The notes below the pieces were generated by a model. The model was not told the DNA's origin, searched no databases, and was given only the letters and a program-made list of their open reading frames with translations. Both the position numbers and the translations under genes were made by a program. From Limibacter armeniacum (lineage in GTDB: Bacteria; Bacteroidota; Bacteroidia; Cytophagales; Flammeovirgaceae): a stretch of 64,000 bases of DNA. Positions 1 through 64,000 of this stretch are shown here, piece by piece. Each line of letters begins with the position of its first letter. The stretch's first letter is position 1. The stretch covers positions 930,001 to 994,000 of the forward strand of contig NZ_JBAJNO010000009.1 of NCBI RefSeq assembly GCF_036880985.1. Direction: 5' to 3'.

Positions 1-260
1 TTGAATCTCCTCCAGAAGTATTATCAGAACCGCCATTGTCTGTACCAGTATCACCTCCTCCTGAAGAATCTGATCCTCCATTGTCAGTTCCGGTACTATC
101 ACCCGAATCGCCGTTGTCTGTACTTGAATCTCCGCCTGATGATGTATTATCAGAACCACCATTGTCTGTTTCAGAACCACTGTTGTCACTGCCACCAGCA
201 ACACCATCCTCTTCTGTTACGGCATCACCTGTATCAGCTTCTGATCCATCTTCTGGAGTA
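1..260 (-). repeat. Minisatellite-like repeat encoding Ser/Gly/Asp/Asn linker
   Basis: Imperfect tandem units of roughly 40-50 bases encode repeated TDNGGSDN / SSGGD segments of the truncated lipoprotein. Copies differ mainly by synonymous changes. The array continues past the left edge, so its full copy number is unknown. Confidence 0.7.
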
Positions 261-367
261 GTTAGTTCTGTTGAAGGTCCTTTTTCTGTTTCATCATTTT
301 CTGAACACGAAGGGAATGCCATCAGCATGGCACAAACGCACGAAATCGATAATAGAGTTTTCTTCAT
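1..367 (-). CDS. Repeat-rich lipoprotein, truncated at window start
   Basis: About 122 N-terminal codons are visible and the frame is still open at base 1, so the C-terminus lies outside the window. Residues 1-20 look like a signal peptide ending in AFPSC, giving a probable lipidated Cys21. The next residues, SENDE, are acidic, as in Bacteroidota lipoprotein export signals, which suggests surface exposure (inference). From about residue 30 the protein is almost only Ser, Gly, Asp, Thr, Asn and Glu, with imperfect repeats of the type TDNGGSDNTSGGDS. This looks like a flexible linker before an unseen domain. No function can be assigned. The gene is divergent from thiC. Confidence 0.8.
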   Translation of the reverse strand, partial: MKKTLLSISCVCAMLMAFPSCSENDETEKGPSTELTTPEDGSEADTGDAVTEEDGVAGGSDNSGSETDNGGSDNTSSGGDSSTDNGDSGDSTGTDNGGSDSSGGGDTGTDNGGSDNTSGGDS

Positions 368-789
368 TGTATTTTGTTTGTTGGCTGTTTAGCGACGCTG
401 AGTTTAATTAGGTATCAATGCTGGCTACTCAACGGGTTAAACGCTGGTTATAATTGTAATTATTTAAGTTAAGTATGGCTAGAAGCCACCTATCTAATGT
501 TCAATGTTATGAAGCAATATTAATAAACAGGATCTAGATATTGGATTTATTTATTTAATGATTGCATGATTCCACTTTTTCAAAGTCTGTGCCACAATGT
601 TGTTAACCAAACAAATAAAATGTTAACAGAATTATAAAATAATTAAACACAGTCCTCTGATTATCAATAAGAAGTTCAAACAACAATCATAACTTCTGAT
701 CAGTAGTCCTCTCATGAAGAGCAATAAGCTATATCAGTTCCTCCATGTACTTTTTTCGTATTCCATCTAAATTCTGTTAACTTAAGCTC
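368..789. other. Intergenic region between divergent lipoprotein and thiC
   Basis: AT-rich spacer of about 420 bases. It must contain promoters for the leftward lipoprotein and the rightward riboswitch/thiC transcript. No convincing -7/-33 pair, ORF or RNA gene was recognised. Confidence 0.5.
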
Positions 790-878
790 GCTTTAGGGGT
801 GTTCCACATCGTCATGATGTCGGAACTGAGAACTTACCCTTTGAACCTGACGCAGTTAGTACTGCCGTAGGGAAAAGC
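790..878 (+). promoter_or_regulatory. TPP riboswitch (THI element)
   Basis: The conserved TPP aptamer pieces are present in order: AGGGGTG near 795, CTGAGA near 826, ACCCTTTGAACCTGA near 837-850, CAGTTAGTACTG near 853-864, and GTAGGGAA near 867-874. A P1 helix can be drawn between 790-794 (GCTTT) and 874-878 (AAAGC). The element lies in front of thiC, which makes the pyrimidine moiety of thiamine, so feedback by thiamine pyrophosphate is expected from the known behaviour of this family. Confidence 0.95.
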
Positions 879-920
879 TGGAAGTGTACTGATATGGAAA
901 ATCCCATATCTGGCTTCCTG
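879..920 (+). promoter_or_regulatory. Hairpin after TPP aptamer (possible expression platform)
   Basis: Directly after the aptamer, GATATGG (891-897) pairs with CCATATC (904-910) inside an outer GGAAG/CTTCC pairing. No T-run follows at once; the nearest is near 951-959. It could be part of the switching region or a weak terminator. The mechanism cannot be decided from sequence alone. Confidence 0.5.
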
Positions 921-937
921 TCTATTCATTCCTCTAA

Positions 938-2914
<1,977 letters not shown>

Positions 2915-2922
2915 GTGTAAAT

Positions 2923-2958
2923 AAAAAAACGGTAGTGTATAGCACACTACCGTTTTGA
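2923..2958. terminator. Bidirectional terminator between thiC and the SDR gene
   Basis: An 11-bp perfect stem (2928-2938 with 2944-2954) and a 5-base loop, flanked by an A-run on the left and T-run on the right. It can serve both convergent genes. Confidence 0.88.
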
Positions 2959-2971
2959 TTTATTGCATTTC

Positions 2972-3667
2972 TTAGATATCCCCTAACTGTGGACGTATCA
3001 CAATATCTTCTACCACTGACCTTTCAGAAAGAATATAGGAAGCAAATACAATATCTGCGATATCTTCTGACTTACTGAAACGCTCTTCAGGAAGGTCTAC
3101 CCCATCCCAGCTTGCCGTACGGGTAGCACCCGGCATTACTGTTGTCACCTTTACATCATACGGTTTCATCTCTTCTCTCAAACAACGGGACATTCCCAAC
3201 ATGGCATGTTTGGAAATTGCATATGTACCTCCATTGGTATAAGCCATAAAGCTTGCCACTGATGCAATATTGAAGACATGACCTTTCTTTCTTTCCATCA
3301 TTTCCTTGACAAAACCTTTCGTAATGTAATAAGCACTGAAAAGGTTCGTATGCATCATCAGCTCAAAAGTACTGTCTTCTTCTTCATGAATGGAACCGGG
3401 AATAAAAACACCCGTATTGTTAACCAATACGTCAACCGGTTGTCCAATACGATGCACAAACTCTATAAACTTTTTTGCATCTTCCTTTACAGACAGGTCT
3501 GAGGATTGTACATATACTTCAACGCCATAAGTTTCCTCCACCTCTTTCTTCAGTGCCATCAAGGTATCAAGTGAACGGGAGCATACCGCTATATTATGTC
3601 CTTCTTTGGCAAATCTGTGAACGATGGCTTTACCAATACCTTTTGAACCTCCGGTTACGACAATCAT
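2972..3667 (-). CDS. Short-chain dehydrogenase/reductase (SDR)
   Basis: A 231-residue classical SDR with a Rossmann fold. The NAD(P)-binding glycine motif TGGSKGIG is at residues 5-12, the NNTG motif at 83-86, and the catalytic residues Ser136, Tyr149 and Lys153 (YAISK) have normal spacing. Arg31 after the second strand suggests NADP preference (inference). The substrate cannot be told; relatives include 3-oxoacyl-ACP reductase-like and sepiapterin-reductase-like enzymes. It is a single gene convergent with thiC and divergent from mlaE. Confidence 0.85.
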   Translation of the reverse strand: MIVVTGGSKGIGKAIVHRFAKEGHNIAVCSRSLDTLMALKKEVEETYGVEVYVQSSDLSVKEDAKKFIEFVHRIGQPVDVLVNNTGVFIPGSIHEEEDSTFELMMHTNLFSAYYITKGFVKEMMERKKGHVFNIASVASFMAYTNGGTYAISKHAMLGMSRCLREEMKPYDVKVTTVMPGATRTASWDGVDLPEERFSKSEDIADIVFASYILSERSVVEDIVIRPQLGDI

Positions 3668-3724
3668 AATAAAAATATTCTATGTTAATTTTATCCGTGA
3701 AACTTCAGTGTTTGAAAACTCTAC

Positions 3725-3732
3725 TATCTTTG
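3725..3732 (+). promoter_or_regulatory. Candidate -7 box (TATCTTTG) for mlaE-mlaF
   Basis: An exact match to the Bacteroidota -7 consensus TAnnTTTG about 90 bases before mlaE. A well-spaced -33 TTTG is not obvious. Transcription would start near 3739 and give a leader of about 80 bases that contains a strong hairpin. Confidence 0.5.
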
Positions 3733-3760
3733 TGAGAGTTGCGTTATAGGAAAGATACAA

Positions 3761-3783
3761 AACTGCATGCATTTCATGCAGTT
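3761..3783 (+). promoter_or_regulatory. Perfect hairpin in the mlaE leader
   Basis: AACTGCATG (3761-3769) and CATGCAGTT (3775-3783) form a perfect 9-bp inverted repeat around a 5-base loop. There is no T-run after it, so it is not a standard terminator. It could be an operator or an mRNA-stability or regulatory structure. Confidence 0.5.
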
Positions 3784-3820
3784 GTTTGAACAAAGGTAAA
3801 ATAAAAACAATCCAATTTGA

Positions 3821-4549
3821 ATGAAAACCTTAGGGAGATATATGCTCTTTATGGGAAAGCTGTTTGTCAACAGGGAACCCATCAAAGTTTATTGGCAAAG
3901 ATTTGTGGATGAATGTATCCAAGTCGGAAACAACTCTATTTTTATCGTATCTATTATCTCGTTATTCGTAGGTGCGGTGATCGTGGTTCAGATGCTTAAC
4001 GCACTCGACAACCCACTGATTCCTATCACAATCGTTGGTTTTGCAGAAAGGGAAATGGTCGTACTGGAGTTTGCTCCAACCGTTACTGCCATTATTTTGG
4101 CAGGTAAAGTAGGCTCCAACATTGCCAGTGAATTAGGTACCATGCGCATCTCAGAACAGATTGATGCCTTGGAGGTAATGGGTATCAATTCAGCTTCGTA
4201 CTTGGTGCTACCTAAGATTATTGCAGGTATTGTAATGTTCCCTCCTCTTGTCATTCTTTCAGCATCTTTAAGTGTTGCTGGTGGTTACATTCTGATCATC
4301 CTGACCAAGCTGATGACACTGGAAGACTACATTAATGGTCTCAGAATGCAATTTGACCCTTTCACAGTTCCTTTTGCCCTGATTAAGGCATTTGTATTCG
4401 GGTTTATTGTTACTTCGGTTTCTGCATTTGAAGGATACCATACCAAAGGCGGTGCATTGGAAGTAGGACAATCTTCAACCAAAGCCTTCAACAATAGCAG
4501 CATCCTGATTCTGTTTGCTGACTTGTTGCTTGCCAACCTACTTCTCTAA
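3821..4549 (+). CDS. mlaE: MlaE-family ABC transporter permease
   Basis: The 242-residue integral membrane protein has the MlaE/YrbE layout: hydrophobic segments near residues 38-60, 85-110, 135-165 and 185-235, and the family-typical stretch AGKVGSNIASELGTMR followed by EQIDALEVMGI. With MlaF it forms the inner-membrane core of an MCE-type lipid transporter that moves phospholipid between the membranes. It is followed after 19 bases by the ATPase gene, so the two are co-transcribed. The MCE substrate-binding subunit MlaD is not next to them, so it must lie elsewhere. Confidence 0.9.
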   Translation: MKTLGRYMLFMGKLFVNREPIKVYWQRFVDECIQVGNNSIFIVSIISLFVGAVIVVQMLNALDNPLIPITIVGFAEREMVVLEFAPTVTAIILAGKVGSNIASELGTMRISEQIDALEVMGINSASYLVLPKIIAGIVMFPPLVILSASLSVAGGYILIILTKLMTLEDYINGLRMQFDPFTVPFALIKAFVFGFIVTSVSAFEGYHTKGGALEVGQSSTKAFNNSSILILFADLLLANLLL

Positions 4550-4568
4550 CTAACCAGATTATCGAGCT

Positions 4569-5321
4569 ATGATTGAGATCAAAAACATAAAGAAATCATT
4601 CAACGGGAAAGAAATTCTGAAAGGTATCAATGCAACCTTTGAACAAGGTAGAACCAACATGATTATCGGTGCCAGTGGTACAGGTAAAAGTGTGTTGCTA
4701 AAATGCATTGTTGGACTAATAGAACCTGATGAAGGAGCCGTTGAATTCAATGGCAGAAATTTCTACAAATCCGATCGGGAAACCAAGAAGCAAATACGCC
4801 GTGAGATTGGGATGCTTTTCCAAGGTGGAGCCTTGTTTGACTCCAAAACGGTAGCTGAGAATGTCCGCTTTCCGCTAGACATGCTGACTACAATGCCCTT
4901 GGATGAAAAGTTGGACAGAGTAAATACCTGCCTGAAACGTGTTGGCCTTGACCATGCAATGGAAAGAATGCCATCCGAGATCAGTGGTGGTATGCAGAAA
5001 CGTGTCGGCATTGCCCGTGCTATTGTGATGAACTCACAATACCTTTTCTGTGATGAACCAAACTCAGGACTCGACCCCAACACTTCCCTGATGATTGATA
5101 ACCTGATCCATGAGATCACGCACGAATATAACCTGACAACCATTGTCGTATCACACGATATGAACTCTGTAATGGAAATTGGTGAATATATCATGTTTAT
5201 GCATGAAGGGCATAAGCTATGGGAAGGAAACAATGACAATATCCTGGATGCAGATTGTCCAGAACTTCAGAAGTTCCTGTTCTCCAATAAATTGGTTAGA
5301 AAATTCAAGGAAGAGCACTAA
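4569..5321 (+). CDS. mlaF: MlaF-family ABC transporter ATPase
   Basis: A 250-residue cytoplasmic ABC ATPase with Walker A GASGTGKS at residues 34-41, signature ISGGMQKR near residue 140, Walker B ending in FCDEPNSGLDP, and an H-loop histidine in VVSHD. The FQGGALFDS segment and the GGMQKR signature are typical of the MlaF/Ttg2A subfamily. It powers the MlaE permease encoded just upstream. The unit ends at a strong terminator. Confidence 0.92.
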   Translation: MIEIKNIKKSFNGKEILKGINATFEQGRTNMIIGASGTGKSVLLKCIVGLIEPDEGAVEFNGRNFYKSDRETKKQIRREIGMLFQGGALFDSKTVAENVRFPLDMLTTMPLDEKLDRVNTCLKRVGLDHAMERMPSEISGGMQKRVGIARAIVMNSQYLFCDEPNSGLDPNTSLMIDNLIHEITHEYNLTTIVVSHDMNSVMEIGEYIMFMHEGHKLWEGNNDNILDADCPELQKFLFSNKLVRKFKEEH

Positions 5322-5348
5322 TCAATTCTCAGCTAACATTTAGCACTA

Positions 5349-5386
5349 AACCCCTTGTTCTAATCTGTAGAACAAGGGGTTTTTTA
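5349..5386 (+). terminator. Terminator of mlaE-mlaF
   Basis: A stem of AACCCCTTGTTCT with AGAACAAGGGGTT and a 7-base loop, followed by a T-run. Confidence 0.92.
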
Positions 5387-5495
5387 ATGTTAACACCCCT
5401 GCCGCAGGAATATCAAAAACAATGATTTTGTTAATAATGGAAGAAAACACATAAAATTTACCCGTTTATTTAGATCATTTTTAAATAAAAAATTG

Positions 5496-5503
5496 TACGT
5501 TTG
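5496..5503 (+). promoter_or_regulatory. Candidate -7 box (TACGTTTG) for the Cys-rich microprotein gene
   Basis: An exact TAnnTTTG match 66 bases upstream of the ATG at 5569. The predicted transcript would start near 5510, just before the palindromic box at 5517-5533. Confidence 0.55.
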
Positions 5504-5516
5504 GGACATGATTTAT

Positions 5517-5533
5517 TTAGATTAAGTCTAATC
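5517..5533. promoter_or_regulatory. Palindromic candidate operator TTAGATTAAGTCTAATC
   Basis: Two nested inverted repeats overlap here: TTAGA with TCTAA, and GATTA with TAATC. The box sits at the predicted transcription start of the Cys-rich gene. Its form resembles sites of DtxR- or Fur-type metal regulators, but the binding protein is an inference. Confidence 0.45.
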
Positions 5534-5568
5534 AAGGAACACACACTAGCTTATTATCTCTAATACTC

Positions 5569-5736
5569 ATGGACGTTACAAGAAACTTTTGCAACACAAC
5601 TAGCCAACAACTTCTGGAGATGCTTAATATGGACACGGCTTTTGATACTGCCGAATGTTCTTGTGAAGGAAAAAAGAAGTGCTGTAAGAAATACAAAAAG
5701 AAAGGCAAACACTGTAAGAGTTGCCCTATCAAGTAA
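5569..5736 (+). CDS. Cys- and Lys-rich microprotein (55 aa)
   Basis: This short gene encodes 55 residues. The N-terminal half is ordinary, with one Cys (C8) and an amphipathic stretch SQQLLEMLNM. The C-terminal half is packed with cysteine and lysine: C30, C32, C38, C39, C49 and C52, as CSC-x5-CC-x9-C-x2-C. This pattern suggests metal or Fe-S binding, or a redox role, but no named family is recognised with certainty. Reality of the gene is supported by a good -7 box upstream, a palindromic box at the predicted start site, and a terminator just after the stop codon. It is a monocistronic unit. Confidence 0.75.
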   Translation: MDVTRNFCNTTSQQLLEMLNMDTAFDTAECSCEGKKKCCKKYKKKGKHCKSCPIK

Positions 5737-5748
5737 TAAGATATTGAA

Positions 5749-5799
5749 GAAGCTGAAAGAATCTGTCAGGTTTGACTAACATCCTCTTTCAGCTTTTTT
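5749..5799. terminator. Terminator after the Cys-rich gene
   Basis: AGCTGAAAG (5751-5759) pairs with CTTTCAGCT (5786-5794), followed by a T-run. It lies between convergent genes (the MscS gene ends at 5798 on the other strand). Confidence 0.75.
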
Positions 5800-6619
5800 A
5801 TGCATTATTATGAACGTGTACATCCATTTGTGGGAATGGGATATTGATACCCTGCTCATTAAATGCGTTGTAAACTTTTTTGTTCATATCAAAAAACACT
5901 GGCCAAAGGTCTCCACTCTTTGTCCATACCCTCACCACTAGGTTTACAGAGCTATCTGCCAATGCAGAAACAGCTATAAAAGGCTCAGGTGTTTCGTGTA
6001 TCCGCTCATCCTGAGCGATCAATCCTCTCAGAATCTCCTGTGCTTTATCCACATTATCACCGTATCCTATACCAAACGTCCACTCTACCCGTCGATTTGG
6101 CTCAACAGAGTAATTCGTTAGTGTGCCTGTAGAAAGCGGTCCATTGGGAATATAGATCGTTTTGTTATCCCCTGTCTTCAAGATTGTCACAAAAATCTGA
6201 ATCTCTTTCACCACTCCCATAAATCCCTGAGCCTCCACAAAATCCCCTACCTTAAAAGGCTTGAATATCAAGATCATGACACCACCTGCAAAGTTCTGCA
6301 AGGTTCCCGATAACGCCATTCCAATTGCTAAGCCTGCTGCACCTAAAATAGCAACAAAGGACGTCATCTCGATACCCATTGTACTTAATACAGCAATGAC
6401 TAGCAGCACCTTCATCAGCATATTGAAAAGGCCACCCAGAAAAGGCTTCAGGCTTGGGTCAAGGTTTCGCTTATCCAGTTGTCGCTTAATCATGGCAGTG
6501 AGTGCTTTCACAACCCAAAGACCAATAATCAGGACAATAATGGCGGCCACCAGTTTTGGACCATATTCAAAAATCAGGTCCTTCAGTTTTTCAGAGTAGT
6601 TATAAAGGTTATCTCCCAT
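5798..6619 (-). CDS. mscS: Small-conductance mechanosensitive channel, MscS family
   Basis: A 273-residue inner-membrane channel, close to the minimal MscS length. It has transmembrane segments near residues 20-40, 60-80 and 86-110. The third is Gly/Ala-rich (GAAGLAIGMALSG) and forms the pore, followed by LQNFAGGVMI. The soluble beta domain with FKVGDFVE and the alpha/beta C-terminal domain follow. It releases solutes under osmotic downshock. It is a single gene converging on the Cys-rich microprotein. Confidence 0.92.
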   Translation of the reverse strand: MGDNLYNYSEKLKDLIFEYGPKLVAAIIVLIIGLWVVKALTAMIKRQLDKRNLDPSLKPFLGGLFNMLMKVLLVIAVLSTMGIEMTSFVAILGAAGLAIGMALSGTLQNFAGGVMILIFKPFKVGDFVEAQGFMGVVKEIQIFVTILKTGDNKTIYIPNGPLSTGTLTNYSVEPNRRVEWTFGIGYGDNVDKAQEILRGLIAQDERIHETPEPFIAVSALADSSVNLVVRVWTKSGDLWPVFFDMNKKVYNAFNEQGINIPFPQMDVHVHNNA

Positions 6620-6693
6620 TATGGAATTGATTTAATTGATTGAAGTATTTTGATATAAAAAGGTTCAAGCGGGAGGGGTTTCTAGCTTTTCCT

Positions 6694-6726
6694 ATTAAAA
6701 AGATAGAACATTTCAATGAAATGTTA
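6694..6726 (-). terminator. Weak terminator after the MpaB-like gene
   Basis: On the minus strand an 8-bp palindromic hairpin (6707-6725, AACATTTC/GAAATGTT) is followed by CTATCTTTTT. The stem is AT-rich, so strength is uncertain. Confidence 0.45.
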
Positions 6727-6770
6727 AATAACTGAAGGTAAAATTGATAGGCTGATTCTAGAAATGATCC

Positions 6771-7637
6771 CTACCCATGAATAGGACATTTCCCCTTTGG
6801 AAAAGTTCCTAGTGACTCAATAGCATAACCAGCAGGATAGGTTGGTCGCTTACGAGTAGTAGTCAGTACCGGCGTTTTCCGTTTTGGCAACATCCTCAAT
6901 ATGCCAGCCCTTAATTGCATCCCTTTTCCCACCATTTTTCGCAGCCATTTAGGCGGATGGGGAAACTTCATTGCATCAAGCAACGGATTGTCCATCATGG
7001 CATACACCACATACCTACCTAAAGGAAAAAATACCTTAGGCATATAAAAACCCAAAAGCAGGTTTACTGTAATATTTCCGATTACCTGATTGGAAGACTC
7101 AAAGCGAAAGTGCTTCTCTTCAAAACGTCTATTGAAGTCTTCAAAAGCGTCATACGTCTCAGGCATACCTTTGATGTTCATGCGCCTGCCTACCTCACAC
7201 CAAAAATAGAAAGAAGCCATTTTTTCCTTTTCTGACAATGGTCTCCATCCATACTTTGCATTCCATCTAATAGGCTCAAATATAAAGGTACTCAGGACAT
7301 AGAGCATATCCTCATTACCGATATTGTAATAATTATGCATAGCATTCATTCTCCTGAATGCTTTTTTTCCTCGCTCACTGTTATAGCCGTTTTCTGAGAT
7401 TTCAGCCAAAATCAGTTCCGTATCATCATAACGTTTCATCGGATGCTGCTGAAACTCTCCGGTCTCTTCCAATAACTTTGAAATGGACGGTACCGCAAAA
7501 GTTCGGAAAAGTGCAAATTCCAATGCCTTCTCAGTGTCCCACCAAAACACCTGAGTTCCTAAATAGAATACAATTCTCTGATGGTCTTTTACAGGGTCTA
7601 ATTGCTCAATTAGTTTGGTAGGACTAAGTTTTTTCAT
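6771..7637 (-). CDS. MpaB-like oxygenase (DUF2236 family)
   Basis: The 288-residue protein matches the oxygenase MpaB / rubber-oxygenase-like family by its central segment RRMNAMHNYYNIGNEDMLYV and the following TFIFEPIRW. In characterised relatives, conserved His residues in this kind of segment bind a b-type haem. No signal peptide is visible, and the hydrophobic stretch near residues 185-215 may associate with membrane. The physiological substrate is unknown. It stands alone, with a weak terminator after it, so context gives no further hint. Confidence 0.75.
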   Translation of the reverse strand: MKKLSPTKLIEQLDPVKDHQRIVFYLGTQVFWWDTEKALEFALFRTFAVPSISKLLEETGEFQQHPMKRYDDTELILAEISENGYNSERGKKAFRRMNAMHNYYNIGNEDMLYVLSTFIFEPIRWNAKYGWRPLSEKEKMASFYFWCEVGRRMNIKGMPETYDAFEDFNRRFEEKHFRFESSNQVIGNITVNLLLGFYMPKVFFPLGRYVVYAMMDNPLLDAMKFPHPPKWLRKMVGKGMQLRAGILRMLPKRKTPVLTTTRKRPTYPAGYAIESLGTFPKGKCPIHG

Positions 7638-7735
7638 TGATATAATTGCTTTAGTAAAATGCTACTTACCTGATTAGATACAGTTTAATCTACATAATTT
7701 CACATTGAGCTACGAATTTATTTTCCTTAAATAGT

Positions 7736-7770
7736 AAAAAGCCACCCCAAAAGGCTTGAGGCGGCTTTTT
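7736..7770 (-). terminator. Terminator of the epimerase-NlpC/P60 unit
   Basis: AAAAAGCCACC (7736-7746) pairs with GGCGGCTTTTT (7760-7770). On the minus strand the one imperfect pair becomes a G-U wobble and a T-run follows, so it serves the leftward operon. Confidence 0.8.
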
Positions 7771-7795
7771 ACTATATTTTCGATCAACCTATCGG

Positions 7796-8983
7796 TTATA
7801 ATGCTTTTGATATTTTTAAGTCAATCGTCTCTTTCAGGTTTTTGCTACCCAAAACTCTTTTCACATGCAACAGCCTATTGAGGTTATACTCATCATAGTT
7901 TTCAGCAGTAGAGTCTACACTGCTGATTCTTACATGTCCTGAAGAGTGAATAAACGATTGGTTCCCTATCCACATACCTACATGTGTCACTTTCTCAGTA
8001 GTGGAATCCGTTGCTCCTCTTCCGAAAAACAGCAGGTCTCCATCCTGAAGATTAGCAAAATTATTAAGAGTATCAATCTCATCTCCAATACGTACCTGTT
8101 GCGATGCATCTCTTGGTAGAAGCAAACCATTAGCAAAGTATACTCCTCCAGTAAAACCGCTACAGTCTACACCTTTATAAGAATTCCCCCCCCAGTTGTA
8201 TGGCAGCCCCAAATATGTCTTGGCTGTATTGACCAGATTTTCTTGTGTAAGTACTCTTGTCTGTTTCCATTCCTCGATTGGCATTGCCTCACTTTTCAGG
8301 ACGAAGCCTTCACGGCCATCTGGGAATTCTACTTTATATCGGTGTGTCTGTGTTTCTTTCAGTGCCAACAAGTTACCATATACAATATCAGAGACCGTCT
8401 TTTCCTTATCAAAAGTATTTTCATACACAAAGCCAGTAGGTTTGGTATAAATTACTTTAGGCCTGCTATCCCAACTTTGTTTTGCCTCACTTGTAGCCAA
8501 CTCAATTGAACCGTTACTGATCCACCCAATATAATGGTCTGTTGTCTGGACACGGTACCAACTTCCCTCCTTTTCCAATACTTTCAGGACTTCTCCCATC
8601 GTAGCCTGCTTGGCCATTCCAGCTGAGTGACTACCCCTTACCCGCATATTGGCAACCGAGATATTGACTACAGCAAAATGATTATCTCCTAGTTCTGCCT
8701 CAGGAAGTAACTCCATTCTGTCAATCACTTCACCTTTTTCTGAAAGTGCCTTCAATACAGCCTCCTTTACTTCTGGCATATCCGTTTTACCCAACAGCAC
8801 CAACTTTCCTTCCTCCAGTTTCAAAACAGGTTCTGCAACAGCCAAGCGCTTATCAGATACATGCTCATTAATTACTTGGTCTGTCAATTCTTCCAAGCTT
8901 TTAAGACGCTCTTCCGCTTGTCCATTACAGCTATACAAGGCAACAGCCAATACCACACTGCTAGTCCACTTTAAAAATTTCAT
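7796..8983 (-). CDS. NlpC/P60 murein-peptide endopeptidase lipoprotein with SH3 domains
   Basis: The 395-residue protein starts with a lipoprotein signal (ALYSC, Cys19). Two bacterial SH3-like domains follow, about residues 105-165 and 175-235. The C-terminal NlpC/P60 domain has Cys274 (GVDCSGF), His334 (THVGMWIG) and His346 (FIHSSGHVRI) as the usual catalytic triad. Family members such as YkfC / dipeptidyl-peptidase VI cut gamma-D-Glu-diamino-acid bonds in free murein peptides. The gene lies 61 bases downstream of an L-Ala-D/L-Glu epimerase gene, which fits a pathway that degrades scavenged cell-wall peptides. Confidence 0.9.
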   Translation of the reverse strand: MKFLKWTSSVVLAVALYSCNGQAEERLKSLEELTDQVINEHVSDKRLAVAEPVLKLEEGKLVLLGKTDMPEVKEAVLKALSEKGEVIDRMELLPEAELGDNHFAVVNISVANMRVRGSHSAGMAKQATMGEVLKVLEKEGSWYRVQTTDHYIGWISNGSIELATSEAKQSWDSRPKVIYTKPTGFVYENTFDKEKTVSDIVYGNLLALKETQTHRYKVEFPDGREGFVLKSEAMPIEEWKQTRVLTQENLVNTAKTYLGLPYNWGGNSYKGVDCSGFTGGVYFANGLLLPRDASQQVRIGDEIDTLNNFANLQDGDLLFFGRGATDSTTEKVTHVGMWIGNQSFIHSSGHVRISSVDSTAENYDEYNLNRLLHVKRVLGSKNLKETIDLKISKAL

Positions 8984-9044
8984 CTTACTATCTGTTTATA
9001 TTATTCAGAATGTATTTTGGTTTTAGCTTCTACATTCATTTGGT

Positions 9045-10064
9045 TTATTTCCAATGAGCACCGTTTCCGTATCTCTCAGGGTAAATCACCTTGCCAAAAT
9101 CCAACCTAACTCCTTCAGCGGGGTCTTCCTTTAGCAGGATACTCCCATCCATATCCACATAATCCAACATAGGCAACAGTTGTGCTATTGCGGAGATTCC
9201 CACAGAAGATTCTGTCATACAACCTACCATCACCTTCATATCATGTTGCCTTGCCTTCTCTATCATTCTACGGGCTACCGTTGGACCACCACATTTGGTC
9301 AACTTGATATTGATACCATGAAAATGTCCTACACACTTCTCAACATCTTCTTCCCTGATACAAGATTCATCAGCTACCAAAGGCAATACAGATTGTGCAT
9401 ACACCTTTTTCATCCCTTCCCAGTTCTCTGGCTCCATAGGCTGTTCCACAAATGAAACTCCCATTTCCCTAAATGCGGCTGCATTCTTGACCGTTTCCTC
9501 TACTCCCCAAGCACAATTGGCATCTACACGAAAGTCTGCATCAGAATGCTTACGTAACTCACGGACAATATCGATATCTTCTTTTGTACCTAGCTTGATT
9601 TTATAAACAGGCCAAGGCATTTCTTCCATCTTTGCCACCATATTGGCGATGGTATCTATCCCTATAGTATAATTGGAGAGTGGTAAATTGTGAGGTTTCA
9701 ATCCCCAGTATTGATAAGTCGACTGACCATTCAGCTTCCCATAAAGGTCATAAGCAGCCTCATCCAGTGCACATAACGGAAAAGTGTTCCCTTTCAGTTC
9801 CGCACTAAGCAAAGCATGAAGCTCTTCGGGCGTTCCCCACTCAAAGTACTCCACAATGGCACGTACCGACTCAATCCCTTGTAGAATCTGTGTTTCTGTT
9901 ACACCAAAGTAAGTGTTAACCGTAGCTTCTCCATATCCCATATGTCCTCGTTCCTCAATTGACACAATGATTGAGCGCTGAACATCTCGCTGGCTGTGTG
10001 CTGTCTTAAAAGTATGTTTCAGTGGCAGATCCACTGATTTCATATGTAATTTTCTCATCCTCAC
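9045..10064 (-). CDS. ykfB: L-Ala-D/L-Glu epimerase (enolase superfamily)
   Basis: A 339-residue dipeptide epimerase of the muconate-lactonizing subgroup. Expected catalytic residues are visible: KxK (Lys155/Lys157 in YKIKLG), metal ligands Asp181 (RVDAN), Glu207 (VEQPM) and Asp232 (ADESC), and Lys254 (NIKLTKCGG). It interconverts L-Ala-D-Glu and L-Ala-L-Glu so that ordinary peptidases can finish murein peptides. It is co-oriented with the NlpC/P60 gene 61 bases downstream, as in ykf-type clusters. A terminator lies between it and the upstream serine hydrolase. Exact dipeptide specificity cannot be read from sequence. Confidence 0.9.
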   Translation of the reverse strand: MRMRKLHMKSVDLPLKHTFKTAHSQRDVQRSIIVSIEERGHMGYGEATVNTYFGVTETQILQGIESVRAIVEYFEWGTPEELHALLSAELKGNTFPLCALDEAAYDLYGKLNGQSTYQYWGLKPHNLPLSNYTIGIDTIANMVAKMEEMPWPVYKIKLGTKEDIDIVRELRKHSDADFRVDANCAWGVEETVKNAAAFREMGVSFVEQPMEPENWEGMKKVYAQSVLPLVADESCIREEDVEKCVGHFHGINIKLTKCGGPTVARRMIEKARQHDMKVMVGCMTESSVGISAIAQLLPMLDYVDMDGSILLKEDPAEGVRLDFGKVIYPERYGNGAHWK

Positions 10065-10095
10065 CTATAAATTTCACTTTAAGGCTTCTCTCTTA

Positions 10096-10127
10096 TTTAA
10101 AAAAACGGAGCCATTTTGACTCCGTTC
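10096..10127 (-). terminator. Terminator of the serine hydrolase gene
   Basis: On the minus strand AACGGAG/CTCCGTT form a stem followed by at least seven T residues. It separates the serine hydrolase from the epimerase. Confidence 0.85.
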
Positions 10128-10175
10128 CATTTATCCATACAATTGTATGTTTTATATAATCCTCACTTGTTCTGA

Positions 10176-11441
10176 TTACATATCTCCATCCACCAATGTA
10201 GGCTTCAGTTTTTCAAAGATGGCTCTTGTCAGGTCCTCCTCTACTGTATAAAGTCCGGTTTTACCTTCTGCCACCAAAGAGCTGTTGACTATATATACAA
10301 TTCCAAAGTTATGCTCCTTATTGAAGAACATCAGGCTATGCAAACCATAGGCATCCCCAGTATGCCCAAACAAACGGTAATCTGGTAACAGCTCGTCTTC
10401 TATATGAGCACAAAGTCCTACCATTTCAAAAACCTTGTCTCCATCTGTCTTGAAATGAATCGAGTTCATCAGCTCTACCGTTTCAGGTTTCAGGATCTCT
10501 TTGCCTTTGTAAGTTCCTTTGTTCATATGCAGTTGCATGATTTTACTCAACTCCTCTGCACTTGCCCTAAAGCTTCCTTGAGGTCCAAAAGCTACACCAT
10601 TCCAACCTGCTTTATAATCTTTCAAATCTTCACGCGCATTAGGCTTTTCCCCTTTATGGTTATCCGTTTGTGGCTCCCATTTCTTTTTCGGGTCAAGGTC
10701 TTCACGGCGGTACAATACTGACAACTCATTGATATCAGGAAGGTCATTCACATTAAAACTTCCCGAAATCTCCAAAGGTCTCAGAATATGGTCACGCAAG
10801 TAAATATCAAAACGCTCACCTGACAGCTTTTCAATCAGGTTACCAATTACCCCAAAGCCCAGATTGGAATACTCGAAGTGAACACCAGGCTTGTTATCGC
10901 TCCAAGTGGAGTCGCTGTAATACTTACCTTCTTTCTTAAATACTTCTTCAATGGATGGGTTGCGCTCCTTATATGTATCCATTAGAAAATCAAAATAGGC
11001 ATCGCTGTCAGATAACCCCGAAGAGTGTGTCAGGATATGCTTGATTGTGATCACTTCTGCTGGATGTTTTGGGTTGCGCAACTCAAAGCCCAAGTACTTG
11101 CTAACATCTGTATCAAGGTCAAACTTGCCTTCCTCATACAGTTTCATCAAGCCTGTTGTCACCACATATTTGGAAATGGAAGCAACTCTGTATTTTGTTT
11201 TTGCAGTTACGGGCTGCTGACGTTCAACATCTGCCATACCATTATAGTAACTGAATACTTCCTTCCCATCCTTGATGGCAAGTGCACTCATTCCCAAAAT
11301 ATCATATTGCTTCTGAAGCCCATTCAAGGTTTCTTCCAATGTTTCTTCTTTTACAGATTCACCCATAGTCTGTTGTTGTGGGGATTTTTGACAGGACAAT
11401 GTCCCGAAGGATAGTAATAGCAAAAAGTAATAGTGTTTCAT
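10176..11441 (-). CDS. Class C beta-lactamase-like serine hydrolase lipoprotein
   Basis: The start at 11441 gives 421 residues beginning with a lipoprotein signal (MKHYYFLLLL... ending in TLSC, Cys17). An ATG 27 bases further upstream would add MNDQNYKSK in front of the signal and is less likely. The penicillin-binding fold is shown by SxxK (Ser88-Ile-Ser-Lys91), the Tyr-Ser-Asn motif in FEYSNLGF, and HTG in GHTGDAYG. Relatives include D-aminopeptidases, esterases and class C beta-lactamases. Next to murein-peptide genes, a D-amino-acid peptidase role is possible but unproven. Confidence 0.85.
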   Translation of the reverse strand: MKHYYFLLLLSFGTLSCQKSPQQQTMGESVKEETLEETLNGLQKQYDILGMSALAIKDGKEVFSYYNGMADVERQQPVTAKTKYRVASISKYVVTTGLMKLYEEGKFDLDTDVSKYLGFELRNPKHPAEVITIKHILTHSSGLSDSDAYFDFLMDTYKERNPSIEEVFKKEGKYYSDSTWSDNKPGVHFEYSNLGFGVIGNLIEKLSGERFDIYLRDHILRPLEISGSFNVNDLPDINELSVLYRREDLDPKKKWEPQTDNHKGEKPNAREDLKDYKAGWNGVAFGPQGSFRASAEELSKIMQLHMNKGTYKGKEILKPETVELMNSIHFKTDGDKVFEMVGLCAHIEDELLPDYRLFGHTGDAYGLHSLMFFNKEHNFGIVYIVNSSLVAEGKTGLYTVEEDLTRAIFEKLKPTLVDGDM

Positions 11442-12103
11442 TTTGGATTTATAGTTTTGGTCATTCAATGCTTATGCTGTAGCTAAAACCTGTTTATTTC
11501 TGCTGCTTACGTTTACCTTCCCCATATTTTCAAAACATGTTTAAAGCAATTTTAAAATAATTTTTTGCATTATTCTACTTAATAAAGGATTAATACAACA
11601 AATCACGGGAATCAGTGAGTCGATACCATATTCCATGAGTCTACTTTTGACACATCCTAATTAACCTCCTAATAATCAACATCCTTATTAAGGACACAAT
11701 AAATTGTTCTTGCTACAATGACAGAAAAGGTAAAGGGTACTTCATTACGATAACTGGATTAAGCGAAAAGAGGCAGTGGGAAATAAGATTAGAAGTAACT
11801 ATCAAAAAATTTTGCCTCTGGTACAGGCTAAAGGTCTTTTAGATACAGATAAAAATCAAAACACTGATAATTAAAAGATTACAAAACCTACCATTCAAAA
11901 ATGGTAAAGACCTCTCCGAAGCATTAGAAGAACAAAGACTTGAGAACAAATCAGTTACACAAAAACATTTTCTTTGTTTAATCTTCTCACCTCAATATGG
12001 CTCAAATACCTGATTTTAGGGCCTAAATGGGGGTAAATGAAAAATTTCTTCAGATTTAATGGTTATTAAATGTAAAATCTCTTCGATATTTAAATAGAAC
12101 CGT
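11442..12103. other. Intergenic region with no intact gene
   Basis: About 660 bases between the serine hydrolase and the cold-shock gene. The first 270 bases are AT-rich and must hold the leftward promoter. The part at 11718-12013 has coding-like fragments in three frames, described separately. No RNA gene was recognised. Confidence 0.5.
11718..12013 (+). pseudogene. Possible decayed coding region (frameshifted fragments)
   Basis: Three short open stretches follow each other in different frames: an ATG at 11718 giving MTEKVKGTSLR; then a frame reading NWIKRKEAVGNKIRSNYQ and KILPLVQAKGLLDTDKN to a stop at 11872; then one with NGKDLSEALEEQRLENKS to a stop at 12011. The composition is protein-like (charged, helical), but there is no continuous frame. 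No family is recognised. It may be a degraded gene or chance. Confidence 0.22.
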
Positions 12104-12111
12104 TACCTTTG
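12104..12111 (+). promoter_or_regulatory. Candidate -7 box (TACCTTTG) for the cold-shock gene
   Basis: An exact TAnnTTTG match 24 bases before the ATG, so the leader would be very short (about 15-20 bases). A weak TTCG lies near the -33 position. Confidence 0.55.
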
Positions 12112-12134
12112 ACGAAATTAATAATACTAATACA

Positions 12135-12332
12135 ATGAATAAGGGAACTGTTAAATTCTTTAATGAAGAGAAAGGTTATGGCTTCATTAAAGACGAAGAA
12201 TCAAACAAAGAATACTTTGTACACGTGTCAGGTCTGATCGACGAGATCAAAGAAGATGACAGAGTAGTTTTTGAACTTCAAGAAGGAAGAAAAGGACTTA
12301 ACGCCGTTAATGTTAGAATCTCAGAAGACTAA
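12135..12332 (+). CDS. Cold-shock domain protein
   Basis: A 65-residue CspA-type OB-fold protein. RNP1 (KGYGFIK) and RNP2 (YFVHVS) are intact, and the protein starts with the usual GTVKFFNEEKGYGFI. It binds single-stranded RNA or DNA and acts as an RNA chaperone in the cytoplasm. It is slightly shorter and more acidic at the C-terminus than typical CspA. It is monocistronic, with its own -7 box and a strong terminator. The predicted leader is short, unlike the long thermosensor leader of E. coli cspA. Confidence 0.95.
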   Translation: MNKGTVKFFNEEKGYGFIKDEESNKEYFVHVSGLIDEIKEDDRVVFELQEGRKGLNAVNVRISED

Positions 12333-12362
12333 GATCTAGCAAACGCTTAATGATAATTTTCG

Positions 12363-12393
12363 GGCCTTACCATATTGGTAAGGCTTTTTTTTG
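12363..12393 (+). terminator. Terminator of the cold-shock gene
   Basis: A perfect 9-bp stem GCCTTACCA/TGGTAAGGC with a 3-base loop, followed by eight T residues. Confidence 0.93.
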
Positions 12394-12433
12394 TTTTACA
12401 CTTTCCTGTTATCAGCAAGAAAAATTTGACCAA

Positions 12434-12467
12434 TAAAAAAGTCCGGCTCTAAGAGTCGGACTTTTCT
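12434..12467. terminator. Second hairpin terminator downstream of the cold-shock gene
   Basis: AAAAGTCCGGCTCT pairs with AGAGTCGGACTTTT (one mismatch or wobble), with an A-run before and T-rich sequence after. It can act in both directions and backs up the first terminator. Confidence 0.75.
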
Positions 12468-12672
12468 TTGTTTGTCAGTTTAGTCTATTAAATGCTGTAT
12501 AATGACTTTTGATACGATATAATGTTTTTGATAATAAAGGTTTGTTAGGTAAACAGGAGAGAGCATGAAGTTTGATTGCTCTTTCAGTTCAATCTGTTTC
12601 GTTTGTTTGTTCACTTACTAATACACTCAACTGTACTTATCCCCTACTTTATTGCACTATAATTTTATGCTT

Positions 12673-12720
12673 ATTAACAAAAAGCAGCCCTAAATACATT
12701 CAAAGCTGCTTTTTGTTAAT
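12673..12720. terminator. Terminator of the 166-residue membrane protein gene
   Basis: A perfect 16-bp inverted repeat (12673-12688 with 12705-12720), including AAAAAGCAGC/GCTGCTTTTT, just downstream of the leftward gene ending at 12725. It works in either direction. Confidence 0.88.
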
Positions 12721-12724
12721 ACAA

Positions 12725-13225
12725 TTACTCTTTACTGTCACTGAACATGTCTATTATGCTCTTGACATTCTCTCCAAAGTCCTGTACACCATCAATGGCT
12801 TTTTCAATCTTGTCTGCCATCTCAGGGCCTTTCTCCTTAGCGATACAGTCCTTGATCTCATGTCGGCTATTCTGCAAACTTTTTCTAAGCTCCTTTTTGA
12901 ACAGTTCAGGATTTGCTTCAACTTCTGTAAGTCGTTCTCCTGTCAGCCTTTGGCTCATGTCATTGTAGATCGGCTCCACAATACAATCACACTTCACTTC
13001 TTTCAAGCCTTCACTCTCGGCACACAGACGTTGCAGGTCAGAAAGTTTTTCCGCTTTCTTAAAGAATACATCTAGTCCACTGTCTGGTATCATCTTATAC
13101 CAGAAGAAGAAGGCTGCTACCAAAAGCAGAATTGCCCCAACTTTCAGAATCATTTTGGCGGCCTTAATGACAATCCATCCTAGGATTATGACGCCGACAA
13201 TCAGTAAAATTTGTTCCAGTCCCAT
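12725..13225 (-). CDS. Membrane-anchored hypothetical protein
   Basis: A 166-residue protein of unknown function. The first 45 residues are strongly hydrophobic and can form one or two transmembrane segments (ILLIVGVIILGWIVIK, then VGAILLLVAAFFFWY). The rest is a charged, mostly helical soluble domain with four Cys (C68, C79, C81, C117 by count) that could form disulfides if it faces the periplasm. No known domain is recognised. It ends at a 16-bp terminator and is transcribed in the same direction as the GT2 gene 53 bases upstream, so the two could share a transcript. Confidence 0.7.
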   Translation of the reverse strand: MGLEQILLIVGVIILGWIVIKAAKMILKVGAILLLVAAFFFWYKMIPDSGLDVFFKKAEKLSDLQRLCAESEGLKEVKCDCIVEPIYNDMSQRLTGERLTEVEANPELFKKELRKSLQNSRHEIKDCIAKEKGPEMADKIEKAIDGVQDFGENVKSIIDMFSDSKE

Positions 13226-13278
13226 AATTAATTGATCTATTTACAAGCAATGAAAAAATGCTGTTCACATACAGTTGT

Positions 13279-14280
13279 TCAGGCTGCAAGGATAAAGTCT
13301 ATACCTTCCCGATAACCTCTATCAACCAGAAATGCCCTTATCTTATCCCTGATTCCTCTGTTTCCTACATAAGAGACGACAAAGAGATTTCCCGGGTCAG
13401 GTAAGTCTTCAAAATAAATACACGCCGCAAGTGTCGTCTTTTCGGGTACTATATCAATATAACCCTCAACAGTTACCTGATGGTTTTCCAACATGGCAAC
13501 CCGTTTCCGAGAACGCTTTCCTGCTCCCCATACCCATACCTTTGGATGATACCGATTATTGTCCCGTAGCCATTTAGCCAAGTAAGCAGCCTTGACCCTG
13601 TAAAAAGCATCATCCGTATAGCGGCTATCTGTTCTGGTCAGGCGAGTGTCGGAATCATACCAGATCAGCACCTCTTCAGGTACCTTCTCCATCTTGACTC
13701 CTTTACCTGCCCAACGAAGAAGCAGTTCATAATCTTCAGGAAAGTCTCCATCTCGATAACTGCCCAATTCATCAAACAGGCTTTTACGAGCCATCACTGT
13801 TGGGTTTACAATTGGCGACTCCACAAAAAGACTCGTTTGAATCGCTTCCCAATTGACCAATGAATTGACCCAGTTGACATACTTCTGAAAACCTTTTGTC
13901 CCTTTACGATGGGCTTCATAACGGACAAGTCCAGCAACCAGTCCTGTTTCCGGATGGTCATCCAACCAATCAGCCTGGCTTTTCAACCTGTTTGGCAATG
14001 CTACATCATCAGCATCCATCCGTGCTATGTATCTTCCTTGTGCTTTTTCCAGCCCACAGTTAAAGGCATGCATCACACCTTGTTCTGCTGCTTCCATCAA
14101 CTGAATACGGCTATCATCTGAGACAAAACTCAGAGCAACTTTTTTACTGTCATCTGATGAATTGTTATCCACCAGCAGTAGCTCAAAATCGCTCATTTCC
14201 TGTTTCTGAATACTCTCAATAGCCCTTGCAAGGGTTGATTCGGCATTGTAAAAAGGCAATACCACCGACACTTTGCACAT
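13279..14280 (-). CDS. Glycosyltransferase family 2 with C-terminal Rossmann-like domain
   Basis: A 333-residue protein. Residues 1-220 are a GT2 (GT-A) domain: it starts VSVVLPFYNAESTLARAI, has DNNSSDDS, the DxD region RMDADD near residue 93, and FPEDYELLLRW with the expected acidic catalytic residue. Residues about 248-333 form a second domain beginning VWVWGAGKRSRKRV, a GxGxxS-like nucleotide-binding start, and ending in a helix-strand pattern (FVVSYVGNRGIRDKI). The protein adds a sugar to an unknown glycan acceptor. No polysaccharide cluster surrounds it. Confidence 0.85.
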   Translation of the reverse strand: MCKVSVVLPFYNAESTLARAIESIQKQEMSDFELLLVDNNSSDDSKKVALSFVSDDSRIQLMEAAEQGVMHAFNCGLEKAQGRYIARMDADDVALPNRLKSQADWLDDHPETGLVAGLVRYEAHRKGTKGFQKYVNWVNSLVNWEAIQTSLFVESPIVNPTVMARKSLFDELGSYRDGDFPEDYELLLRWAGKGVKMEKVPEEVLIWYDSDTRLTRTDSRYTDDAFYRVKAAYLAKWLRDNNRYHPKVWVWGAGKRSRKRVAMLENHQVTVEGYIDIVPEKTTLAACIYFEDLPDPGNLFVVSYVGNRGIRDKIRAFLVDRGYREGIDFILAA

Positions 14281-14430
14281 AGGATTCGCTTAGACGTTAT
14301 GCTATTTATCAGGAATTTAAACTTTCCGTTATATCTAAATAATTCTTAAAAAAATCCAATAGTACATTTTCTGACTCAATTAACAAAATCTCTTCCTTAA
14401 CATTATGTGCAATTTTCAGGTTATGCTACC

Positions 14431-14458
14431 AGAGCTTTCTAGCATTACAGAAAGCTCT
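14431..14458. promoter_or_regulatory. Perfect inverted repeat upstream of nadA
   Basis: AGAGCTTTCT and AGAAAGCTCT form a perfect 10-bp inverted repeat with an 8-base spacer and no T-run on either side. It lies upstream of the predicted nadA -7 box at 14506. It may be an operator or a structural element between the divergent GT2 and nadA genes. Confidence 0.45.
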
Positions 14459-14505
14459 TCAGACAATGTATTATTCATAAGCAGGGCTTATTATTAAAGA
14501 TTTCT

Positions 14506-14513
14506 TAAATTTG
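14506..14513 (+). promoter_or_regulatory. Candidate -7 box (TAAATTTG) for nadA
   Basis: An exact TAnnTTTG match 53 bases before the nadA ATG at 14559, giving a leader of about 40 bases. No clear -33 TTTG was found. Confidence 0.5.
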
Positions 14514-14558
14514 CCCGCATGTTAATTCAAAATCATATTCACTGACGAATAACTGGTT

Positions 14559-15548
14559 ATGCTTACAGAAGAAATCAAGGCATCCGCTGACGAGTTGGGT
14601 TATGTAGACACGCCTACAAACGGCATTGACCTGAAAGAGGAAATCATCAGGCTGAAGAAAGAGAAAAATGCTGTTTTCCTGGCGCACTACTACCAGATTC
14701 CGGAAATACAGGACCTTGCAGACTTTGTTGGCGACAGCCTTGCGCTCTCCCAAAAAGCTGCTGAGGTCGATGCAGACATTATCTTGTTTGCAGGTGTACA
14801 CTTTATGGCTGAAACTGCCAAAATCATCAATCCTGAAAAAAAAGTGATTCTGCCGGACTTCAAGGCTGGCTGTTCACTGGCTGAATCTGCTCCGGTAGAA
14901 AAATTCAGGGAGTTTGTGGAGGCACACCCTGACCATACGGTCATTACTTATATCAACTCTTCGGCTGAAGTGAAGGCTTATACTGATATCACAGTCACTT
15001 CTACCAATGCCTTGAAGATTGTCAACAGCTTGCCTAAAGATGAAAAAATCATCTTTGCCCCAGACAAAAACCTTGGCAAGTATATCATGAAAGAAACAGG
15101 TAGAGACATGCTGCTTTGGGATGGAGCCTGTATTGTACATGAAGCTTTTGCTGTTGACAGGCTGTTGGAACTTCACAAAAAGTACCCGAACGCCAAAATT
15201 ATTGCTCACCCTGAATCAGAGATGCCGGTACTGAAAACTGCCTCTTATGTAGGTTCTACAGCCGGACTCCTGAAATATGTACAGGAAGACGACAATGAGG
15301 AGTACATTGTAGCGACAGAAGCAGGTATCCTGCACAAGATGGCGCAAGCAGTACCTCACAAGACGCTGATTCCTGCACCAACGAATGAGGACAATACTTG
15401 TGCTTGCAGTGAGTGTCATTTCATGAAAATGAATACACTGCAAAAGGTCTACAACTGTCTGAAATACGAATACCCTGAGGTACATGTATCTGAGGATATC
15501 CGTCTAAAGGCAATCGGTTCAATCCAAAGAATGTTTGAACTGTCTTAA
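14559..15548 (+). CDS. nadA: Quinolinate synthase NadA
   Basis: The 329-residue protein condenses iminoaspartate with dihydroxyacetone phosphate to quinolinate in de novo NAD synthesis, using a 4Fe-4S cluster. The early motif AHYYQIPEIQDLADFVGDS and the three cluster cysteines are visible: in FKAGCSLAES, WDGACIVHEAF, and in the C-terminal segment NTCACSECHFMKMN. Length is normal. It is followed by nadB, the next upstream enzyme of the pathway, but a strong terminator-like hairpin lies between them. Confidence 0.96.
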   Translation: MLTEEIKASADELGYVDTPTNGIDLKEEIIRLKKEKNAVFLAHYYQIPEIQDLADFVGDSLALSQKAAEVDADIILFAGVHFMAETAKIINPEKKVILPDFKAGCSLAESAPVEKFREFVEAHPDHTVITYINSSAEVKAYTDITVTSTNALKIVNSLPKDEKIIFAPDKNLGKYIMKETGRDMLLWDGACIVHEAFAVDRLLELHKKYPNAKIIAHPESEMPVLKTASYVGSTAGLLKYVQEDDNEEYIVATEAGILHKMAQAVPHKTLIPAPTNEDNTCACSECHFMKMNTLQKVYNCLKYEYPEVHVSEDIRLKAIGSIQRMFELS

Positions 15549-15563
15549 GTAGCCATCAAATAT

Positions 15564-15618
15564 GCAGAAGGCATTCGGTCTTTTAAGACTTGAATACCTT
15601 CTGCCTTTTCTTTTTTTC
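15564..15618 (+). terminator. Terminator-like hairpin between nadA and nadB
   Basis: GCAGAAGG (15564-15571) pairs with CCTTCTGC (15597-15604), with an inner GTCTTTTAAGAC palindrome, so most of the 41 bases can pair. CTTTTCTTTTTTT follows at once. The nadB ATG is only 28 bases after the stem. Confidence 0.8.
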
Positions 15619-15631
15619 GCTTTGTGATCCT

Positions 15632-17215
15632 ATGAAAAAAGTTGACTTTCTGATAATCGGGTCAGGCATTGCAGGAATGAGTTATGCGCTCAAACTGGCA
15701 GAACATTACGAGAATGAGCCTGAACAGCCTACCATCTGTATTCTGACCAAAGACCAACCTCAAGAGAGTAATACACAATATGCTCAAGGGGGAATTGCGG
15801 CTGTCATCAATGATTCAGACTCCTATGAAAAGCATGTACAGGATACGCTGAATGCAGGTTCTTATATCAATAATGAGGACAGTGTCAGACTGGTGGTGGA
15901 AAAAGGTCCCGAAAGGATTAAGGAATTGATCAAGTGGGGTACCAATTTCGATAAGAACGATAAAGGTGAATACAGCCTAGCCAAGGAAGGTGGACACTCC
16001 GATTTCAGAATTCTACACTACAAGGATATTACAGGAAAAGAAATTCAGCGGGCTTTGCTCGAAAGGGTAAAACGTTACGACAACGTCACACTCTATGACC
16101 ATTACTTTGCTGTAGACCTGATTACGCAACACCATTTGGGCGAAAAGGTCACCCGACGCGATCAGAACATCAACTGCTACGGGGTATATGCACTCAATGA
16201 AAAGTCTGGTGAGGTAGAAACAATCCTTGCCAAAGTGACACTGCTTGCTACAGGTGGTATTGGACAGGTTTATCGTACAACCACCAACCCTGCGGTAGCT
16301 ACAGGAGATGGCATTGCCATGACTTACCGTGCCAAGGGACATGTCAAAGGAATGGAGTTCGTACAGTTTCACCCTACTGCCTTGTACCATCAAGGTGAAG
16401 AACCTGCATTCCTTATCACAGAAGCATTGAGAGGTGCCGGAGCCATACTTCGCAACCATAAGCATGAGTCTTTTATGGAGAGGTATGATGAACGTGGCTC
16501 ATTGGCACCTCGAGACATTGTAGCCCGTGCTATTGACTCTGAAATGAAGAAAAGCGGTCATGAGCATATATGGCTTGATGCCACGCATATTGACAAGAAA
16601 GAATTGCTTGGACACTTCCCGTCCATCTATGCCAAATGCCTCAGCCTTGGTATAGACATTAGTAAAGACCTGATTCCTGTTGCTCCTGCCGCTCATTACC
16701 TTTGTGGCGGTATTGTTGTGGATGAGAAAGCACAAACTTCCATCAACCATCTATTGGCTTGTGGTGAATGTACCCACACAGGACTACATGGCGCTAACAG
16801 ACTGGCATCCAACTCCCTGCTGGAGGCGGCCGTTTATGCACACGAGGCATACCTGACAGCCCTTGAGCAAGTAAAAGGAGTTGCTTTCCAAGACAATATA
16901 CCTGCATGGAACAAGGATGGTACTACCGTAGCGGAAGAGATGGTACTGATCTCTCAGAGCCGCTCAGACTTAAGAGCTGTAATGAGTAACTATGTAGGTA
17001 TCGTCCGATCAGATGAACGATTGAAAAGAGCATTCAGACGTACAGCCCTGATCTATGAGGAAACAGAAGATCTTTACAAAAAAACCACCCTGTCGGTTCA
17101 GTTATGTGAATTACGTAACCTGATCAATATCACATACCTGATCATTAGTGCTGCCATGGAAAGAACCGAAAACATTGGTTTGCATTATTCCATCAGCAAT
17201 GAGCAGGAAGGCTAA
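15632..17215 (+). CDS. nadB: L-aspartate oxidase NadB
   Basis: A 527-residue flavoprotein that oxidises L-aspartate to iminoaspartate for NadA. The FAD-binding start is FLIIGSGIAGMSYALKLAE, followed by SNTQYAQGGIAAV, the active-site region HSDFRILHYKDITGKEI, and LRGAGAILRN; the C-terminal helical domain is present. The ATG at 15632 is preferred: the upstream in-frame ATG at 15590 lies inside the terminator hairpin and would add a Phe-rich stretch with no homology. The product acts with the nadA product. Confidence 0.95.
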   Translation: MKKVDFLIIGSGIAGMSYALKLAEHYENEPEQPTICILTKDQPQESNTQYAQGGIAAVINDSDSYEKHVQDTLNAGSYINNEDSVRLVVEKGPERIKELIKWGTNFDKNDKGEYSLAKEGGHSDFRILHYKDITGKEIQRALLERVKRYDNVTLYDHYFAVDLITQHHLGEKVTRRDQNINCYGVYALNEKSGEVETILAKVTLLATGGIGQVYRTTTNPAVATGDGIAMTYRAKGHVKGMEFVQFHPTALYHQGEEPAFLITEALRGAGAILRNHKHESFMERYDERGSLAPRDIVARAIDSEMKKSGHEHIWLDATHIDKKELLGHFPSIYAKCLSLGIDISKDLIPVAPAAHYLCGGIVVDEKAQTSINHLLACGECTHTGLHGANRLASNSLLEAAVYAHEAYLTALEQVKGVAFQDNIPAWNKDGTTVAEEMVLISQSRSDLRAVMSNYVGIVRSDERLKRAFRRTALIYEETEDLYKKTTLSVQLCELRNLINITYLIISAAMERTENIGLHYSISNEQEG

Positions 17216-17253
17216 CGACTCAATACTAACAGGGGACTATTGATTATCATACT

Positions 17254-17295
17254 ATGACAAAGGGAGTGATTACTACTTACCACTCTCTTCTCTTT
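17254..17295 (+). terminator. Possible terminator after nadB
   Basis: GGGAGTG and CACTCTC form a 7-bp stem with one wobble, followed by TTCTCTTTTG. It is weaker than the other terminators in the window. Confidence 0.4.
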
Positions 17296-17364
17296 TGATG
17301 TGACTTTACAAACAACACTGCTTTTTTTAGGAAGTGTATTGACAAACAATCTGATAACAAATTG

Positions 17365-17372
17365 TATTTTTG
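17365..17372 (+). promoter_or_regulatory. Candidate -7 box (TATTTTTG) for the acyltransferase gene
   Basis: An exact TAnnTTTG match 66 bases before the ATG at 17438. TTG at 17339-17341 is near a plausible -33 position. Confidence 0.45.
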
Positions 17373-17437
17373 TCGCTCACTTTTCAAAAAAGGACTGAAG
17401 TTCCAAAAAGCGTGACCTATTATCATTAGGAAAGACT

Positions 17438-18766
17438 ATGAATAAAAATATTGGAAAATATTCTGTGGGTTATGCCCTTTTGAAATTGTATTTGCAGACT
17501 GCCCACAACAAATTGTACTATCGAAAAGTGACCGTTACAGGAGAAGAAAATATTCCAAAAGACGGTCCTGTTATCTTTGCTGCTAATCACCCAAACCACT
17601 TGATGGACCCGTTGGCGATACTTTTTACGCTCCCAGGGCAACCCGTATTTATGGCAAGAGCTGACATCTTTCAAAGTAAGTTCCTTGCCAAGATCCTGAA
17701 CGGATTTAAAATTTTACCTATCTACAGACAAAGAGATGGCTTCAAGACTGTACAGAACCGTAACGAAGCCATTGCGGAGATAGTGGTAGACCATTTACTC
17801 AAAAAGCGTAAACTGGTTATTCATCCTGAAGGTAGCACCGTACAATCACGAAAAGTTAGACCACTGAAGAAAGGACTTGCCCGTTTAGCATTTCAAACCG
17901 CTGAAGCTGGCAACTTCGACCTTGACCTCAAGATTGTTCCGGCAGGTATTCATTATGGCAATTTCAGTAAACATGGTAGTGAACTGTTGGTACAATATGG
18001 AGAGCCAATCATGTTGAAAGATTACTTTGCCTCATACCACGAAAACAGTGTTGTGACGATCAATCAACTGACAAAGGACATACACATCCGTATGATGGAA
18101 TTGACTCCTCATTTCAAAGATCAGGATGTCTCTGACCTAACAATGATTGAGGAACAACAACTGATGGATACTCCACAATCTGAGCGATTCCTATATATGC
18201 AGGATTATGCAAACCGATTGGCTGAACTGAAAGAGAGTGATCCAGCAGCATGGACTGAAGTGCAGGAATCCTATAAGCACTATAGAAACACTTTGGCTAA
18301 AGGAGGTGTCAAGGAGAGAAACCTTCATAACTTCTCTTACCCTGTTAGCAACTTCAATATGGTAGCTGCGGTATTGGCATCACCTCTTGCCTTATGGGGA
18401 ACTTTACACCATATGCCGTCACTCTTTTTATCCCATAAGTTAGCTTCAATTGATAAGGATCCTGAGAGTTACAGCATGATGAGATATGCTTCATCAGCCC
18501 TGACGTTACCGATCTTCTACGGCACTTATATGGGCGCTATGGCTTACTTTACAGATTGGCAAACTTCATTGGTGTACGGAGTATCCCTCCCTCTGACAGC
18601 ATTTATCGCTACAAGAATGCGTAACACTTACGAACATGTGTATTTCAGGGGAAAATTCCATTGGCTAAAAAGTACCAAGAAAAAGCTCTTTGAGCAGATC
18701 AAGGCTTCAGGAAAAAGCTTACAGGAGAAAATCAAAGACATGGATAAAGCAAAAGCAACCTCTTAA
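17438..18766 (+). CDS. PlsC-like glycerolipid acyltransferase
   Basis: The 442-residue protein has a PlsC/LPLAT acyltransferase domain in its N-terminal half. Block I is FAANHPNHLMDPLA (the NHPNxxxD variant with five residues between His and Asp), block II is around FKILPIYRQRDG, and block III is HPEGSTVQSRKVRPLKKG. The C-terminal half has two hydrophobic segments near residues 315-340 and 355-390, then a Lys-rich tail. It probably acylates a glycerophospholipid precursor at the inner membrane. The exact acceptor is unknown. It is monocistronic. Confidence 0.85.
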   Translation: MNKNIGKYSVGYALLKLYLQTAHNKLYYRKVTVTGEENIPKDGPVIFAANHPNHLMDPLAILFTLPGQPVFMARADIFQSKFLAKILNGFKILPIYRQRDGFKTVQNRNEAIAEIVVDHLLKKRKLVIHPEGSTVQSRKVRPLKKGLARLAFQTAEAGNFDLDLKIVPAGIHYGNFSKHGSELLVQYGEPIMLKDYFASYHENSVVTINQLTKDIHIRMMELTPHFKDQDVSDLTMIEEQQLMDTPQSERFLYMQDYANRLAELKESDPAAWTEVQESYKHYRNTLAKGGVKERNLHNFSYPVSNFNMVAAVLASPLALWGTLHHMPSLFLSHKLASIDKDPESYSMMRYASSALTLPIFYGTYMGAMAYFTDWQTSLVYGVSLPLTAFIATRMRNTYEHVYFRGKFHWLKSTKKKLFEQIKASGKSLQEKIKDMDKAKATS

Positions 18767-18784
18767 AGGTTGCTTTTTTTCTTT
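18752..18784 (+). terminator. Terminator overlapping the end of the acyltransferase gene
   Basis: AAAGCAACCT pairs with AGGTTGCTTT and a long T-run follows. The left arm overlaps the last codons of the gene. Confidence 0.88.
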
Positions 18785-18794
18785 CTGATACCTT

Positions 18795-19187
18795 CTATTT
18801 AAACGGGTAACGAGTAAAAACCTCTTTTCCCATTGCATCCTTCTCAAATCGAGCCAAACAGGATGCCTGATACACCCTATCAAAATTATCGTCTTCCAAC
18901 TTTAAATCGTTCGGAGCCTCCCCTTTTTCAAAGAAATACACCTTGGTATTCCCATACTTATTATGCGGCATCATTTTGCCATACTGCTCCATTGCTGCCC
19001 ATAAAGTATCTGAAACAGATACGGCATACACCCGAACCACTGGCCCTGTATTATTCTCATTTCTCAAGAATGCATCTTCCTTAAAGTCCCCCTCAAGATC
19101 GGAAACACCCGGTTGAGAAAAGGTTGTCCAAGTAAAATAAGCCATCAATCCTACAATGGCTGCTATAATGATATTTTTAACGGTCAT
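18795..19187 (-). CDS. Hypothetical membrane-anchored protein
   Basis: A 130-residue protein with one N-terminal hydrophobic segment (residues 5-24, IIIAAIVGLMAYFTW), so it is probably anchored in the inner membrane with the rest in the periplasm. The soluble part is a compact acidic domain with a single Cys. No domain is recognised. It begins 8 bases after the stop of the membrane-anchored nuclease-like gene upstream, so the two form an operon and may work together. Confidence 0.7.
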   Translation of the reverse strand: MTVKNIIIAAIVGLMAYFTWTTFSQPGVSDLEGDFKEDAFLRNENNTGPVVRVYAVSVSDTLWAAMEQYGKMMPHNKYGNTKVYFFEKGEAPNDLKLEDDNFDRVYQASCLARFEKDAMGKEVFTRYPFK

Positions 19188-19195
19188 ATTGCTTT

Positions 19196-19621
19196 CTACT
19201 GATTACTAATCAAAAATTGTGTTTCTCCTTCTACCACCTTGGCATGCAGCTTTTCCCACCTGACATTACCTGCCAAAATACAGTCACGCACCTGTTTTTC
19301 TCTTGCTGGCAGTGCGGCACTTTTACCTGTTTTCACCTCTACAAAAACCACCTCTCTCAAATCTCCCTCACTAAGTCCATCAAATACCACCAAGTCAATT
19401 GGAGAACCTAAAAATCGTACATCACTCGGGTTGTACTCAAACTCAGGAAAATAAGGAATAATCTGCTCCATTGACTTTCCCATGGTAGAAGCTTTACTCG
19501 CTCTTACTGCCCTATCAATATCATCCTTATTACGAACCTGCAAGGCTTTTCCCCTTTTGTTGAGTAAGATGATCAGATACACAATTACAATTAACAGTAA
19601 AATGATAATGATGTTTTGCAT
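19196..19621 (-). CDS. Membrane-anchored Holliday-junction-resolvase-related endonuclease
   Basis: A 141-residue protein with an N-terminal transmembrane helix (residues 3-20) followed by a PD-(D/E)XK nuclease-like domain. It shows the residues expected for this fold: GSPIDLVVFDG supplies the Asp and VFVEVKTGKSAAL supplies the E-x-K. It matches the family described as predicted secreted endonucleases distantly related to archaeal Holliday junction resolvases. Whether it cuts DNA and on which side of the membrane is not known. It forms an operon with the downstream 130-residue membrane protein. Confidence 0.8.
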   Translation of the reverse strand: MQNIIIILLLIVIVYLIILLNKRGKALQVRNKDDIDRAVRASKASTMGKSMEQIIPYFPEFEYNPSDVRFLGSPIDLVVFDGLSEGDLREVVFVEVKTGKSAALPAREKQVRDCILAGNVRWEKLHAKVVEGETQFLISNQ

Positions 19622-19837
19622 TTTCTTGGTTTTAAGTTTTGGGGATTGAAGGTAATTGATAAATCATGAAAATTCTCTGAATTATTAAAAAATCAAAAAC
19701 AGGATAATGGAAATGCCAAATGACCAATCTAGGCTGAGCAGCATATTAATTGATACTGTTTTAAAAGACTTTTTGTAAGTTAAAGCTAACCTTGTCAGGT
19801 AATACCTCATCATCTACTCTCACCAAACTCCCAACTT

Positions 19838-20941
19838 ATGAAAAACAAGAATCGGGCGCCTATAGAACGCATCAAGCTAAAATTCAAAAAAGGCATTGAC
19901 AACCTTGATGAACTTCGGAATGAAATCTCCACTTGTATCATTTGCGACAACACATTGTTTCTGGCATATGATGAAAGTTCAGCGATTGAACGACTGGTTT
20001 GGAAAGATGGCGAATATAAAAAGCATAAAACATTTGAGCTTGAGGAGTTTTTTGACCTTCCTGATGGCAAAGAGGGAGAAATGGATATAGAAGGGTTAGC
20101 ATGGGAAGCTCCTTTTCTTTGGGTTACAGGAAGCATGTCACTGAAGCGAAGCACCCCTGATGAAGAGGATGGCCATAAAGCTGGTGGCAAAAAACTGGCG
20201 AAGGTAAAGGTAGACAAGAACCGTTTTTCTTTAGGGAAAATCCCCTGCCAATTCGATAAGAAAAAAGGAATCTGGACACCTGTCAAAAAACTGAAAGTCA
20301 AGCAGGGCAAAAAAGCCGTTAAACAATTCAAGCCTTTAATGCTTGAGAGAGGAAAAAGCAGTACCATATTAACGGAGTTGCTTTGTACAGACCCACATCT
20401 AGGTCCGTTTATGAATATTCCTTGCAAGGAAAATGGGTTTGACATAGAAGGGTTAGCCATATATGGCAAACGGATATTTGTTGGGCTTCGGGGACCAGTA
20501 CTGGCTGGCTGGGCAGTGATCATTGAATTCAAGTTGCATGAATGGGATGGTTGGCTACAAATGGAAGGCAGAAGCAGCAAGGAGAAGCCTTACAACAAAC
20601 ATTTTGTCAATATGGCTGGCATGGGGTTTCGTGAAATCAACATCGATGCTAAAAGTGGTGACCTATATATATTGGCAGGTCCTACAATGGACCTTGACGG
20701 AACAATTGGGGCTTGGCGTATCAAGGGTGGACTGAAAGACAAACCTGTAACTGTGACCCAAAACCCTGAACGGCTTTTCGACATAGTGCATGGCAATGAT
20801 AAAGAGCATGGCAAAGACAAGGCTGAAGGAATGGCCATCACCAATGAGGGTAATTACCTGATCGTCTATGACAATCCTTCTAAAGACAAGTTATTCAAGA
20901 AGCGAAGTGTCTGGGCGGATGTATTCAAAAGGGTAAAATAG
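19838..20941 (+). CDS. DUF3616 domain protein
   Basis: The 367-residue protein has no signal peptide. It carries the repeated segments MDIEGLAWE near residue 86 and FDIEGLAIYG near residue 204, typical of DUF3616 beta-propeller-like proteins, with a further KAEGMAIT near the C-terminus. These three EGLA/EGMA repeats suggest a propeller of similar blades. The central part is very Lys-rich. Biochemical function is unknown. It is a single gene upstream of the FtsX-type permease gene. Confidence 0.75.
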   Translation: MKNKNRAPIERIKLKFKKGIDNLDELRNEISTCIICDNTLFLAYDESSAIERLVWKDGEYKKHKTFELEEFFDLPDGKEGEMDIEGLAWEAPFLWVTGSMSLKRSTPDEEDGHKAGGKKLAKVKVDKNRFSLGKIPCQFDKKKGIWTPVKKLKVKQGKKAVKQFKPLMLERGKSSTILTELLCTDPHLGPFMNIPCKENGFDIEGLAIYGKRIFVGLRGPVLAGWAVIIEFKLHEWDGWLQMEGRSSKEKPYNKHFVNMAGMGFREINIDAKSGDLYILAGPTMDLDGTIGAWRIKGGLKDKPVTVTQNPERLFDIVHGNDKEHGKDKAEGMAITNEGNYLIVYDNPSKDKLFKKRSVWADVFKRVK

Positions 20942-21083
20942 TCGTGGCAAAGAGATGTTTAATCCTCGCATTTCTAAAAAGAACCTAAAAAATCTTATAT
21001 CTCAAGCCTTTTGCCTTTTGTCTGCTACTTTAGTTCCGTAGTTTCGCAAAGTTGAACTTTACAAAGACAAAAATTATACAGCC

Positions 21084-22304
21084 ATAAATTTTTCACTTTT
21101 TATATCGCAAAAAATCCGTAATCACGAAAAAGGCAGTTTTTCGTCCCTGATTGTACGGATCGCTATCGGCAGTGTCGCACTCGGTATTGCATCACTGATT
21201 GTTTCTTTCTCCATTTATTATGGATTTAGGGATGCTATCAAAGAAAAAATATTCACGCACTCTGCTCACCTACTGGTGGAGAAATTCTCCTTGAACAACT
21301 CTCAGGAAGAACATCCTATGGCCTATAAGGATTTACATATCTATAAGGATGCAGATTCCATTTCTGAGATCCAGCATATTCAGCGTTACGCACACAAATG
21401 GGGCTTACTAAAAACGGATTCAGAAGTGACAGGTGCCTTAATCAAGGGTGTTGGCAGTGAGTATGACACTACCTTGATATGGAAAAGTCTGGTGGCAGGC
21501 ACCTTACCTGACCTCAATAATGAGAAAGTCAGCCGTGATATTGCAGTCAGCAAACGCATGGCTGACAAAATGGAGCTGTCTGTCGGAGACAAAGTAACCA
21601 TGTACTTTATTCAGGACCCTCCAAGGGCTAGAAGGTTGACGGTATCAGGTATTTACAATACAGGTTTGGAAGAGTTTGACGATATCATTGCTTTAGGTGA
21701 TATCAGAATGGTACAAAAACTCAACAACTGGGGCGACTCACTGGTTGGAGGTCTGGAAATTTATGTAGATGACTTCGAGCAACTGGACCACACTGCTGAG
21801 TCCCTGTTTGAGGAAGTAGATATGCACCTTTACCTTGAAAAAGTGACAGACCGTTATGCGCACTTTTTTGACTGGTTTAAGATGCTTCACCAAAATGTCA
21901 TCCTGTTTTTGGTCATCATCACCTTTGTCGCAGTTTTCAATATCGTGTCGATCATGCTGATTTTGATTATGGAGCGTACACGAATGATTGGATCATTGAA
22001 GGCGATGGGAAGTAACAACAGACTGGTACAGCGCATATTTATATTCAATGGTATCCGTATGACATTAAAAGGATTGCTGATTGGCAACTTGGTTGCTATT
22101 GGTTTGGGATTTTTACAGCAATACTTCCACCTAATTCCATTGGAAGCTGAGACTTACTATATCAGTTATGTCCCTGTTTATTTTGACTGGATGACTGTAC
22201 TGGTTCTGAATCTTATGTTGTTTGCCTTGATCTCTCTTTCGCTATTTATTCCTACATCCATTGTTTCCGGAGTAGAGCCTATCAAATCTATTAAGTTTAA
22301 CTAA
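21084..22304 (+). CDS. FtsX/LolE-type ABC permease, apparent ATA start
   Basis: The product is a MacB/LolE-like permease: a first transmembrane helix (IVRIAIGSVALGIASLIVSF), a large periplasmic domain, then three C-terminal helices from about residue 270 containing the FtsX core (MERTRMIGSLKAMGSNNRLV). The frame has no ATG, GTG or TTG before the GTG at 21276, which would remove the first helix. Homology-like coding reaches back to ATA at 21084, giving MNFSLFISQKIRNHEKGSFS and 406 residues, the usual length. An in-frame TAG at 21039 limits the start. The likely role is lipoprotein release or efflux with an ATPase encoded elsewhere. Confidence 0.78.
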   Translation: MNFSLFISQKIRNHEKGSFSSLIVRIAIGSVALGIASLIVSFSIYYGFRDAIKEKIFTHSAHLLVEKFSLNNSQEEHPMAYKDLHIYKDADSISEIQHIQRYAHKWGLLKTDSEVTGALIKGVGSEYDTTLIWKSLVAGTLPDLNNEKVSRDIAVSKRMADKMELSVGDKVTMYFIQDPPRARRLTVSGIYNTGLEEFDDIIALGDIRMVQKLNNWGDSLVGGLEIYVDDFEQLDHTAESLFEEVDMHLYLEKVTDRYAHFFDWFKMLHQNVILFLVIITFVAVFNIVSIMLILIMERTRMIGSLKAMGSNNRLVQRIFIFNGIRMTLKGLLIGNLVAIGLGFLQQYFHLIPLEAETYYISYVPVYFDWMTVLVLNLMLFALISLSLFIPTSIVSGVEPIKSIKFN

Positions 22305-22312
22305 TCTGTCAT

Positions 22313-22504
22313 ATGACAAACAAGAAACCCCTAACTATTTTAACCCTAACTCTGGCAATGCTTTTTTGGATGGCCATCGTATTCCTTAATGTAGGATTAG
22401 ATTCAGGAATTCACCATTGGAAGTTTTATGCCTCATTAATTCCGTGCCTTACTTTTTTGGTTTTTGCAACCATGGTTTTCAAGAGAGTCATAAGCCATCC
22501 TTAA
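22313..22504 (+). CDS. Small two-helix membrane protein
   Basis: A 63-residue protein with two hydrophobic segments (about residues 8-27 and 39-57) and basic ends. It starts 9 bases after the permease stop codon and is followed by a terminator, so it is the last gene of that unit. No family is recognised. A structural or regulatory role with the permease is possible but unproven. Confidence 0.6.
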   Translation: MTNKKPLTILTLTLAMLFWMAIVFLNVGLDSGIHHWKFYASLIPCLTFLVFATMVFKRVISHP

Positions 22505-22537
22505 TTAGAACAGTAAACAAAGTCTACCCTAGATAAA

Positions 22538-22573
22538 TTAAAAGGTACATCATCACGAGATGTACCTTTTTTA
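22538..22573 (+). terminator. Terminator of the permease unit
   Basis: AAAAGGTACATC (22540-22551) pairs with GATGTACCTTTT (22559-22570), followed by T residues. Confidence 0.92.
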
Positions 22574-22732
22574 TGCCTCATCAAGTCCTGAATTAGCCTT
22601 GTAGGCATGAATTTTTCTTAATATCACCCAGAAATTAGAGCCATTTAGATAAAAAAGTTCCCTTTGAAGAATGATTTTTCTAAATTCGCTGCTCTTTGAA
22701 TTACACTTCTCTTTATAAACTGACGAAATAAG

Positions 22733-23242
22733 ATGGAGAAAGAACTAACTTTTGACGCACTAATTGAAATTCCAAAAGGGAGTCGCAATAAATACGAGTA
22801 CGACAAAGACTTGAAAATGATGAGATTTGACCGCATGATCTTCTCATCTATGCACTACCCTGCTGACTACGGATTTATTCCTGATACTTTGGCTGAGGAC
22901 GGTGATCCTACTGACGTTTTGGTACTTTTCTCAATCCCAACCTTCCCTGGTTGTGTAGTTGAGGTTAGACCTGTAGGTGTTTTGAACATGGCTGACGAAA
23001 AAGGTCAGGATTCAAAAGTGCTTTGTGTTCCTGTTACAGATCCTATCTGGAACAAGTACACTAAACTTGACGAGATCAACGATCACCTGAAAGCTGAGAT
23101 CGAGCACTTCTTCAGAGTATACAAAGACTTGGAGAAAGGCAAGACTGTTGATATTCAGGGATGGGCTGATGAGAAAGTTGCGATCCAACAAATCATCGCT
23201 GACAGAGAGCGTTATGCTGAATCAAGCAGCGTTGAGGCTTAA
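22733..23242 (+). CDS. ppa: Inorganic pyrophosphatase (family I)
   Basis: A 169-residue soluble enzyme that hydrolyses pyrophosphate to phosphate, pulling biosynthetic reactions forward. It starts with ALIEIPKGSRNKYEYDKD, and has HYPADYGFIPDTLAEDGDPTDVLVL with the metal-binding acidic residues, and WGWA-type Asp/Lys residues in DIQGWADEK near the C-terminus. Length is normal for the family. It is monocistronic and ends at a strong bidirectional terminator. Confidence 0.96.
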   Translation: MEKELTFDALIEIPKGSRNKYEYDKDLKMMRFDRMIFSSMHYPADYGFIPDTLAEDGDPTDVLVLFSIPTFPGCVVEVRPVGVLNMADEKGQDSKVLCVPVTDPIWNKYTKLDEINDHLKAEIEHFFRVYKDLEKGKTVDIQGWADEKVAIQQIIADRERYAESSSVEA

Positions 23243-23260
23243 TCTCATCTTGATATAACA

Positions 23261-23304
23261 AAAAAGCATTGTAACACTATTTATGAGTTACAATGCTTTT
23301 TTTA
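23261..23304. terminator. Bidirectional terminator between ppa and the NUDIX gene
   Basis: A perfect 15-bp inverted repeat (AAAAAGCATTGTAAC with GTTACAATGCTTTTT) with flanking A and T runs, between convergent genes. Confidence 0.92.
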
Positions 23305-23307
23305 TTG

Positions 23308-23829
23308 CTACTTAATTGACTTCTGGTACTGCAATACCATTCTTCTGATTGAATCCAACCCAATATCATTTAAGTCTATTTTTTCAGGACGAATAAAAAT
23401 GGCATCTGCTACATCATCATTTACCTGCATCCCTTCAAATGTTTTCACTTTACAGACAAAAGCAAGATCCAGTGTATGATAAGTCATCCCTTTATAAAGG
23501 TATTCATTCGGAAATGAGCCAAAATATTCAAGATGCGTAACCTCTAGGTTTAACTCTTCCATAATTTCCCTTTTGACGGCATCTTCGGCAGGCTCCATCA
23601 CCTCCACAAAGCCTCCTGGCAAATCCAATGTCCCTGCCTGAGGATCATGCTTGCGTTTAGCCATTAACAACTCCCCTTCTTCATTTAGAATAAAGGCAGC
23701 TACTGCTGCTGAAGCATTGATGAAAAGCTGAAAATGACATTCTTCACATTCGAAGGCGCCATAATTCTGAAAAAAAATAGTCGGCTTGCTACAGCTAGGA
23801 CAGTACTTGAAATGATGTTTTGGGTGCAT
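23308..23829 (-). CDS. NUDIX hydrolase with N-terminal zinc ribbon
   Basis: A 173-residue protein. The first 35 residues have a CPSC...CEEC pair of cysteine motifs that look like a zinc ribbon. The NUDIX box is intact: GGFVEVMEPAEDAVKREIME followed by ELNLEV. The layout resembles NudC-like or other zinc-ribbon NUDIX proteins, which hydrolyse nucleoside diphosphate derivatives such as NADH or ADP-ribose. Substrate is not certain. Its gene lies downstream of the methyltransferase gene start region but in a separate unit. Confidence 0.88.
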   Translation of the reverse strand: MHPKHHFKYCPSCSKPTIFFQNYGAFECEECHFQLFINASAAVAAFILNEEGELLMAKRKHDPQAGTLDLPGGFVEVMEPAEDAVKREIMEELNLEVTHLEYFGSFPNEYLYKGMTYHTLDLAFVCKVKTFEGMQVNDDVADAIFIRPEKIDLNDIGLDSIRRMVLQYQKSIK

Positions 23830-23879
23830 TTTTACAATCTTTTTATGGTTTTGACCAATTGAAGCAAAAAATATTTACA

Positions 23880-23918
23880 CCAAAAAGGCACTACCTTTTT
23901 AAAGTAGTGCCTTTCTGA
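23880..23918 (-). terminator. Terminator of the RlmL-like gene
   Basis: AAAGGCACTAC (23884-23894) pairs with GTAGTGCCTTT (23904-23914); on the minus strand a T-run follows. It separates the methyltransferase and NUDIX genes. Confidence 0.85.
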
Positions 23919-23929
23919 CAATATGAGAA

Positions 23930-25069
23930 TCAGTCTTTACTGCCTTTATACATTTCGTAGTGCTGATAGCGGCATTCCATACCACCATTGAACACAGTCA
24001 GCTTTTTGGCAGGACGTAAACCTACATGTTTCAGTGCTTCTCTATTTGAACTGATAATCCAAGCATCGAAACCGTCAAAATCCTTTTTCAGCTTATCCCC
24101 TACCTGCTCATAGAGGTCTTCGACATTATCTCCAATTCTTTCTCCATAAGGAGGGTTTATAATCATTGTACCATTCCCTTCAGGGCGCTTACAGTTCCAG
24201 ATACTTGATTCGTCATAAACGACCTTATCCATCACTCCTGCTCTTCTGGTATTCTGCTCAGCTACATATATCGCATCTTCTGAAATATCTGAAGCATAAA
24301 TCTTATGGCTGAAAGGCTTTCGTTTCATAAATGCTTCTCCAAGCAATCTTGTCCAAAGCTCCACATCATAGTCTTTCCACTTCTGGAAACCAAAGGTACG
24401 TTTCATACCCGGAGCAATGTTCATGGCAATCATGGCGGCCTCAATTGGCAAAGTTCCAGAACCACACATAGGATCTACAAAATTGGACTGCCCATGCCAG
24501 CCAGCCATCTTGATAAGTCCAGCTGCCAGTATCTCGTTGAGTGGCGCCTCCTTTTGCAGCTTACGGTAACCTCGGCGGTGAAGGCTCTCTCCTGAGCTGT
24601 CCAATGAAAGGATACAGTCAATCCCCATCATATGAATATGCAGTCTCAGGTCAGGATTTTCTACATCCACAGAAGGGCGAACACCTGTTCTGCCCCTAAA
24701 CTGGTCCACAATTGCATCCTTGGCTTTCAATGCCACATACTTGGAGTGTGTAAATACATCAGAGCGAACAGTGGTATCGATTGCCAATGTACCGTCATTG
24801 TCCATGTACTTGCTCCAGCCAATTCTCTTAATCTGGCTGTACAACTCCTCCTCATCTTTAGCCTTAAACTTGGCAATAGGTTTGAGTATCTTCAATGCCG
24901 TTCGAAGCCACAGGTTTGCCCTGTACAGTACCTCATCGTTGCCTTTAAAAGTCACGACACGGTTTCCTTTCTTAATGTCCTTAGCGCCAATCTCTTTGAG
25001 CTCTTCGACCAGCAAATCTTCCAATCCAAAGAAGGTTTTGGCTGTCAGCTCGTAATATCCTTTATCCAA
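23930..25069 (-). CDS. rlmL: THUMP-domain RNA guanine-N2 methyltransferase (RlmL-like)
   Basis: A 379-residue protein: an N-terminal ferredoxin-like/THUMP region (about residues 1-160) that binds RNA, then a class I SAM methyltransferase domain. Motif I is VDPMCGSGTLPIEAA and the catalytic motif is NPPYGERI. This matches the N-terminal half of E. coli RlmKL, which methylates 23S rRNA G2445. The second (RlmK) half is absent, as in many Bacteroidota. The exact position modified is inferred from the family. Confidence 0.88.
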   Translation of the reverse strand: MDKGYYELTAKTFFGLEDLLVEELKEIGAKDIKKGNRVVTFKGNDEVLYRANLWLRTALKILKPIAKFKAKDEEELYSQIKRIGWSKYMDNDGTLAIDTTVRSDVFTHSKYVALKAKDAIVDQFRGRTGVRPSVDVENPDLRLHIHMMGIDCILSLDSSGESLHRRGYRKLQKEAPLNEILAAGLIKMAGWHGQSNFVDPMCGSGTLPIEAAMIAMNIAPGMKRTFGFQKWKDYDVELWTRLLGEAFMKRKPFSHKIYASDISEDAIYVAEQNTRRAGVMDKVVYDESSIWNCKRPEGNGTMIINPPYGERIGDNVEDLYEQVGDKLKKDFDGFDAWIISSNREALKHVGLRPAKKLTVFNGGMECRYQHYEMYKGSKD

Positions 25070-25487
25070 TTTTTTTAATCATTTATTCCATCAACATACT
25101 ACCCACGGAAAACTGCCGTAAGCATTGCTGTTGCAAATTTATTTCAAATGCAGCGAAATTCTCACATCAGTGATTAAAATCACCAGAATTAGGTTGAATT
25201 AAGTCAACTATTCAGCTCTCATTATTTAGTAAATTCAATTATCAGGTTCCGAATAACAGCTTAAATCTATTTGGAATCTTACTGATCAGCTATCGAAGAA
25301 TTGTAAGGAGAAACCATAAAATTTCTCTAACCATAAATGCACGTGTACATATTTGGTTATGCCTTCATATGGAAAGAAAAAGTTCAATCTGGTAGGGTGT
25401 AGGCAAGTGCCAAAACAAGGAACTTTAATACACTTCATTTGTTATGAAATAGGAACCAATAATCACCTTAAAACTGCTCAGACTACT

Positions 25488-25904
25488 ATGATCATTTTCA
25501 GAAATTCAAGCTGCGTAACAGAATGGTTACCTGAGAAAAATGCCTTAATCAACCGTTGGAAAGGGGTTGTAAGAGAAGAAGAATTTGTAGGCACCATGAA
25601 AGCCTGCATGTGGTTTGCCGCTGAAAACCCAGTGAAACACTACGTATCAGACAGAACCGATTTGGAATACCTTTGGGATGGATGGGAAGATTGGTCAGTA
25701 AAGAACTTGGCTAACAACCCTAGAAGTTCAAAAACTGTCGATTTTATATTAATTGACCCGAACCGTAATTTTGCTCCGTTTCTTCAAGAGGACTTTGAAA
25801 TGCGTTTCCGTGAAAACGGCAGTGAATTGAGAGTTAAGATTGCTCATGACAATGAAGAATTGAAAGACATTCTTTCTAAGAAAAAATCAAAAAGCTCAGT
25901 CTGA
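25488..25904 (+). CDS. Conserved hypothetical protein, possible SpoIIAA-like fold
   Basis: The preferred start at 25488 gives 138 residues (MIIFRNSSCVTEWLPEKN). In-frame starts at 25353 (TTG) and 25359 (ATG) would add about 45 residues with poorer composition. The alternating strand-helix pattern, the NALINRWKGVVREEEF segment and the following central KHYVSDRTDLEYL resemble small SpoIIAA/STAS-like proteins common in Bacteroidota, but this is only a resemblance. It has no signal or membrane segment and ends in a Lys/Ser tail. It is convergent with the M13 peptidase gene, with a terminator between them. Confidence 0.7.
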   Translation: MIIFRNSSCVTEWLPEKNALINRWKGVVREEEFVGTMKACMWFAAENPVKHYVSDRTDLEYLWDGWEDWSVKNLANNPRSSKTVDFILIDPNRNFAPFLQEDFEMRFRENGSELRVKIAHDNEELKDILSKKKSKSSV

Positions 25905-25958
25905 CAAGCATCCACTAACTTATCTGAAGGCGGAGACTCACACATGAAATAACACATA

Positions 25959-26000
25959 ATAAAAGCGCAGTTCCTACTAAAAGGGACTGCGCTTTATTTT
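25959..26000. terminator. Terminator between the hypothetical gene and the M13 peptidase gene
   Basis: AAAGCGCAGT (25962-25971) pairs with ACTGCGCTTT (25986-25995), with A-rich and T-rich flanks; usable on both strands for the convergent genes. Confidence 0.88.
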
Positions 26001-26018
26001 TATATCAGGAGGTAATAA

Positions 26019-28067
26019 TTACCAGATTTTCACTCTTTCACCCTCAGGCAAATACAGTGAATCTCCTTCACTGATTGCAAATGCCTCATAGAACTCAGGA
26101 ATGTTTCTTACAACACCGTTTACACGGAACAAAGCAGGTGAGTGTGGGTCTGTTTTTACTTGTGTACGCAGTGCTTCTTCTCTGTATTTGGCTTTCCAGC
26201 ATTGTGCCCAGCCCATAAATACACGTTGCGTACCAGTAAAGCCATCCATCACTGGTGCTTCTTTGTCTCCCAAGCTCATTTGGTAAGCTTTCAAGGCAAT
26301 ACTCAAACCACCCAAGTCACCAATGTTTTCACCCAAAGTGAATTCACCGTTTACATGCAGGTCATCCATTACTTCAAAGCTGTTGTACTGGCTCACCAAT
26401 GAACCTGTTCTCTTCTTAAACTCTTCCATATCGTGTTCGGTCCACCAGTTTCTCAGCACACCGTCACCATCAAAAGTGCTACCCTGATCGTCAAAGCCGT
26501 GACCAATTTCATGACCGATTACACCGCCAATTGCACCATAGTTAACAGCATCATCAGCATTCATATCAAAGAAAGGAGGCTGAAGAATAGCCGCAGGGAA
26601 TACGATCTCGTTCATTGTTGGGTTGTAGTAAGCATTCACAGTCTGAGGTGTCATGCCCCACTCTGCTCTGTCTACTTTCTCACCAATTTTCGCCATGTCC
26701 TTGTCATACTCCACAAGACCTGCTCTCTGAAGGTTACCATAAAGGTCGTCACGTTCAATTTCCAAAGCAGAGTAATCTTTCCACTTGTCAGGATAACCGA
26801 TTTTAGGAGTGAATTTCTTCAACTTGTCCAATGCCTGCATCTTGGTTTCTGCACTCATCCATTCCAGGTCATTGATACTTGCCTCGTACGCACCCAACAG
26901 GTTTTGTACCAGTTCCAGCATTCTTTCTTTTGCCTCAGGAGAGAAATGCTTTGACACATATACTCTACCAATCACTTCACCCAATGAACCGTTTACTGCA
27001 CTAACAGCTCTTCTCCACATTGGTCTCTGCTCTTTAACACCACTAAGTGTCTTAGAGTAGAAGTTAAAGTTTTGCTCATCCAGTTCAGATGTCAATCTTG
27101 AAGCTACCTCGTTCAGAGCTTTCCACTTCAGGTAGTTTTTAATAGTTGCCAGCTCTGTATTTGAGATTACATCGCTCACCCCAATTACAGCTGAAGGAGT
27201 TGTTACGATGATATCTTCTACAGGTTTTGCTTTTGCTTCTGCCAGGAACTGCTTGAAATCCACATCACTCATCAGCTGATCCAATGAGTCGATCGAGAAC
27301 TTGTTATACAGTTTCTGCATATTTCTAGTATCCTCTTTCTTCCAATGTATTTTCGCCAATGCTGTCTCCAGCTCCATGATACCTTCGGCTGTTTGCCCAT
27401 CAGCAGGTAGCTGCGCCAATTCAAACATTTTGGCAATGTGCGCTACATATTCTGAACGGATTTCAGCCATTTTTGGAGAGTCCTCCAGATAATATTCACG
27501 GTCTGGCAGACCCAATCCGCTCTGACCAGCATACAGTGAGTAAACATTAGGGTCCTTAAAGTCAGAATAAACAAACAGACCTAATGGCATAGAAAAGCCT
27601 TTTCTGTTAGCGTACCCAAAGTAAGCTGATAGTTCACTCTTATCTTTGATGGCATCGATTTTAGCAAACTCTGCTTGAACAGGTGAAATACCTACCTCAT
27701 TTCGCTTCTCCATATTCATGTAAGAAGCGTACAGGTCTCCAATCTTCTGCTCATCTGAGCCTTTTGCATTCTCACTTTTGGCAGCTTCTTCAATGATGTT
27801 TTTCACAGCTTCCTGAGATTGATCTCTCAGTTGTTGGAATACACCATAGCTTGACTTGTCTGATGGAATTTCAGTCTTGTCAAGCCAAGAGCCATTTACA
27901 TACATCTGAAAGTTGTCGCCAGGGCTTACAGTCGTGTCCATGTTTTCTAGAACAAGACCTGAAGTCAATACTTTTGCTTCCTCTTGCTTAGGGGCCTCTG
28001 TATTACAGGCACTGATTGCCGCTCCTGCAAACAGGACAGAAAGTACCTTTGCGTAATTGGATTTCAT
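26019..28067 (-). CDS. M13-family metallopeptidase lipoprotein (neprilysin/PepO-like)
   Basis: The 682-residue protein has a lipoprotein signal (AAISAC, Cys20), the N-terminal M13 domain, and the zinc domain with HEIGH (His519, Glu520, His523) and Glu580 in GENIGDLGG, with Asp584 four residues on. NAYYNP and the C-terminal CW-type motif end (VRNIPEFYEAF, then GERVKIW) are typical. It is a zinc endopeptidase that cuts oligopeptides, probably in the periplasm or at the outer membrane. All catalytic residues are present. The gene stands alone. Confidence 0.95.
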   Translation of the reverse strand: MKSNYAKVLSVLFAGAAISACNTEAPKQEEAKVLTSGLVLENMDTTVSPGDNFQMYVNGSWLDKTEIPSDKSSYGVFQQLRDQSQEAVKNIIEEAAKSENAKGSDEQKIGDLYASYMNMEKRNEVGISPVQAEFAKIDAIKDKSELSAYFGYANRKGFSMPLGLFVYSDFKDPNVYSLYAGQSGLGLPDREYYLEDSPKMAEIRSEYVAHIAKMFELAQLPADGQTAEGIMELETALAKIHWKKEDTRNMQKLYNKFSIDSLDQLMSDVDFKQFLAEAKAKPVEDIIVTTPSAVIGVSDVISNTELATIKNYLKWKALNEVASRLTSELDEQNFNFYSKTLSGVKEQRPMWRRAVSAVNGSLGEVIGRVYVSKHFSPEAKERMLELVQNLLGAYEASINDLEWMSAETKMQALDKLKKFTPKIGYPDKWKDYSALEIERDDLYGNLQRAGLVEYDKDMAKIGEKVDRAEWGMTPQTVNAYYNPTMNEIVFPAAILQPPFFDMNADDAVNYGAIGGVIGHEIGHGFDDQGSTFDGDGVLRNWWTEHDMEEFKKRTGSLVSQYNSFEVMDDLHVNGEFTLGENIGDLGGLSIALKAYQMSLGDKEAPVMDGFTGTQRVFMGWAQCWKAKYREEALRTQVKTDPHSPALFRVNGVVRNIPEFYEAFAISEGDSLYLPEGERVKIW

Positions 28068-28205
28068 AATTGAACTGTTTTAACTAAAAATTTTAATTGA
28101 CACTTTAAGCGATTGCTTCTAAGTTAAATTGTAAAAATCCAATATAATATTTAATTATGAATATCCTATTCACAATGAATCCTTTGATAATAGAATAAAT
28201 CAAAA

Positions 28206-28246
28206 AATAAAAGCGCAAGTCAACCTAATGACTTTGCGCTTTTCTG
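28206..28246 (-). terminator. Terminator of the six-hairpin glycosidase gene
   Basis: AAAAGCGCAA pairs with TTGCGCTTTT (28209-28243) with an A-run on the left, giving a T-run on the minus strand just after the gene ending at 28270. Confidence 0.85.
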
Positions 28247-28269
28247 ATATGATAGTTGGTTGAAAGAAA

Positions 28270-30945
28270 TTACTTTTTAATGACCCGTAAATGATCTACC
28301 AATGCAGTGTTAATTTCTACATTCATATTTTCATTGTAATCTTCAAAATTAAGAGAAACTGTATTCTTCCCTTTCTTCAATGTTATAGCCCAAGCATTGG
28401 AATATGCCCAACTTGACCATTCATCTGTCCCCCTCTGAGCCATTACGACTGTTCCTACTGCTTCTCCATTTACCCCCAATGTCCGAAGGGCACACATATT
28501 ATCTGTATTCCATGCTCCACTGCCATTCGCATATCGAAAGTCGATAAAGTATTCACCTGCTTTGGGTGCATTGATTGTCCAGCTAAGGTTTTTATTCGCT
28601 TCTTTAGAGGTTTCGACAGCCCCCTTGCCCGTAAATCCTGTAACTTTTCGTTTGGTTGGCACCACCACTGATTCTGCTTCAATTAGCTGTTGAACTGACG
28701 GTAAGAAAACCTTAACAGGCTCAGCTATAAATGACCAATACCCTGCCTGATCTTTGGCTGCCACTGTATATTCAGCATAAGTCCCTGATGCTTTTACCTC
28801 AAGACTTGTTTTCTCAGTTTGCTCTACTTCTTCCCCATTTTTGAAAACATGGTAACTGGCAGCTCCTTCAATGGCTTTCCATTTGAGTATTCCATTTTCA
28901 TATGTTACTTCAGGAGTTGTCAACGCAAACTTATTTTTAACCAAAGTAAACTTGCTGTCGGCAGAAAAGTCATTATTGACTAATTCAATATCAATAGTAT
29001 GTTCTCCACTAAGGTTGGCCAGAAACTCAGGTTTGGCTTCTTTACCATCCAGCCTAAACGACTTGATCTTAGAACCAAAGCCCTTCAACGAAATATTCAG
29101 AACAGCATTTCTGTATTTGAAATTGGTTAGTGTTTTAGCACCATCATAAGCTTTAGGTACTGCGGGCGTAAATGTAATTCTGTCTGGGTGGTAGTGTATT
29201 CCAAACAACACCTTATATACCATTCCCAAATGTCCGGCTACACTCCACAACTGATAATCCGAATTCAATTCTGTAGCAAAATCGCCATCCTCTGCTACCA
29301 TATTCTCTTTATTGGTTAAGAAGAGTGCTGAAGCACGATAAACACTTGCCAATCCATGTTCCAAAGCTTTTCCATTTTCTACCTTTGCAGCTGCCATATT
29401 ATAGAATGACTGTACAAATGGCCAAATCCCATTGTTATGGTATGGACGGATGCCATCAATCTGCGGATAAAAACATGGTGTTCCATAAGGTACATTGGGC
29501 ACATTACTGACAATTTCCGCTTGCTTATCCCGAGGTGCCACATCATACAACACAGCCAAGGCTTCTCCCAAAGCTTCAGCTCTTGGCAAAGTGATCATGT
29601 AATTTCCCCCATATTTATACATGGCATAAAAGCCTTTATCCTCTTGCCACAGCTCCTTATTGATGGCTTGTTTTAGATCTACAGCTGCCTTTCTGTACTG
29701 ATCCGCAGGCTCACCCAACTCTTTTGCCATTTTAGCGAGGATGTTCCATGTCGCATAATGTACCACATTTGTTCCTAATGCTTCTGTTTGGGAAATGCCG
29801 ACATTATCCATCCAACGAGGGTATTCCTGCTTTCGCCAATCAAGAAAAGAGGTTTCTCCCTTAACTAGCCCATCTTTAGCCATTACATTCTTGAAATCAT
29901 CCTCTACAGTATTTCGGATTATTTCAAAAGCTTCTTTCAGCCATTGCTTATCACCTGTAATACAGTAAAGTTCCCAAGCAGCCAATGACCAAGTGGTTCG
30001 GTCTGTAGAAACAGGCCAAGCCCCACCTGAACCTGTATCTTGCACAATACGATTACGCTTTACTTTCTTACGCAATGAGGTGATACTTCTTTGAGGTTCT
30101 ACAGCTCCCATACCCAACACAATCGCATAGCTTACATCTCTGGTCCAGACACCATCCCACTTTTTACCTGTACGGAAAGTGCCGTCTGCTTCAGATAATT
30201 TGATAACCTCATCCAAAGTCAGGTTGTAGAGAGCGTCTTGCAACGGCATTCCACTTTTGTACTGCGGGTATCCACTGATATCGTTTTCCAACTTCCAACT
30301 ACTGTCAGTATGGGCATCAGGATTTTCGGCATTCATGACTAAAGTAATCTCATAAATGCCATCACCGTCAGGATCTTTCAGTTCATTGCTTAAGTTTTCA
30401 AAATCCCAATTCAAAGGGGCACTTCCACCTGCGATAAACACTCCCTGAAAATCAGACTTCGCCACCTTATCTCCTTGACTATCCTCATAGTAACCCTTTT
30501 CCTCAAAGGCTTTCAAGACATCTCGCATGTCCAAACGGAAGGTCACTTTTGTGTTTTTTTCTAAGTAATCTCCCTCTGAAACCTTATTCTGATCAGCATG
30601 ATGTTTCCCAAACTTGATAATAGGAGTCTGATAACTACCGCCTTCAGGAATGATAATTACACTGTGATTTTTTCCATAAGGCAATTCATTGTCCTTACGG
30701 TTTAAGCTAAACTTGAACTCCACTTTTCGGTCATACGCTTCAGCAGTAGGACTGATATAATTAGAGACCATTTCTGTACCTGACTTTGCAGAAGCAGTGA
30801 AATCACCCTGAGTAACCTTATTGGGATAGATAGAGAATGCTTCGCTACTAAATAGAGCGTCTGATGAGTTTTTGGTTTGTGAACCGCAAGCAGCAAGCAA
30901 AATGGCAGAGAGATAAACAAGTGCCTTGGGCTTGAAGGAAATCAT
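28270..30945 (-). CDS. Six-hairpin glycoside hydrolase lipoprotein with C-terminal CBM
   Basis: An 891-residue surface or periplasmic lipoprotein (LLAACGSQ, Cys20). After an N-terminal beta domain (about 40-235) comes an (alpha/alpha)6 catalytic region (about 240-650) with WDGVWTRDVSYAIVLGMGAV, GGAWPVSTDRTTWSLAAWEL and YHNNGIWPFVQSFYNMA, as in GH63/GH15-like or MGH1-like enzymes. A fibronectin-like domain (about 665-745) and a CBM6/35-like domain (about 750-891, starting IEAESV) follow. It probably trims alpha-glucosides made by the upstream amylases, which is inferred from context. It is the last gene of the leftward SusC1 unit, 207 bases after SusE1. Confidence 0.8.
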   Translation of the reverse strand: MISFKPKALVYLSAILLAACGSQTKNSSDALFSSEAFSIYPNKVTQGDFTASAKSGTEMVSNYISPTAEAYDRKVEFKFSLNRKDNELPYGKNHSVIIIPEGGSYQTPIIKFGKHHADQNKVSEGDYLEKNTKVTFRLDMRDVLKAFEEKGYYEDSQGDKVAKSDFQGVFIAGGSAPLNWDFENLSNELKDPDGDGIYEITLVMNAENPDAHTDSSWKLENDISGYPQYKSGMPLQDALYNLTLDEVIKLSEADGTFRTGKKWDGVWTRDVSYAIVLGMGAVEPQRSITSLRKKVKRNRIVQDTGSGGAWPVSTDRTTWSLAAWELYCITGDKQWLKEAFEIIRNTVEDDFKNVMAKDGLVKGETSFLDWRKQEYPRWMDNVGISQTEALGTNVVHYATWNILAKMAKELGEPADQYRKAAVDLKQAINKELWQEDKGFYAMYKYGGNYMITLPRAEALGEALAVLYDVAPRDKQAEIVSNVPNVPYGTPCFYPQIDGIRPYHNNGIWPFVQSFYNMAAAKVENGKALEHGLASVYRASALFLTNKENMVAEDGDFATELNSDYQLWSVAGHLGMVYKVLFGIHYHPDRITFTPAVPKAYDGAKTLTNFKYRNAVLNISLKGFGSKIKSFRLDGKEAKPEFLANLSGEHTIDIELVNNDFSADSKFTLVKNKFALTTPEVTYENGILKWKAIEGAASYHVFKNGEEVEQTEKTSLEVKASGTYAEYTVAAKDQAGYWSFIAEPVKVFLPSVQQLIEAESVVVPTKRKVTGFTGKGAVETSKEANKNLSWTINAPKAGEYFIDFRYANGSGAWNTDNMCALRTLGVNGEAVGTVVMAQRGTDEWSSWAYSNAWAITLKKGKNTVSLNFEDYNENMNVEINTALVDHLRVIKK

Positions 30946-31152
30946 GTTGAAGTAATATTTTGTTGAAGTGTGTTATTAGAATAATTCTATTTACAAGATC
31001 TTTTTTCAAAACCAAATAAGCAATGACTTAAGGCAGGAGTAACAAAATTGACGTGTAAACTGTAGAATTGATGGTGTGAATGGTCTTTTGACCTTTTCTT
31101 ACCAATTAAAAAAATTGAAAGCTTGACTTTTGTTTTAAGGGGAAATGCCCAA

Positions 31153-32178
31153 TCAGTTTCGTATTATTTCATAGCGATAGAAAGGTGTTGTATCCAAGTT
31201 TAAGATCACGGTATAATTTCCTTCTTCTGTAACAGGAATAGCCTGTCCGCCAGCTTCCAAAATGCTATCCGGCTGATTATCACCAAACCTCAAATTATCA
31301 GAATCATTTCCCCTAAACTGAAAACTTCCTGATGTCAACATTACACCTTCAGCTTTCCAAACCCTTTCTTCCCTGTTGAACTCCATAGAAATATCCTCTC
31401 CTATTGCTGTCCCTACTATTACCCAATCTGTTTTCAACATTTCATACGTCAAGGAATTTAAGTCTACATTCAATCGGTAATATCCCGCTCCTTCACTTAC
31501 AGGAATCGCTACTTCATTATCACTAATAAGTGCACCTATCATTCCATCTGGATCCTGACCATATTCATATTCCAATACAGGGGCAGGAGTCATCTTAAAA
31601 GAGTCTACCAAGTACAGGTAGCCTTCATATATATTATCTCCATTCACAGACTTAATGACATCGTTATCATTAAACGCTGTTCCATTATGAGTCCCGATTA
31701 CCCATAATGTCATATAAGGAACCTTAAAAGAATAAGGCTCTACAATAAAGCTTTCGGTTGTTGAATAGAGTGTATCTATTTTTGGTAAATCTCCTCTTGA
31801 CACAACCCTTAGGTCTAAGTTATGAGCAAACTCCCCTGACAAGCCCATAGAAAGTAGTGTACTATTTAGGGTACTAACCATTATGTCTATACTGTCTGCG
31901 ATTGTCTCCGCCAATTCTGTGGATGTACTAAAACCATCATTAGACAACTCTAGAGTATAGATAACCGGAAAGCCTGCATTATAATCAGCCTCATCCCATG
32001 AAACTGTTTCCCAAATCTGATCCGCGTTTTCTACAGAAAGTTGATAACTCGTTTCAAATATTGTGTTAAGTGCAGGTGCGGTAGGTTCACTTGAGAGTTT
32101 GACTATATCATCATCACTACAGGCAAAAAAAAGCAAGGCGATCATCATCAAATATTGCTTGCTTATAAAATGTTTCAT
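31153..32178 (-). CDS. SusE/SusF-like outer-membrane binding lipoprotein (SusE1)
   Basis: A 341-residue lipoprotein (LLFFACSDDD, Cys20; SDDD is a surface-export type signal). The N-terminal region from residue 28 looks like the SusE fibronectin-type domain (APALNTIFETSYQLSVEN). Two C-terminal beta modules follow, starting near residues 155 (TLWVIGTHNG) and 250 (DWVIVGTAIG), each like the starch-binding modules of SusE/SusF. It lies 86 bases downstream of SusD1, in the classic susCDE order. It likely holds glucan at the cell surface. Confidence 0.82.
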   Translation of the reverse strand: MKHFISKQYLMMIALLFFACSDDDIVKLSSEPTAPALNTIFETSYQLSVENADQIWETVSWDEADYNAGFPVIYTLELSNDGFSTSTELAETIADSIDIMVSTLNSTLLSMGLSGEFAHNLDLRVVSRGDLPKIDTLYSTTESFIVEPYSFKVPYMTLWVIGTHNGTAFNDNDVIKSVNGDNIYEGYLYLVDSFKMTPAPVLEYEYGQDPDGMIGALISDNEVAIPVSEGAGYYRLNVDLNSLTYEMLKTDWVIVGTAIGEDISMEFNREERVWKAEGVMLTSGSFQFRGNDSDNLRFGDNQPDSILEAGGQAIPVTEEGNYTVILNLDTTPFYRYEIIRN

Positions 32179-32264
32179 CTTATCACCAATAAATCAGTAA
32201 GCGATCCATAAGAATCGCTTACTGTTTTCCTTATATAATTCAAGCTTTACATTATGTTATAATA

Positions 32265-33893
32265 TTAATAGCCTGGGTTCTGAATCAACCTTGGATTGGC
32301 TGTAATATCCGTTGTAGGAATTGGCATCAGGTCATATCGCTCAGGAACATCAGACCCTTCCAATACACCACCCTTTAAAGGCCAATCATAGCCGGACACA
32401 AACTGTCCAAAACGGATTAAGTCTGTTCTTCTATGACATTCCCAGTACAACTCTCTTGCTCTCTCATCCAAAATAAACTGTAAGTCTACATTGGAAACTG
32501 GTGCCACTCCTGCTCTATCCCGAATTTCGTTGAGATAATCCAAGTGAGCACCTGAAACGGCTTCTCCTAGTCTCAAGTCTACTTCAGCTGCCATCAGGTA
32601 AGCATCTGCTAATCGGAAAACTGGAGCATTCACATCTGAAAAACCTTGGTTTCCACCTCCTCCAGCTACACCTTCACGGGTTTTATTTTTAAACTTAATT
32701 ACCGCATACCCTTGAGTAAACTGGTCTTGTTGCTGTATCTCCAATGTCTGACCATCTGTATAAAACAACGCTCGGGCATCACCTGCACTAAATTTCTCAA
32801 CCAATGCAGAAGTAGTTCTGTTACCACCCCAACCTGAGTTGGTACCGTAATCAGAAGGGATCATACTACCTCCAATAGAAGCATTGACGATATAGGTAGT
32901 ACCTCCAAAAGATTGAGAATTCAATCCATCAAAGTTTATTGAGAAGATAATCTCATCATTGCTTCTATAGTTGTCTGCAAGGAATAGAAATTCATAAGGA
33001 TGATAAACATCTCCTGCTGCGGCAGTGGTAATCAATGAAAAACCGCCTTCATCAATCACTTTATCTAAATAAGTTCTCGCACTCTCATACATTGTCGCAT
33101 TTTCACTTCCAAGATAAACTGCATGATTCAAGTACAATTTTGCTAAAAGCATCCAACCTGCAGCCTTGTCTGCACGACCAATTTGAAGTGTTCTTGGGTC
33201 TCCCAATTGTGGTGACTCTGCATTACCATCTCCAACAATATCCAGTAGTTCACTTTCAAGATAATTGAATAGCTCAGGTCCTCTTTCATCTTCACCTGCT
33301 GGTAGAGGCAAATCTCCTCCTATAGCTGTCTCTTCTGTTGTAAATGGTATTCTGTTTCCAAAAAGATCCAATGCATGCCAATAAGCAAATGCTCTCAGAA
33401 AACGTGCTTCTGCAATATATGTATCGGCATTTTCCCAATCTTCTTGAACTACATTATTGGCTTGTCTCAAATACTCATTAGCGACAGATACCTGATACAG
33501 TGCCCTGTAATAGAATGAACGGATAAACTCATTGGCAGAAGTCCAAGTCACTTGACTCATTCGTGGCAGGTTACCATCATTCCAACCATTTACCGCTTCA
33601 TCCGTAGGCAGTTCCTGACAAACAAAGAAACCTCTCCAATACTGGCTATTACCTTCGTCAAATCCTTCAAGGTCTCCGTTTCCTGCAGGTCCTTCCTGTC
33701 CTGAAACTGCAAATCCTGCATATATTTTCATTAGCCCACTCAAGAAAGCATCTTCATCTTCATATACCTGTTCTGCTGCTTTTTGATCAGGGTCCACTGG
33801 ATCAATATCCAAATCATTTACACATGCCGAAAACGACATGACCAAGACCAGAAAAATGGCCTTCCAAATTATATTAATGTGTTTGTTGTTCAT
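32265..33893 (-). CDS. SusD/RagB-family nutrient-binding lipoprotein (SusD1)
   Basis: A 542-residue outer-membrane lipoprotein (SFSACVNDLD, Cys24). The TPR-like SusD fold is shown by the N-terminal FLSGLMKIYAGFAVSG, the EARFLRAFAYWHALDLFGNRI segment, and the C-terminal DERARELYWECHRRTDLIRFGQ hallmark. It forms the lid on SusC1, captures oligosaccharide and hands it to the transporter. It starts 11 bases after the susC1 stop codon, so the two are co-translated from one transcript. Confidence 0.95.
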   Translation of the reverse strand: MNNKHINIIWKAIFLVLVMSFSACVNDLDIDPVDPDQKAAEQVYEDEDAFLSGLMKIYAGFAVSGQEGPAGNGDLEGFDEGNSQYWRGFFVCQELPTDEAVNGWNDGNLPRMSQVTWTSANEFIRSFYYRALYQVSVANEYLRQANNVVQEDWENADTYIAEARFLRAFAYWHALDLFGNRIPFTTEETAIGGDLPLPAGEDERGPELFNYLESELLDIVGDGNAESPQLGDPRTLQIGRADKAAGWMLLAKLYLNHAVYLGSENATMYESARTYLDKVIDEGGFSLITTAAAGDVYHPYEFLFLADNYRSNDEIIFSINFDGLNSQSFGGTTYIVNASIGGSMIPSDYGTNSGWGGNRTTSALVEKFSAGDARALFYTDGQTLEIQQQDQFTQGYAVIKFKNKTREGVAGGGGNQGFSDVNAPVFRLADAYLMAAEVDLRLGEAVSGAHLDYLNEIRDRAGVAPVSNVDLQFILDERARELYWECHRRTDLIRFGQFVSGYDWPLKGGVLEGSDVPERYDLMPIPTTDITANPRLIQNPGY

Positions 33894-33904
33894 GGTGTCT
33901 GGGT

Positions 33905-36900
33905 TTAGAATGATAGATTAACGCCTAGCAAGTAAGTTCTCGGACGTGGATAAAAGTTGTTGTCAATACCTATAGTAGAAACACCATCTTCATCAATGTT
34001 GTTAACTTCTGGGTCGATTCCATCATAATCCGTAATGACAAACAGGTTATTGACAGTTGCATAAACCCTTGCATAAGAAGTCTCTCCAAAAATCTTATCG
34101 AAGCTATAACCTAAAGAGATATTATCCAGACGGAAGAAAGAGGCATCTTGTACATAATAGTCAGAGAAGTATTGTGGAGCTTGGAAACGGGTATCATAAA
34201 TATCAGAGGTCACATTTCTCAAGTACTGACCAGAAGTCTGTAACTTATTAAGATAGGCACCTTCCGAATCCACATTGTTGTAAACATAGTTTCCAAAGTT
34301 TGCACGTCCTGTTGCACTAAAGTCCCAGCTTCTATATGTAAGACGTGTCGTTAAACCAAATAATGCTTTTGGTGCAGGCTGCTTGTATTGTCTTTTATCT
34401 GCATCGTTTATTGCGCCATCATTATTTCGGTCCACATACACTCCTTCAACAGGTTTGCCATCATCATCATATACTTGTTCAAATACAAAGAAAGAGAAGG
34501 CTGGATGTCCTACACTATGTATCTGTATTGTGTTACCTGTACCTCCGGCAATATCACCTGTCAATACGCCCAAGTAATTTGGATCGTCCACATTGGTCAG
34601 CTTTGTGATCTCATTTTTGTTATAAGTGAAGTTCACTCCAATTTCCCAGAACCAATCCTCATTTTGAATGGCATTATAATTCAGCGCGAACTCGATACCT
34701 TTGTTTTCCAGACTACCCACATTAGTGATCAACTCATTACTCAGGTTTGAACCCGAAGCCACAGGAATCTGGTTAAGCAAGTCATCAGTTTTCCGGTAAT
34801 AGAAGTCTAACAAACCATTCACCCTATCGTTGAAGAAACCGTAATCAATACCAACGTTCCATGTTGTGGTTTCTTCCCATTTCAAGTTAGGGTCAAACTC
34901 TTCTGGTCGCAGTGTAGCAAATTGAACCTTCTCAAAAGTTCCATCATTGTTGTATAAAACATAATTGGCTGTAGGCTGGCTTCTGGTGTATACACTTCGG
35001 TAACCAAAGTCCTGCCCAATATCCTGCTGTCCTGTTACACCATAACCTGCTCTAAGCTTCAGTGTACTTACTTTTTCAGAATCGTTCAGGAATGGCTCAT
35101 TACTGATATTCCAAGCTAAAGCTAGAGATGGAAACAACCCCCATCTTTCATCGTCTCCAAAGCGTGAAGAACCATCATTACGCAAGGTGAAAGTTAACAG
35201 GTATTTGCTTTTCCATGTATAATTCAATCGACCAAAGAAAGATACCAGTCTGTACTTTGTTTTATCAATTGCCAAAGGGCTTCGCACTCTTGGTTCTAAG
35301 ACTCCTTGGTCATTCAGTACTGAGTCTCCAAAAACCTCCATAGACCTATCAGACACATCAAACTCCTGCCAAGAGTAACCTGCCAACACTGACAAGTTCG
35401 ACTCTATATCTGGGAACTCTTTTTCATAAGCCAAGTAGAATTCCAACAGCTTGTTTCTCTTATACTGTGAGTAGTCTTGGAATGAGCCCGTTTCATAAGC
35501 TGCCGCATCATAAGAAGCTCCAGGCAGATTATCTACTTCGCCATCTGAATCAGACCAGTCATACCCAAGGTTCAGGTTAGCACGAAGAGCAGGTAAAAAG
35601 TGGAAGCGGTAATCCAACTGAATATTACCCAGTGAACGCCAAACCTCTGATCTATCGTCCTTGAAGGTTCTGTAGGCTACAGGGTTAAATGGAGCAATCG
35701 GATTGGGGTTTCCTGCTGCATCTGCCCAAAAGAACAACTCACCATCTTCATCTCTGACAGGTTGTGTAGGGTCCATATTGATTGCATTACCAATAGACGC
35801 CTGATCTGCAAACCGGTTCTTAATATACATCCCTTTAATCGACAGGTTGATTTTCAAGTGACTGTCAAACAGTTGAGGATTAAGGTTGATATTACCAGTC
35901 CAACGCTCCAAGTTAGTTGGTCTTAAGGTACCGTCTGCATTGTTATAACCTATGGATACCCTATAAGGCAATACTCCTTGGTTGATTGAACCAGACACCG
36001 CTACATTGTGCTCCGTTGCCCAAGCTTTCTTAAATATTTCATCCTGCCAATCAGTATCGGCATCTCCCATCAAGCCAATTATATTGGGGTCGTTTGCAAA
36101 TTGTTCGTTGATTAAGGCTCTGTACTCCGTACCATTCAAGACATCTATATCTTTTGTCGGTACTGCCAAAGAAACATTACCTGAGTAATCTACCGTTATC
36201 TTGTCACCTCGTCCTTTTTTGGTGGTGATGATAATAACCCCATTGGAAGCCCTTGAACCATAAATTGCTGTCGAAGAGGCATCCTTTAGCACTGTAAAAG
36301 TCTCAATATCATTTGGGTTAATGGTATTCAAAGGGTTACGCATACCTGCTACATTGTCATTATCAATTGGCACACCATCGATAATGATTAGGGGGTCATT
36401 GGTAGCTGTAAGCGATGAACCACCCCTGATACGAATAATGGCTCCTGATCCTGGTGCACCACCCGCTGTCGTAATCTGAACGCCGGGTATTTTACCATTC
36501 ACAAGCTCTTGAGGGGATGCTACAGCACCTTTGTTAAACTCATCTGTAGAAACCGATTGAACGGCACCTGTCAAATCTTCTTTCTTAGCAGTACCGTAAC
36601 CAATCACCACCACTTCTTCAAGCTGTTCGGCATCCACTTCCATCTGCATATTAATATTCGTTTGAGTCCCTATCTGGACCTCCTTAGGCAAGTAACCTAC
36701 ATAGGAAAAAACCAAAACACCATCACTGGGCAGGTTAAGTGTATATTTACCATCAAAATCTGTAATGGTACCATACTGGGTATTCTTGAGCTGAATAGAG
36801 ACACCTGGTAAAGGCTGTCCATTTTCATCTACTACCTCTCCACTAACAGTCCGTTCTTGTGCCAATACCATCAGGGGCATCATCAGCACGAGTAACATTG

Positions 36901-36937
36901 TTGCGAGGCAATGAAATAAGTAGCAATTCTTCTTCAT
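33905..36937 (-). CDS. SusC/RagA-family TonB-dependent transporter (SusC1)
   Basis: The 1010-residue outer-membrane protein has a signal peptide ending MVLAQ, a carboxypeptidase-D-like domain (VSGEVVDENGQPLPGVSIQL), a TonB-box region (EEVVVIGYGTAKKEDLTGAV), a plug domain (NGKIPGVQITT, VLKDASSTAIYGSRASNGVI) and a long beta-barrel ending in Phe. It imports oligosaccharides with TonB energy, working with SusD1. Plug details are close to SusC3 and to starch-type SusC. Promoter elements lie in the gap to the terminator at 37281. Confidence 0.95.
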   Translation of the reverse strand: MKKNCYLFHCLATMLLVLMMPLMVLAQERTVSGEVVDENGQPLPGVSIQLKNTQYGTITDFDGKYTLNLPSDGVLVFSYVGYLPKEVQIGTQTNINMQMEVDAEQLEEVVVIGYGTAKKEDLTGAVQSVSTDEFNKGAVASPQELVNGKIPGVQITTAGGAPGSGAIIRIRGGSSLTATNDPLIIIDGVPIDNDNVAGMRNPLNTINPNDIETFTVLKDASSTAIYGSRASNGVIIITTKKGRGDKITVDYSGNVSLAVPTKDIDVLNGTEYRALINEQFANDPNIIGLMGDADTDWQDEIFKKAWATEHNVAVSGSINQGVLPYRVSIGYNNADGTLRPTNLERWTGNINLNPQLFDSHLKINLSIKGMYIKNRFADQASIGNAINMDPTQPVRDEDGELFFWADAAGNPNPIAPFNPVAYRTFKDDRSEVWRSLGNIQLDYRFHFLPALRANLNLGYDWSDSDGEVDNLPGASYDAAAYETGSFQDYSQYKRNKLLEFYLAYEKEFPDIESNLSVLAGYSWQEFDVSDRSMEVFGDSVLNDQGVLEPRVRSPLAIDKTKYRLVSFFGRLNYTWKSKYLLTFTLRNDGSSRFGDDERWGLFPSLALAWNISNEPFLNDSEKVSTLKLRAGYGVTGQQDIGQDFGYRSVYTRSQPTANYVLYNNDGTFEKVQFATLRPEEFDPNLKWEETTTWNVGIDYGFFNDRVNGLLDFYYRKTDDLLNQIPVASGSNLSNELITNVGSLENKGIEFALNYNAIQNEDWFWEIGVNFTYNKNEITKLTNVDDPNYLGVLTGDIAGGTGNTIQIHSVGHPAFSFFVFEQVYDDDGKPVEGVYVDRNNDGAINDADKRQYKQPAPKALFGLTTRLTYRSWDFSATGRANFGNYVYNNVDSEGAYLNKLQTSGQYLRNVTSDIYDTRFQAPQYFSDYYVQDASFFRLDNISLGYSFDKIFGETSYARVYATVNNLFVITDYDGIDPEVNNIDEDGVSTIGIDNNFYPRPRTYLLGVNLSF

Positions 36938-37280
36938 AGCTGTTTGGGTAACTTTATTCTGTTCTCGTTATCAGATTTTTAACACAATCTTATGTAAGGA
37001 AATCTAAGTATAAGCCGCTCGTTATAGGTTGAAAGCAATTCATTTATCAAATCTTACATTCCATCTTTATTAATAGTGTTATACACACTTTTCAAAAATG
37101 TTTATGAATTTACATATTCTAACCAAAATCTTCAAGATTTAACCCATCTAATAACACTGTGTATAACATTTATATGTTAAATTCAACAAATCCTTACATT
37201 TGTTCATTTTTCATTATTTAATCATTGATTTTCAATCCAATAAACTCAACACTATTTTCACAAGCCCTTTCTAAAAGAAC
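36938..37280. other. Upstream region of the susC1 operon
   Basis: About 340 AT-rich bases between the amylase 1 terminator and susC1. It must contain the susC1 promoter. It carries a perfect 11-bp inverted repeat TGTTATACACA (37077-37087 and, inverted, 37158-37168), listed separately. No ORF was found. Confidence 0.6.
37077..37168. promoter_or_regulatory. Paired 11-bp inverted repeats TGTTATACACA upstream of susC1
   Basis: TGTTATACACA at 37077-37087 and its exact reverse complement TGTGTATAACA at 37158-37168 lie 81 bases apart centre to centre. A 9-of-11 match (TACTATACACA) occurs at 41619-41629 in the amylase 1/susC2 region. These may be regulator sites for the locus. Confidence 0.4.
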
Positions 37281-37316
37281 AAAAAAAGCCCCTTCTCTTA
37301 TGGAGAGAAGGGACTT
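37281..37316 (-). terminator. Terminator of the amylase 1 gene
   Basis: On the minus strand a stem of AGTCCCTTCTCT with AGAGAAGGGGCT is followed by TTTTTTT. It separates amylase 1 from the susC1 operon. Confidence 0.9.
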
Positions 37317-37386
37317 CTTATACTGTCATCAGGTTACCAAAAAGCAAACTGCTTTCTGGATCTCTAAATACTATATTTGGTTTAGC

Positions 37387-40300
37387 TTACTGCTTAATAA
37401 TTCTTTTAAGTGTTCTACCTTCTTCTGTTACTATTTCCATCATATACATTCCACTATGGAAAGATGCGGTACTGAACACTACAGGATAACCAGCTTCTTC
37501 AATAGTTTGCCATACAAGTCTTCCGGTCAGGTCAAAAATCCGGACATTGATATCTCCTTTCAGTCCGACCGTCTTCATATTAAAGGATTCACCAAACGGA
37601 TTGGGATATATCAACACCTGCGCAGATAAGGCATTACCATCCAATCCATTTGCCTCTGACTGAACTGTAACAGTCCATTCTTGTGATGTACCATCTTCTG
37701 CTACTACTGTAAAGACGACAGGAGAAGAATAGTCTCTAGCTACTCCAGGGTCTGGGGTGATGGTAGCAAACTGAGATATCTCATAGACTGCAGACTGACT
37801 CTTAATGTCATTTCCTGTAGGTAACAGCAACTGTACGGTGTGAGCCTCTCCATCAATTGCACCTGCAACATCCGCCATCGTGAATGATAGCAAGTCATTG
37901 GCAGTACTCTTACCTGCAGAAATAGTCACTACCCATTCTTGTGTACTTCCATCTTCTGCGGTTACGGTATATACCACAGGAGAGGTATAGTCACGTGCTG
38001 CTGAAGGATCAGGTGAAATCGTCGCATTTGTGGAGATCCTTACTACTGCCGCCAAATTTGTCAGGTCAGTACCGTCAGGCATTACCAACCGTATTGATGA
38101 AGCCCCTTGATCAATCAAGGCATCAAAACCATCAACATTATAGGACAATATATTCTTGGCAGTACTTAACACTTGAGGGTCTTGGAACGAGACTGTCATC
38201 TCATTGAGGTTCACCACTACCTTATATGTTCCGGTAGGCTTTCCTTCAGGCAAGGAGATATCTCCTCCTTCACCGTCAGCAATCCTGAGGTCTACATTGT
38301 TATCAGAGCCGTATTCCGTACCAGCACTATAATCTAAAGCGTCAATAAACTTAAAGGAATCACCAGGCTGTAAATCCATTATTACAGAATACTCTCCATT
38401 GCCATTGGTCTGAAGTTCTTGTGCATTTGTCAAACTCCAATCCATCATTGAACCTATCAACCATACCTGCTCAGGGAAAAGCTTAAAGTTCGCATAGTAA
38501 TATTCTCCAAGAGGTGATTTCTGTTCTTCAGTCCCTTCTGCATTTCGGAAATACATCCCAATCCTGTAAGGCAATTCATTTTCCCCTATATCAAAATAAT
38601 CGCTTGGTGTAATGATTATTTGCCAAGAACCATCAGGTTGTTTCACCATCTTCCCCTTCTCATTGTCATCATTGACCAAATCTACCACCTTACTGCTCTC
38701 AGGACCTTCCAAAACAATTCCAGATGCCATATGCACCTCTTCTGCATCTGAAAGAGCTGAACCGGCTTTGGCAGGATCAAAATATATCTTGATAACTGTA
38801 TTGGCATCAAACTCTGTTGGGAATACCGCCACTGTAGTATTATCCTCTTTTATCATGCCTTGCTTAGGGAATGTAATAGGCTTACTCACCAATAACTTGA
38901 ACTCTCCAGGTCCCAATATGAATGCGCCGTTTACAGGAACATTTTTTCCTCCAGCAAAATAATCGAACCAAGCATTTCCAACTTCTGTCAAGTCATACTC
39001 TACTCTAGCTGCTGACATGCCAAAGTTGCCAATCATCTTCACATTGAGATCAGCTCCTGTCAACAATATTTCTTTCAAACGCAATGATCCTCCCATCTTC
39101 ATTGTGACATTCTCACTCATCAATGCATTCAAGTTATATGTCTCCCTTAACGCCAGCAGTGTCTTGTACAACTCATAAAGCTCTTTACGCTCAGCCTCAT
39201 CAGCATAACTCCATAAAACAGGCTTAGGCGCATCCATATTATCTTCACTCAAAGCTCCATTCACTTCATTTTGCATCAATGATACATCATAACCCAATTC
39301 ACCGAACTGCCAAAGCATTTTAGGACCAGGGGTCATTAGAAAGAATGCAGCACTCTGCTTCAGTCGCTGGAAAGCTGTCGACATATCTGTAATATTATAG
39401 TCTCCTCTCATTCTTCCCTTAAATAAAGCTTCATACGCCAGACGTTCCTGATCGTGACTTTCCATAAAGCTGATCAGGTTCAGGTTTTCAAATTCATAAA
39501 AGCCTGCATACTGAAACTCCAGATTTGCGTAACCTCCTTTGGACGTTTCCCTGAATACTGGGTTCTCATTTCCTTGAACCAGCAATCCATAAGCTGCTAA
39601 TGTCTTTCTTTCCTCATAATCTGTATCATGGTCCAACACAACCAATGCTTCCTGATTTACCTTCCATATTTCATCAGCCATTCGCTCAATAAGCTGTACA
39701 CGTGAAGCGTCAGGCTGCCAGCCATTTCCAGCCACGTTCGTAAAACCATTTGAGAAGTCGAAACGTAACCCATCTACCTTGAATTCATTAAGCCAATAAG
39801 CATTGACCCTATCTACAAACTGCTGAGCCAATGGGTTAGCATGGTCCAAATCGTACCCTTTTGTAAAACCTACATGGGGTTGGTTTCCATTGTACCAAGG
39901 GTTTATCGCTGTTGGCACTCCTGAGGCAGAGCTATACAACTTTACTAATGGTGATTCAGCCATTGTATGATTTAATACAATATCCAATACAACAGCCATT
40001 CCTTTTCCATGAATTGCATCAATCAGTGCTTTCAAGTCTTCAGCTGTTCCATATGACTTATCTGGGGCAAAATAGAACAAGGGGTTATAGCCTTGACTGC
40101 TGTTTCCTTCAAACTCCATAACAGGCATAATCAAAACTGTATTAACGCCTAGGTCTTTGAGATAATCTAGTCTGCTTATTGCGGCCTTAAAGCTTCCTTC
40201 TGACGTAAAATCTCGAATATGCATTTCATATATCACCAAGTCCTCATTATCAGAGATTGTTACCGCATTGGATTGCCATGTATAAGCTGCTGCGCCAGTC

Positions 40301-41058
40301 TCCAAAACAGCTACGGCTCCCTCTGTCTTTCCTTCTGGATATAACTTTAAGTCTGGATATACAGTTGTTGCTATCTCACTATCCTCTTCATTAAGCACCT
40401 TCTCTGCATAAGGATCTGCCAACTTTAAACCACCGTCAATCCAATACTGAAAAGCATACTCCTGCCCTGCCTGCAATCCATTCAACTCTAACCAAAAGTA
40501 ATTTCCATCTGCCTCTTCTGACTTTTTCATCAGGTAAGCACTTTTCTCTTCCCAATCTGTAAAGTCTCCTACTACATAAGCAAATGCTTTTACCTTCGCC
40601 GGATCATGCAATACAAGAACAGCCTTTGACGTATTTCCTCCTATATAATTAACCCCAGGCACAGTACCTGCCGGTCTTTGGGCAGTCTGAACTGCTGGCA
40701 TAACCTGATAGGTCAGTGTTAAGGACTCTGTATCAGCTCCAGCTGTTGCAGTAGCTACTACATTTACAAAACCTCCATCTTCTGTGACAACATGTGTATA
40801 GGTAAGCTGGGTAGCATTGGCAACCGTCTTCACTTCCTCCCCTCCAATTGTCAGGGTAATGGTTGATGATGTTTCAGTAGACAGTTCAAAATATATTGAC
40901 TGGGCCTTTTCAACAAAACCCAATCCACCAGGAGACACGAACTTGAGTCCCAAAGCGACATCTTCCACTTTTTTATTGGGTGTATTGGAATACGCATAAC
41001 GGGCTACTACTGCCAAAAGGCAAAGCCACACGAACATGTAAAGTCTGTGTTTTATCAT
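37387..41058 (-). CDS. Multidomain GH13 amylase-like protein with T9SS tail (amylase 1)
   Basis: A 1223-residue secreted protein. Order: signal peptide (1-24); beta domain (about 30-120); a GH13-type N-terminal module with VVGDFTDWEE (about 130-240); catalytic barrel (about 275-640) with DIVLNH, GLRFDFSNG (nucleophile Asp434) and ESHDQE (His535-Asp536); GH13 C-domain; two beta modules (about 715-965); two repeated DUF5018-like domains (970-1054 and 1055-1133); and a T9SS sorting domain (1148-1223). The acid/base position holds Asp476 (VVLDHD) where amylase 2 has Glu595, so activity may be lost. Substrate is an alpha-glucan, by family and context. Confidence 0.9.
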   Translation of the reverse strand: MIKHRLYMFVWLCLLAVVARYAYSNTPNKKVEDVALGLKFVSPGGLGFVEKAQSIYFELSTETSSTITLTIGGEEVKTVANATQLTYTHVVTEDGGFVNVVATATAGADTESLTLTYQVMPAVQTAQRPAGTVPGVNYIGGNTSKAVLVLHDPAKVKAFAYVVGDFTDWEEKSAYLMKKSEEADGNYFWLELNGLQAGQEYAFQYWIDGGLKLADPYAEKVLNEEDSEIATTVYPDLKLYPEGKTEGAVAVLETGAAAYTWQSNAVTISDNEDLVIYEMHIRDFTSEGSFKAAISRLDYLKDLGVNTVLIMPVMEFEGNSSQGYNPLFYFAPDKSYGTAEDLKALIDAIHGKGMAVVLDIVLNHTMAESPLVKLYSSASGVPTAINPWYNGNQPHVGFTKGYDLDHANPLAQQFVDRVNAYWLNEFKVDGLRFDFSNGFTNVAGNGWQPDASRVQLIERMADEIWKVNQEALVVLDHDTDYEERKTLAAYGLLVQGNENPVFRETSKGGYANLEFQYAGFYEFENLNLISFMESHDQERLAYEALFKGRMRGDYNITDMSTAFQRLKQSAAFFLMTPGPKMLWQFGELGYDVSLMQNEVNGALSEDNMDAPKPVLWSYADEAERKELYELYKTLLALRETYNLNALMSENVTMKMGGSLRLKEILLTGADLNVKMIGNFGMSAARVEYDLTEVGNAWFDYFAGGKNVPVNGAFILGPGEFKLLVSKPITFPKQGMIKEDNTTVAVFPTEFDANTVIKIYFDPAKAGSALSDAEEVHMASGIVLEGPESSKVVDLVNDDNEKGKMVKQPDGSWQIIITPSDYFDIGENELPYRIGMYFRNAEGTEEQKSPLGEYYYANFKLFPEQVWLIGSMMDWSLTNAQELQTNGNGEYSVIMDLQPGDSFKFIDALDYSAGTEYGSDNNVDLRIADGEGGDISLPEGKPTGTYKVVVNLNEMTVSFQDPQVLSTAKNILSYNVDGFDALIDQGASSIRLVMPDGTDLTNLAAVVRISTNATISPDPSAARDYTSPVVYTVTAEDGSTQEWVVTISAGKSTANDLLSFTMADVAGAIDGEAHTVQLLLPTGNDIKSQSAVYEISQFATITPDPGVARDYSSPVVFTVVAEDGTSQEWTVTVQSEANGLDGNALSAQVLIYPNPFGESFNMKTVGLKGDINVRIFDLTGRLVWQTIEEAGYPVVFSTASFHSGMYMMEIVTEEGRTLKRIIKQ

Positions 41059-41258
41059 AGCTAAATAGATAGTTGAGGTATTAATTCAAAATCGAGTTTG
41101 GGATGAGGCAATACAGGTATGCGAATGAACTGCCATATTACCAGAGATGTGCAATTTTAGACAAGTGTTTTTTCTTCTAATCAAAGCGAATAATGACACA
41201 AATTCGTCTTCAAATAATTATAGAAAGGATCAAATACTAGATAACAGAATAAGCCAAT

Positions 41259-41411
41259 TCATTCGACTATTAAAGCAGGTAAGCTGAATTGGACCTGATT
41301 ATTATTTCCTGTATCTGAATTCAATTGAAACCAAGAACTTGCATGGGATAGCTGTGCAAGTGTGAACATAAGTAATAGCCAAATCAAGAAAAAAAGGGCT
41401 AGTTTTTTCAT
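41259..41411 (-). CDS. Small secreted peptide (50 aa) in the PUL
   Basis: The start at 41411 gives MKKLALFFLIWLLLMFTLAQ then LSHASS, a strong signal peptide, so the mature part would be only about 26 residues (SSWFQLNSDTGNNNQVQF and a short tail). An in-frame ATG at 41447 adds 12 residues and spoils the signal. The mature peptide has one Trp, several Asn/Gln, and no Cys. It lies upstream of amylase 1 in the same direction, with a 200-base gap. It could be a real small exported factor or a remnant of a gene whose signal peptide survived. No family is recognised. Confidence 0.45.
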   Translation of the reverse strand: MKKLALFFLIWLLLMFTLAQLSHASSWFQLNSDTGNNNQVQFSLPALIVE

Positions 41412-41948
41412 AGCGAGTAAGCATAAGTTTTCTCTCTGAGGAGTCATGTAAGTTTGTCATGGAAAAAGCATTGCTTCCTGACGAGGTTATATTAGGGTGT
41501 TTTTCTTGAAAATAGGTGAATTTATTACCTAACGGGTTTTATATACAATTTACATTGTTACACGAATCAATATACAAAAAATGGCCTAACCGAAAAATGT
41601 ATACCTGCCTACTTTCCATACTATACACAACTCTTAACATTTCATGCTCAACAGGGCAATGTTAGTTATGGCAAAAAACCTTATATTACAATAAGTTAAC
41701 TTAAATGACCTTAAGGGTTATTTCAATTTTGTAATTGCCTACCTACCCCTACCTTCCCCATTCTATCATACTACCTTATAGACGACTTATTTACTGAGGC
41801 GGCTGCTTTCTTCACTGTACTATATACCTATTTAGTTAATAGGTAACCATTCGACATACCCCTAGCTCAAACTCAGGGCTACATCAATGAAGAATGCCCC
41901 CCTCTCAGTTTGCCAATAAAGAATCTGTAACACCAAACTCTAACCGCT
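41412..41948. other. Divergent upstream region between amylase 1 side and susC2
   Basis: About 540 AT-rich bases hold the promoters for the leftward small peptide/amylase 1 side and for susC2. A TACTATACACA element at 41619-41629 resembles the repeats upstream of susC1. A C-rich stretch near 41740-41765 has no explanation. No ORF longer than about 30 codons is convincing. Confidence 0.5.
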
Positions 41949-44948
41949 ATGAAAACACATCTACGAAGTTTCTTCCTGTTACTTCTTCTGATGTTTGCCG
42001 TCACTACGGTGTTCGGCCAAACTACTAGAGGTAAGTATACTGTGAAGGGAAAGCTCATCGACAAGACTAGTGGTGAGCCAATCATTGGTGCAAGTATTAA
42101 GGTCAAGGATGAAAATAGAGGTACAGTAACTGACGTAGACGGTAATTTTTCAATAGAACTTAGCGAAGAAGATGCAGCTTTGATTCTGTCTTCTGTTGGC
42201 TACTTACCAGAGGAGATTACTGTCACACCTGAAACACAACCACTTCAGATTGAACTAGAACAAGACATTGCCAATTTGGAAGAGGTTGTCGTCACGGGAC
42301 TCGCCAGTAGCGTAAAACGATCCAACCTTGCGAATGCCGTATCTACAGTCTCCGGTGCTGAGCTGATGGGTACTACCGTACCACAAACCTTGGACGGAGC
42401 ACTTTACGGAAAACTGCCTGGTATCAATATCACCTCCAACTCAGGTGCGCCAGGTGGTGGGGTTTCCATTAAGCTAAGAGGTATTACGACCATCAACGGT
42501 ACTTCAGAACCACTTTATATAGTGGATGGTGTATATATGAACAATGCATCTTTCTCTGCTGGTACGAACAGCGCCACGATTGCTGATACTGATGGCGAAA
42601 TCACCAGTCCGCAAGATAACCCTTCAAACAGGATTGCTGATATCAACCCTGAAGATATCGAAAGTGTCGAGGTACTCAAAGGACCTTCCACTTCTGCTAT
42701 ATATGGTACCCGAGCCAATGCAGGGGTAATCATTATTAAAACCAAGAGAGGACAACCAGGTAAAACCAAAATTACACTTTCTCAGGATGTAGGTGGTACC
42801 TCAATTCTAAACAAGCTAGGTACCAGAACTTTTACTGAAGAAAATGTTGCTGCTGAACTTCCCTCTCAACTTGACGCTTTTACAGAAGCCTTGGACAATG
42901 GAAGACTTGTTGACTATGAGGAAGAGTTATATGGGGAAACCGGTTTGCTATTAAGAACACACCTTTCTCTTAGTGGAGGCAATGAAAATACCCGCTTTTA
43001 CCTATCAGGCTTATGGCAAGATGAAGAAGGTATTATCAAAGGCACAGGGTATGAAAGGAAGTCCATGAGAGCCAATATTGAGCACAACTTTAATAAAGAC
43101 ATCAAGATCGGGCTAAACCTGAATTACTTGAATACTAAAGCTGACCGTACGGTCACCAACAATGATAATGCAGGTGTTTCGGTCGGAATCTCACTCGTAA
43201 ATACTTACCCTTGGGCAGACCTTTTCCCAAATGAAAATGGTGTCTATCCGGACAACCCATTTGCGTCCTCTAATTTCCTTCAAACAAGGGATCTTTCAGA
43301 AGTGGAAGAACAAACTGACCGTTTTATTATAGGCTTGAATTTAGACTTCAACCTATTAGTCAGAAAGCGATCTTCACTGAAGTTCATTGTGTATGGAGGA
43401 CTTGATATTATCAACCACGATTCCAAAGCCTACTTCCCAGAAACACTGCAGTGGCAACAGTCAGGTTTAACTGCCACCAACGGTTTCTTCGCTAGAGGAA
43501 ATAACTCTAATACGAACTTTAATGGTACGGTAGCTTTGCTCCATAACCTCACTACTGACAATGGTGCCTTTAATTTCAACACACAATTAGGGGCCAACAG
43601 GTTTGAGGTAGACCAAATGAGAAATATTGTCACAGCTACGGACTTGATTGGTGGACAGAAAAACCTGGAGCAAGCGGGAGCTATCAATGTATTTGACAGA
43701 ATACTTGAAACGACTGACATAGGCTACTTCGCTCAAGAAGAGGTCAACTGGAAGGATCGGGTTATTCTGACTGCTGGTGTAAGATTAGATAAGACCTCTC
43801 TAAACGGAGACCCTGATGAGATATTCTTCTACCCAAAAGCTTCTGCTGCGGTAAACGTTGCCAACTTTGACTTCTTTGACAAGGACCTCTTCAATCAAGT
43901 AAAGATAAGGGCAGCCTACGGTGAAGCTGGTGGTGTACCTTCTGCCAACTCCGTAACACTTCGACAACCTGCCTTTACCATATTTAATGGCTCTAATATC
44001 TCTTCCAATGCGGGTTCATTAATATCAGAAATTCAAGGTAATGAAGATATCCAACCTGAAAGGGCTAAAGAGTTTGAGGCAGGGATTGATTTAGGTATTC
44101 TCAATAACAGAGTATATCTGGAAGCGACTTGGTATAACAAGAAAGTGGAAGACCTGATTCTTCAGGCTGATGTACCACAGTCATCTGGTTTCGAAGATAA
44201 ATTTATCAATGGAGGTGAACTGCGTAACAGAGGAGTTGAAATCACATTAGGAGCTGCTCCATTACAAAAAACAAATGTTACCTGGGACACCCGCTTTATC
44301 TTCTGGAGAAACCGTTCTAAAATCTTAAGCCTTGATGTTCCTTCATTTGATGCCCCTAATGGTGGATTCTCTAGTTTCCTTGGTATTTACAGGGTAGAAG
44401 AAGGCTCTTCAGCTACTCAAATAGTAGGACCTGTTCCAGGCTCTGATGGTGATGTGAAAATTGGTGATGCTGAACCTGACTTCCAGCTTTCGTGGTACAA
44501 TACGGTGACCTTCCTGAAGAACTTCCAATTCAATATGCTTTGGCACTGGAAAAAAGGAGGCGATAATATCAACCTTACAAACCTGTTGGCTGACTTTGCG
44601 GGTACTACTCACGATTTTGATGATGATGACAATGGAAACGGTATTGCAAATGGTCCTGAGCGTATTCAGGCATTTATTGATAGAGACAATGCAACGGTAT
44701 TTATAGAAGATGCAGGCTACCTGAAGCTAAGAGAAATTTCACTTTTCTATAAAATTCCGCTTCAAAGAGAGTGGTTGGATTATATACGCTTAGGTGTATC
44801 AGGCTATAACCTGGTTATGTTTACAGACTACAACAGCTACGACCCTGAGGTATCTAACTTTGGTAATAATGGTATCTCCACAGGTGTAGAAGTAGCTCCA
44901 TTCCCATCATCAAGGAGGTATTTCTTCCATGTTCAGTTAGGAATATGA
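41949..44948 (+). CDS. SusC/RagA-family TonB-dependent transporter (SusC2)
   Basis: A 999-residue outer-membrane transporter: signal peptide ending TTVFGQ, carboxypeptidase-D-like domain (KGKLIDKTSGEPIIGASIKV), TonB-box region EEVVVTGLASSVKRSNLANA, plug (YGKLPGINITS; VLKGPSTSAIYGTRANAGVI) and beta-barrel ending HVQLGI. The GLASSVKRSN box and the plug differ clearly from SusC1 and SusC3, so this pair belongs to another SusC clade and probably takes a different sugar or another chain length. It is transcribed against both flanking amylases, followed by SusD2 after 37 bases. Confidence 0.93.
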   Translation: MKTHLRSFFLLLLLMFAVTTVFGQTTRGKYTVKGKLIDKTSGEPIIGASIKVKDENRGTVTDVDGNFSIELSEEDAALILSSVGYLPEEITVTPETQPLQIELEQDIANLEEVVVTGLASSVKRSNLANAVSTVSGAELMGTTVPQTLDGALYGKLPGINITSNSGAPGGGVSIKLRGITTINGTSEPLYIVDGVYMNNASFSAGTNSATIADTDGEITSPQDNPSNRIADINPEDIESVEVLKGPSTSAIYGTRANAGVIIIKTKRGQPGKTKITLSQDVGGTSILNKLGTRTFTEENVAAELPSQLDAFTEALDNGRLVDYEEELYGETGLLLRTHLSLSGGNENTRFYLSGLWQDEEGIIKGTGYERKSMRANIEHNFNKDIKIGLNLNYLNTKADRTVTNNDNAGVSVGISLVNTYPWADLFPNENGVYPDNPFASSNFLQTRDLSEVEEQTDRFIIGLNLDFNLLVRKRSSLKFIVYGGLDIINHDSKAYFPETLQWQQSGLTATNGFFARGNNSNTNFNGTVALLHNLTTDNGAFNFNTQLGANRFEVDQMRNIVTATDLIGGQKNLEQAGAINVFDRILETTDIGYFAQEEVNWKDRVILTAGVRLDKTSLNGDPDEIFFYPKASAAVNVANFDFFDKDLFNQVKIRAAYGEAGGVPSANSVTLRQPAFTIFNGSNISSNAGSLISEIQGNEDIQPERAKEFEAGIDLGILNNRVYLEATWYNKKVEDLILQADVPQSSGFEDKFINGGELRNRGVEITLGAAPLQKTNVTWDTRFIFWRNRSKILSLDVPSFDAPNGGFSSFLGIYRVEEGSSATQIVGPVPGSDGDVKIGDAEPDFQLSWYNTVTFLKNFQFNMLWHWKKGGDNINLTNLLADFAGTTHDFDDDDNGNGIANGPERIQAFIDRDNATVFIEDAGYLKLREISLFYKIPLQREWLDYIRLGVSGYNLVMFTDYNSYDPEVSNFGNNGISTGVEVAPFPSSRRYFFHVQLGI

Positions 44949-44985
44949 TCTGTCAGAAATTTCCAATCAAAAAAACGTCATCACT

Positions 44986-46338
44986 ATGTTGAAAAAATAT
45001 ATTCATACAATAGGCTTGGGAATCTGTATGGTCGCTGCACTCAGTTGTGAAATTGGCGATCAGGTAGATCCTAATAGCCCAAGTCTAGGTAGCTTCCAGA
45101 GCGAGGCTTTACCTTCACAGCTCAATAACCTTGTAACAGGCACAGTTTCAAATATGCGTTCAGATCTTGATAATTTCTACGATGATGTAGGTATTGTAGG
45201 CAGGGAGTACTACCGATTCTCAGGATCAGACCCTCGCTTTACATCAGATTTATTGGGACAAGGTGGTGGTATGCTGGACAACAATGCATTCTACGTTACC
45301 CGTCCATATACTGAGCGATACCAAACAATCAAGAATGCCAATATCCTGATTGAGGCTACCAATAATACCAATCAAGTTACAGAAGAAGAAAAACAAGCAT
45401 ACTTGGGATTTGCTCGAACCATACAGGCTCACCAACTTTTGATGGTGCTTAACCTACAAAATGAAAATGGTATCAGGGTCGATGTAGAAGACCCTAACAA
45501 TTTGGGTCCTTTTGTATCCAGAGATGATGCATTGACCAGAATTGCCAGTCTACTTGATAGTGGTGATACCCACTTAAGCAATGCAGTTGAGGAACTTCCA
45601 TTTCCATTGTCTGATGGGTTTGAAGGATTTGAAACTGCCTCGACATTCCGCCAATTCAACCGTGGCTTAGCAGCACGTGTAGCGGTATACCGAGAGCTGT
45701 ATGGAGACGCACTAGGCTACTTGGATGAGTCTTTTATGGATTTAGAAGGTGACCTCACGACTGGCACCTACTACGCTTTCCAGCAAGGTGGCGGTGATCG
45801 GATCAATCCTATATTCATCGCTCCAAATGCTTCAGGAGATATACGTGTTGCGCACCCAGATTGGGTTGAAGAAGCTGAAGCTGGTGATACGAGAGTAACT
45901 GAGAAAACTGCTATCAGGGATGTAGTTGCTGAGCAGGCAGATCTTAGCAGCCCTTATGATGTTACGGTATATACAAGCATTGAAAGTCCAATCTCAATTA
46001 TTCGAAATGAGGAACTTATTTTATTATATGCTGAAGCTAATATTCAGGAAGGCAACCTTGCAGAAGGAGTACAAGCTTTGGATATTATTCGAGAAGCAGC
46101 AGGACTTAATCCGTTACTAGTTGCTAAGCCATCGGTTATTTTAAGTCAGGATGCATTGATTGAGGAGATGTTGAATCAACGTAGATATTCCTTATTCTAC
46201 GAAGGTCACAGATGGGTAGATATGAGACGCTATGACATGCTTGATGAACTACCAATTGACCGTCCGGGAGATATCGTACATGAAAGCTTCCCTATTCCTT
46301 TTGATGAAATCAATTTTGAAGAAAATAGAGGCAATTAA
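44986..46338 (+). CDS. SusD/RagB-family nutrient-binding lipoprotein (SusD2)
   Basis: A 450-residue lipoprotein (AALSCEIGDQ, Cys21), shorter than SusD1 and SusD3. Typical SusD features are ARTIQAHQLLMVLNLQNENG in the first TPR region, NEELILLYAEANIQEGN, and the C-terminal EMLNQRRYSLFYEGHRWVDM. It pairs with SusC2. It ends at a shared terminator facing amylase 2. Confidence 0.9.
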   Translation: MLKKYIHTIGLGICMVAALSCEIGDQVDPNSPSLGSFQSEALPSQLNNLVTGTVSNMRSDLDNFYDDVGIVGREYYRFSGSDPRFTSDLLGQGGGMLDNNAFYVTRPYTERYQTIKNANILIEATNNTNQVTEEEKQAYLGFARTIQAHQLLMVLNLQNENGIRVDVEDPNNLGPFVSRDDALTRIASLLDSGDTHLSNAVEELPFPLSDGFEGFETASTFRQFNRGLAARVAVYRELYGDALGYLDESFMDLEGDLTTGTYYAFQQGGGDRINPIFIAPNASGDIRVAHPDWVEEAEAGDTRVTEKTAIRDVVAEQADLSSPYDVTVYTSIESPISIIRNEELILLYAEANIQEGNLAEGVQALDIIREAAGLNPLLVAKPSVILSQDALIEEMLNQRRYSLFYEGHRWVDMRRYDMLDELPIDRPGDIVHESFPIPFDEINFEENRGN

Positions 46339-46364
46339 TATTTAGCAATTCCTATTAAAAGGAG

Positions 46365-46398
46365 AAGGCACCGCTCAACTTTGAGACGGTGCCTTATT
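46365..46398. terminator. Terminator between susD2 and amylase 2
   Basis: AAGGCACCG with CGGTGCCTT plus an inner CTCAA/TTGAG pairing. It lies between convergent genes; T-rich sequence follows on the right and TTCTCCTTTT on the minus strand. Confidence 0.82.
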
Positions 46399-46419
46399 TA
46401 CTTATTTATCAACTAACAA

Positions 46420-49400
46420 TTAATGCTTAATAAGTTTTTTCACCTCCCTGCCTTTCTCCGAAAAGATTTGCATCAAATACATTCCACTTCTCAATTGGGA
46501 AGTATTCAGTTCTACAGGTTGCGTTGCTTGCACTTCATAAGTTGTAATTACTTTCCCTGACATGTCTGTCAGTACAACATTGACGGTTCCCTGAACCGCT
46601 TCTGCTGTAACTACCAACCAATCTGAAAATGGGTTGGGAGCAACTTTGAAACTGCCAACACCTAAGTTATCCTCAATGCCTGTCACCTGATCTTCTCTTT
46701 CAAAGGCGACAGTTTTAGCAGACAAGTTTGCAGTTACCTCATATGTTCCTGCTGTCAATCCTGAAGGTAGTTTTATGTCATCTCCCTCATAGTTAGCTTC
46801 AACCAAAACTTGGCTGTCTTTAGAACCATATTGTGTAACATTTGCCCAATCATCAGCCGCTGTAATAAACTTAAAGCCTTCACTTGCTGATCCGGTAAGC
46901 TCCAAGGTAATGGTATAAATCCCATCGCCTTGATTCTCCATTTTCTCCGCTTTAAATGGATCCCAACCTCCTTCAGTCATTGAGCCTACTACAAACAAGT
47001 CACCACTGAACTGCTGAAAATCCTTGAAGAATGGTTTTCCTTCAGCTGCTGTCACTGAAACACTGCTATCTGCATTACGGAACTGGATAGCCAACCTGAA
47101 AGGTTGATCTTCTGCACTCAGCCCAAAGTACGTTGCAGGTGTAAGCGTTATTTCCCATAAACCATCTGCTGTTTTGGTCATTTTGCCCTTGGTGTTGTTA
47201 TCAACTGTATTGGCCAATGTTTCACTGTCCGCTCCATCCATCACCAAGCTAGCCACCATATACACTTCAGCAGCCTCTGCAAGCTCTGCCCCACCAACGG
47301 TTGGATCAAAAATTACGGTAATCTCTGTAGATGGTGTAAACTCAGCAGGCGTTACAGTCATCTGCTCACCGCCAACAGCCACTAGACCTGTTTCAGGATA
47401 AGTCACTGCCTCATTTACCAATACCATAAATGCTCCGGGAGCCATCAACATAGTACTGGAAGCTGGAACTTCTTTTCCATTTTCAAAATAGCTATACCAA
47501 GTACTACCATCTGCTGAATAATCATAGGCAACCTTTTCGGCTGTAACTCCAAAATTACCAATCACCTTTACAGTAAAGCTGCCATTTGTCAGTGAGTATT
47601 CTTTTACTACTTTATCAGCTCCTATTGACAGTGAGACATCACTGCCTGAAAGGCTGTATAACTCCTTTTCATTTCTTAGGCTAATCAATGCCTGATACAC
47701 TTTATAAAGGCTCGCACGGTCAGCGTCTTCGGTATACGACCACAGTACTGGTTTACGGGATGTTCTATTACCGTCATTTACCTCTCCTCCTAACGCTGTC
47801 TGATTGATGGATACATCATATCCCAGTTCTCCAAATTGCCAGATCATTTTTGGCCCTGGTATTGGCAGGAAAAAAGCTGTGTTCAGTTTCATTCGCTGAA
47901 TTGCGGTCTGCTTATCCTGTAAGTCGTATTCACTTGTCTGTTTACCGAAGTTCAGTGCGTCATACAGCATTCGCTCTTCATCATGGCTTTCCATATAACT
48001 CAACACACCATGCTGTGTCATACCTCTTGTGCCATGATATTGCCAATCAAGGTTAGCATTACCTCCTTTGGCATTGGTACGGAAATCATGATTGATATTT
48101 CCCCAAAGCAAGATTCCTTCAGCTGCCAGTACCTGTTCCTCACTATTGTCAGCTAAATGCTCAAAGATTACATAAGCATCTTCCTGTCCAGCATTGTTCC
48201 ATATTTCACCAGCCATTCTTGTCAAGATTGCAATACGGGAATCGTCCCTGCCATGACCTTCTCCAGGTGTTTGTGTAAAACCTTTTGTAAAGTCAAATCT
48301 GTAACCGTCAATATTGTATTCTTCTAGCCAGAACGTGTTCACTGAATCTATGAATGCCTGCGTATATAGGCTTTCATGGTTAAAGTCAGCACCCCAGCTA
48401 TAAGTAGGGTTTGGAGAATCTACATTGAACCAAGGGTTGGCTGCTGTTGGCTTTCCATAATCCCCTTCATTGTACATTCTAACCAGTGGAGCTGAATTAT
48501 AAGAGTGGTTCAATACCATATCAATCACCACTGCAATCCCTTTTCCATGTGCTGCGTCAATAAATGCCTTCAAATCATCTTTGGTACCATAATACTTATC
48601 AGGCGCAAAGTAGAAGTTAGGGTTATAACCCCAGCTATCATTGCCCTCAAACTCATTTACTGGCATCAGGTGGATACAATTGGCTCCCAGTTCCTTGATA
48701 TAGTCTAAACGATCAGTTGCTGCTTCGTAAGTTGATTCTTCCGTAAAGTCTCTAACATGCATTTCATACACCACCAGACTTTCTTTGGCCGGACGCTGAA
48801 AATCTGTAATGCTCCATACATACTCAGGTTGGTTTGTTTGGAATACTGATGCCCTGTATGAAGTGCTGTTTTCAGGATATGCAATCAGGTTAGGATATCT
48901 AGTTTCCTCTATATATTTATCATCAAAATCAGATACCTTTTCCGTATATGGATCAGCAATCTTAAGACTTCCATCGATCAGGTATTGATAGATATATTCC
49001 TTTCCAGCCTCTACTGTCATCTCCAACCAGAAATAGTTGGCATCAGCCTCTTCTGACTTTTTCATCAGGTAAGTTTCGCTTGACACCCAGTCGGAAAACT
49101 CTCCAATCACATTGACAAATTCTTTTTCCTTTGCGGGGTCCTGCAATACCAATGTGACTTTTGTAGGATTGCTTTCATTGTAGTTAGCTCCCAAATGAAG
49201 TCCTTCAGGACGTGGAGCCAGTACTACTTCCGGCTTTACATAAAATGATACTGTTTCTTCTAAAGAAACCTCATCACTATTTGCCTTCACGACAACATCG
49301 ACTGATCCAGAAACAGTTGCTGTATATGAATAAGACAGCTCTGAAACCGCTGTAGCTGCCTTTACTTCACTGCCATTTACCCAAATACTCAGGTCAGCAG

Positions 49401-49944
49401 CAGAGGAAGCTGTTGCCGTAATATTTACGGACTCTCCAATTGAATAAACCTCCTTTGCAGGGGCTACCGAAACATCTAAAGTTAAACTGAGTTCAGAAAA
49501 TGTAATTGATGCATCACCAGTCTTGGTATTACCGTCATCACTTCTCAATAGATAGCCCACACTTTCAATCTGGTTAGGTGCTACTCCTATTAGCTCAGCA
49601 AGATTATTAGCTGTTTTCTCAGTATTATTTCTGTCTGTAAAAGTTAAGGGAAGTTTAAAAGTATATTTGTTTGACTGTCCTTCAACAGGTGCCAACTTAG
49701 CGCCATTCAGCATTGACGTAGTCCAACTACCCCCGTTAGTTTGCCAATCTCCTACGTTTGACCATCCCCAAATATAAATATCACTTAGTCCCTCAACGTT
49801 AGTCCCTGACACATCAAAAGTAATGGTTACTTCATCCAAAACTGTCGCATTTGCTGGTTCAAGCGACACCTTTGGTGTTTGAGCAAATGCTGTAATACTT
49901 ACCCCTAGTAGGAATAAGAGTATCCGTAATTGTTTCAAGATCAT
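46420..49944 (-). CDS. Multidomain GH13 alpha-amylase-family enzyme with T9SS tail (amylase 2)
   Basis: An 1174-residue secreted enzyme. Order: signal peptide (1-21, ends AFAQ); N-terminal beta domain with IYIWGWSNVGDW; a second beta domain; a GH13 N-module with VIGEFSDW; catalytic barrel with DMVLNH, GYRFDFTKG (nucleophile Asp551), VIFEHLAD (acid/base Glu595) and ESHDEE (Asp655); GH13 C-domain; two accessory beta modules; and a T9SS sorting domain (about 1098-1174, starting VAPNPFSDW). All GH13 catalytic residues are present. It should cut starch-like glucan at the cell surface or outside the cell. Confidence 0.93.
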   Translation of the reverse strand: MILKQLRILLFLLGVSITAFAQTPKVSLEPANATVLDEVTITFDVSGTNVEGLSDIYIWGWSNVGDWQTNGGSWTTSMLNGAKLAPVEGQSNKYTFKLPLTFTDRNNTEKTANNLAELIGVAPNQIESVGYLLRSDDGNTKTGDASITFSELSLTLDVSVAPAKEVYSIGESVNITATASSAADLSIWVNGSEVKAATAVSELSYSYTATVSGSVDVVVKANSDEVSLEETVSFYVKPEVVLAPRPEGLHLGANYNESNPTKVTLVLQDPAKEKEFVNVIGEFSDWVSSETYLMKKSEEADANYFWLEMTVEAGKEYIYQYLIDGSLKIADPYTEKVSDFDDKYIEETRYPNLIAYPENSTSYRASVFQTNQPEYVWSITDFQRPAKESLVVYEMHVRDFTEESTYEAATDRLDYIKELGANCIHLMPVNEFEGNDSWGYNPNFYFAPDKYYGTKDDLKAFIDAAHGKGIAVVIDMVLNHSYNSAPLVRMYNEGDYGKPTAANPWFNVDSPNPTYSWGADFNHESLYTQAFIDSVNTFWLEEYNIDGYRFDFTKGFTQTPGEGHGRDDSRIAILTRMAGEIWNNAGQEDAYVIFEHLADNSEEQVLAAEGILLWGNINHDFRTNAKGGNANLDWQYHGTRGMTQHGVLSYMESHDEERMLYDALNFGKQTSEYDLQDKQTAIQRMKLNTAFFLPIPGPKMIWQFGELGYDVSINQTALGGEVNDGNRTSRKPVLWSYTEDADRASLYKVYQALISLRNEKELYSLSGSDVSLSIGADKVVKEYSLTNGSFTVKVIGNFGVTAEKVAYDYSADGSTWYSYFENGKEVPASSTMLMAPGAFMVLVNEAVTYPETGLVAVGGEQMTVTPAEFTPSTEITVIFDPTVGGAELAEAAEVYMVASLVMDGADSETLANTVDNNTKGKMTKTADGLWEITLTPATYFGLSAEDQPFRLAIQFRNADSSVSVTAAEGKPFFKDFQQFSGDLFVVGSMTEGGWDPFKAEKMENQGDGIYTITLELTGSASEGFKFITAADDWANVTQYGSKDSQVLVEANYEGDDIKLPSGLTAGTYEVTANLSAKTVAFEREDQVTGIEDNLGVGSFKVAPNPFSDWLVVTAEAVQGTVNVVLTDMSGKVITTYEVQATQPVELNTSQLRSGMYLMQIFSEKGREVKKLIKH

Positions 49945-49983
49945 AGTTTAAATTGTTAGTTCAGTAATAATTACAAGTGGAAT

Positions 49984-50022
49984 AGAAAAAGCGGAAGCGA
50001 AAATCACTTCGCTTCCGCTCAA
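49984..50022 (-). terminator. Terminator of the susC3 operon
   Basis: A perfect 11-bp stem AGCGGAAGCGA/TCGCTTCCGCT (49990-50019) with a T-run on the minus strand, after the SusF-like gene and before amylase 2. Confidence 0.92.
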
Positions 50023-50047
50023 ATTTATTACTCTATCGTTTATACTA

Positions 50048-51649
50048 CTATTTAGCAGTCAGTTCATATGTCATGGCACCAGGTGTCAAATCCATTTTCA
50101 CAGTATAGGTTCCTACTGTAACATCAATGTTAGCACCTTTGTAATCCAATGATCCATCTGCACCATCATCACCAAAATCATGTACCCAATCATCATTTGC
50201 TCGGAACTTGATTTGACCATCAGTCAATGTAATATCAACAGACCATACAAAGCTTAACCCTCCTTCGTGTGTCATATCTTGATCAGCATCCCAACCATTA
50301 GCTGTCGCATGACCAATTACACCAAAAGTCATAGGTGTTACAGTATAGATATTATCTACAAAGTTTACTTCGATCATATAGAAGCCATCTTCTGCAACAG
50401 TCACATTTTGTTCTCCATCCTGCTCCAATACACCTGAAGCGCCATCAAGCATTCCCCAGTCTCCATCCCAAGCGCCAAGCGTTGGTAAAAACTTGAAGCC
50501 AAATCCATCTACTGTGATTGGTGTGAAAATTCTAAATTTACCTTCATCAGTTTTAGTAAATGGCAATGCATTACCCTCATTCCAATCAGCTGGAGTTGAA
50601 CCTCCTACCAAGTACAATTCATCAGGAAGAGTACTTGTCACAACAGGTTTGATAGCATAAGTTTCTGTTACAAAGTTAACCGCAATTTGATATTTGCCAT
50701 CACTCTCAATTGTAACATTGGCTTCACCTTCTTGTACTAATGAGCCAGGCTCACCTTCCTTCATTCCCCAATCGCCATCCCAAGAACCAAGAGTTGGTAA
50801 GAACTTGACGCCATCACCACTTACTGTGAGGTCTGCAATAATACTGAAAACTCCTTCCGAAACTTGAGTAAATGGCAATGCACTCTCAGGTGCCCAACCA
50901 GCAGCACTTGATCCACCTACCAAGTATAATTCTTGTGGGTACGGCGTTAATAGTTCCATTTCAAATGAATAAGTATCAAATGAAACTGTGTATTTACCTG
51001 ACTTTTCTACTGTAAACTGCTCCCCACTACCTAATACGGTTCCCTCAGCACTATTGCTCCAAACTAGTCCACTTTCATCCATCGTAGTCGACACAATAAA
51101 GCGAGTACCTTCAGGTATTTCCTGTACTACAACCCACAAGTTAGGATTTGCTTCATCCTGAATCAGCTCGATTGGATCCCCTCCTTCAACAAGCATATAA
51201 AGAGAAGCAATTTCTGGGCGCTGGAAGAAAACTTTTACTTCCTGTGTAATATGATTTTCATCAGCATCCACTACTGAAACCAACACTTTTCCACTGCCAT
51301 TATCCAAGTTTTTAGCAAATGGGACATTGACTGTATATGAAAGGTTTTTAGCTGTTGCATTAATTGGCTCTTCCTGTTTCAACAATACTTCTGACAGTGG
51401 GGATACAACTGATACCGTCGCCTCACTAAGCATGCCATTATCAGCAAGATCAATATCAATTACCATTTCCTGTCCATAAGTAATTGTGTCACTTGATAGA
51501 ACAAGTTCATTAACTATTGGTGACTCTGTATCAGGTACTACTTCTTCAAGTGGGTTACCTGTAAAAGTCGGTTGAGTTTCGAATTCACATGCAGAGAACA
51601 GTATTGCTAATGCCATTACCGCTTTGCTGATGCTATATAATTTTTTCAT
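50048..51649 (-). CDS. SusF-like glucan-binding lipoprotein with tandem modules
   Basis: The 533-residue lipoprotein (LFSACEFETQ, Cys21) has an N-terminal Ig-like domain, then a series of SusE/SusF-type binding modules. Two are close repeats: one starting near residue 242 (ELYLVGGSSAAGWAPESALP) and one near 343 (ELYLVGGSTPADWNEGNALP), each containing KFLPTLG(S/A)WDGDWGM. A shorter third starts FGVIGHATANGWD. The Trp-rich segments fit aromatic platforms for glucan. It is the last gene of the susC3 operon and probably sits on the cell surface. Confidence 0.87.
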   Translation of the reverse strand: MKKLYSISKAVMALAILFSACEFETQPTFTGNPLEEVVPDTESPIVNELVLSSDTITYGQEMVIDIDLADNGMLSEATVSVVSPLSEVLLKQEEPINATAKNLSYTVNVPFAKNLDNGSGKVLVSVVDADENHITQEVKVFFQRPEIASLYMLVEGGDPIELIQDEANPNLWVVVQEIPEGTRFIVSTTMDESGLVWSNSAEGTVLGSGEQFTVEKSGKYTVSFDTYSFEMELLTPYPQELYLVGGSSAAGWAPESALPFTQVSEGVFSIIADLTVSGDGVKFLPTLGSWDGDWGMKEGEPGSLVQEGEANVTIESDGKYQIAVNFVTETYAIKPVVTSTLPDELYLVGGSTPADWNEGNALPFTKTDEGKFRIFTPITVDGFGFKFLPTLGAWDGDWGMLDGASGVLEQDGEQNVTVAEDGFYMIEVNFVDNIYTVTPMTFGVIGHATANGWDADQDMTHEGGLSFVWSVDITLTDGQIKFRANDDWVHDFGDDGADGSLDYKGANIDVTVGTYTVKMDLTPGAMTYELTAK

Positions 51650-51706
51650 GTTGATTCTTCTTTAAAAACTTCAGAAAAGCTGGGGTTTAACCCCAGACAA
51701 CCGTTT

Positions 51707-52885
51707 TTATTTTACGAGACCTAACGTGAAGTTCTGCTCGATGCCGTCAGCGGTTACTACCCTCACAGTGGAAGTCTTATTCTCATTTGTGAAATAATAT
51801 TCCAGTGAAGATGGTACTGTATCAAACGCTTTAGATGGAATGAATGCCAACCTGTACTTACCTCCATATAATGCTTGCATTTCCTTTGGCATCTCAAAAT
51901 CAGTCCCATCTACTACGAACTGTACATATACCTGACTTTCAACAGCAAGAGGGGTCTTTCCACCAAACTCTTCAAATACATCAAAGTAGATTAATACCGC
52001 ATCGTTTTCTGTAAACTGTACAGGAAAGGCTTTTGTAAACGACTTCAGTACAACATCCTCTTTGGTTCTCAAGAAAAAGTCTGTATCTCCGTCTTTGAAC
52101 TCGTTGTCCCATGCACCATTATTGGCTACCATTGATACACCTTTAAAGCTCGCTGCATCTTCTTCCGACAAACCGTAGTATTCAAATGGGATAATGTCCT
52201 TTTTCCAAACACCTGAATCATTCACCTTTACCATGCTCGCATCTCTTTTCTCTAAAGAAGAAGCCTCAGCAGCAGGGTTACCCTGATAATCAACAGTGTA
52301 CTTCCATCCATCTTTACCCAAAATAGCACCTGTGTGAATGTAAACAGGTCCTTCATCTGGAATATTTGGCTTACCATCAGCCACTGCATTTCTTACATTG
52401 ATGATAATCGAAACTGGAGTATAAGCATCAAACTTCTCAGGAAAGATTACTGCTTTTTCATTTTCCATAATTGAAAAATCAAATGTTTTGATAGCATCGT
52501 CTCCATCAATATTATCCGTCTGTGCTGAACCATCTCTGTTTTTGACTAGGAAGTTGATTGCATTGTCTGTCAAACCTGTTGGGTACCATTCAGAAGCTAC
52601 AAACTTGATCATATACAAAGCTCCTTCCACTTGTGTCAATTTCATCCTGTCATCTGAGCCACCCCACTGACCATTATAAGCAGCGTCACCATTGGACCAA
52701 GACCAGATAAATAGATCTTCAGCTAAATTTTCAACAGCTGTACCTGTAAGGTCTACATAGAGAGTAGCTTCCTCATCCATTGTAAAAGCTGCTGGGCTTA
52801 CATAAGCATTAGCAGGTTTTTGTGCCATCGCCACTCCTGCAAAAAGCATTAGGATGGCTACCAGGCTTAATTTTATATTCTTCAT
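51707..52885 (-). CDS. Secreted protein built of amylase accessory modules
   Basis: A 392-residue protein with an ordinary signal peptide (cut after AMA, residue 21), no lipid Cys and no T9SS tail. Its first domain (LFIWSWSNGDAAYNGQWGG) resembles the N-terminal domain of amylase 2 (IYIWGWSNVGDWQTNGGSW). The second (VIFPEKFDAYTPVSIIINVR) resembles the module after the catalytic domain in both amylases (e.g. VFPTEFDANTVIKIYFDP). A third similar domain follows. It thus looks like a free-standing set of non-catalytic amylase modules. It may bind glucan in the periplasm or be exported by an unseen signal. It lies within the susC3 operon. Confidence 0.8.
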   Translation of the reverse strand: MKNIKLSLVAILMLFAGVAMAQKPANAYVSPAAFTMDEEATLYVDLTGTAVENLAEDLFIWSWSNGDAAYNGQWGGSDDRMKLTQVEGALYMIKFVASEWYPTGLTDNAINFLVKNRDGSAQTDNIDGDDAIKTFDFSIMENEKAVIFPEKFDAYTPVSIIINVRNAVADGKPNIPDEGPVYIHTGAILGKDGWKYTVDYQGNPAAEASSLEKRDASMVKVNDSGVWKKDIIPFEYYGLSEEDAASFKGVSMVANNGAWDNEFKDGDTDFFLRTKEDVVLKSFTKAFPVQFTENDAVLIYFDVFEEFGGKTPLAVESQVYVQFVVDGTDFEMPKEMQALYGGKYRLAFIPSKAFDTVPSSLEYYFTNENKTSTVRVVTADGIEQNFTLGLVK

Positions 52886-52950
52886 TATTGAAAGTCTTTT
52901 TTTGTCAATAACCTTTTGGACAGCGATCTTAACTGTCCTTCTAAGCAGTT

Positions 52951-53442
52951 TTAGTTTCTAGTCAACTCGTAAGTATACGTCAAGATAGGAGTACCACCTA
53001 CTACCCTATCGTATGCTACTGCCAAGTCATGTCCTGGTCTTGGCATTGAAGCCAATTTCAGAGTTTGATTACCATCCTGCGTAAGGATAACCATAGTAGG
53101 ATAGTCACCTTCTTCTTCATTGAATGACCATTCACCACCTGTAAGACCTATAAAATTAGGAGCCTCAGCACCCTCTGCTGACTTTATTTCAAAAGTCCCA
53201 TCGCTATTGAATACAAAAACAAGCTTGTCCGTTGACAATAATGATGTCAGATCCTGCTCCCTTTCTGGGTCATTGATATCTTTTATTCCAAGATCTGTCA
53301 TTGTCACAGCTTCTACTGTCCATGTGCCTACCATTCCCTCCATTCTTTGAGTAGTGAATGGTTCTTCCAGTGCTACAAATTCGTCAGGGGTACAAGCAAT
53401 AAACAGAAGTAACCCTAACAGATATATTGAAAGTTTTTTCAT
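52951..53442 (-). CDS. DUF5004-like lipoprotein
   Basis: The start at 53442 gives 163 residues with a lipoprotein signal (LLFIACTPDE, Cys17). An ATG 12 bases further upstream is possible. The body resembles lipocalin-like DUF5004 proteins found in SusCD loci: GMVGTWTVEAV, then LVFVFNSDGTFEIKS, GGEWSFNEEEGDYPTMVILT. No enzymatic residues are seen. It lies between SusD3 and the amylase-module protein in the same operon, so a role at the surface in binding or assembly is possible. Confidence 0.75.
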   Translation of the reverse strand: MKKLSIYLLGLLLFIACTPDEFVALEEPFTTQRMEGMVGTWTVEAVTMTDLGIKDINDPEREQDLTSLLSTDKLVFVFNSDGTFEIKSAEGAEAPNFIGLTGGEWSFNEEEGDYPTMVILTQDGNQTLKLASMPRPGHDLAVAYDRVVGGTPILTYTYELTRN

Positions 53443-53471
53443 TGTGATTGTCATTTCTTTTGGTTATCAGA

Positions 53472-54881
53472 TTAGTTACAGCCACCTTCCTCATTTGGTA
53501 CGAAACCTTCTCTGTTTGAGTCAATTTCTGATTTTGGGAATTGCAACAGCATACCTGGACAGTTCCATGGTGCACCTTTTACATAGGAAGTTTCACCTTT
53601 TGCTCCAATTCTCTTTACTTGATGGATTCTATCTCCTTCAGCGACCAACTCTAACCTTCTTTCTTGTCTTACCTGACTGATTAGTTCATCTTGATCAGTA
53701 GGCGCTGTCTTTACAGCAGCTCCATAAGCTCTGTCCAAAATCACTTGAAGATCTTGTTGAGCATTCACTAATTTATCTCCTCCCAACTCTGCCGCTGCTT
53801 CTGCTCTTGTTAGGTACATTTCGGTCATATGTACAAGTGGCACTTGCACATAATCCTTCTCATTGAACTTAGTCAGCACGATAAAACCTGGGTAAGTAAC
53901 ATCATCGTATAATGCTGCGCGCTTATCTGTTTCAGCTGCTGTAGCCAAGTCATAGAGGTTAGTTGAAATTCTGAACCCTGGCAGGTTTTTATCAGAACGA
54001 TATTTCCCACTTAATTCACCTCCGTTATTGTTCTGAGCACTCATACTAACAAGACCGAACAGTTCTTCTACTGATGCTTCAGCAGTAAAACGATCCATAT
54101 AGTAGGTATCACTCATATCCAATGACTTGCCACTATTGCTGATTACATCATTGGCATAATCAAATGCCTCTTGAAACATATTCATTTGGAAATAAACCCT
54201 TGCCAAATAAGCTTTTGCTGACCACTTATTTGCATATCGGTCCGTTTCAAAACGAGATACTACTTCTGGTAAGTTACTTTCTGCAAACTCCAGATCACCT
54301 ATTACCTGAGCATACACCTCAGTCGCAGTTGCTCTAACTGGTGCTAATTTTGGATCAGAGTCCAACCTAATTGGAACAGATAGATCTGAATCAGCAGTGG
54401 ACTGAACATAAGGTTTACCAAACAACCTTGAAACCTCAAAAAGTGATATTGCTCTAATGAACCTCGCTTCCGCTTCGAACTGGGTCTTTTTACCTTCGCT
54501 AACTAGCGACATATACTCAAGTACTAGATTTGCTCTTCTTATTGCTGTATATGGCTGAGCATAAACCTGATTTTTATAGTCATCAAAGATGTTGCTTTGG
54601 AATGTATATATACCCAACTCTCCTTCTGTCAATGACGAACCATCGATATTCTCGCCCATCAGTTCTGCAATATTCTGGACTCTTCCTCCATAGAAGTTGC
54701 CACTTGCCAATTCTTTATAAGCACCATTCAGTAGCATTTCAACAGATGCTTCATCCACTATTGCATCCTCTGTTATTACCTCATTCCCATTTGGGGTATA
54801 TTCCAAGTAGTCATCACAACCCGACAGCACTACTGCTGCACAAGCCATTGCTACGATATATCTTTTGAAATTCATTTTCAT
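53472..54881 (-). CDS. SusD/RagB-family nutrient-binding lipoprotein (SusD3)
   Basis: A 469-residue lipoprotein (VVLSGCDDYLEY, Cys22) with the SusD fold: EMLLNGAYKELASGNFYGG, EARFIRAISLFEVSRLFGKP, and the C-terminal VRQERRLELVAEGDRIHQVKRI segment with a final NCPGMLLQFPKSEID. The start could be the second ATG (residue 3). It works with SusC3, whose gene ends 24 bases upstream. Confidence 0.94.
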   Translation of the reverse strand: MKMNFKRYIVAMACAAVVLSGCDDYLEYTPNGNEVITEDAIVDEASVEMLLNGAYKELASGNFYGGRVQNIAELMGENIDGSSLTEGELGIYTFQSNIFDDYKNQVYAQPYTAIRRANLVLEYMSLVSEGKKTQFEAEARFIRAISLFEVSRLFGKPYVQSTADSDLSVPIRLDSDPKLAPVRATATEVYAQVIGDLEFAESNLPEVVSRFETDRYANKWSAKAYLARVYFQMNMFQEAFDYANDVISNSGKSLDMSDTYYMDRFTAEASVEELFGLVSMSAQNNNGGELSGKYRSDKNLPGFRISTNLYDLATAAETDKRAALYDDVTYPGFIVLTKFNEKDYVQVPLVHMTEMYLTRAEAAAELGGDKLVNAQQDLQVILDRAYGAAVKTAPTDQDELISQVRQERRLELVAEGDRIHQVKRIGAKGETSYVKGAPWNCPGMLLQFPKSEIDSNREGFVPNEEGGCN

Positions 54882-54905
54882 TCCGTTTTAGTCGGTTCGT
54901 TTAAT

Positions 54906-57900
54906 TTAGAATGTTACGTTAAGTCCAAACATGATTGACTTTTCCTGAGGAGCTGTCAGGAATGTCACGTTTGACGACATGTTACGGTCTGCTGGGTTAT
55001 CAAAGTCCCTTGCAATCTCAGGGTCACCTCCAGGATACTTTGTAAATGTCAACAGGTTAGTTCCTGTTACATATACTCTAGCTGACTGTAATCTCAATGC
55101 CGCTAACTGTGTAGGTTTGAATCTGTAACCTAAAGTGATGTTTCTCAGTCTAGCGAAAGAAGCATCGTACAACCACATGGTTGAGTTAAACTGCCAAGCA
55201 TCTGTCACTCCAGGATAGCCGACTAATGTAGGTTTAGGGTATTTTGCATCATCTCCAGGTTGTCTCCAGTAATCTCCAACATCTTTTCTTACGTTCCAGT
55301 CTGACAAGAATGTACCTTGTCTCTTATCTGAGTTACCGTAAATATTACCTCCTTTACTGAACGTAAACAGGACATCCAGATCAAACCCTTTATATTCAAA
55401 AGTATTGCTCAAACCACCGGTGAAATCAGGTAATACATCTCCTGCAAACACCCTATCATCCAGTGAGAATGTTTTGGTTTCATTACCGTCTTTATCAATC
55501 CAGATAGGCAAACCATCTGCAGGATCTACCCCAGCATACCTAACCAAAAAGTTAGAACCAACAGGTTGTCCTACTTCTACCCTTGTATCGTTAGTACCAC
55601 CAGCAATCTGGTCTGGAGCAAGTCCTCCTAGGTCAAGTACTTCGTTTTCGTTGATGGCAATATTGAAGTTTGTACTCCACTTGAATTCTCCAACTAGGTT
55701 TCTTGTATTCAAGTTAATTTCCCATCCCTTGTTTTGAATTTCACCAATATTCTGAAGGAAGTTCTCACCTTGGCCACTGGATCCCGCTGGAATTGTTTCA
55801 ATAATTACATCCTTTGACAGCTTGTGATAGAAAGCAACCTCTGTTTGAATTCGGTCTTCAAAGAAGTTAAGTTCAATACCTGCATCAAAGTTGTTCAGTG
55901 TTTCCCATCTCAAATCAGGGTTATCCAATCTTACTGGATGAATAGCATTACCAAATCCACCATAACCATAACTTCCATCACCTTCAACACTTACAGTACC
56001 GAAACGTTTGTAAGAGCCAATGTTAGCATTACCTGTTACACCGTAAGATGTTCTTAACTTCAGTAAGCTGATGATTTCATTATTTTGCAGGAAGTTTTCT
56101 TCTGATACAATCCAAGCAGCTGAAGCTGAAGGGAAGAAGCCCCATCTATAGTTTGCACCAAACTTAGAAGATGCATCAGAACGAGCTAATGCTTGGAAAA
56201 TGTAACGGTTGTTGAGGGTATAATTGATACGGCCAAAATAACTGAAGAATGCCCACTCATCATCTGGGTCTGTGAATGATGTTTCGACAAAATTCTCTCC
56301 TCTATCAGGGCTAGAATAGTAAGCGCCATTAACATCAGTAGCTGTAGAACCTTCTCTTTGAGTAAGTGCTTTTTGTGTTTCAGTACCTACAAGGAATGTG
56401 AAGTTATGCTTATCGTTGAGATTCAGGTTATACGTTGCTGTAAGCGTCCCTGTATAATTCAAAATTGTTTTAGGGCTTTGGAATGCTTCCCCCATATGGC
56501 TTACATTACCCAATAAAGCTTGTGGCTTATAACGCTCTTCAGTGAGTCTACTCCAATCAACACCACCCATAGCCTGAACAGTCAGGTTCTTAATTGGCGT
56601 TAGCGTAAGGTTCACATTATTGATGGAGCGAAGCTCTTCAGTTCTCCAATCCAAAAGGTCATTTACCCTAGTTGGGTTTCCTCCATTGACAAAATATTCA
56701 CCACTCTCTGTTTTGATAGGATAAATTGGAAGCGCACCAGACATTGCACCACCTAGACCAGCTCCCCACTGATAATCCCAAGGAGCCGCAACCAGCTTTA
56801 CCAAACCACGCCCGAATGATGATGTAAGAGAAGCCTTAAAAAAAGTAGATGGAGCATAATCAAGGTTCAAACGACCTGTCAAACGATTAAACCCACTACC
56901 CTCTATATATGATTTACTATCCTTATAAGATACACCTACATAAGACTTGAATTTGTCAGAACCCTGTGTCATGGACAGGTTATGCTCTTGATTAAATCCG
57001 GTTCTTACCATCTGATCTATCCAATCAGTATTGATAGCAGCTGCTTTATTAATAGCTACAATTCTTTCATCTACAGATGACTGTGCACTTGAGTAACCAC
57101 CTGGCAACCATACAGGTCCTACATTGCCATCATTCTCCCAAGCTTCTTGTCTCATTTGAATCCAATCTTCTGAATCCATAAACTCAGGCATCATCGTAGG
57201 AGATGTTACCCCTACTCTTGCATTGTAATTAATGGAGGGCTTTCCTGACTTACCACGCTTTGTTGTAATTAGAATTACACCGTTAGCACCTCTTGAACCA
57301 TAAATACCTGCAGAACCTGCATCTTTCAGCACTTCCACCGACTCAATATCATTTGGGTTAAGAGTGGAGAGTGGGTTTGTATTCATAAAACCGATTCTTG
57401 ATCCATTGTCTTGGGTAATAGGCACACCATCAACAACATAAAGTGGATCACCTCCCGCAGAAACTGAGGCCACACCACGAATTCTGACAACAGAACCTGA
57501 ACCAGCCATACCCGAACCTTGGATAATCTGAACACCAGCTGCTTTACCTTGCAATGCCTGCTCAAATGATGGGGTTGGTGTATCTGTCAGTTTTGCAGAC
57601 TCTACTTTAGCAATTGAACCTGCGATGTCTCGCTTTCGCTGTACACCATAACCAATTACCACTACCTCTTCCAATTGCTCAGCATCTATTTCTAACTGAA
57701 GGTTTATGGTTGATTGGGTTCCTAATTCGATTTCTTTTGACAGATAACCAACATAACTAAACACCAATACATTATCATTGGCATCCAGCATCAGCTTAAA
57801 CTTTCCATCAAAATCTGTAATACCACCTTTGGTTGTTCCTTTTACCTTTACTGATACACCAGGCAGCGGCTGTCCTGCCTCATCAGATATTGTCCCGCTG

Positions 57901-57995
57901 ACAACCCGTTCCTGAGCCCAGGCTAATACGGGAGTAAGTAGCAGTACAAGGGCTAATGAAAGCCAATGCAGCTTGAAGTAGTTATTCATTCTCAT
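54906..57995 (-). CDS. SusC/RagA-family TonB-dependent transporter (SusC3)
   Basis: A 1029-residue outer-membrane transporter with signal peptide ending LAWAQ, carboxypeptidase-D-like domain (SGTISDEAGQPLPGVSVKVK), TonB-box region EEVVVIGYGVQRKRDIAGSI, plug (QGKAAGVQIIQ; VLKDAGSAGIYGSRGANGVI) and a beta-barrel ending in Phe. It is the first gene of the longest operon in the locus (susC3-susD3-DUF5004-module protein-SusF). It is divergent from the LacI-family regulator gene, which suggests direct control by it. Confidence 0.95.
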   Translation of the reverse strand: MRMNNYFKLHWLSLALVLLLTPVLAWAQERVVSGTISDEAGQPLPGVSVKVKGTTKGGITDFDGKFKLMLDANDNVLVFSYVGYLSKEIELGTQSTINLQLEIDAEQLEEVVVIGYGVQRKRDIAGSIAKVESAKLTDTPTPSFEQALQGKAAGVQIIQGSGMAGSGSVVRIRGVASVSAGGDPLYVVDGVPITQDNGSRIGFMNTNPLSTLNPNDIESVEVLKDAGSAGIYGSRGANGVILITTKRGKSGKPSINYNARVGVTSPTMMPEFMDSEDWIQMRQEAWENDGNVGPVWLPGGYSSAQSSVDERIVAINKAAAINTDWIDQMVRTGFNQEHNLSMTQGSDKFKSYVGVSYKDSKSYIEGSGFNRLTGRLNLDYAPSTFFKASLTSSFGRGLVKLVAAPWDYQWGAGLGGAMSGALPIYPIKTESGEYFVNGGNPTRVNDLLDWRTEELRSINNVNLTLTPIKNLTVQAMGGVDWSRLTEERYKPQALLGNVSHMGEAFQSPKTILNYTGTLTATYNLNLNDKHNFTFLVGTETQKALTQREGSTATDVNGAYYSSPDRGENFVETSFTDPDDEWAFFSYFGRINYTLNNRYIFQALARSDASSKFGANYRWGFFPSASAAWIVSEENFLQNNEIISLLKLRTSYGVTGNANIGSYKRFGTVSVEGDGSYGYGGFGNAIHPVRLDNPDLRWETLNNFDAGIELNFFEDRIQTEVAFYHKLSKDVIIETIPAGSSGQGENFLQNIGEIQNKGWEINLNTRNLVGEFKWSTNFNIAINENEVLDLGGLAPDQIAGGTNDTRVEVGQPVGSNFLVRYAGVDPADGLPIWIDKDGNETKTFSLDDRVFAGDVLPDFTGGLSNTFEYKGFDLDVLFTFSKGGNIYGNSDKRQGTFLSDWNVRKDVGDYWRQPGDDAKYPKPTLVGYPGVTDAWQFNSTMWLYDASFARLRNITLGYRFKPTQLAALRLQSARVYVTGTNLLTFTKYPGGDPEIARDFDNPADRNMSSNVTFLTAPQEKSIMFGLNVTF

Positions 57996-58621
57996 ATTGT
58001 AGTTAGATAAACAAGTTGAAGTTGATATATAAAAAGCTATTAGCGCTATTTTCAGTTAAGTATTCTCCTATTTTGGGTTAGAAGGCTTATGTAAAAATCA
58101 CCTTCACAAAAACTTGGTTTAGTTATATATACAAATCACACTCCTTATTTCCATCAATAAAATTAGTGCAAATTCAACACTGATTACTGAAAACTAACAT
58201 TAAAACACTTCCTTCAAAAGATCCTAAAAGGATAAATAGGACCATTCAACATTTCATTACAAAAATCAACTATTAAAAGAATAAATTAATGCGTTTTCAT
58301 GATACATAGTAAGTCATTTTCTAGATTAAACGCAACCCCTTATATATAAGTGTACAAAAAACACACATAACTACAACAATGAACTCACCACCCTAAAAAT
58401 CTACGTTTAAGCCAACACTCAACCGATTGCATAACGTTTCATTTACACTTATTTTGTTAATTTCACATTTATTAAAATTATTAGAATAGTACAATTATTT
58501 TTCACAACCTCACCCCTACCTGAACTGTATTTGCTTCATTTATTGTAGGATTTAACGTAGATTTACTCAAAGAATAAACAGGCAGCTATACAACTATCAT
58601 TGTCGTAACAAGCATACTAAT
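57996..58621. other. Divergent control region between susC3 and the LacI-family gene
   Basis: About 625 very AT-rich bases that must hold the promoters of both genes. A GCGTTT (58291-58296) and an AAACGC (58328-58333) face each other 37 bases apart. TAACGTTTCA occurs near 58432. These are possible operator half-sites, but no complete LacI-type palindrome is certain. Confidence 0.5.
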
Positions 58622-59653
58622 ATGAAGAAAGGACAATTGACGATGCAGGACATTGCTGACAAGCTCGGCATTTCCAAATCCACCGTCTCGAGAGCACTTA
58701 AAGATCATCCAGATATTAGCGAAAAAACGAAGAAGGCTGTTATGCAGCTGGCCAATGAACTGGACTTTCAACCAAATTCACTTGCCTTAAGTCTGAGACA
58801 CAACCGCTCGAATATTATTGGCGTTATTGTTCCTGAAATTGTACATCATTTTTTTGCTAATGTGATTAGTGGCATACAGGCTGTAGCTTACCGTGAAGGA
58901 TACAATGTCATGATCTGTCTTTCAAATGAAGATTTTGACCAGGAAGTGAAAGATGCTTTTGCCCTTCAGACAAGCCGTGTAGATGGAATCCTGATGTCAA
59001 TCTCCAAAGAAACTACTGACTTCGAACACCTTAAAAAAATACACCGTAAAGGAACGCCAATTGTATTTTTTGACCGTGCTTGCGACGAAATGGATGTTAG
59101 CAAGGTTATATCTGATGATTTTGGAGGAGCATTCAGTGCCACACAACATTTGATTGAACAAGGTTGTAAACAGGTTGTACACCTTGCTGGCCCTGCTACA
59201 TTAGCGCTGAGTAAAAGCAGAAAAGATGGGTACTTGGCTGCTTTGAAAGAAAATGGTATCGCTCCTGATGATAATTTGATTGTAGAGTGTCCTGCCGGAA
59301 CAATGGAAGACGGTGAAGACAAAGTGAACCAACTGCTTGCAAGTGGACTCAAGATAGATGGCATCTTTGCTAATAACGACATAGCAGCTATTGGCGCTAT
59401 GAAAGCTGCCAAAAAGCATGGTCTCCGAATTCCTGAAGACATTGCAGTCGTTGGTTTTAGTGATTGGCAAATTGCCTCAATTGTGGATCCGGCACTTTCA
59501 TCAGTAGCACAACCAGGCTATGAAATGGGACGAATTGCTGCTGAAAAGCTACTTAAAGAAATCAATGCTGATGAAGATGAAGTGGTTCCATCTATGACCA
59601 GTACAATACGGTCAGAGTTGGTTGTAAGAGATTCTTCTCTCAGAAAAAAATAA
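58622..59653 (+). CDS. LacI-family transcriptional regulator
   Basis: A 343-residue regulator: N-terminal helix-turn-helix (MQDIADKLGISKSTVSRAL) with the hinge helix (FQPNSLALSLR), then a periplasmic-binding-protein-like sensor domain (IIGVIVPEIVHHFFANVISG, GIFANNDIAAIGAM, DIAVVGFSDW). The sensor probably binds a sugar from glucan breakdown. It is divergent from susC3, so it is the best candidate regulator of the locus. Bacteroidota often control starch loci with SusR-type or hybrid sensors, and none is present here. Confidence 0.9.
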   Translation: MKKGQLTMQDIADKLGISKSTVSRALKDHPDISEKTKKAVMQLANELDFQPNSLALSLRHNRSNIIGVIVPEIVHHFFANVISGIQAVAYREGYNVMICLSNEDFDQEVKDAFALQTSRVDGILMSISKETTDFEHLKKIHRKGTPIVFFDRACDEMDVSKVISDDFGGAFSATQHLIEQGCKQVVHLAGPATLALSKSRKDGYLAALKENGIAPDDNLIVECPAGTMEDGEDKVNQLLASGLKIDGIFANNDIAAIGAMKAAKKHGLRIPEDIAVVGFSDWQIASIVDPALSSVAQPGYEMGRIAAEKLLKEINADEDEVVPSMTSTIRSELVVRDSSLRKK

Positions 59654-59662
59654 ACTGTTTCA

Positions 59663-59690
59663 GGGACATTTCAGCATGTCCCTTTTTTTA
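59663..59690 (+). terminator. Terminator of the LacI-family gene
   Basis: GGGACAT and ATGTCCC form a 7-bp stem followed by seven T residues. Confidence 0.9.
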
Positions 59691-60370
59691 TTCCTATTCC
59701 TCTAAAAACACTTCTCCTTATTGATTGTTTATACTGTACAGTCAGAAATAGTACAGCAATATTAACATATCAAATCAAAATTAGTCTCTCAAATAGTGGC
59801 GGTTTCTTAGGATTAACTTTATATTTATTTAGTATCAAACACTAAGAGCCGTTTCCGGCATTGGTACTTCCCTGAAAGTGGGAAGGTTTAAAATTCTATA
59901 TTAAAAGCCTGTAACTCGTTATATATATTGGTTAAACCCAATAAAACAACAAACCAAATAATCAGGACTTCAGGAGATATCACCATGATCTAATGATGGA
60001 CAACAGAGCGGGAATCTTGACAGCGTTAGGAGATGATCGTTACTCGCTTTCCAACCCAAATTCAGTCATAACTGGTAACATTCGGTGACATGTCATCCCC
60101 TTGGTGTTAAATCCATCCTTCATGTACACTTTGGTTCTCATTTATCTTATGGCATTCAGTATAAGGCAGGCTGCACCATGGTAAGTTTAAGTACTACCAG
60201 CACAGTCAAGCTTATGTATCTAATTGTTATGTGTAAAGAAATGTAACTCGATTTCCCCTACACTACTCAACACAGCATTCAACAACCTATTTATAGATTT
60301 ACTTAACTCGAATAATCCTAGCTACGCTTCGATTCTTAGTTAGAAATTTCATTCCCAAAACTAATTCATC
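59691..60370. other. Long intergenic region before prkA
   Basis: About 680 bases without a convincing gene. It has small hairpins (CTTCCC/GGGAAG at 59867-59885; ATTGG/CCAAT near 59928-59943) and a 31-codon ATG frame at 59993-60088. The size suggests a long prkA leader or an unrecognised RNA, but no known family was matched. Confidence 0.5.
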
Positions 60371-62299
60371 ATGAGCAGGAGCGAATTCAAAAAATTAATA
60401 GAACAGTACCATCAGAACAAAGAGCAAGAGAAAAGAATTATTCCTTTCCTAGAGTACTTGGAGATGGTAAAAAAAGACCCAAGCTTGGCCGATTTGGCTC
60501 ACAAGCGCATGTATAAGGCTATCACAGGAGAAGGCTATGAACTGCTGGATACTGAGAAAGATGTCAGGTTAAGGAGGGTTTTTGGTGCCAATGCCAAAAT
60601 CAAAAGCTACAACTTCTTCAGACATGAATTCTTCGGTATCGAACAAGTACTACAAAAGCTTGCTCGCTATTTTCACTCAGCATCCTTGAAAGGGGAAGAA
60701 AGCCGTCAGGTTTTGTTTCTTGTAGGTCCTGTAGGTGCCGGTAAGTCTTCCTTGATTGAAAAGCTGAAAAACGGATTGGAACGTACTTCCCCTATTTATT
60801 ATCTGGAAGGATCTCCAATGCGAGTAAACCCGCTATGTGCAATTCCTCCTCAGCTAAGACCTGAAATGGAAAGGCTTTTAGGTGTTGAAATTGAAGGAGA
60901 ACTAGATCCTATCAGTCAATACAAACTGGATGTTGAATTTGAAGGAGACTTCACTAGATTCAATGTCATTCCTTCTAGGTTCAGTGTAAAAAACAGACAA
61001 GGGATTGGCATGGTACCGCCAGTTGACCCTAATAACCAAGACACTTCAGTGCTGATCGGTTCAGAGGACATCTCTAAACTTGATAAATATTCTGAAGATG
61101 ACCCTAGAGCCTTGACATTAAATGGTGCATTCAATGCAGGAAACAGAGGTCTGGTAGAATTTATTGAGGTATTCAAGAATGAAATTGAGTACCTGCATGT
61201 CATGCTGACTGCCACTCAGGAAAAAAGGATACCTGCTCCAGGCAAACACGGCATGATCTATTTTGATGGTGTTATTCTAGCACACTCCAATGAAGCTGAG
61301 TGGAACAAATTCAAAGCAGACCATACCAATGAAGCAATCCTTGACCGTATTGTAAAAATAGAGGTCCCTTATGTATTGGAGCTTTCAGAAGAGATCAAAA
61401 TCTATCAGAAGATTATCAACAGATCAGACTTCAATGCCCATATAGCACCGCATACATTGGAGATTGCCTCGATGTTTGCCATCCTGACTCGCTTGAAGCC
61501 AACTGCCAAATGTGACTTGCTTACCAAATTGAAGCTTTACAATGGCGATGAGGTCACTGAAAGAGGTCAAACCAAGCACATCAACGTTCAAGAACTGAAA
61601 GATGAGCATCCAGATGAAGGTATGAGTGGTATCTCTACCCGTTTTATTATGAAAGCACTGGACAATGCGCTTTCTGATAGTGAAACCAATACCATTCATC
61701 CGATTTCTATTCTTGATTCACTTCAGAACAAGCTGAAAGAAGAGCCACTACCAGAAGACCTGAAAGAACATTATATGCATATCCTGAAGGATATACTATA
61801 TAAAGAGTTCCTGAAAATGCTTGAAACAGATATTACAAAAGCTTTTGTCCACGCCTACGAAGAGCAGGCAGAGACATTGTTCCACAACTATCTGGATCAT
61901 GTTGAGGCTTACGTACTCAAGCGTAAAGTAATCAACTCCAAAAAGGAAGAAATGAACCCAGACACAAAGTTCCTTTCTTCTATTGAAGAGCAAATTGGTA
62001 TTACTGGCAGTGCTGCTGATGGTTTCCGTCAAGATGTGATGAGCTATATTTCTCACATTTTGCGTAGAAACGGTGAATTGCACTATAACAGCTATGAACC
62101 TTTGAAAGAAGCTATTGAGAAGAAATTGATGGCTTCAGTGAAGGATATCACACGCATCATCCTGAAATCTAAAACAAGAGATGCGGAACAGAGGAAAAAA
62201 TACAATGCAATGGTGAAGCAAATGATCTCTAGCGGCTACAATGAAGAAAGCTGTGAGGCAGTTCTGAGCTTTGCCGCCAACAACTTGTGGAAAGATTAA
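60371..62299 (+). CDS. prkA: PrkA-family serine protein kinase (YeaG-like)
   Basis: The 642-residue cytoplasmic protein has the PrkA AAA+ domain with Walker A GPVGAGKS at residues 119-126, the segments FLEYLEMVKKDP and TLNGAFNAGNRGLVEFIEVF, and the C-terminal PrkA domain. Family members (B. subtilis PrkA, E. coli YeaG) act in stress, starvation and sporulation responses, with reported kinase and protease-like activity. It is followed after 88 bases by DUF444 and then SpoVR, the usual trio, presumably one operon. Confidence 0.95.
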   Translation: MSRSEFKKLIEQYHQNKEQEKRIIPFLEYLEMVKKDPSLADLAHKRMYKAITGEGYELLDTEKDVRLRRVFGANAKIKSYNFFRHEFFGIEQVLQKLARYFHSASLKGEESRQVLFLVGPVGAGKSSLIEKLKNGLERTSPIYYLEGSPMRVNPLCAIPPQLRPEMERLLGVEIEGELDPISQYKLDVEFEGDFTRFNVIPSRFSVKNRQGIGMVPPVDPNNQDTSVLIGSEDISKLDKYSEDDPRALTLNGAFNAGNRGLVEFIEVFKNEIEYLHVMLTATQEKRIPAPGKHGMIYFDGVILAHSNEAEWNKFKADHTNEAILDRIVKIEVPYVLELSEEIKIYQKIINRSDFNAHIAPHTLEIASMFAILTRLKPTAKCDLLTKLKLYNGDEVTERGQTKHINVQELKDEHPDEGMSGISTRFIMKALDNALSDSETNTIHPISILDSLQNKLKEEPLPEDLKEHYMHILKDILYKEFLKMLETDITKAFVHAYEEQAETLFHNYLDHVEAYVLKRKVINSKKEEMNPDTKFLSSIEEQIGITGSAADGFRQDVMSYISHILRRNGELHYNSYEPLKEAIEKKLMASVKDITRIILKSKTRDAEQRKKYNAMVKQMISSGYNEESCEAVLSFAANNLWKD

Positions 62300-62387
62300 A
62301 GTATAGGCTTTGGGTGCCAAGACAAGCAGCGCTTTCTTGGCATACCTCGCCTTACATCTTCACACACCCATTAGACCCAAATAATCC

Positions 62388-63551
62388 ATGGCTATATTTA
62401 GAGATTTCAGCAGTCAAAAAAGGGACAGGTCGGCTTCAGACAGGCAACGCCATAAGGAGCTTGTGAAGAAGAAGATCAAGGAAGGTATTGCTGATATAAT
62501 TGCGGAGGAGGCCATAATTGGCAAAAATAAGAACAAGGTAATCAAGGTACCTATCAAAGGCATCAAAGAGTACCGTTTTATATATGGCAAAAACAGTAAA
62601 GGAGCGGCACAAGGAACTGGCAACGAAGAAAAAGGACAGGTAATTCAGGATGGAAGAGGACAGCCCGGACAGGGAGTCGGACAGGCTGGCAACAGACCCG
62701 GTGAAGATATTTACGAAACAGAAATCACAATTGAGGAAGCGGTAAACATGATGTTTGAAGACATGGAGCTTCCTGATCTTGACCGTAAAAAATACTTTCA
62801 GACTGAAGCCGAAACATACCGTAAATACCTTGGCTATCAGAAGAAAGGGGTACGTGCCCGTCTATCCAAAAGGAAGACCATGAAAAACCGCCTGAAAAGG
62901 AAAAAGATTTTAGGCAGCAACCTTCAGGAGGGTGAAAGTTTTCCTTTCCATAATGATGACCTTGTGTACAAGCGTCTAGTTGTGGACATCCAAGAACATT
63001 CCAATGCTGTTGTATTCTGCTTGATGGATACTAGTGCCTCAATGGATCAGATCAAGAAATACTTGGCAAGAAGCTTCTACTTCCTGCTTTACTCCTTCTT
63101 AAAAAACCGTTACCGCAATACAGAAATTGTGTTTGTAGCACACCATACAGAGGCTAAGGAAGTGACAGAAAACGAGTTCTTCCACAAGGTGGAGTCTGGA
63201 GGTACCATGATTTCTTCAGGATACAAAAAAGTGCTTGAAATAATTGAGCAGCGGTATAATCCTGCTATCTGGAACATCTACGCTTTCCATTGCTCTGATG
63301 GAGACAACTTTAGCAGTGATAACCGCGCGGCTGTCGAATATGCAAAACAACTGACAGAAGTTTGTAACCTGTTCGGTTATGGTGAGATCAAGCCTAACAC
63401 CAGTTATTCATGGTCTAGTATGATTGATGAGTTCAGGAAGATCGAGGCTGAGAACTTTATCAGCCTAAAAATCAGAAACAAGGAAAACATCTGGCCTGCA
63501 CTTAAAAAATTCCTGACCCTTGACCATAGCAATAGTCTGCTAGAGGATTAA
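62388..63551 (+). CDS. yeaH: DUF444 protein (YeaH/YhbH family)
   Basis: A 387-residue protein. The N-terminal part is basic (IFRDFSSQKRDRSASDRQRH) with a Gly/Gln-rich linker near residues 80-105. The C-terminal half is a VWA-like domain with a MIDAS-type motif (LMDTSASMDQIKK), and SSGYKKVLEIIEQRYNP further on. The family is always found with PrkA and SpoVR proteins; its biochemical role is not settled. It starts 88 bases after prkA and is followed by spoVR after 47 bases. Confidence 0.93.
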   Translation: MAIFRDFSSQKRDRSASDRQRHKELVKKKIKEGIADIIAEEAIIGKNKNKVIKVPIKGIKEYRFIYGKNSKGAAQGTGNEEKGQVIQDGRGQPGQGVGQAGNRPGEDIYETEITIEEAVNMMFEDMELPDLDRKKYFQTEAETYRKYLGYQKKGVRARLSKRKTMKNRLKRKKILGSNLQEGESFPFHNDDLVYKRLVVDIQEHSNAVVFCLMDTSASMDQIKKYLARSFYFLLYSFLKNRYRNTEIVFVAHHTEAKEVTENEFFHKVESGGTMISSGYKKVLEIIEQRYNPAIWNIYAFHCSDGDNFSSDNRAAVEYAKQLTEVCNLFGYGEIKPNTSYSWSSMIDEFRKIEAENFISLKIRNKENIWPALKKFLTLDHSNSLLED

Positions 63552-63598
63552 TAAATCTCTCACATTACTTAGAACCCAAACAACCAACTATCAATAAT

Positions 63599-64000
63599 AT
63601 GGACTGGACAATTTCTGAACTTGACAAATGGAATGACAAGATTGAAGAGCTTGCCCAAAAACTTGGACTGGATTACTTCCCTCAAGAATTTGAGGTTTGC
63701 GATTACCACGACATGCTCGGGTACCAGTCCTATGTAGGTATGCCATCAAGGTATCCGCATTGGAGTTTTGGGAAATCATTTGAAAAGCAGCGTACGATGT
63801 ACAAACACGGTGTAGGAGGTTTGGCTTATGAAATGGTCATCAATACCAACCCATGTCTGGCTTACCTGATGATCGACAACCCGCTTTCTATGCAGGTGCT
63901 GACCATGGCACACGTGTACGGACACAATGACTTCTTTAAAAACAATATCAACTTCTCTCATACAAGACCCGAATTCGCACTGGAAATGTTCAAGCGTCAT
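63599..64000 (+). CDS. spoVR: SpoVR/YcgB-family protein, truncated at window end
   Basis: The first 134 codons are visible and the frame is open at the right edge. The N-terminus matches SpoVR/YcgB proteins: LGLDYFPQEFEVCDYHDMLG, YVGMPSRYPHWSFGKSFE, VINTNPCLAYLMIDNPLSMQ and VYGHNDFFKNN. Family members are soluble and tied to the PrkA/DUF444 stress system. It is the third gene of the trio here; its C-terminus (about two thirds of the protein) lies beyond the window. Confidence 0.93.
   Translation, partial: MDWTISELDKWNDKIEELAQKLGLDYFPQEFEVCDYHDMLGYQSYVGMPSRYPHWSFGKSFEKQRTMYKHGVGGLAYEMVINTNPCLAYLMIDNPLSMQVLTMAHVYGHNDFFKNNINFSHTRPEFALEMFKRH

Follow-up and report, generated by a model that had tools for sequence, protein, structure and literature searches.

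GH13 is among the best-studied enzyme families, and its acid/base Glu is taken as indispensable. What, then, does a secreted GH13 protein do that has Asp at this position and is encoded next to a paralogue with the normal Glu? The question is raised by a large starch-type locus of Limibacter armeniacum in the window, by which we mean the whole 64,000-nucleotide stretch of DNA that was analysed. The locus encodes three SusC/D pairs, SusE- and SusF/E-like proteins, a six-hairpin glycosidase and two GH13 proteins, amylase 1 and amylase 2. Our best answer is that amylase 1 is probably no longer an ordinary amylase. Tentatively, and at somewhat under an even chance, we take it to be an enzyme that still acts on glucan, very slowly or in a new role; that it is instead a non-catalytic partner of amylase 2 is nearly as likely.

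The locus

Amylase 1 is the first gene of an apparent run with its own SusC, SusD and SusE, and the active-type paralogue amylase 2 lies about 5 kb away. The genes concerned are:

37387..41058, minus strand: amylase 1, GH13_47-type protein (whole gene)
33905..36937, minus strand: SusC-like TonB-dependent transporter, directly downstream of amylase 1 (named by eye)
32265..33893, minus strand: SusD-like protein, same strand as amylase 1
31153..32178, minus strand: SusE-like protein, same strand as amylase 1
28270..30945, minus strand: six-hairpin glycosidase with a CBM35-like end, same strand as amylase 1
46420..49944, minus strand: amylase 2, GH13_47 paralogue with the normal Glu595

The three SusC/D pairs are found within 27 kb (31153-58000). 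Two are on the minus strand; the third, which lies between the two GH13 genes, is on the plus strand. A LacI-type regulator at 58622 was named by eye, as were the SusC proteins. The catalytic part of the glycosidase at 28270-30945 matched no solved structure by sequence and no NCBIfam model, and its CBM35 part matches structures. Elsewhere in the searched sequences, equal-scoring matches were found twice each on the contigs G000:C3 and G000:C6, 339 kb and 183 kb apart; these may reflect circular contigs whose ends are doubled, or a duplication made in assembly.

Domain architecture and secretion of amylase 1

The amylase 1 open reading frame is intact, has no internal stop and encodes 1,223 amino acids. 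Its parts, all on the minus strand, are:

40987..41058, minus strand: likely signal peptide, about residues 1-24, MIKHRLYMFVWLCLLAVVARYAYS (judged by eye)
38881..40677, minus strand: CBM48-like E-set domain, (beta/alpha)8 barrel and domain C, residues 128-726
38530..38832, minus strand: DUF4961, residues 743-843
38179..38481, minus strand: SusE/F-like or CBM-like module (weak match), about residues 860-960
37657..38127, minus strand: two DUF5018-type repeats, residues 978-1134
37396..37611, minus strand: T9SS type A sorting domain

The C-terminus carries the signature of T9SS cargo, with TIGR04183 matching residues 1150-1223 (E-value 1.2e-12), and the genome itself encodes SprA of the T9SS (SprA_N match). 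The T9SS thus probably carries amylase 1 to the cell surface or outside. DUF4961 and the SusE/F-type module are common to amylase 1 and amylase 2. Within the latter module amylase 1 has Tyr910, at a position where amylase 2 and seven relatives keep a Trp. The structure model of the C-terminal half, with the putative binding domains, was too poor for use (pLDDT 51). The initial annotation had seen the DUF5018-like domains as fitting a binding role. The repeats do not point specifically to binding: large proteins encoded elsewhere in the genome carry them too, and they have no known glucan-binding function; they are more likely spacers.

Subfamily and fold

In phmmer searches of solved structures, amylase 1 matched 8xx9 and 8xxa best (461 and 458 bits), followed by 8dge and 8dl1 (310 and 309 bits), and the next structure reached at most 126 bits. 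The title of 8xx9 names RmGH13_47A of Rhodothermus marinus, that of 8dge BoGH13ASus of Bacteroides ovatus, and that of 8dl1 'BoGH13ASus-E523Q', bound to maltoheptaose. Both enzymes are assigned to subfamily GH13_47 (PMC11239784). Residues 121-740 of amylase 1 were modelled with a mean pLDDT of 88 and a pTM of 0.91, and the model aligned to 8xxa with a Z-score of 43.1 and to 8dl1 with 41.5, compared to 28.4 for the next structure. Amylase 1 is thus closest to GH13_47 by both sequence and fold, and is assigned to this subfamily on these grounds. With RmGH13_47A and BoGH13ASus it shares the CBM48-A-B-C domain order, the fold, the nucleophile, the stabiliser, the -1-subsite residues and an outer-surface Sus-like setting. 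It differs from them in the Asp that replaces the acid/base Glu, in W322Q, K437N, W495Q and E537Q, and in its C-terminus of DUF4961, SusE/F-like module, DUF5018 repeats and T9SS tail.

Asp476 occupies the acid/base position

The positions of the pocket that are discussed below were compared in an alignment of 239 distinct relatives, which came from named genomes and from genomes of the same family, order and class:

40093..40095, minus strand: Gln322, two residues ahead of the -1-subsite Tyr324; Trp in 239 of 239 relatives
39757..39759, minus strand: Asp434, catalytic nucleophile position, kept
39748..39750, minus strand: Asn437; Lys in 236 of 239 relatives
39631..39633, minus strand: Asp476, acid/base position, codon GAC; Glu in 238 of 239 relatives
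39625..39627, minus strand: Asp478, a gained acid; Phe, Leu or Trp in 239 of 239 relatives
39574..39576, minus strand: Gln495 on strand beta6; Trp in 238 of 239 relatives
39565..39567, minus strand: Glu498, a gained acid directly after strand beta6
39448..39456, minus strand: His535 and Asp536 kept (Asp536 at the stabiliser position), followed by Gln537, which is Glu in 237 of 239 relatives

The span from the codon of Asp536 through the codon of Asp434 is exactly 39451-39759. In the phmmer alignments, the residue facing Asp476 is Glu in both 8xx9 and 8dge; in 8dl1 it is Gln, and this Gln is the sole residue in which 8dl1 differs. In the model, strand beta4 ends at Asp434 and strand beta5 at Asp476, and Ser534-His535-Asp536 follow beta7. 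We assign residue 476 as the acid/base position because the alignments to solved structures, the strand ends of the model and the Glu of 238 relatives agree, and because no substitute Glu is in register. A different Glu at this position was looked for in the alignment, which offers none; near the pocket a single Glu has been gained, Glu498 after beta6. Active GH13 enzymes have a nucleophile Asp at the end of beta4, a proton donor Glu at the end of beta5 and a transition-state stabilising Asp after beta7. The first is present in amylase 1 as Asp434 and the third as Asp536, and the Glu at the end of beta5 is absent.

These results bear out the initial annotation, which had proposed that Glu595 of amylase 2 corresponds to Asp476 of amylase 1. 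Glu595 lies at the matching place, and the 34 residues after it align without gaps between the two proteins, with 16 identical. The reported change of LLWGN to LLVQGN is also real and puts Gln495 in place of the Trp, and the retention of the nucleophile Asp434 and the SHD motif is seen in both the model and the alignment of relatives.

Other residues of the pocket

Tyr324, His364, Arg432, Asp434, His535 and Asp536 are all kept in amylase 1. The initial annotation had not mentioned W322Q, K437N or E537Q, nor the gain of acids at 478 and 498. Acids were gained at three columns that are nearly free of acids in the relatives (Asp478, Glu498 and Asp609), of which Asp478 and Glu498 follow beta5 and beta6. 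In GH13 enzymes, the Lys three residues after the nucleophile and the residue two after the acid touch acceptor sugars. By what is known of other GH13 enzymes, residues 437, 478 and 495 presumably line the acceptor subsites. Because the changes fall on the acid and its neighbours and spare the residues of the donor side, we read the pocket as an apparently intact donor site with a changed acid and acceptor side, so that ordinary amylase turnover is likely to be very low.

Conservation among relatives

Only one of the 239 relatives lacks Glu at column 476, namely L115 (also L156, on G259:C10), which has Asp. Of the 72 columns that are at least 95% conserved, amylase 1 keeps 64 and differs at 8, compared to a mean of 0.8 and a maximum of 6 changes in the other relatives, a count that slightly favours these other rows, since amylase 1 and L115 were left out when the columns were chosen and the other rows were not. 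The 12 relatives that are equally far from the consensus (49-51% identity) have 0-3 changes at these columns. When each row was left out in turn (121 relatives), amylase 1 had 6 changes at 82 columns against a mean of 1.3, which ranks it second to L115 and level with one row whose changes miss the triad. Judged from these alignments, the changes of amylase 1 at near-invariant columns exceed what chance would give.

L115 (L115:1414-3603; L156; G259:C10:11647-13833) is a secreted GH13_47 relative of 729 residues with a T9SS tail, which has lost the whole triad. Its genome also has two normal copies. D434F, E476D and D536E are joined by changes at 19 more near-invariant columns (21 of 72 in the 95% count). 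By its residues, L115 is to be regarded as a truly dead relative, a predicted pseudo-enzyme independent of amylase 1. No pseudo-enzyme lineage was found around it in 60 further genomes of its family, where the best matches are at most 43% identical; the matches from this family that meet the cut-offs are counted among the 239 relatives. Another second GH13_47 copy, L112 (G267:C22:196244-198001), in a frame of 1,891 residues, sits on a long branch (1.27); it has Asn for Ser in the SHD motif and keeps the triad.

An orthologue with the same Asp was sought in the same family (17 genomes), the order (about 390) and the class (395), in 27 other named loci and in plasmids, and none was found; the genus was represented by this genome alone. 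As yet, the Asp476 variant is seen in one genome. Within the part of the literature that was covered, no GH13_47 protein was described as having lost the Glu.

Evolutionary history

The closest sequence to amylase 1 is amylase 2 (48-49% identity). Both form one clade with nine relatives of the same family (support 100/99), and within it amylase 1 is placed outside amylase 2 and the relatives (93/90). Its branch of 1.04 changes per site is about four times as long as that of amylase 2 (0.26). A tree with amylase 1 and amylase 2 as sisters was not rejected (AU test, p = 0.136), and the data appear neither to favour nor to reject a recent duplication of amylase 2 within the genome. We take amylase 1 to be an old, fast-evolving GH13_47 paralogue.

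Possible functions of amylase 1

The initial annotation had offered a pseudo-enzyme that binds glucan, or changed chemistry. That amylase 1 would not be an ordinary amylase holds up as likely, and the glucan binding is unproven; DUF4961 and the SusE/F-type module, which amylase 2 with its normal Glu has as well, do not speak for it. Sequence and model agree on an intact barrel that keeps the residues for binding and attack of the donor sugar, and in which the general acid has changed from Glu to Asp along with several neighbours. With a side chain one methylene too short at the end of beta5, Asp476 would lower ordinary alpha-amylase turnover by orders of magnitude. In the slow or repurposed enzyme that we tentatively prefer, selection would still retain the protein for alpha-glucan handling at the donor site, and the proton would come from Asp476 or from a gained acid, Asp478 or Glu498. 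Its substrate would meet an acceptor side unlike that of amylase 2, and the downstream SusC/SusD/SusE run of its own would fit a different glucan or fragment. This reading draws on the donor-site residues kept along a branch of about 1.0 change per site, whereas L115, the one other relative with Asp, has lost the whole triad. The 8 of 72 near-invariant changes against 0-3 in equally divergent relatives, the normal GH13_47 fold of the pLDDT 88 model and the two acids gained after beta5 and beta6 also speak for it. Moreover, BmaN1 of GH13_45 is active without the usual nucleophile and stabiliser (PMC5347038). Against it, glucan binding would suffer as well from the loss of two invariant Trp and of a conserved Lys.

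Nearly as likely, amylase 1 may be a non-catalytic partner. As a true pseudo-enzyme it would hold alpha-glucan in the impaired pocket and hand it on to amylase 2 or the SusCD transporters, in the way that isoamylase 2 works with isoamylase 1 in plants. Crystallographers mutated this very column (E523Q of BoGH13ASus, 8dl1) to trap maltoheptaose, the donor-site residues that are kept also bind glucan, and an active paralogue is 5 kb away. Non-catalytic ISA2 is a documented GH13 precedent (PMC12510319), and L115 is a fully dead T9SS-tailed relative in another genome. However, the loss of W322, W495, K437 and the Trp at position 910 of the module would weaken binding, the DUF5018 repeats are not known binders, and the scrambled triad of the known dead relative is not seen in amylase 1.

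Two further readings are each unlikely. Amylase 1 may be a redundant duplicate under relaxed active-site selection that is on its way to a pseudogene. The long branch (1.04 vs 0.26 for amylase 2) and the unusual number of near-invariant changes would suit such decay, as would the occurrence in a single genome with a normal copy next door. The reading frame of 1,223 residues, though, has no stop and retains the secretion signal, all modules and the T9SS tail, 64 of 72 near-invariant columns are kept despite the long divergence, and the intact donor-side residues argue against decay as well. Alternatively, and with about as little probability, the proton donor may have been relocated, with the acids at 478 and/or 498 serving as general acid or with Asp476, Asp478 and Asp480 holding a metal ion. 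If true, amylase 1 would be a GH13 enzyme that keeps its donor site intact and whose acid and acceptor side have been rebuilt.

Still more doubtful is an ordinary alpha-amylase that uses Asp476 as acid/base at a near-normal rate. For the GH13 acid/base residue, a change of Glu to Asp is expected to cost orders of magnitude in activity; in addition, 238 of 239 relatives have Glu and the pocket carries further changes. The rest of the triad is intact, and other families of retaining alpha-glucosidases, GH57 among them, use Asp as acid/base (PMC5347038). Least of all do we expect an isolated sequencing or assembly error at codon 476, as W322Q, W495Q, K437N, E537Q and the long branch are separate changes which cannot all be errors in an open frame, even though GAC is one base away from GAA or GAG and was seen in one assembly.

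Comparison to other GH13 proteins without the normal catalytic residues

GH13 members without the normal catalytic residues include rBAT, 4F2hc and some GH13_48 proteins (PMC11239784), and the nucleophile of BmaN1 was proposed to have moved by one position (PMC5347038). Plant isoamylase 2 (GH13_11) has no normal catalytic residues and, like amylase 1, an active paralogue in the same organism. It belongs to another subfamily, and amylase 1 is not known to form a physical complex with amylase 2. In the BmaN1 group of GH13_45 part of the triad is replaced, as in amylase 1. The pattern is the reverse: BmaN1 keeps the Glu, has its nucleophile and stabiliser replaced and was shown to be active (PMC5347038), whereas amylase 1 keeps nucleophile and stabiliser and has the Glu replaced. 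The rBAT and 4F2hc heavy chains are likewise non-enzymatic GH13 members, but they are animal transporter subunits and have lost far more residues. Since other GH13 groups have such members, amylase 1 can be seen as a further variant among those lacking normal catalytic residues.

Amylase 1 is a natural secreted GH13 protein in which only the acid/base residue of the triad is changed, next to an active paralogue in the same starch locus. It also speaks against labelling proteins like it as alpha-amylases. It offers a test case of whether surface pseudo-enzymes may aid glucan capture in Bacteroidota, or whether the acid of GH13 may be replaced or moved.
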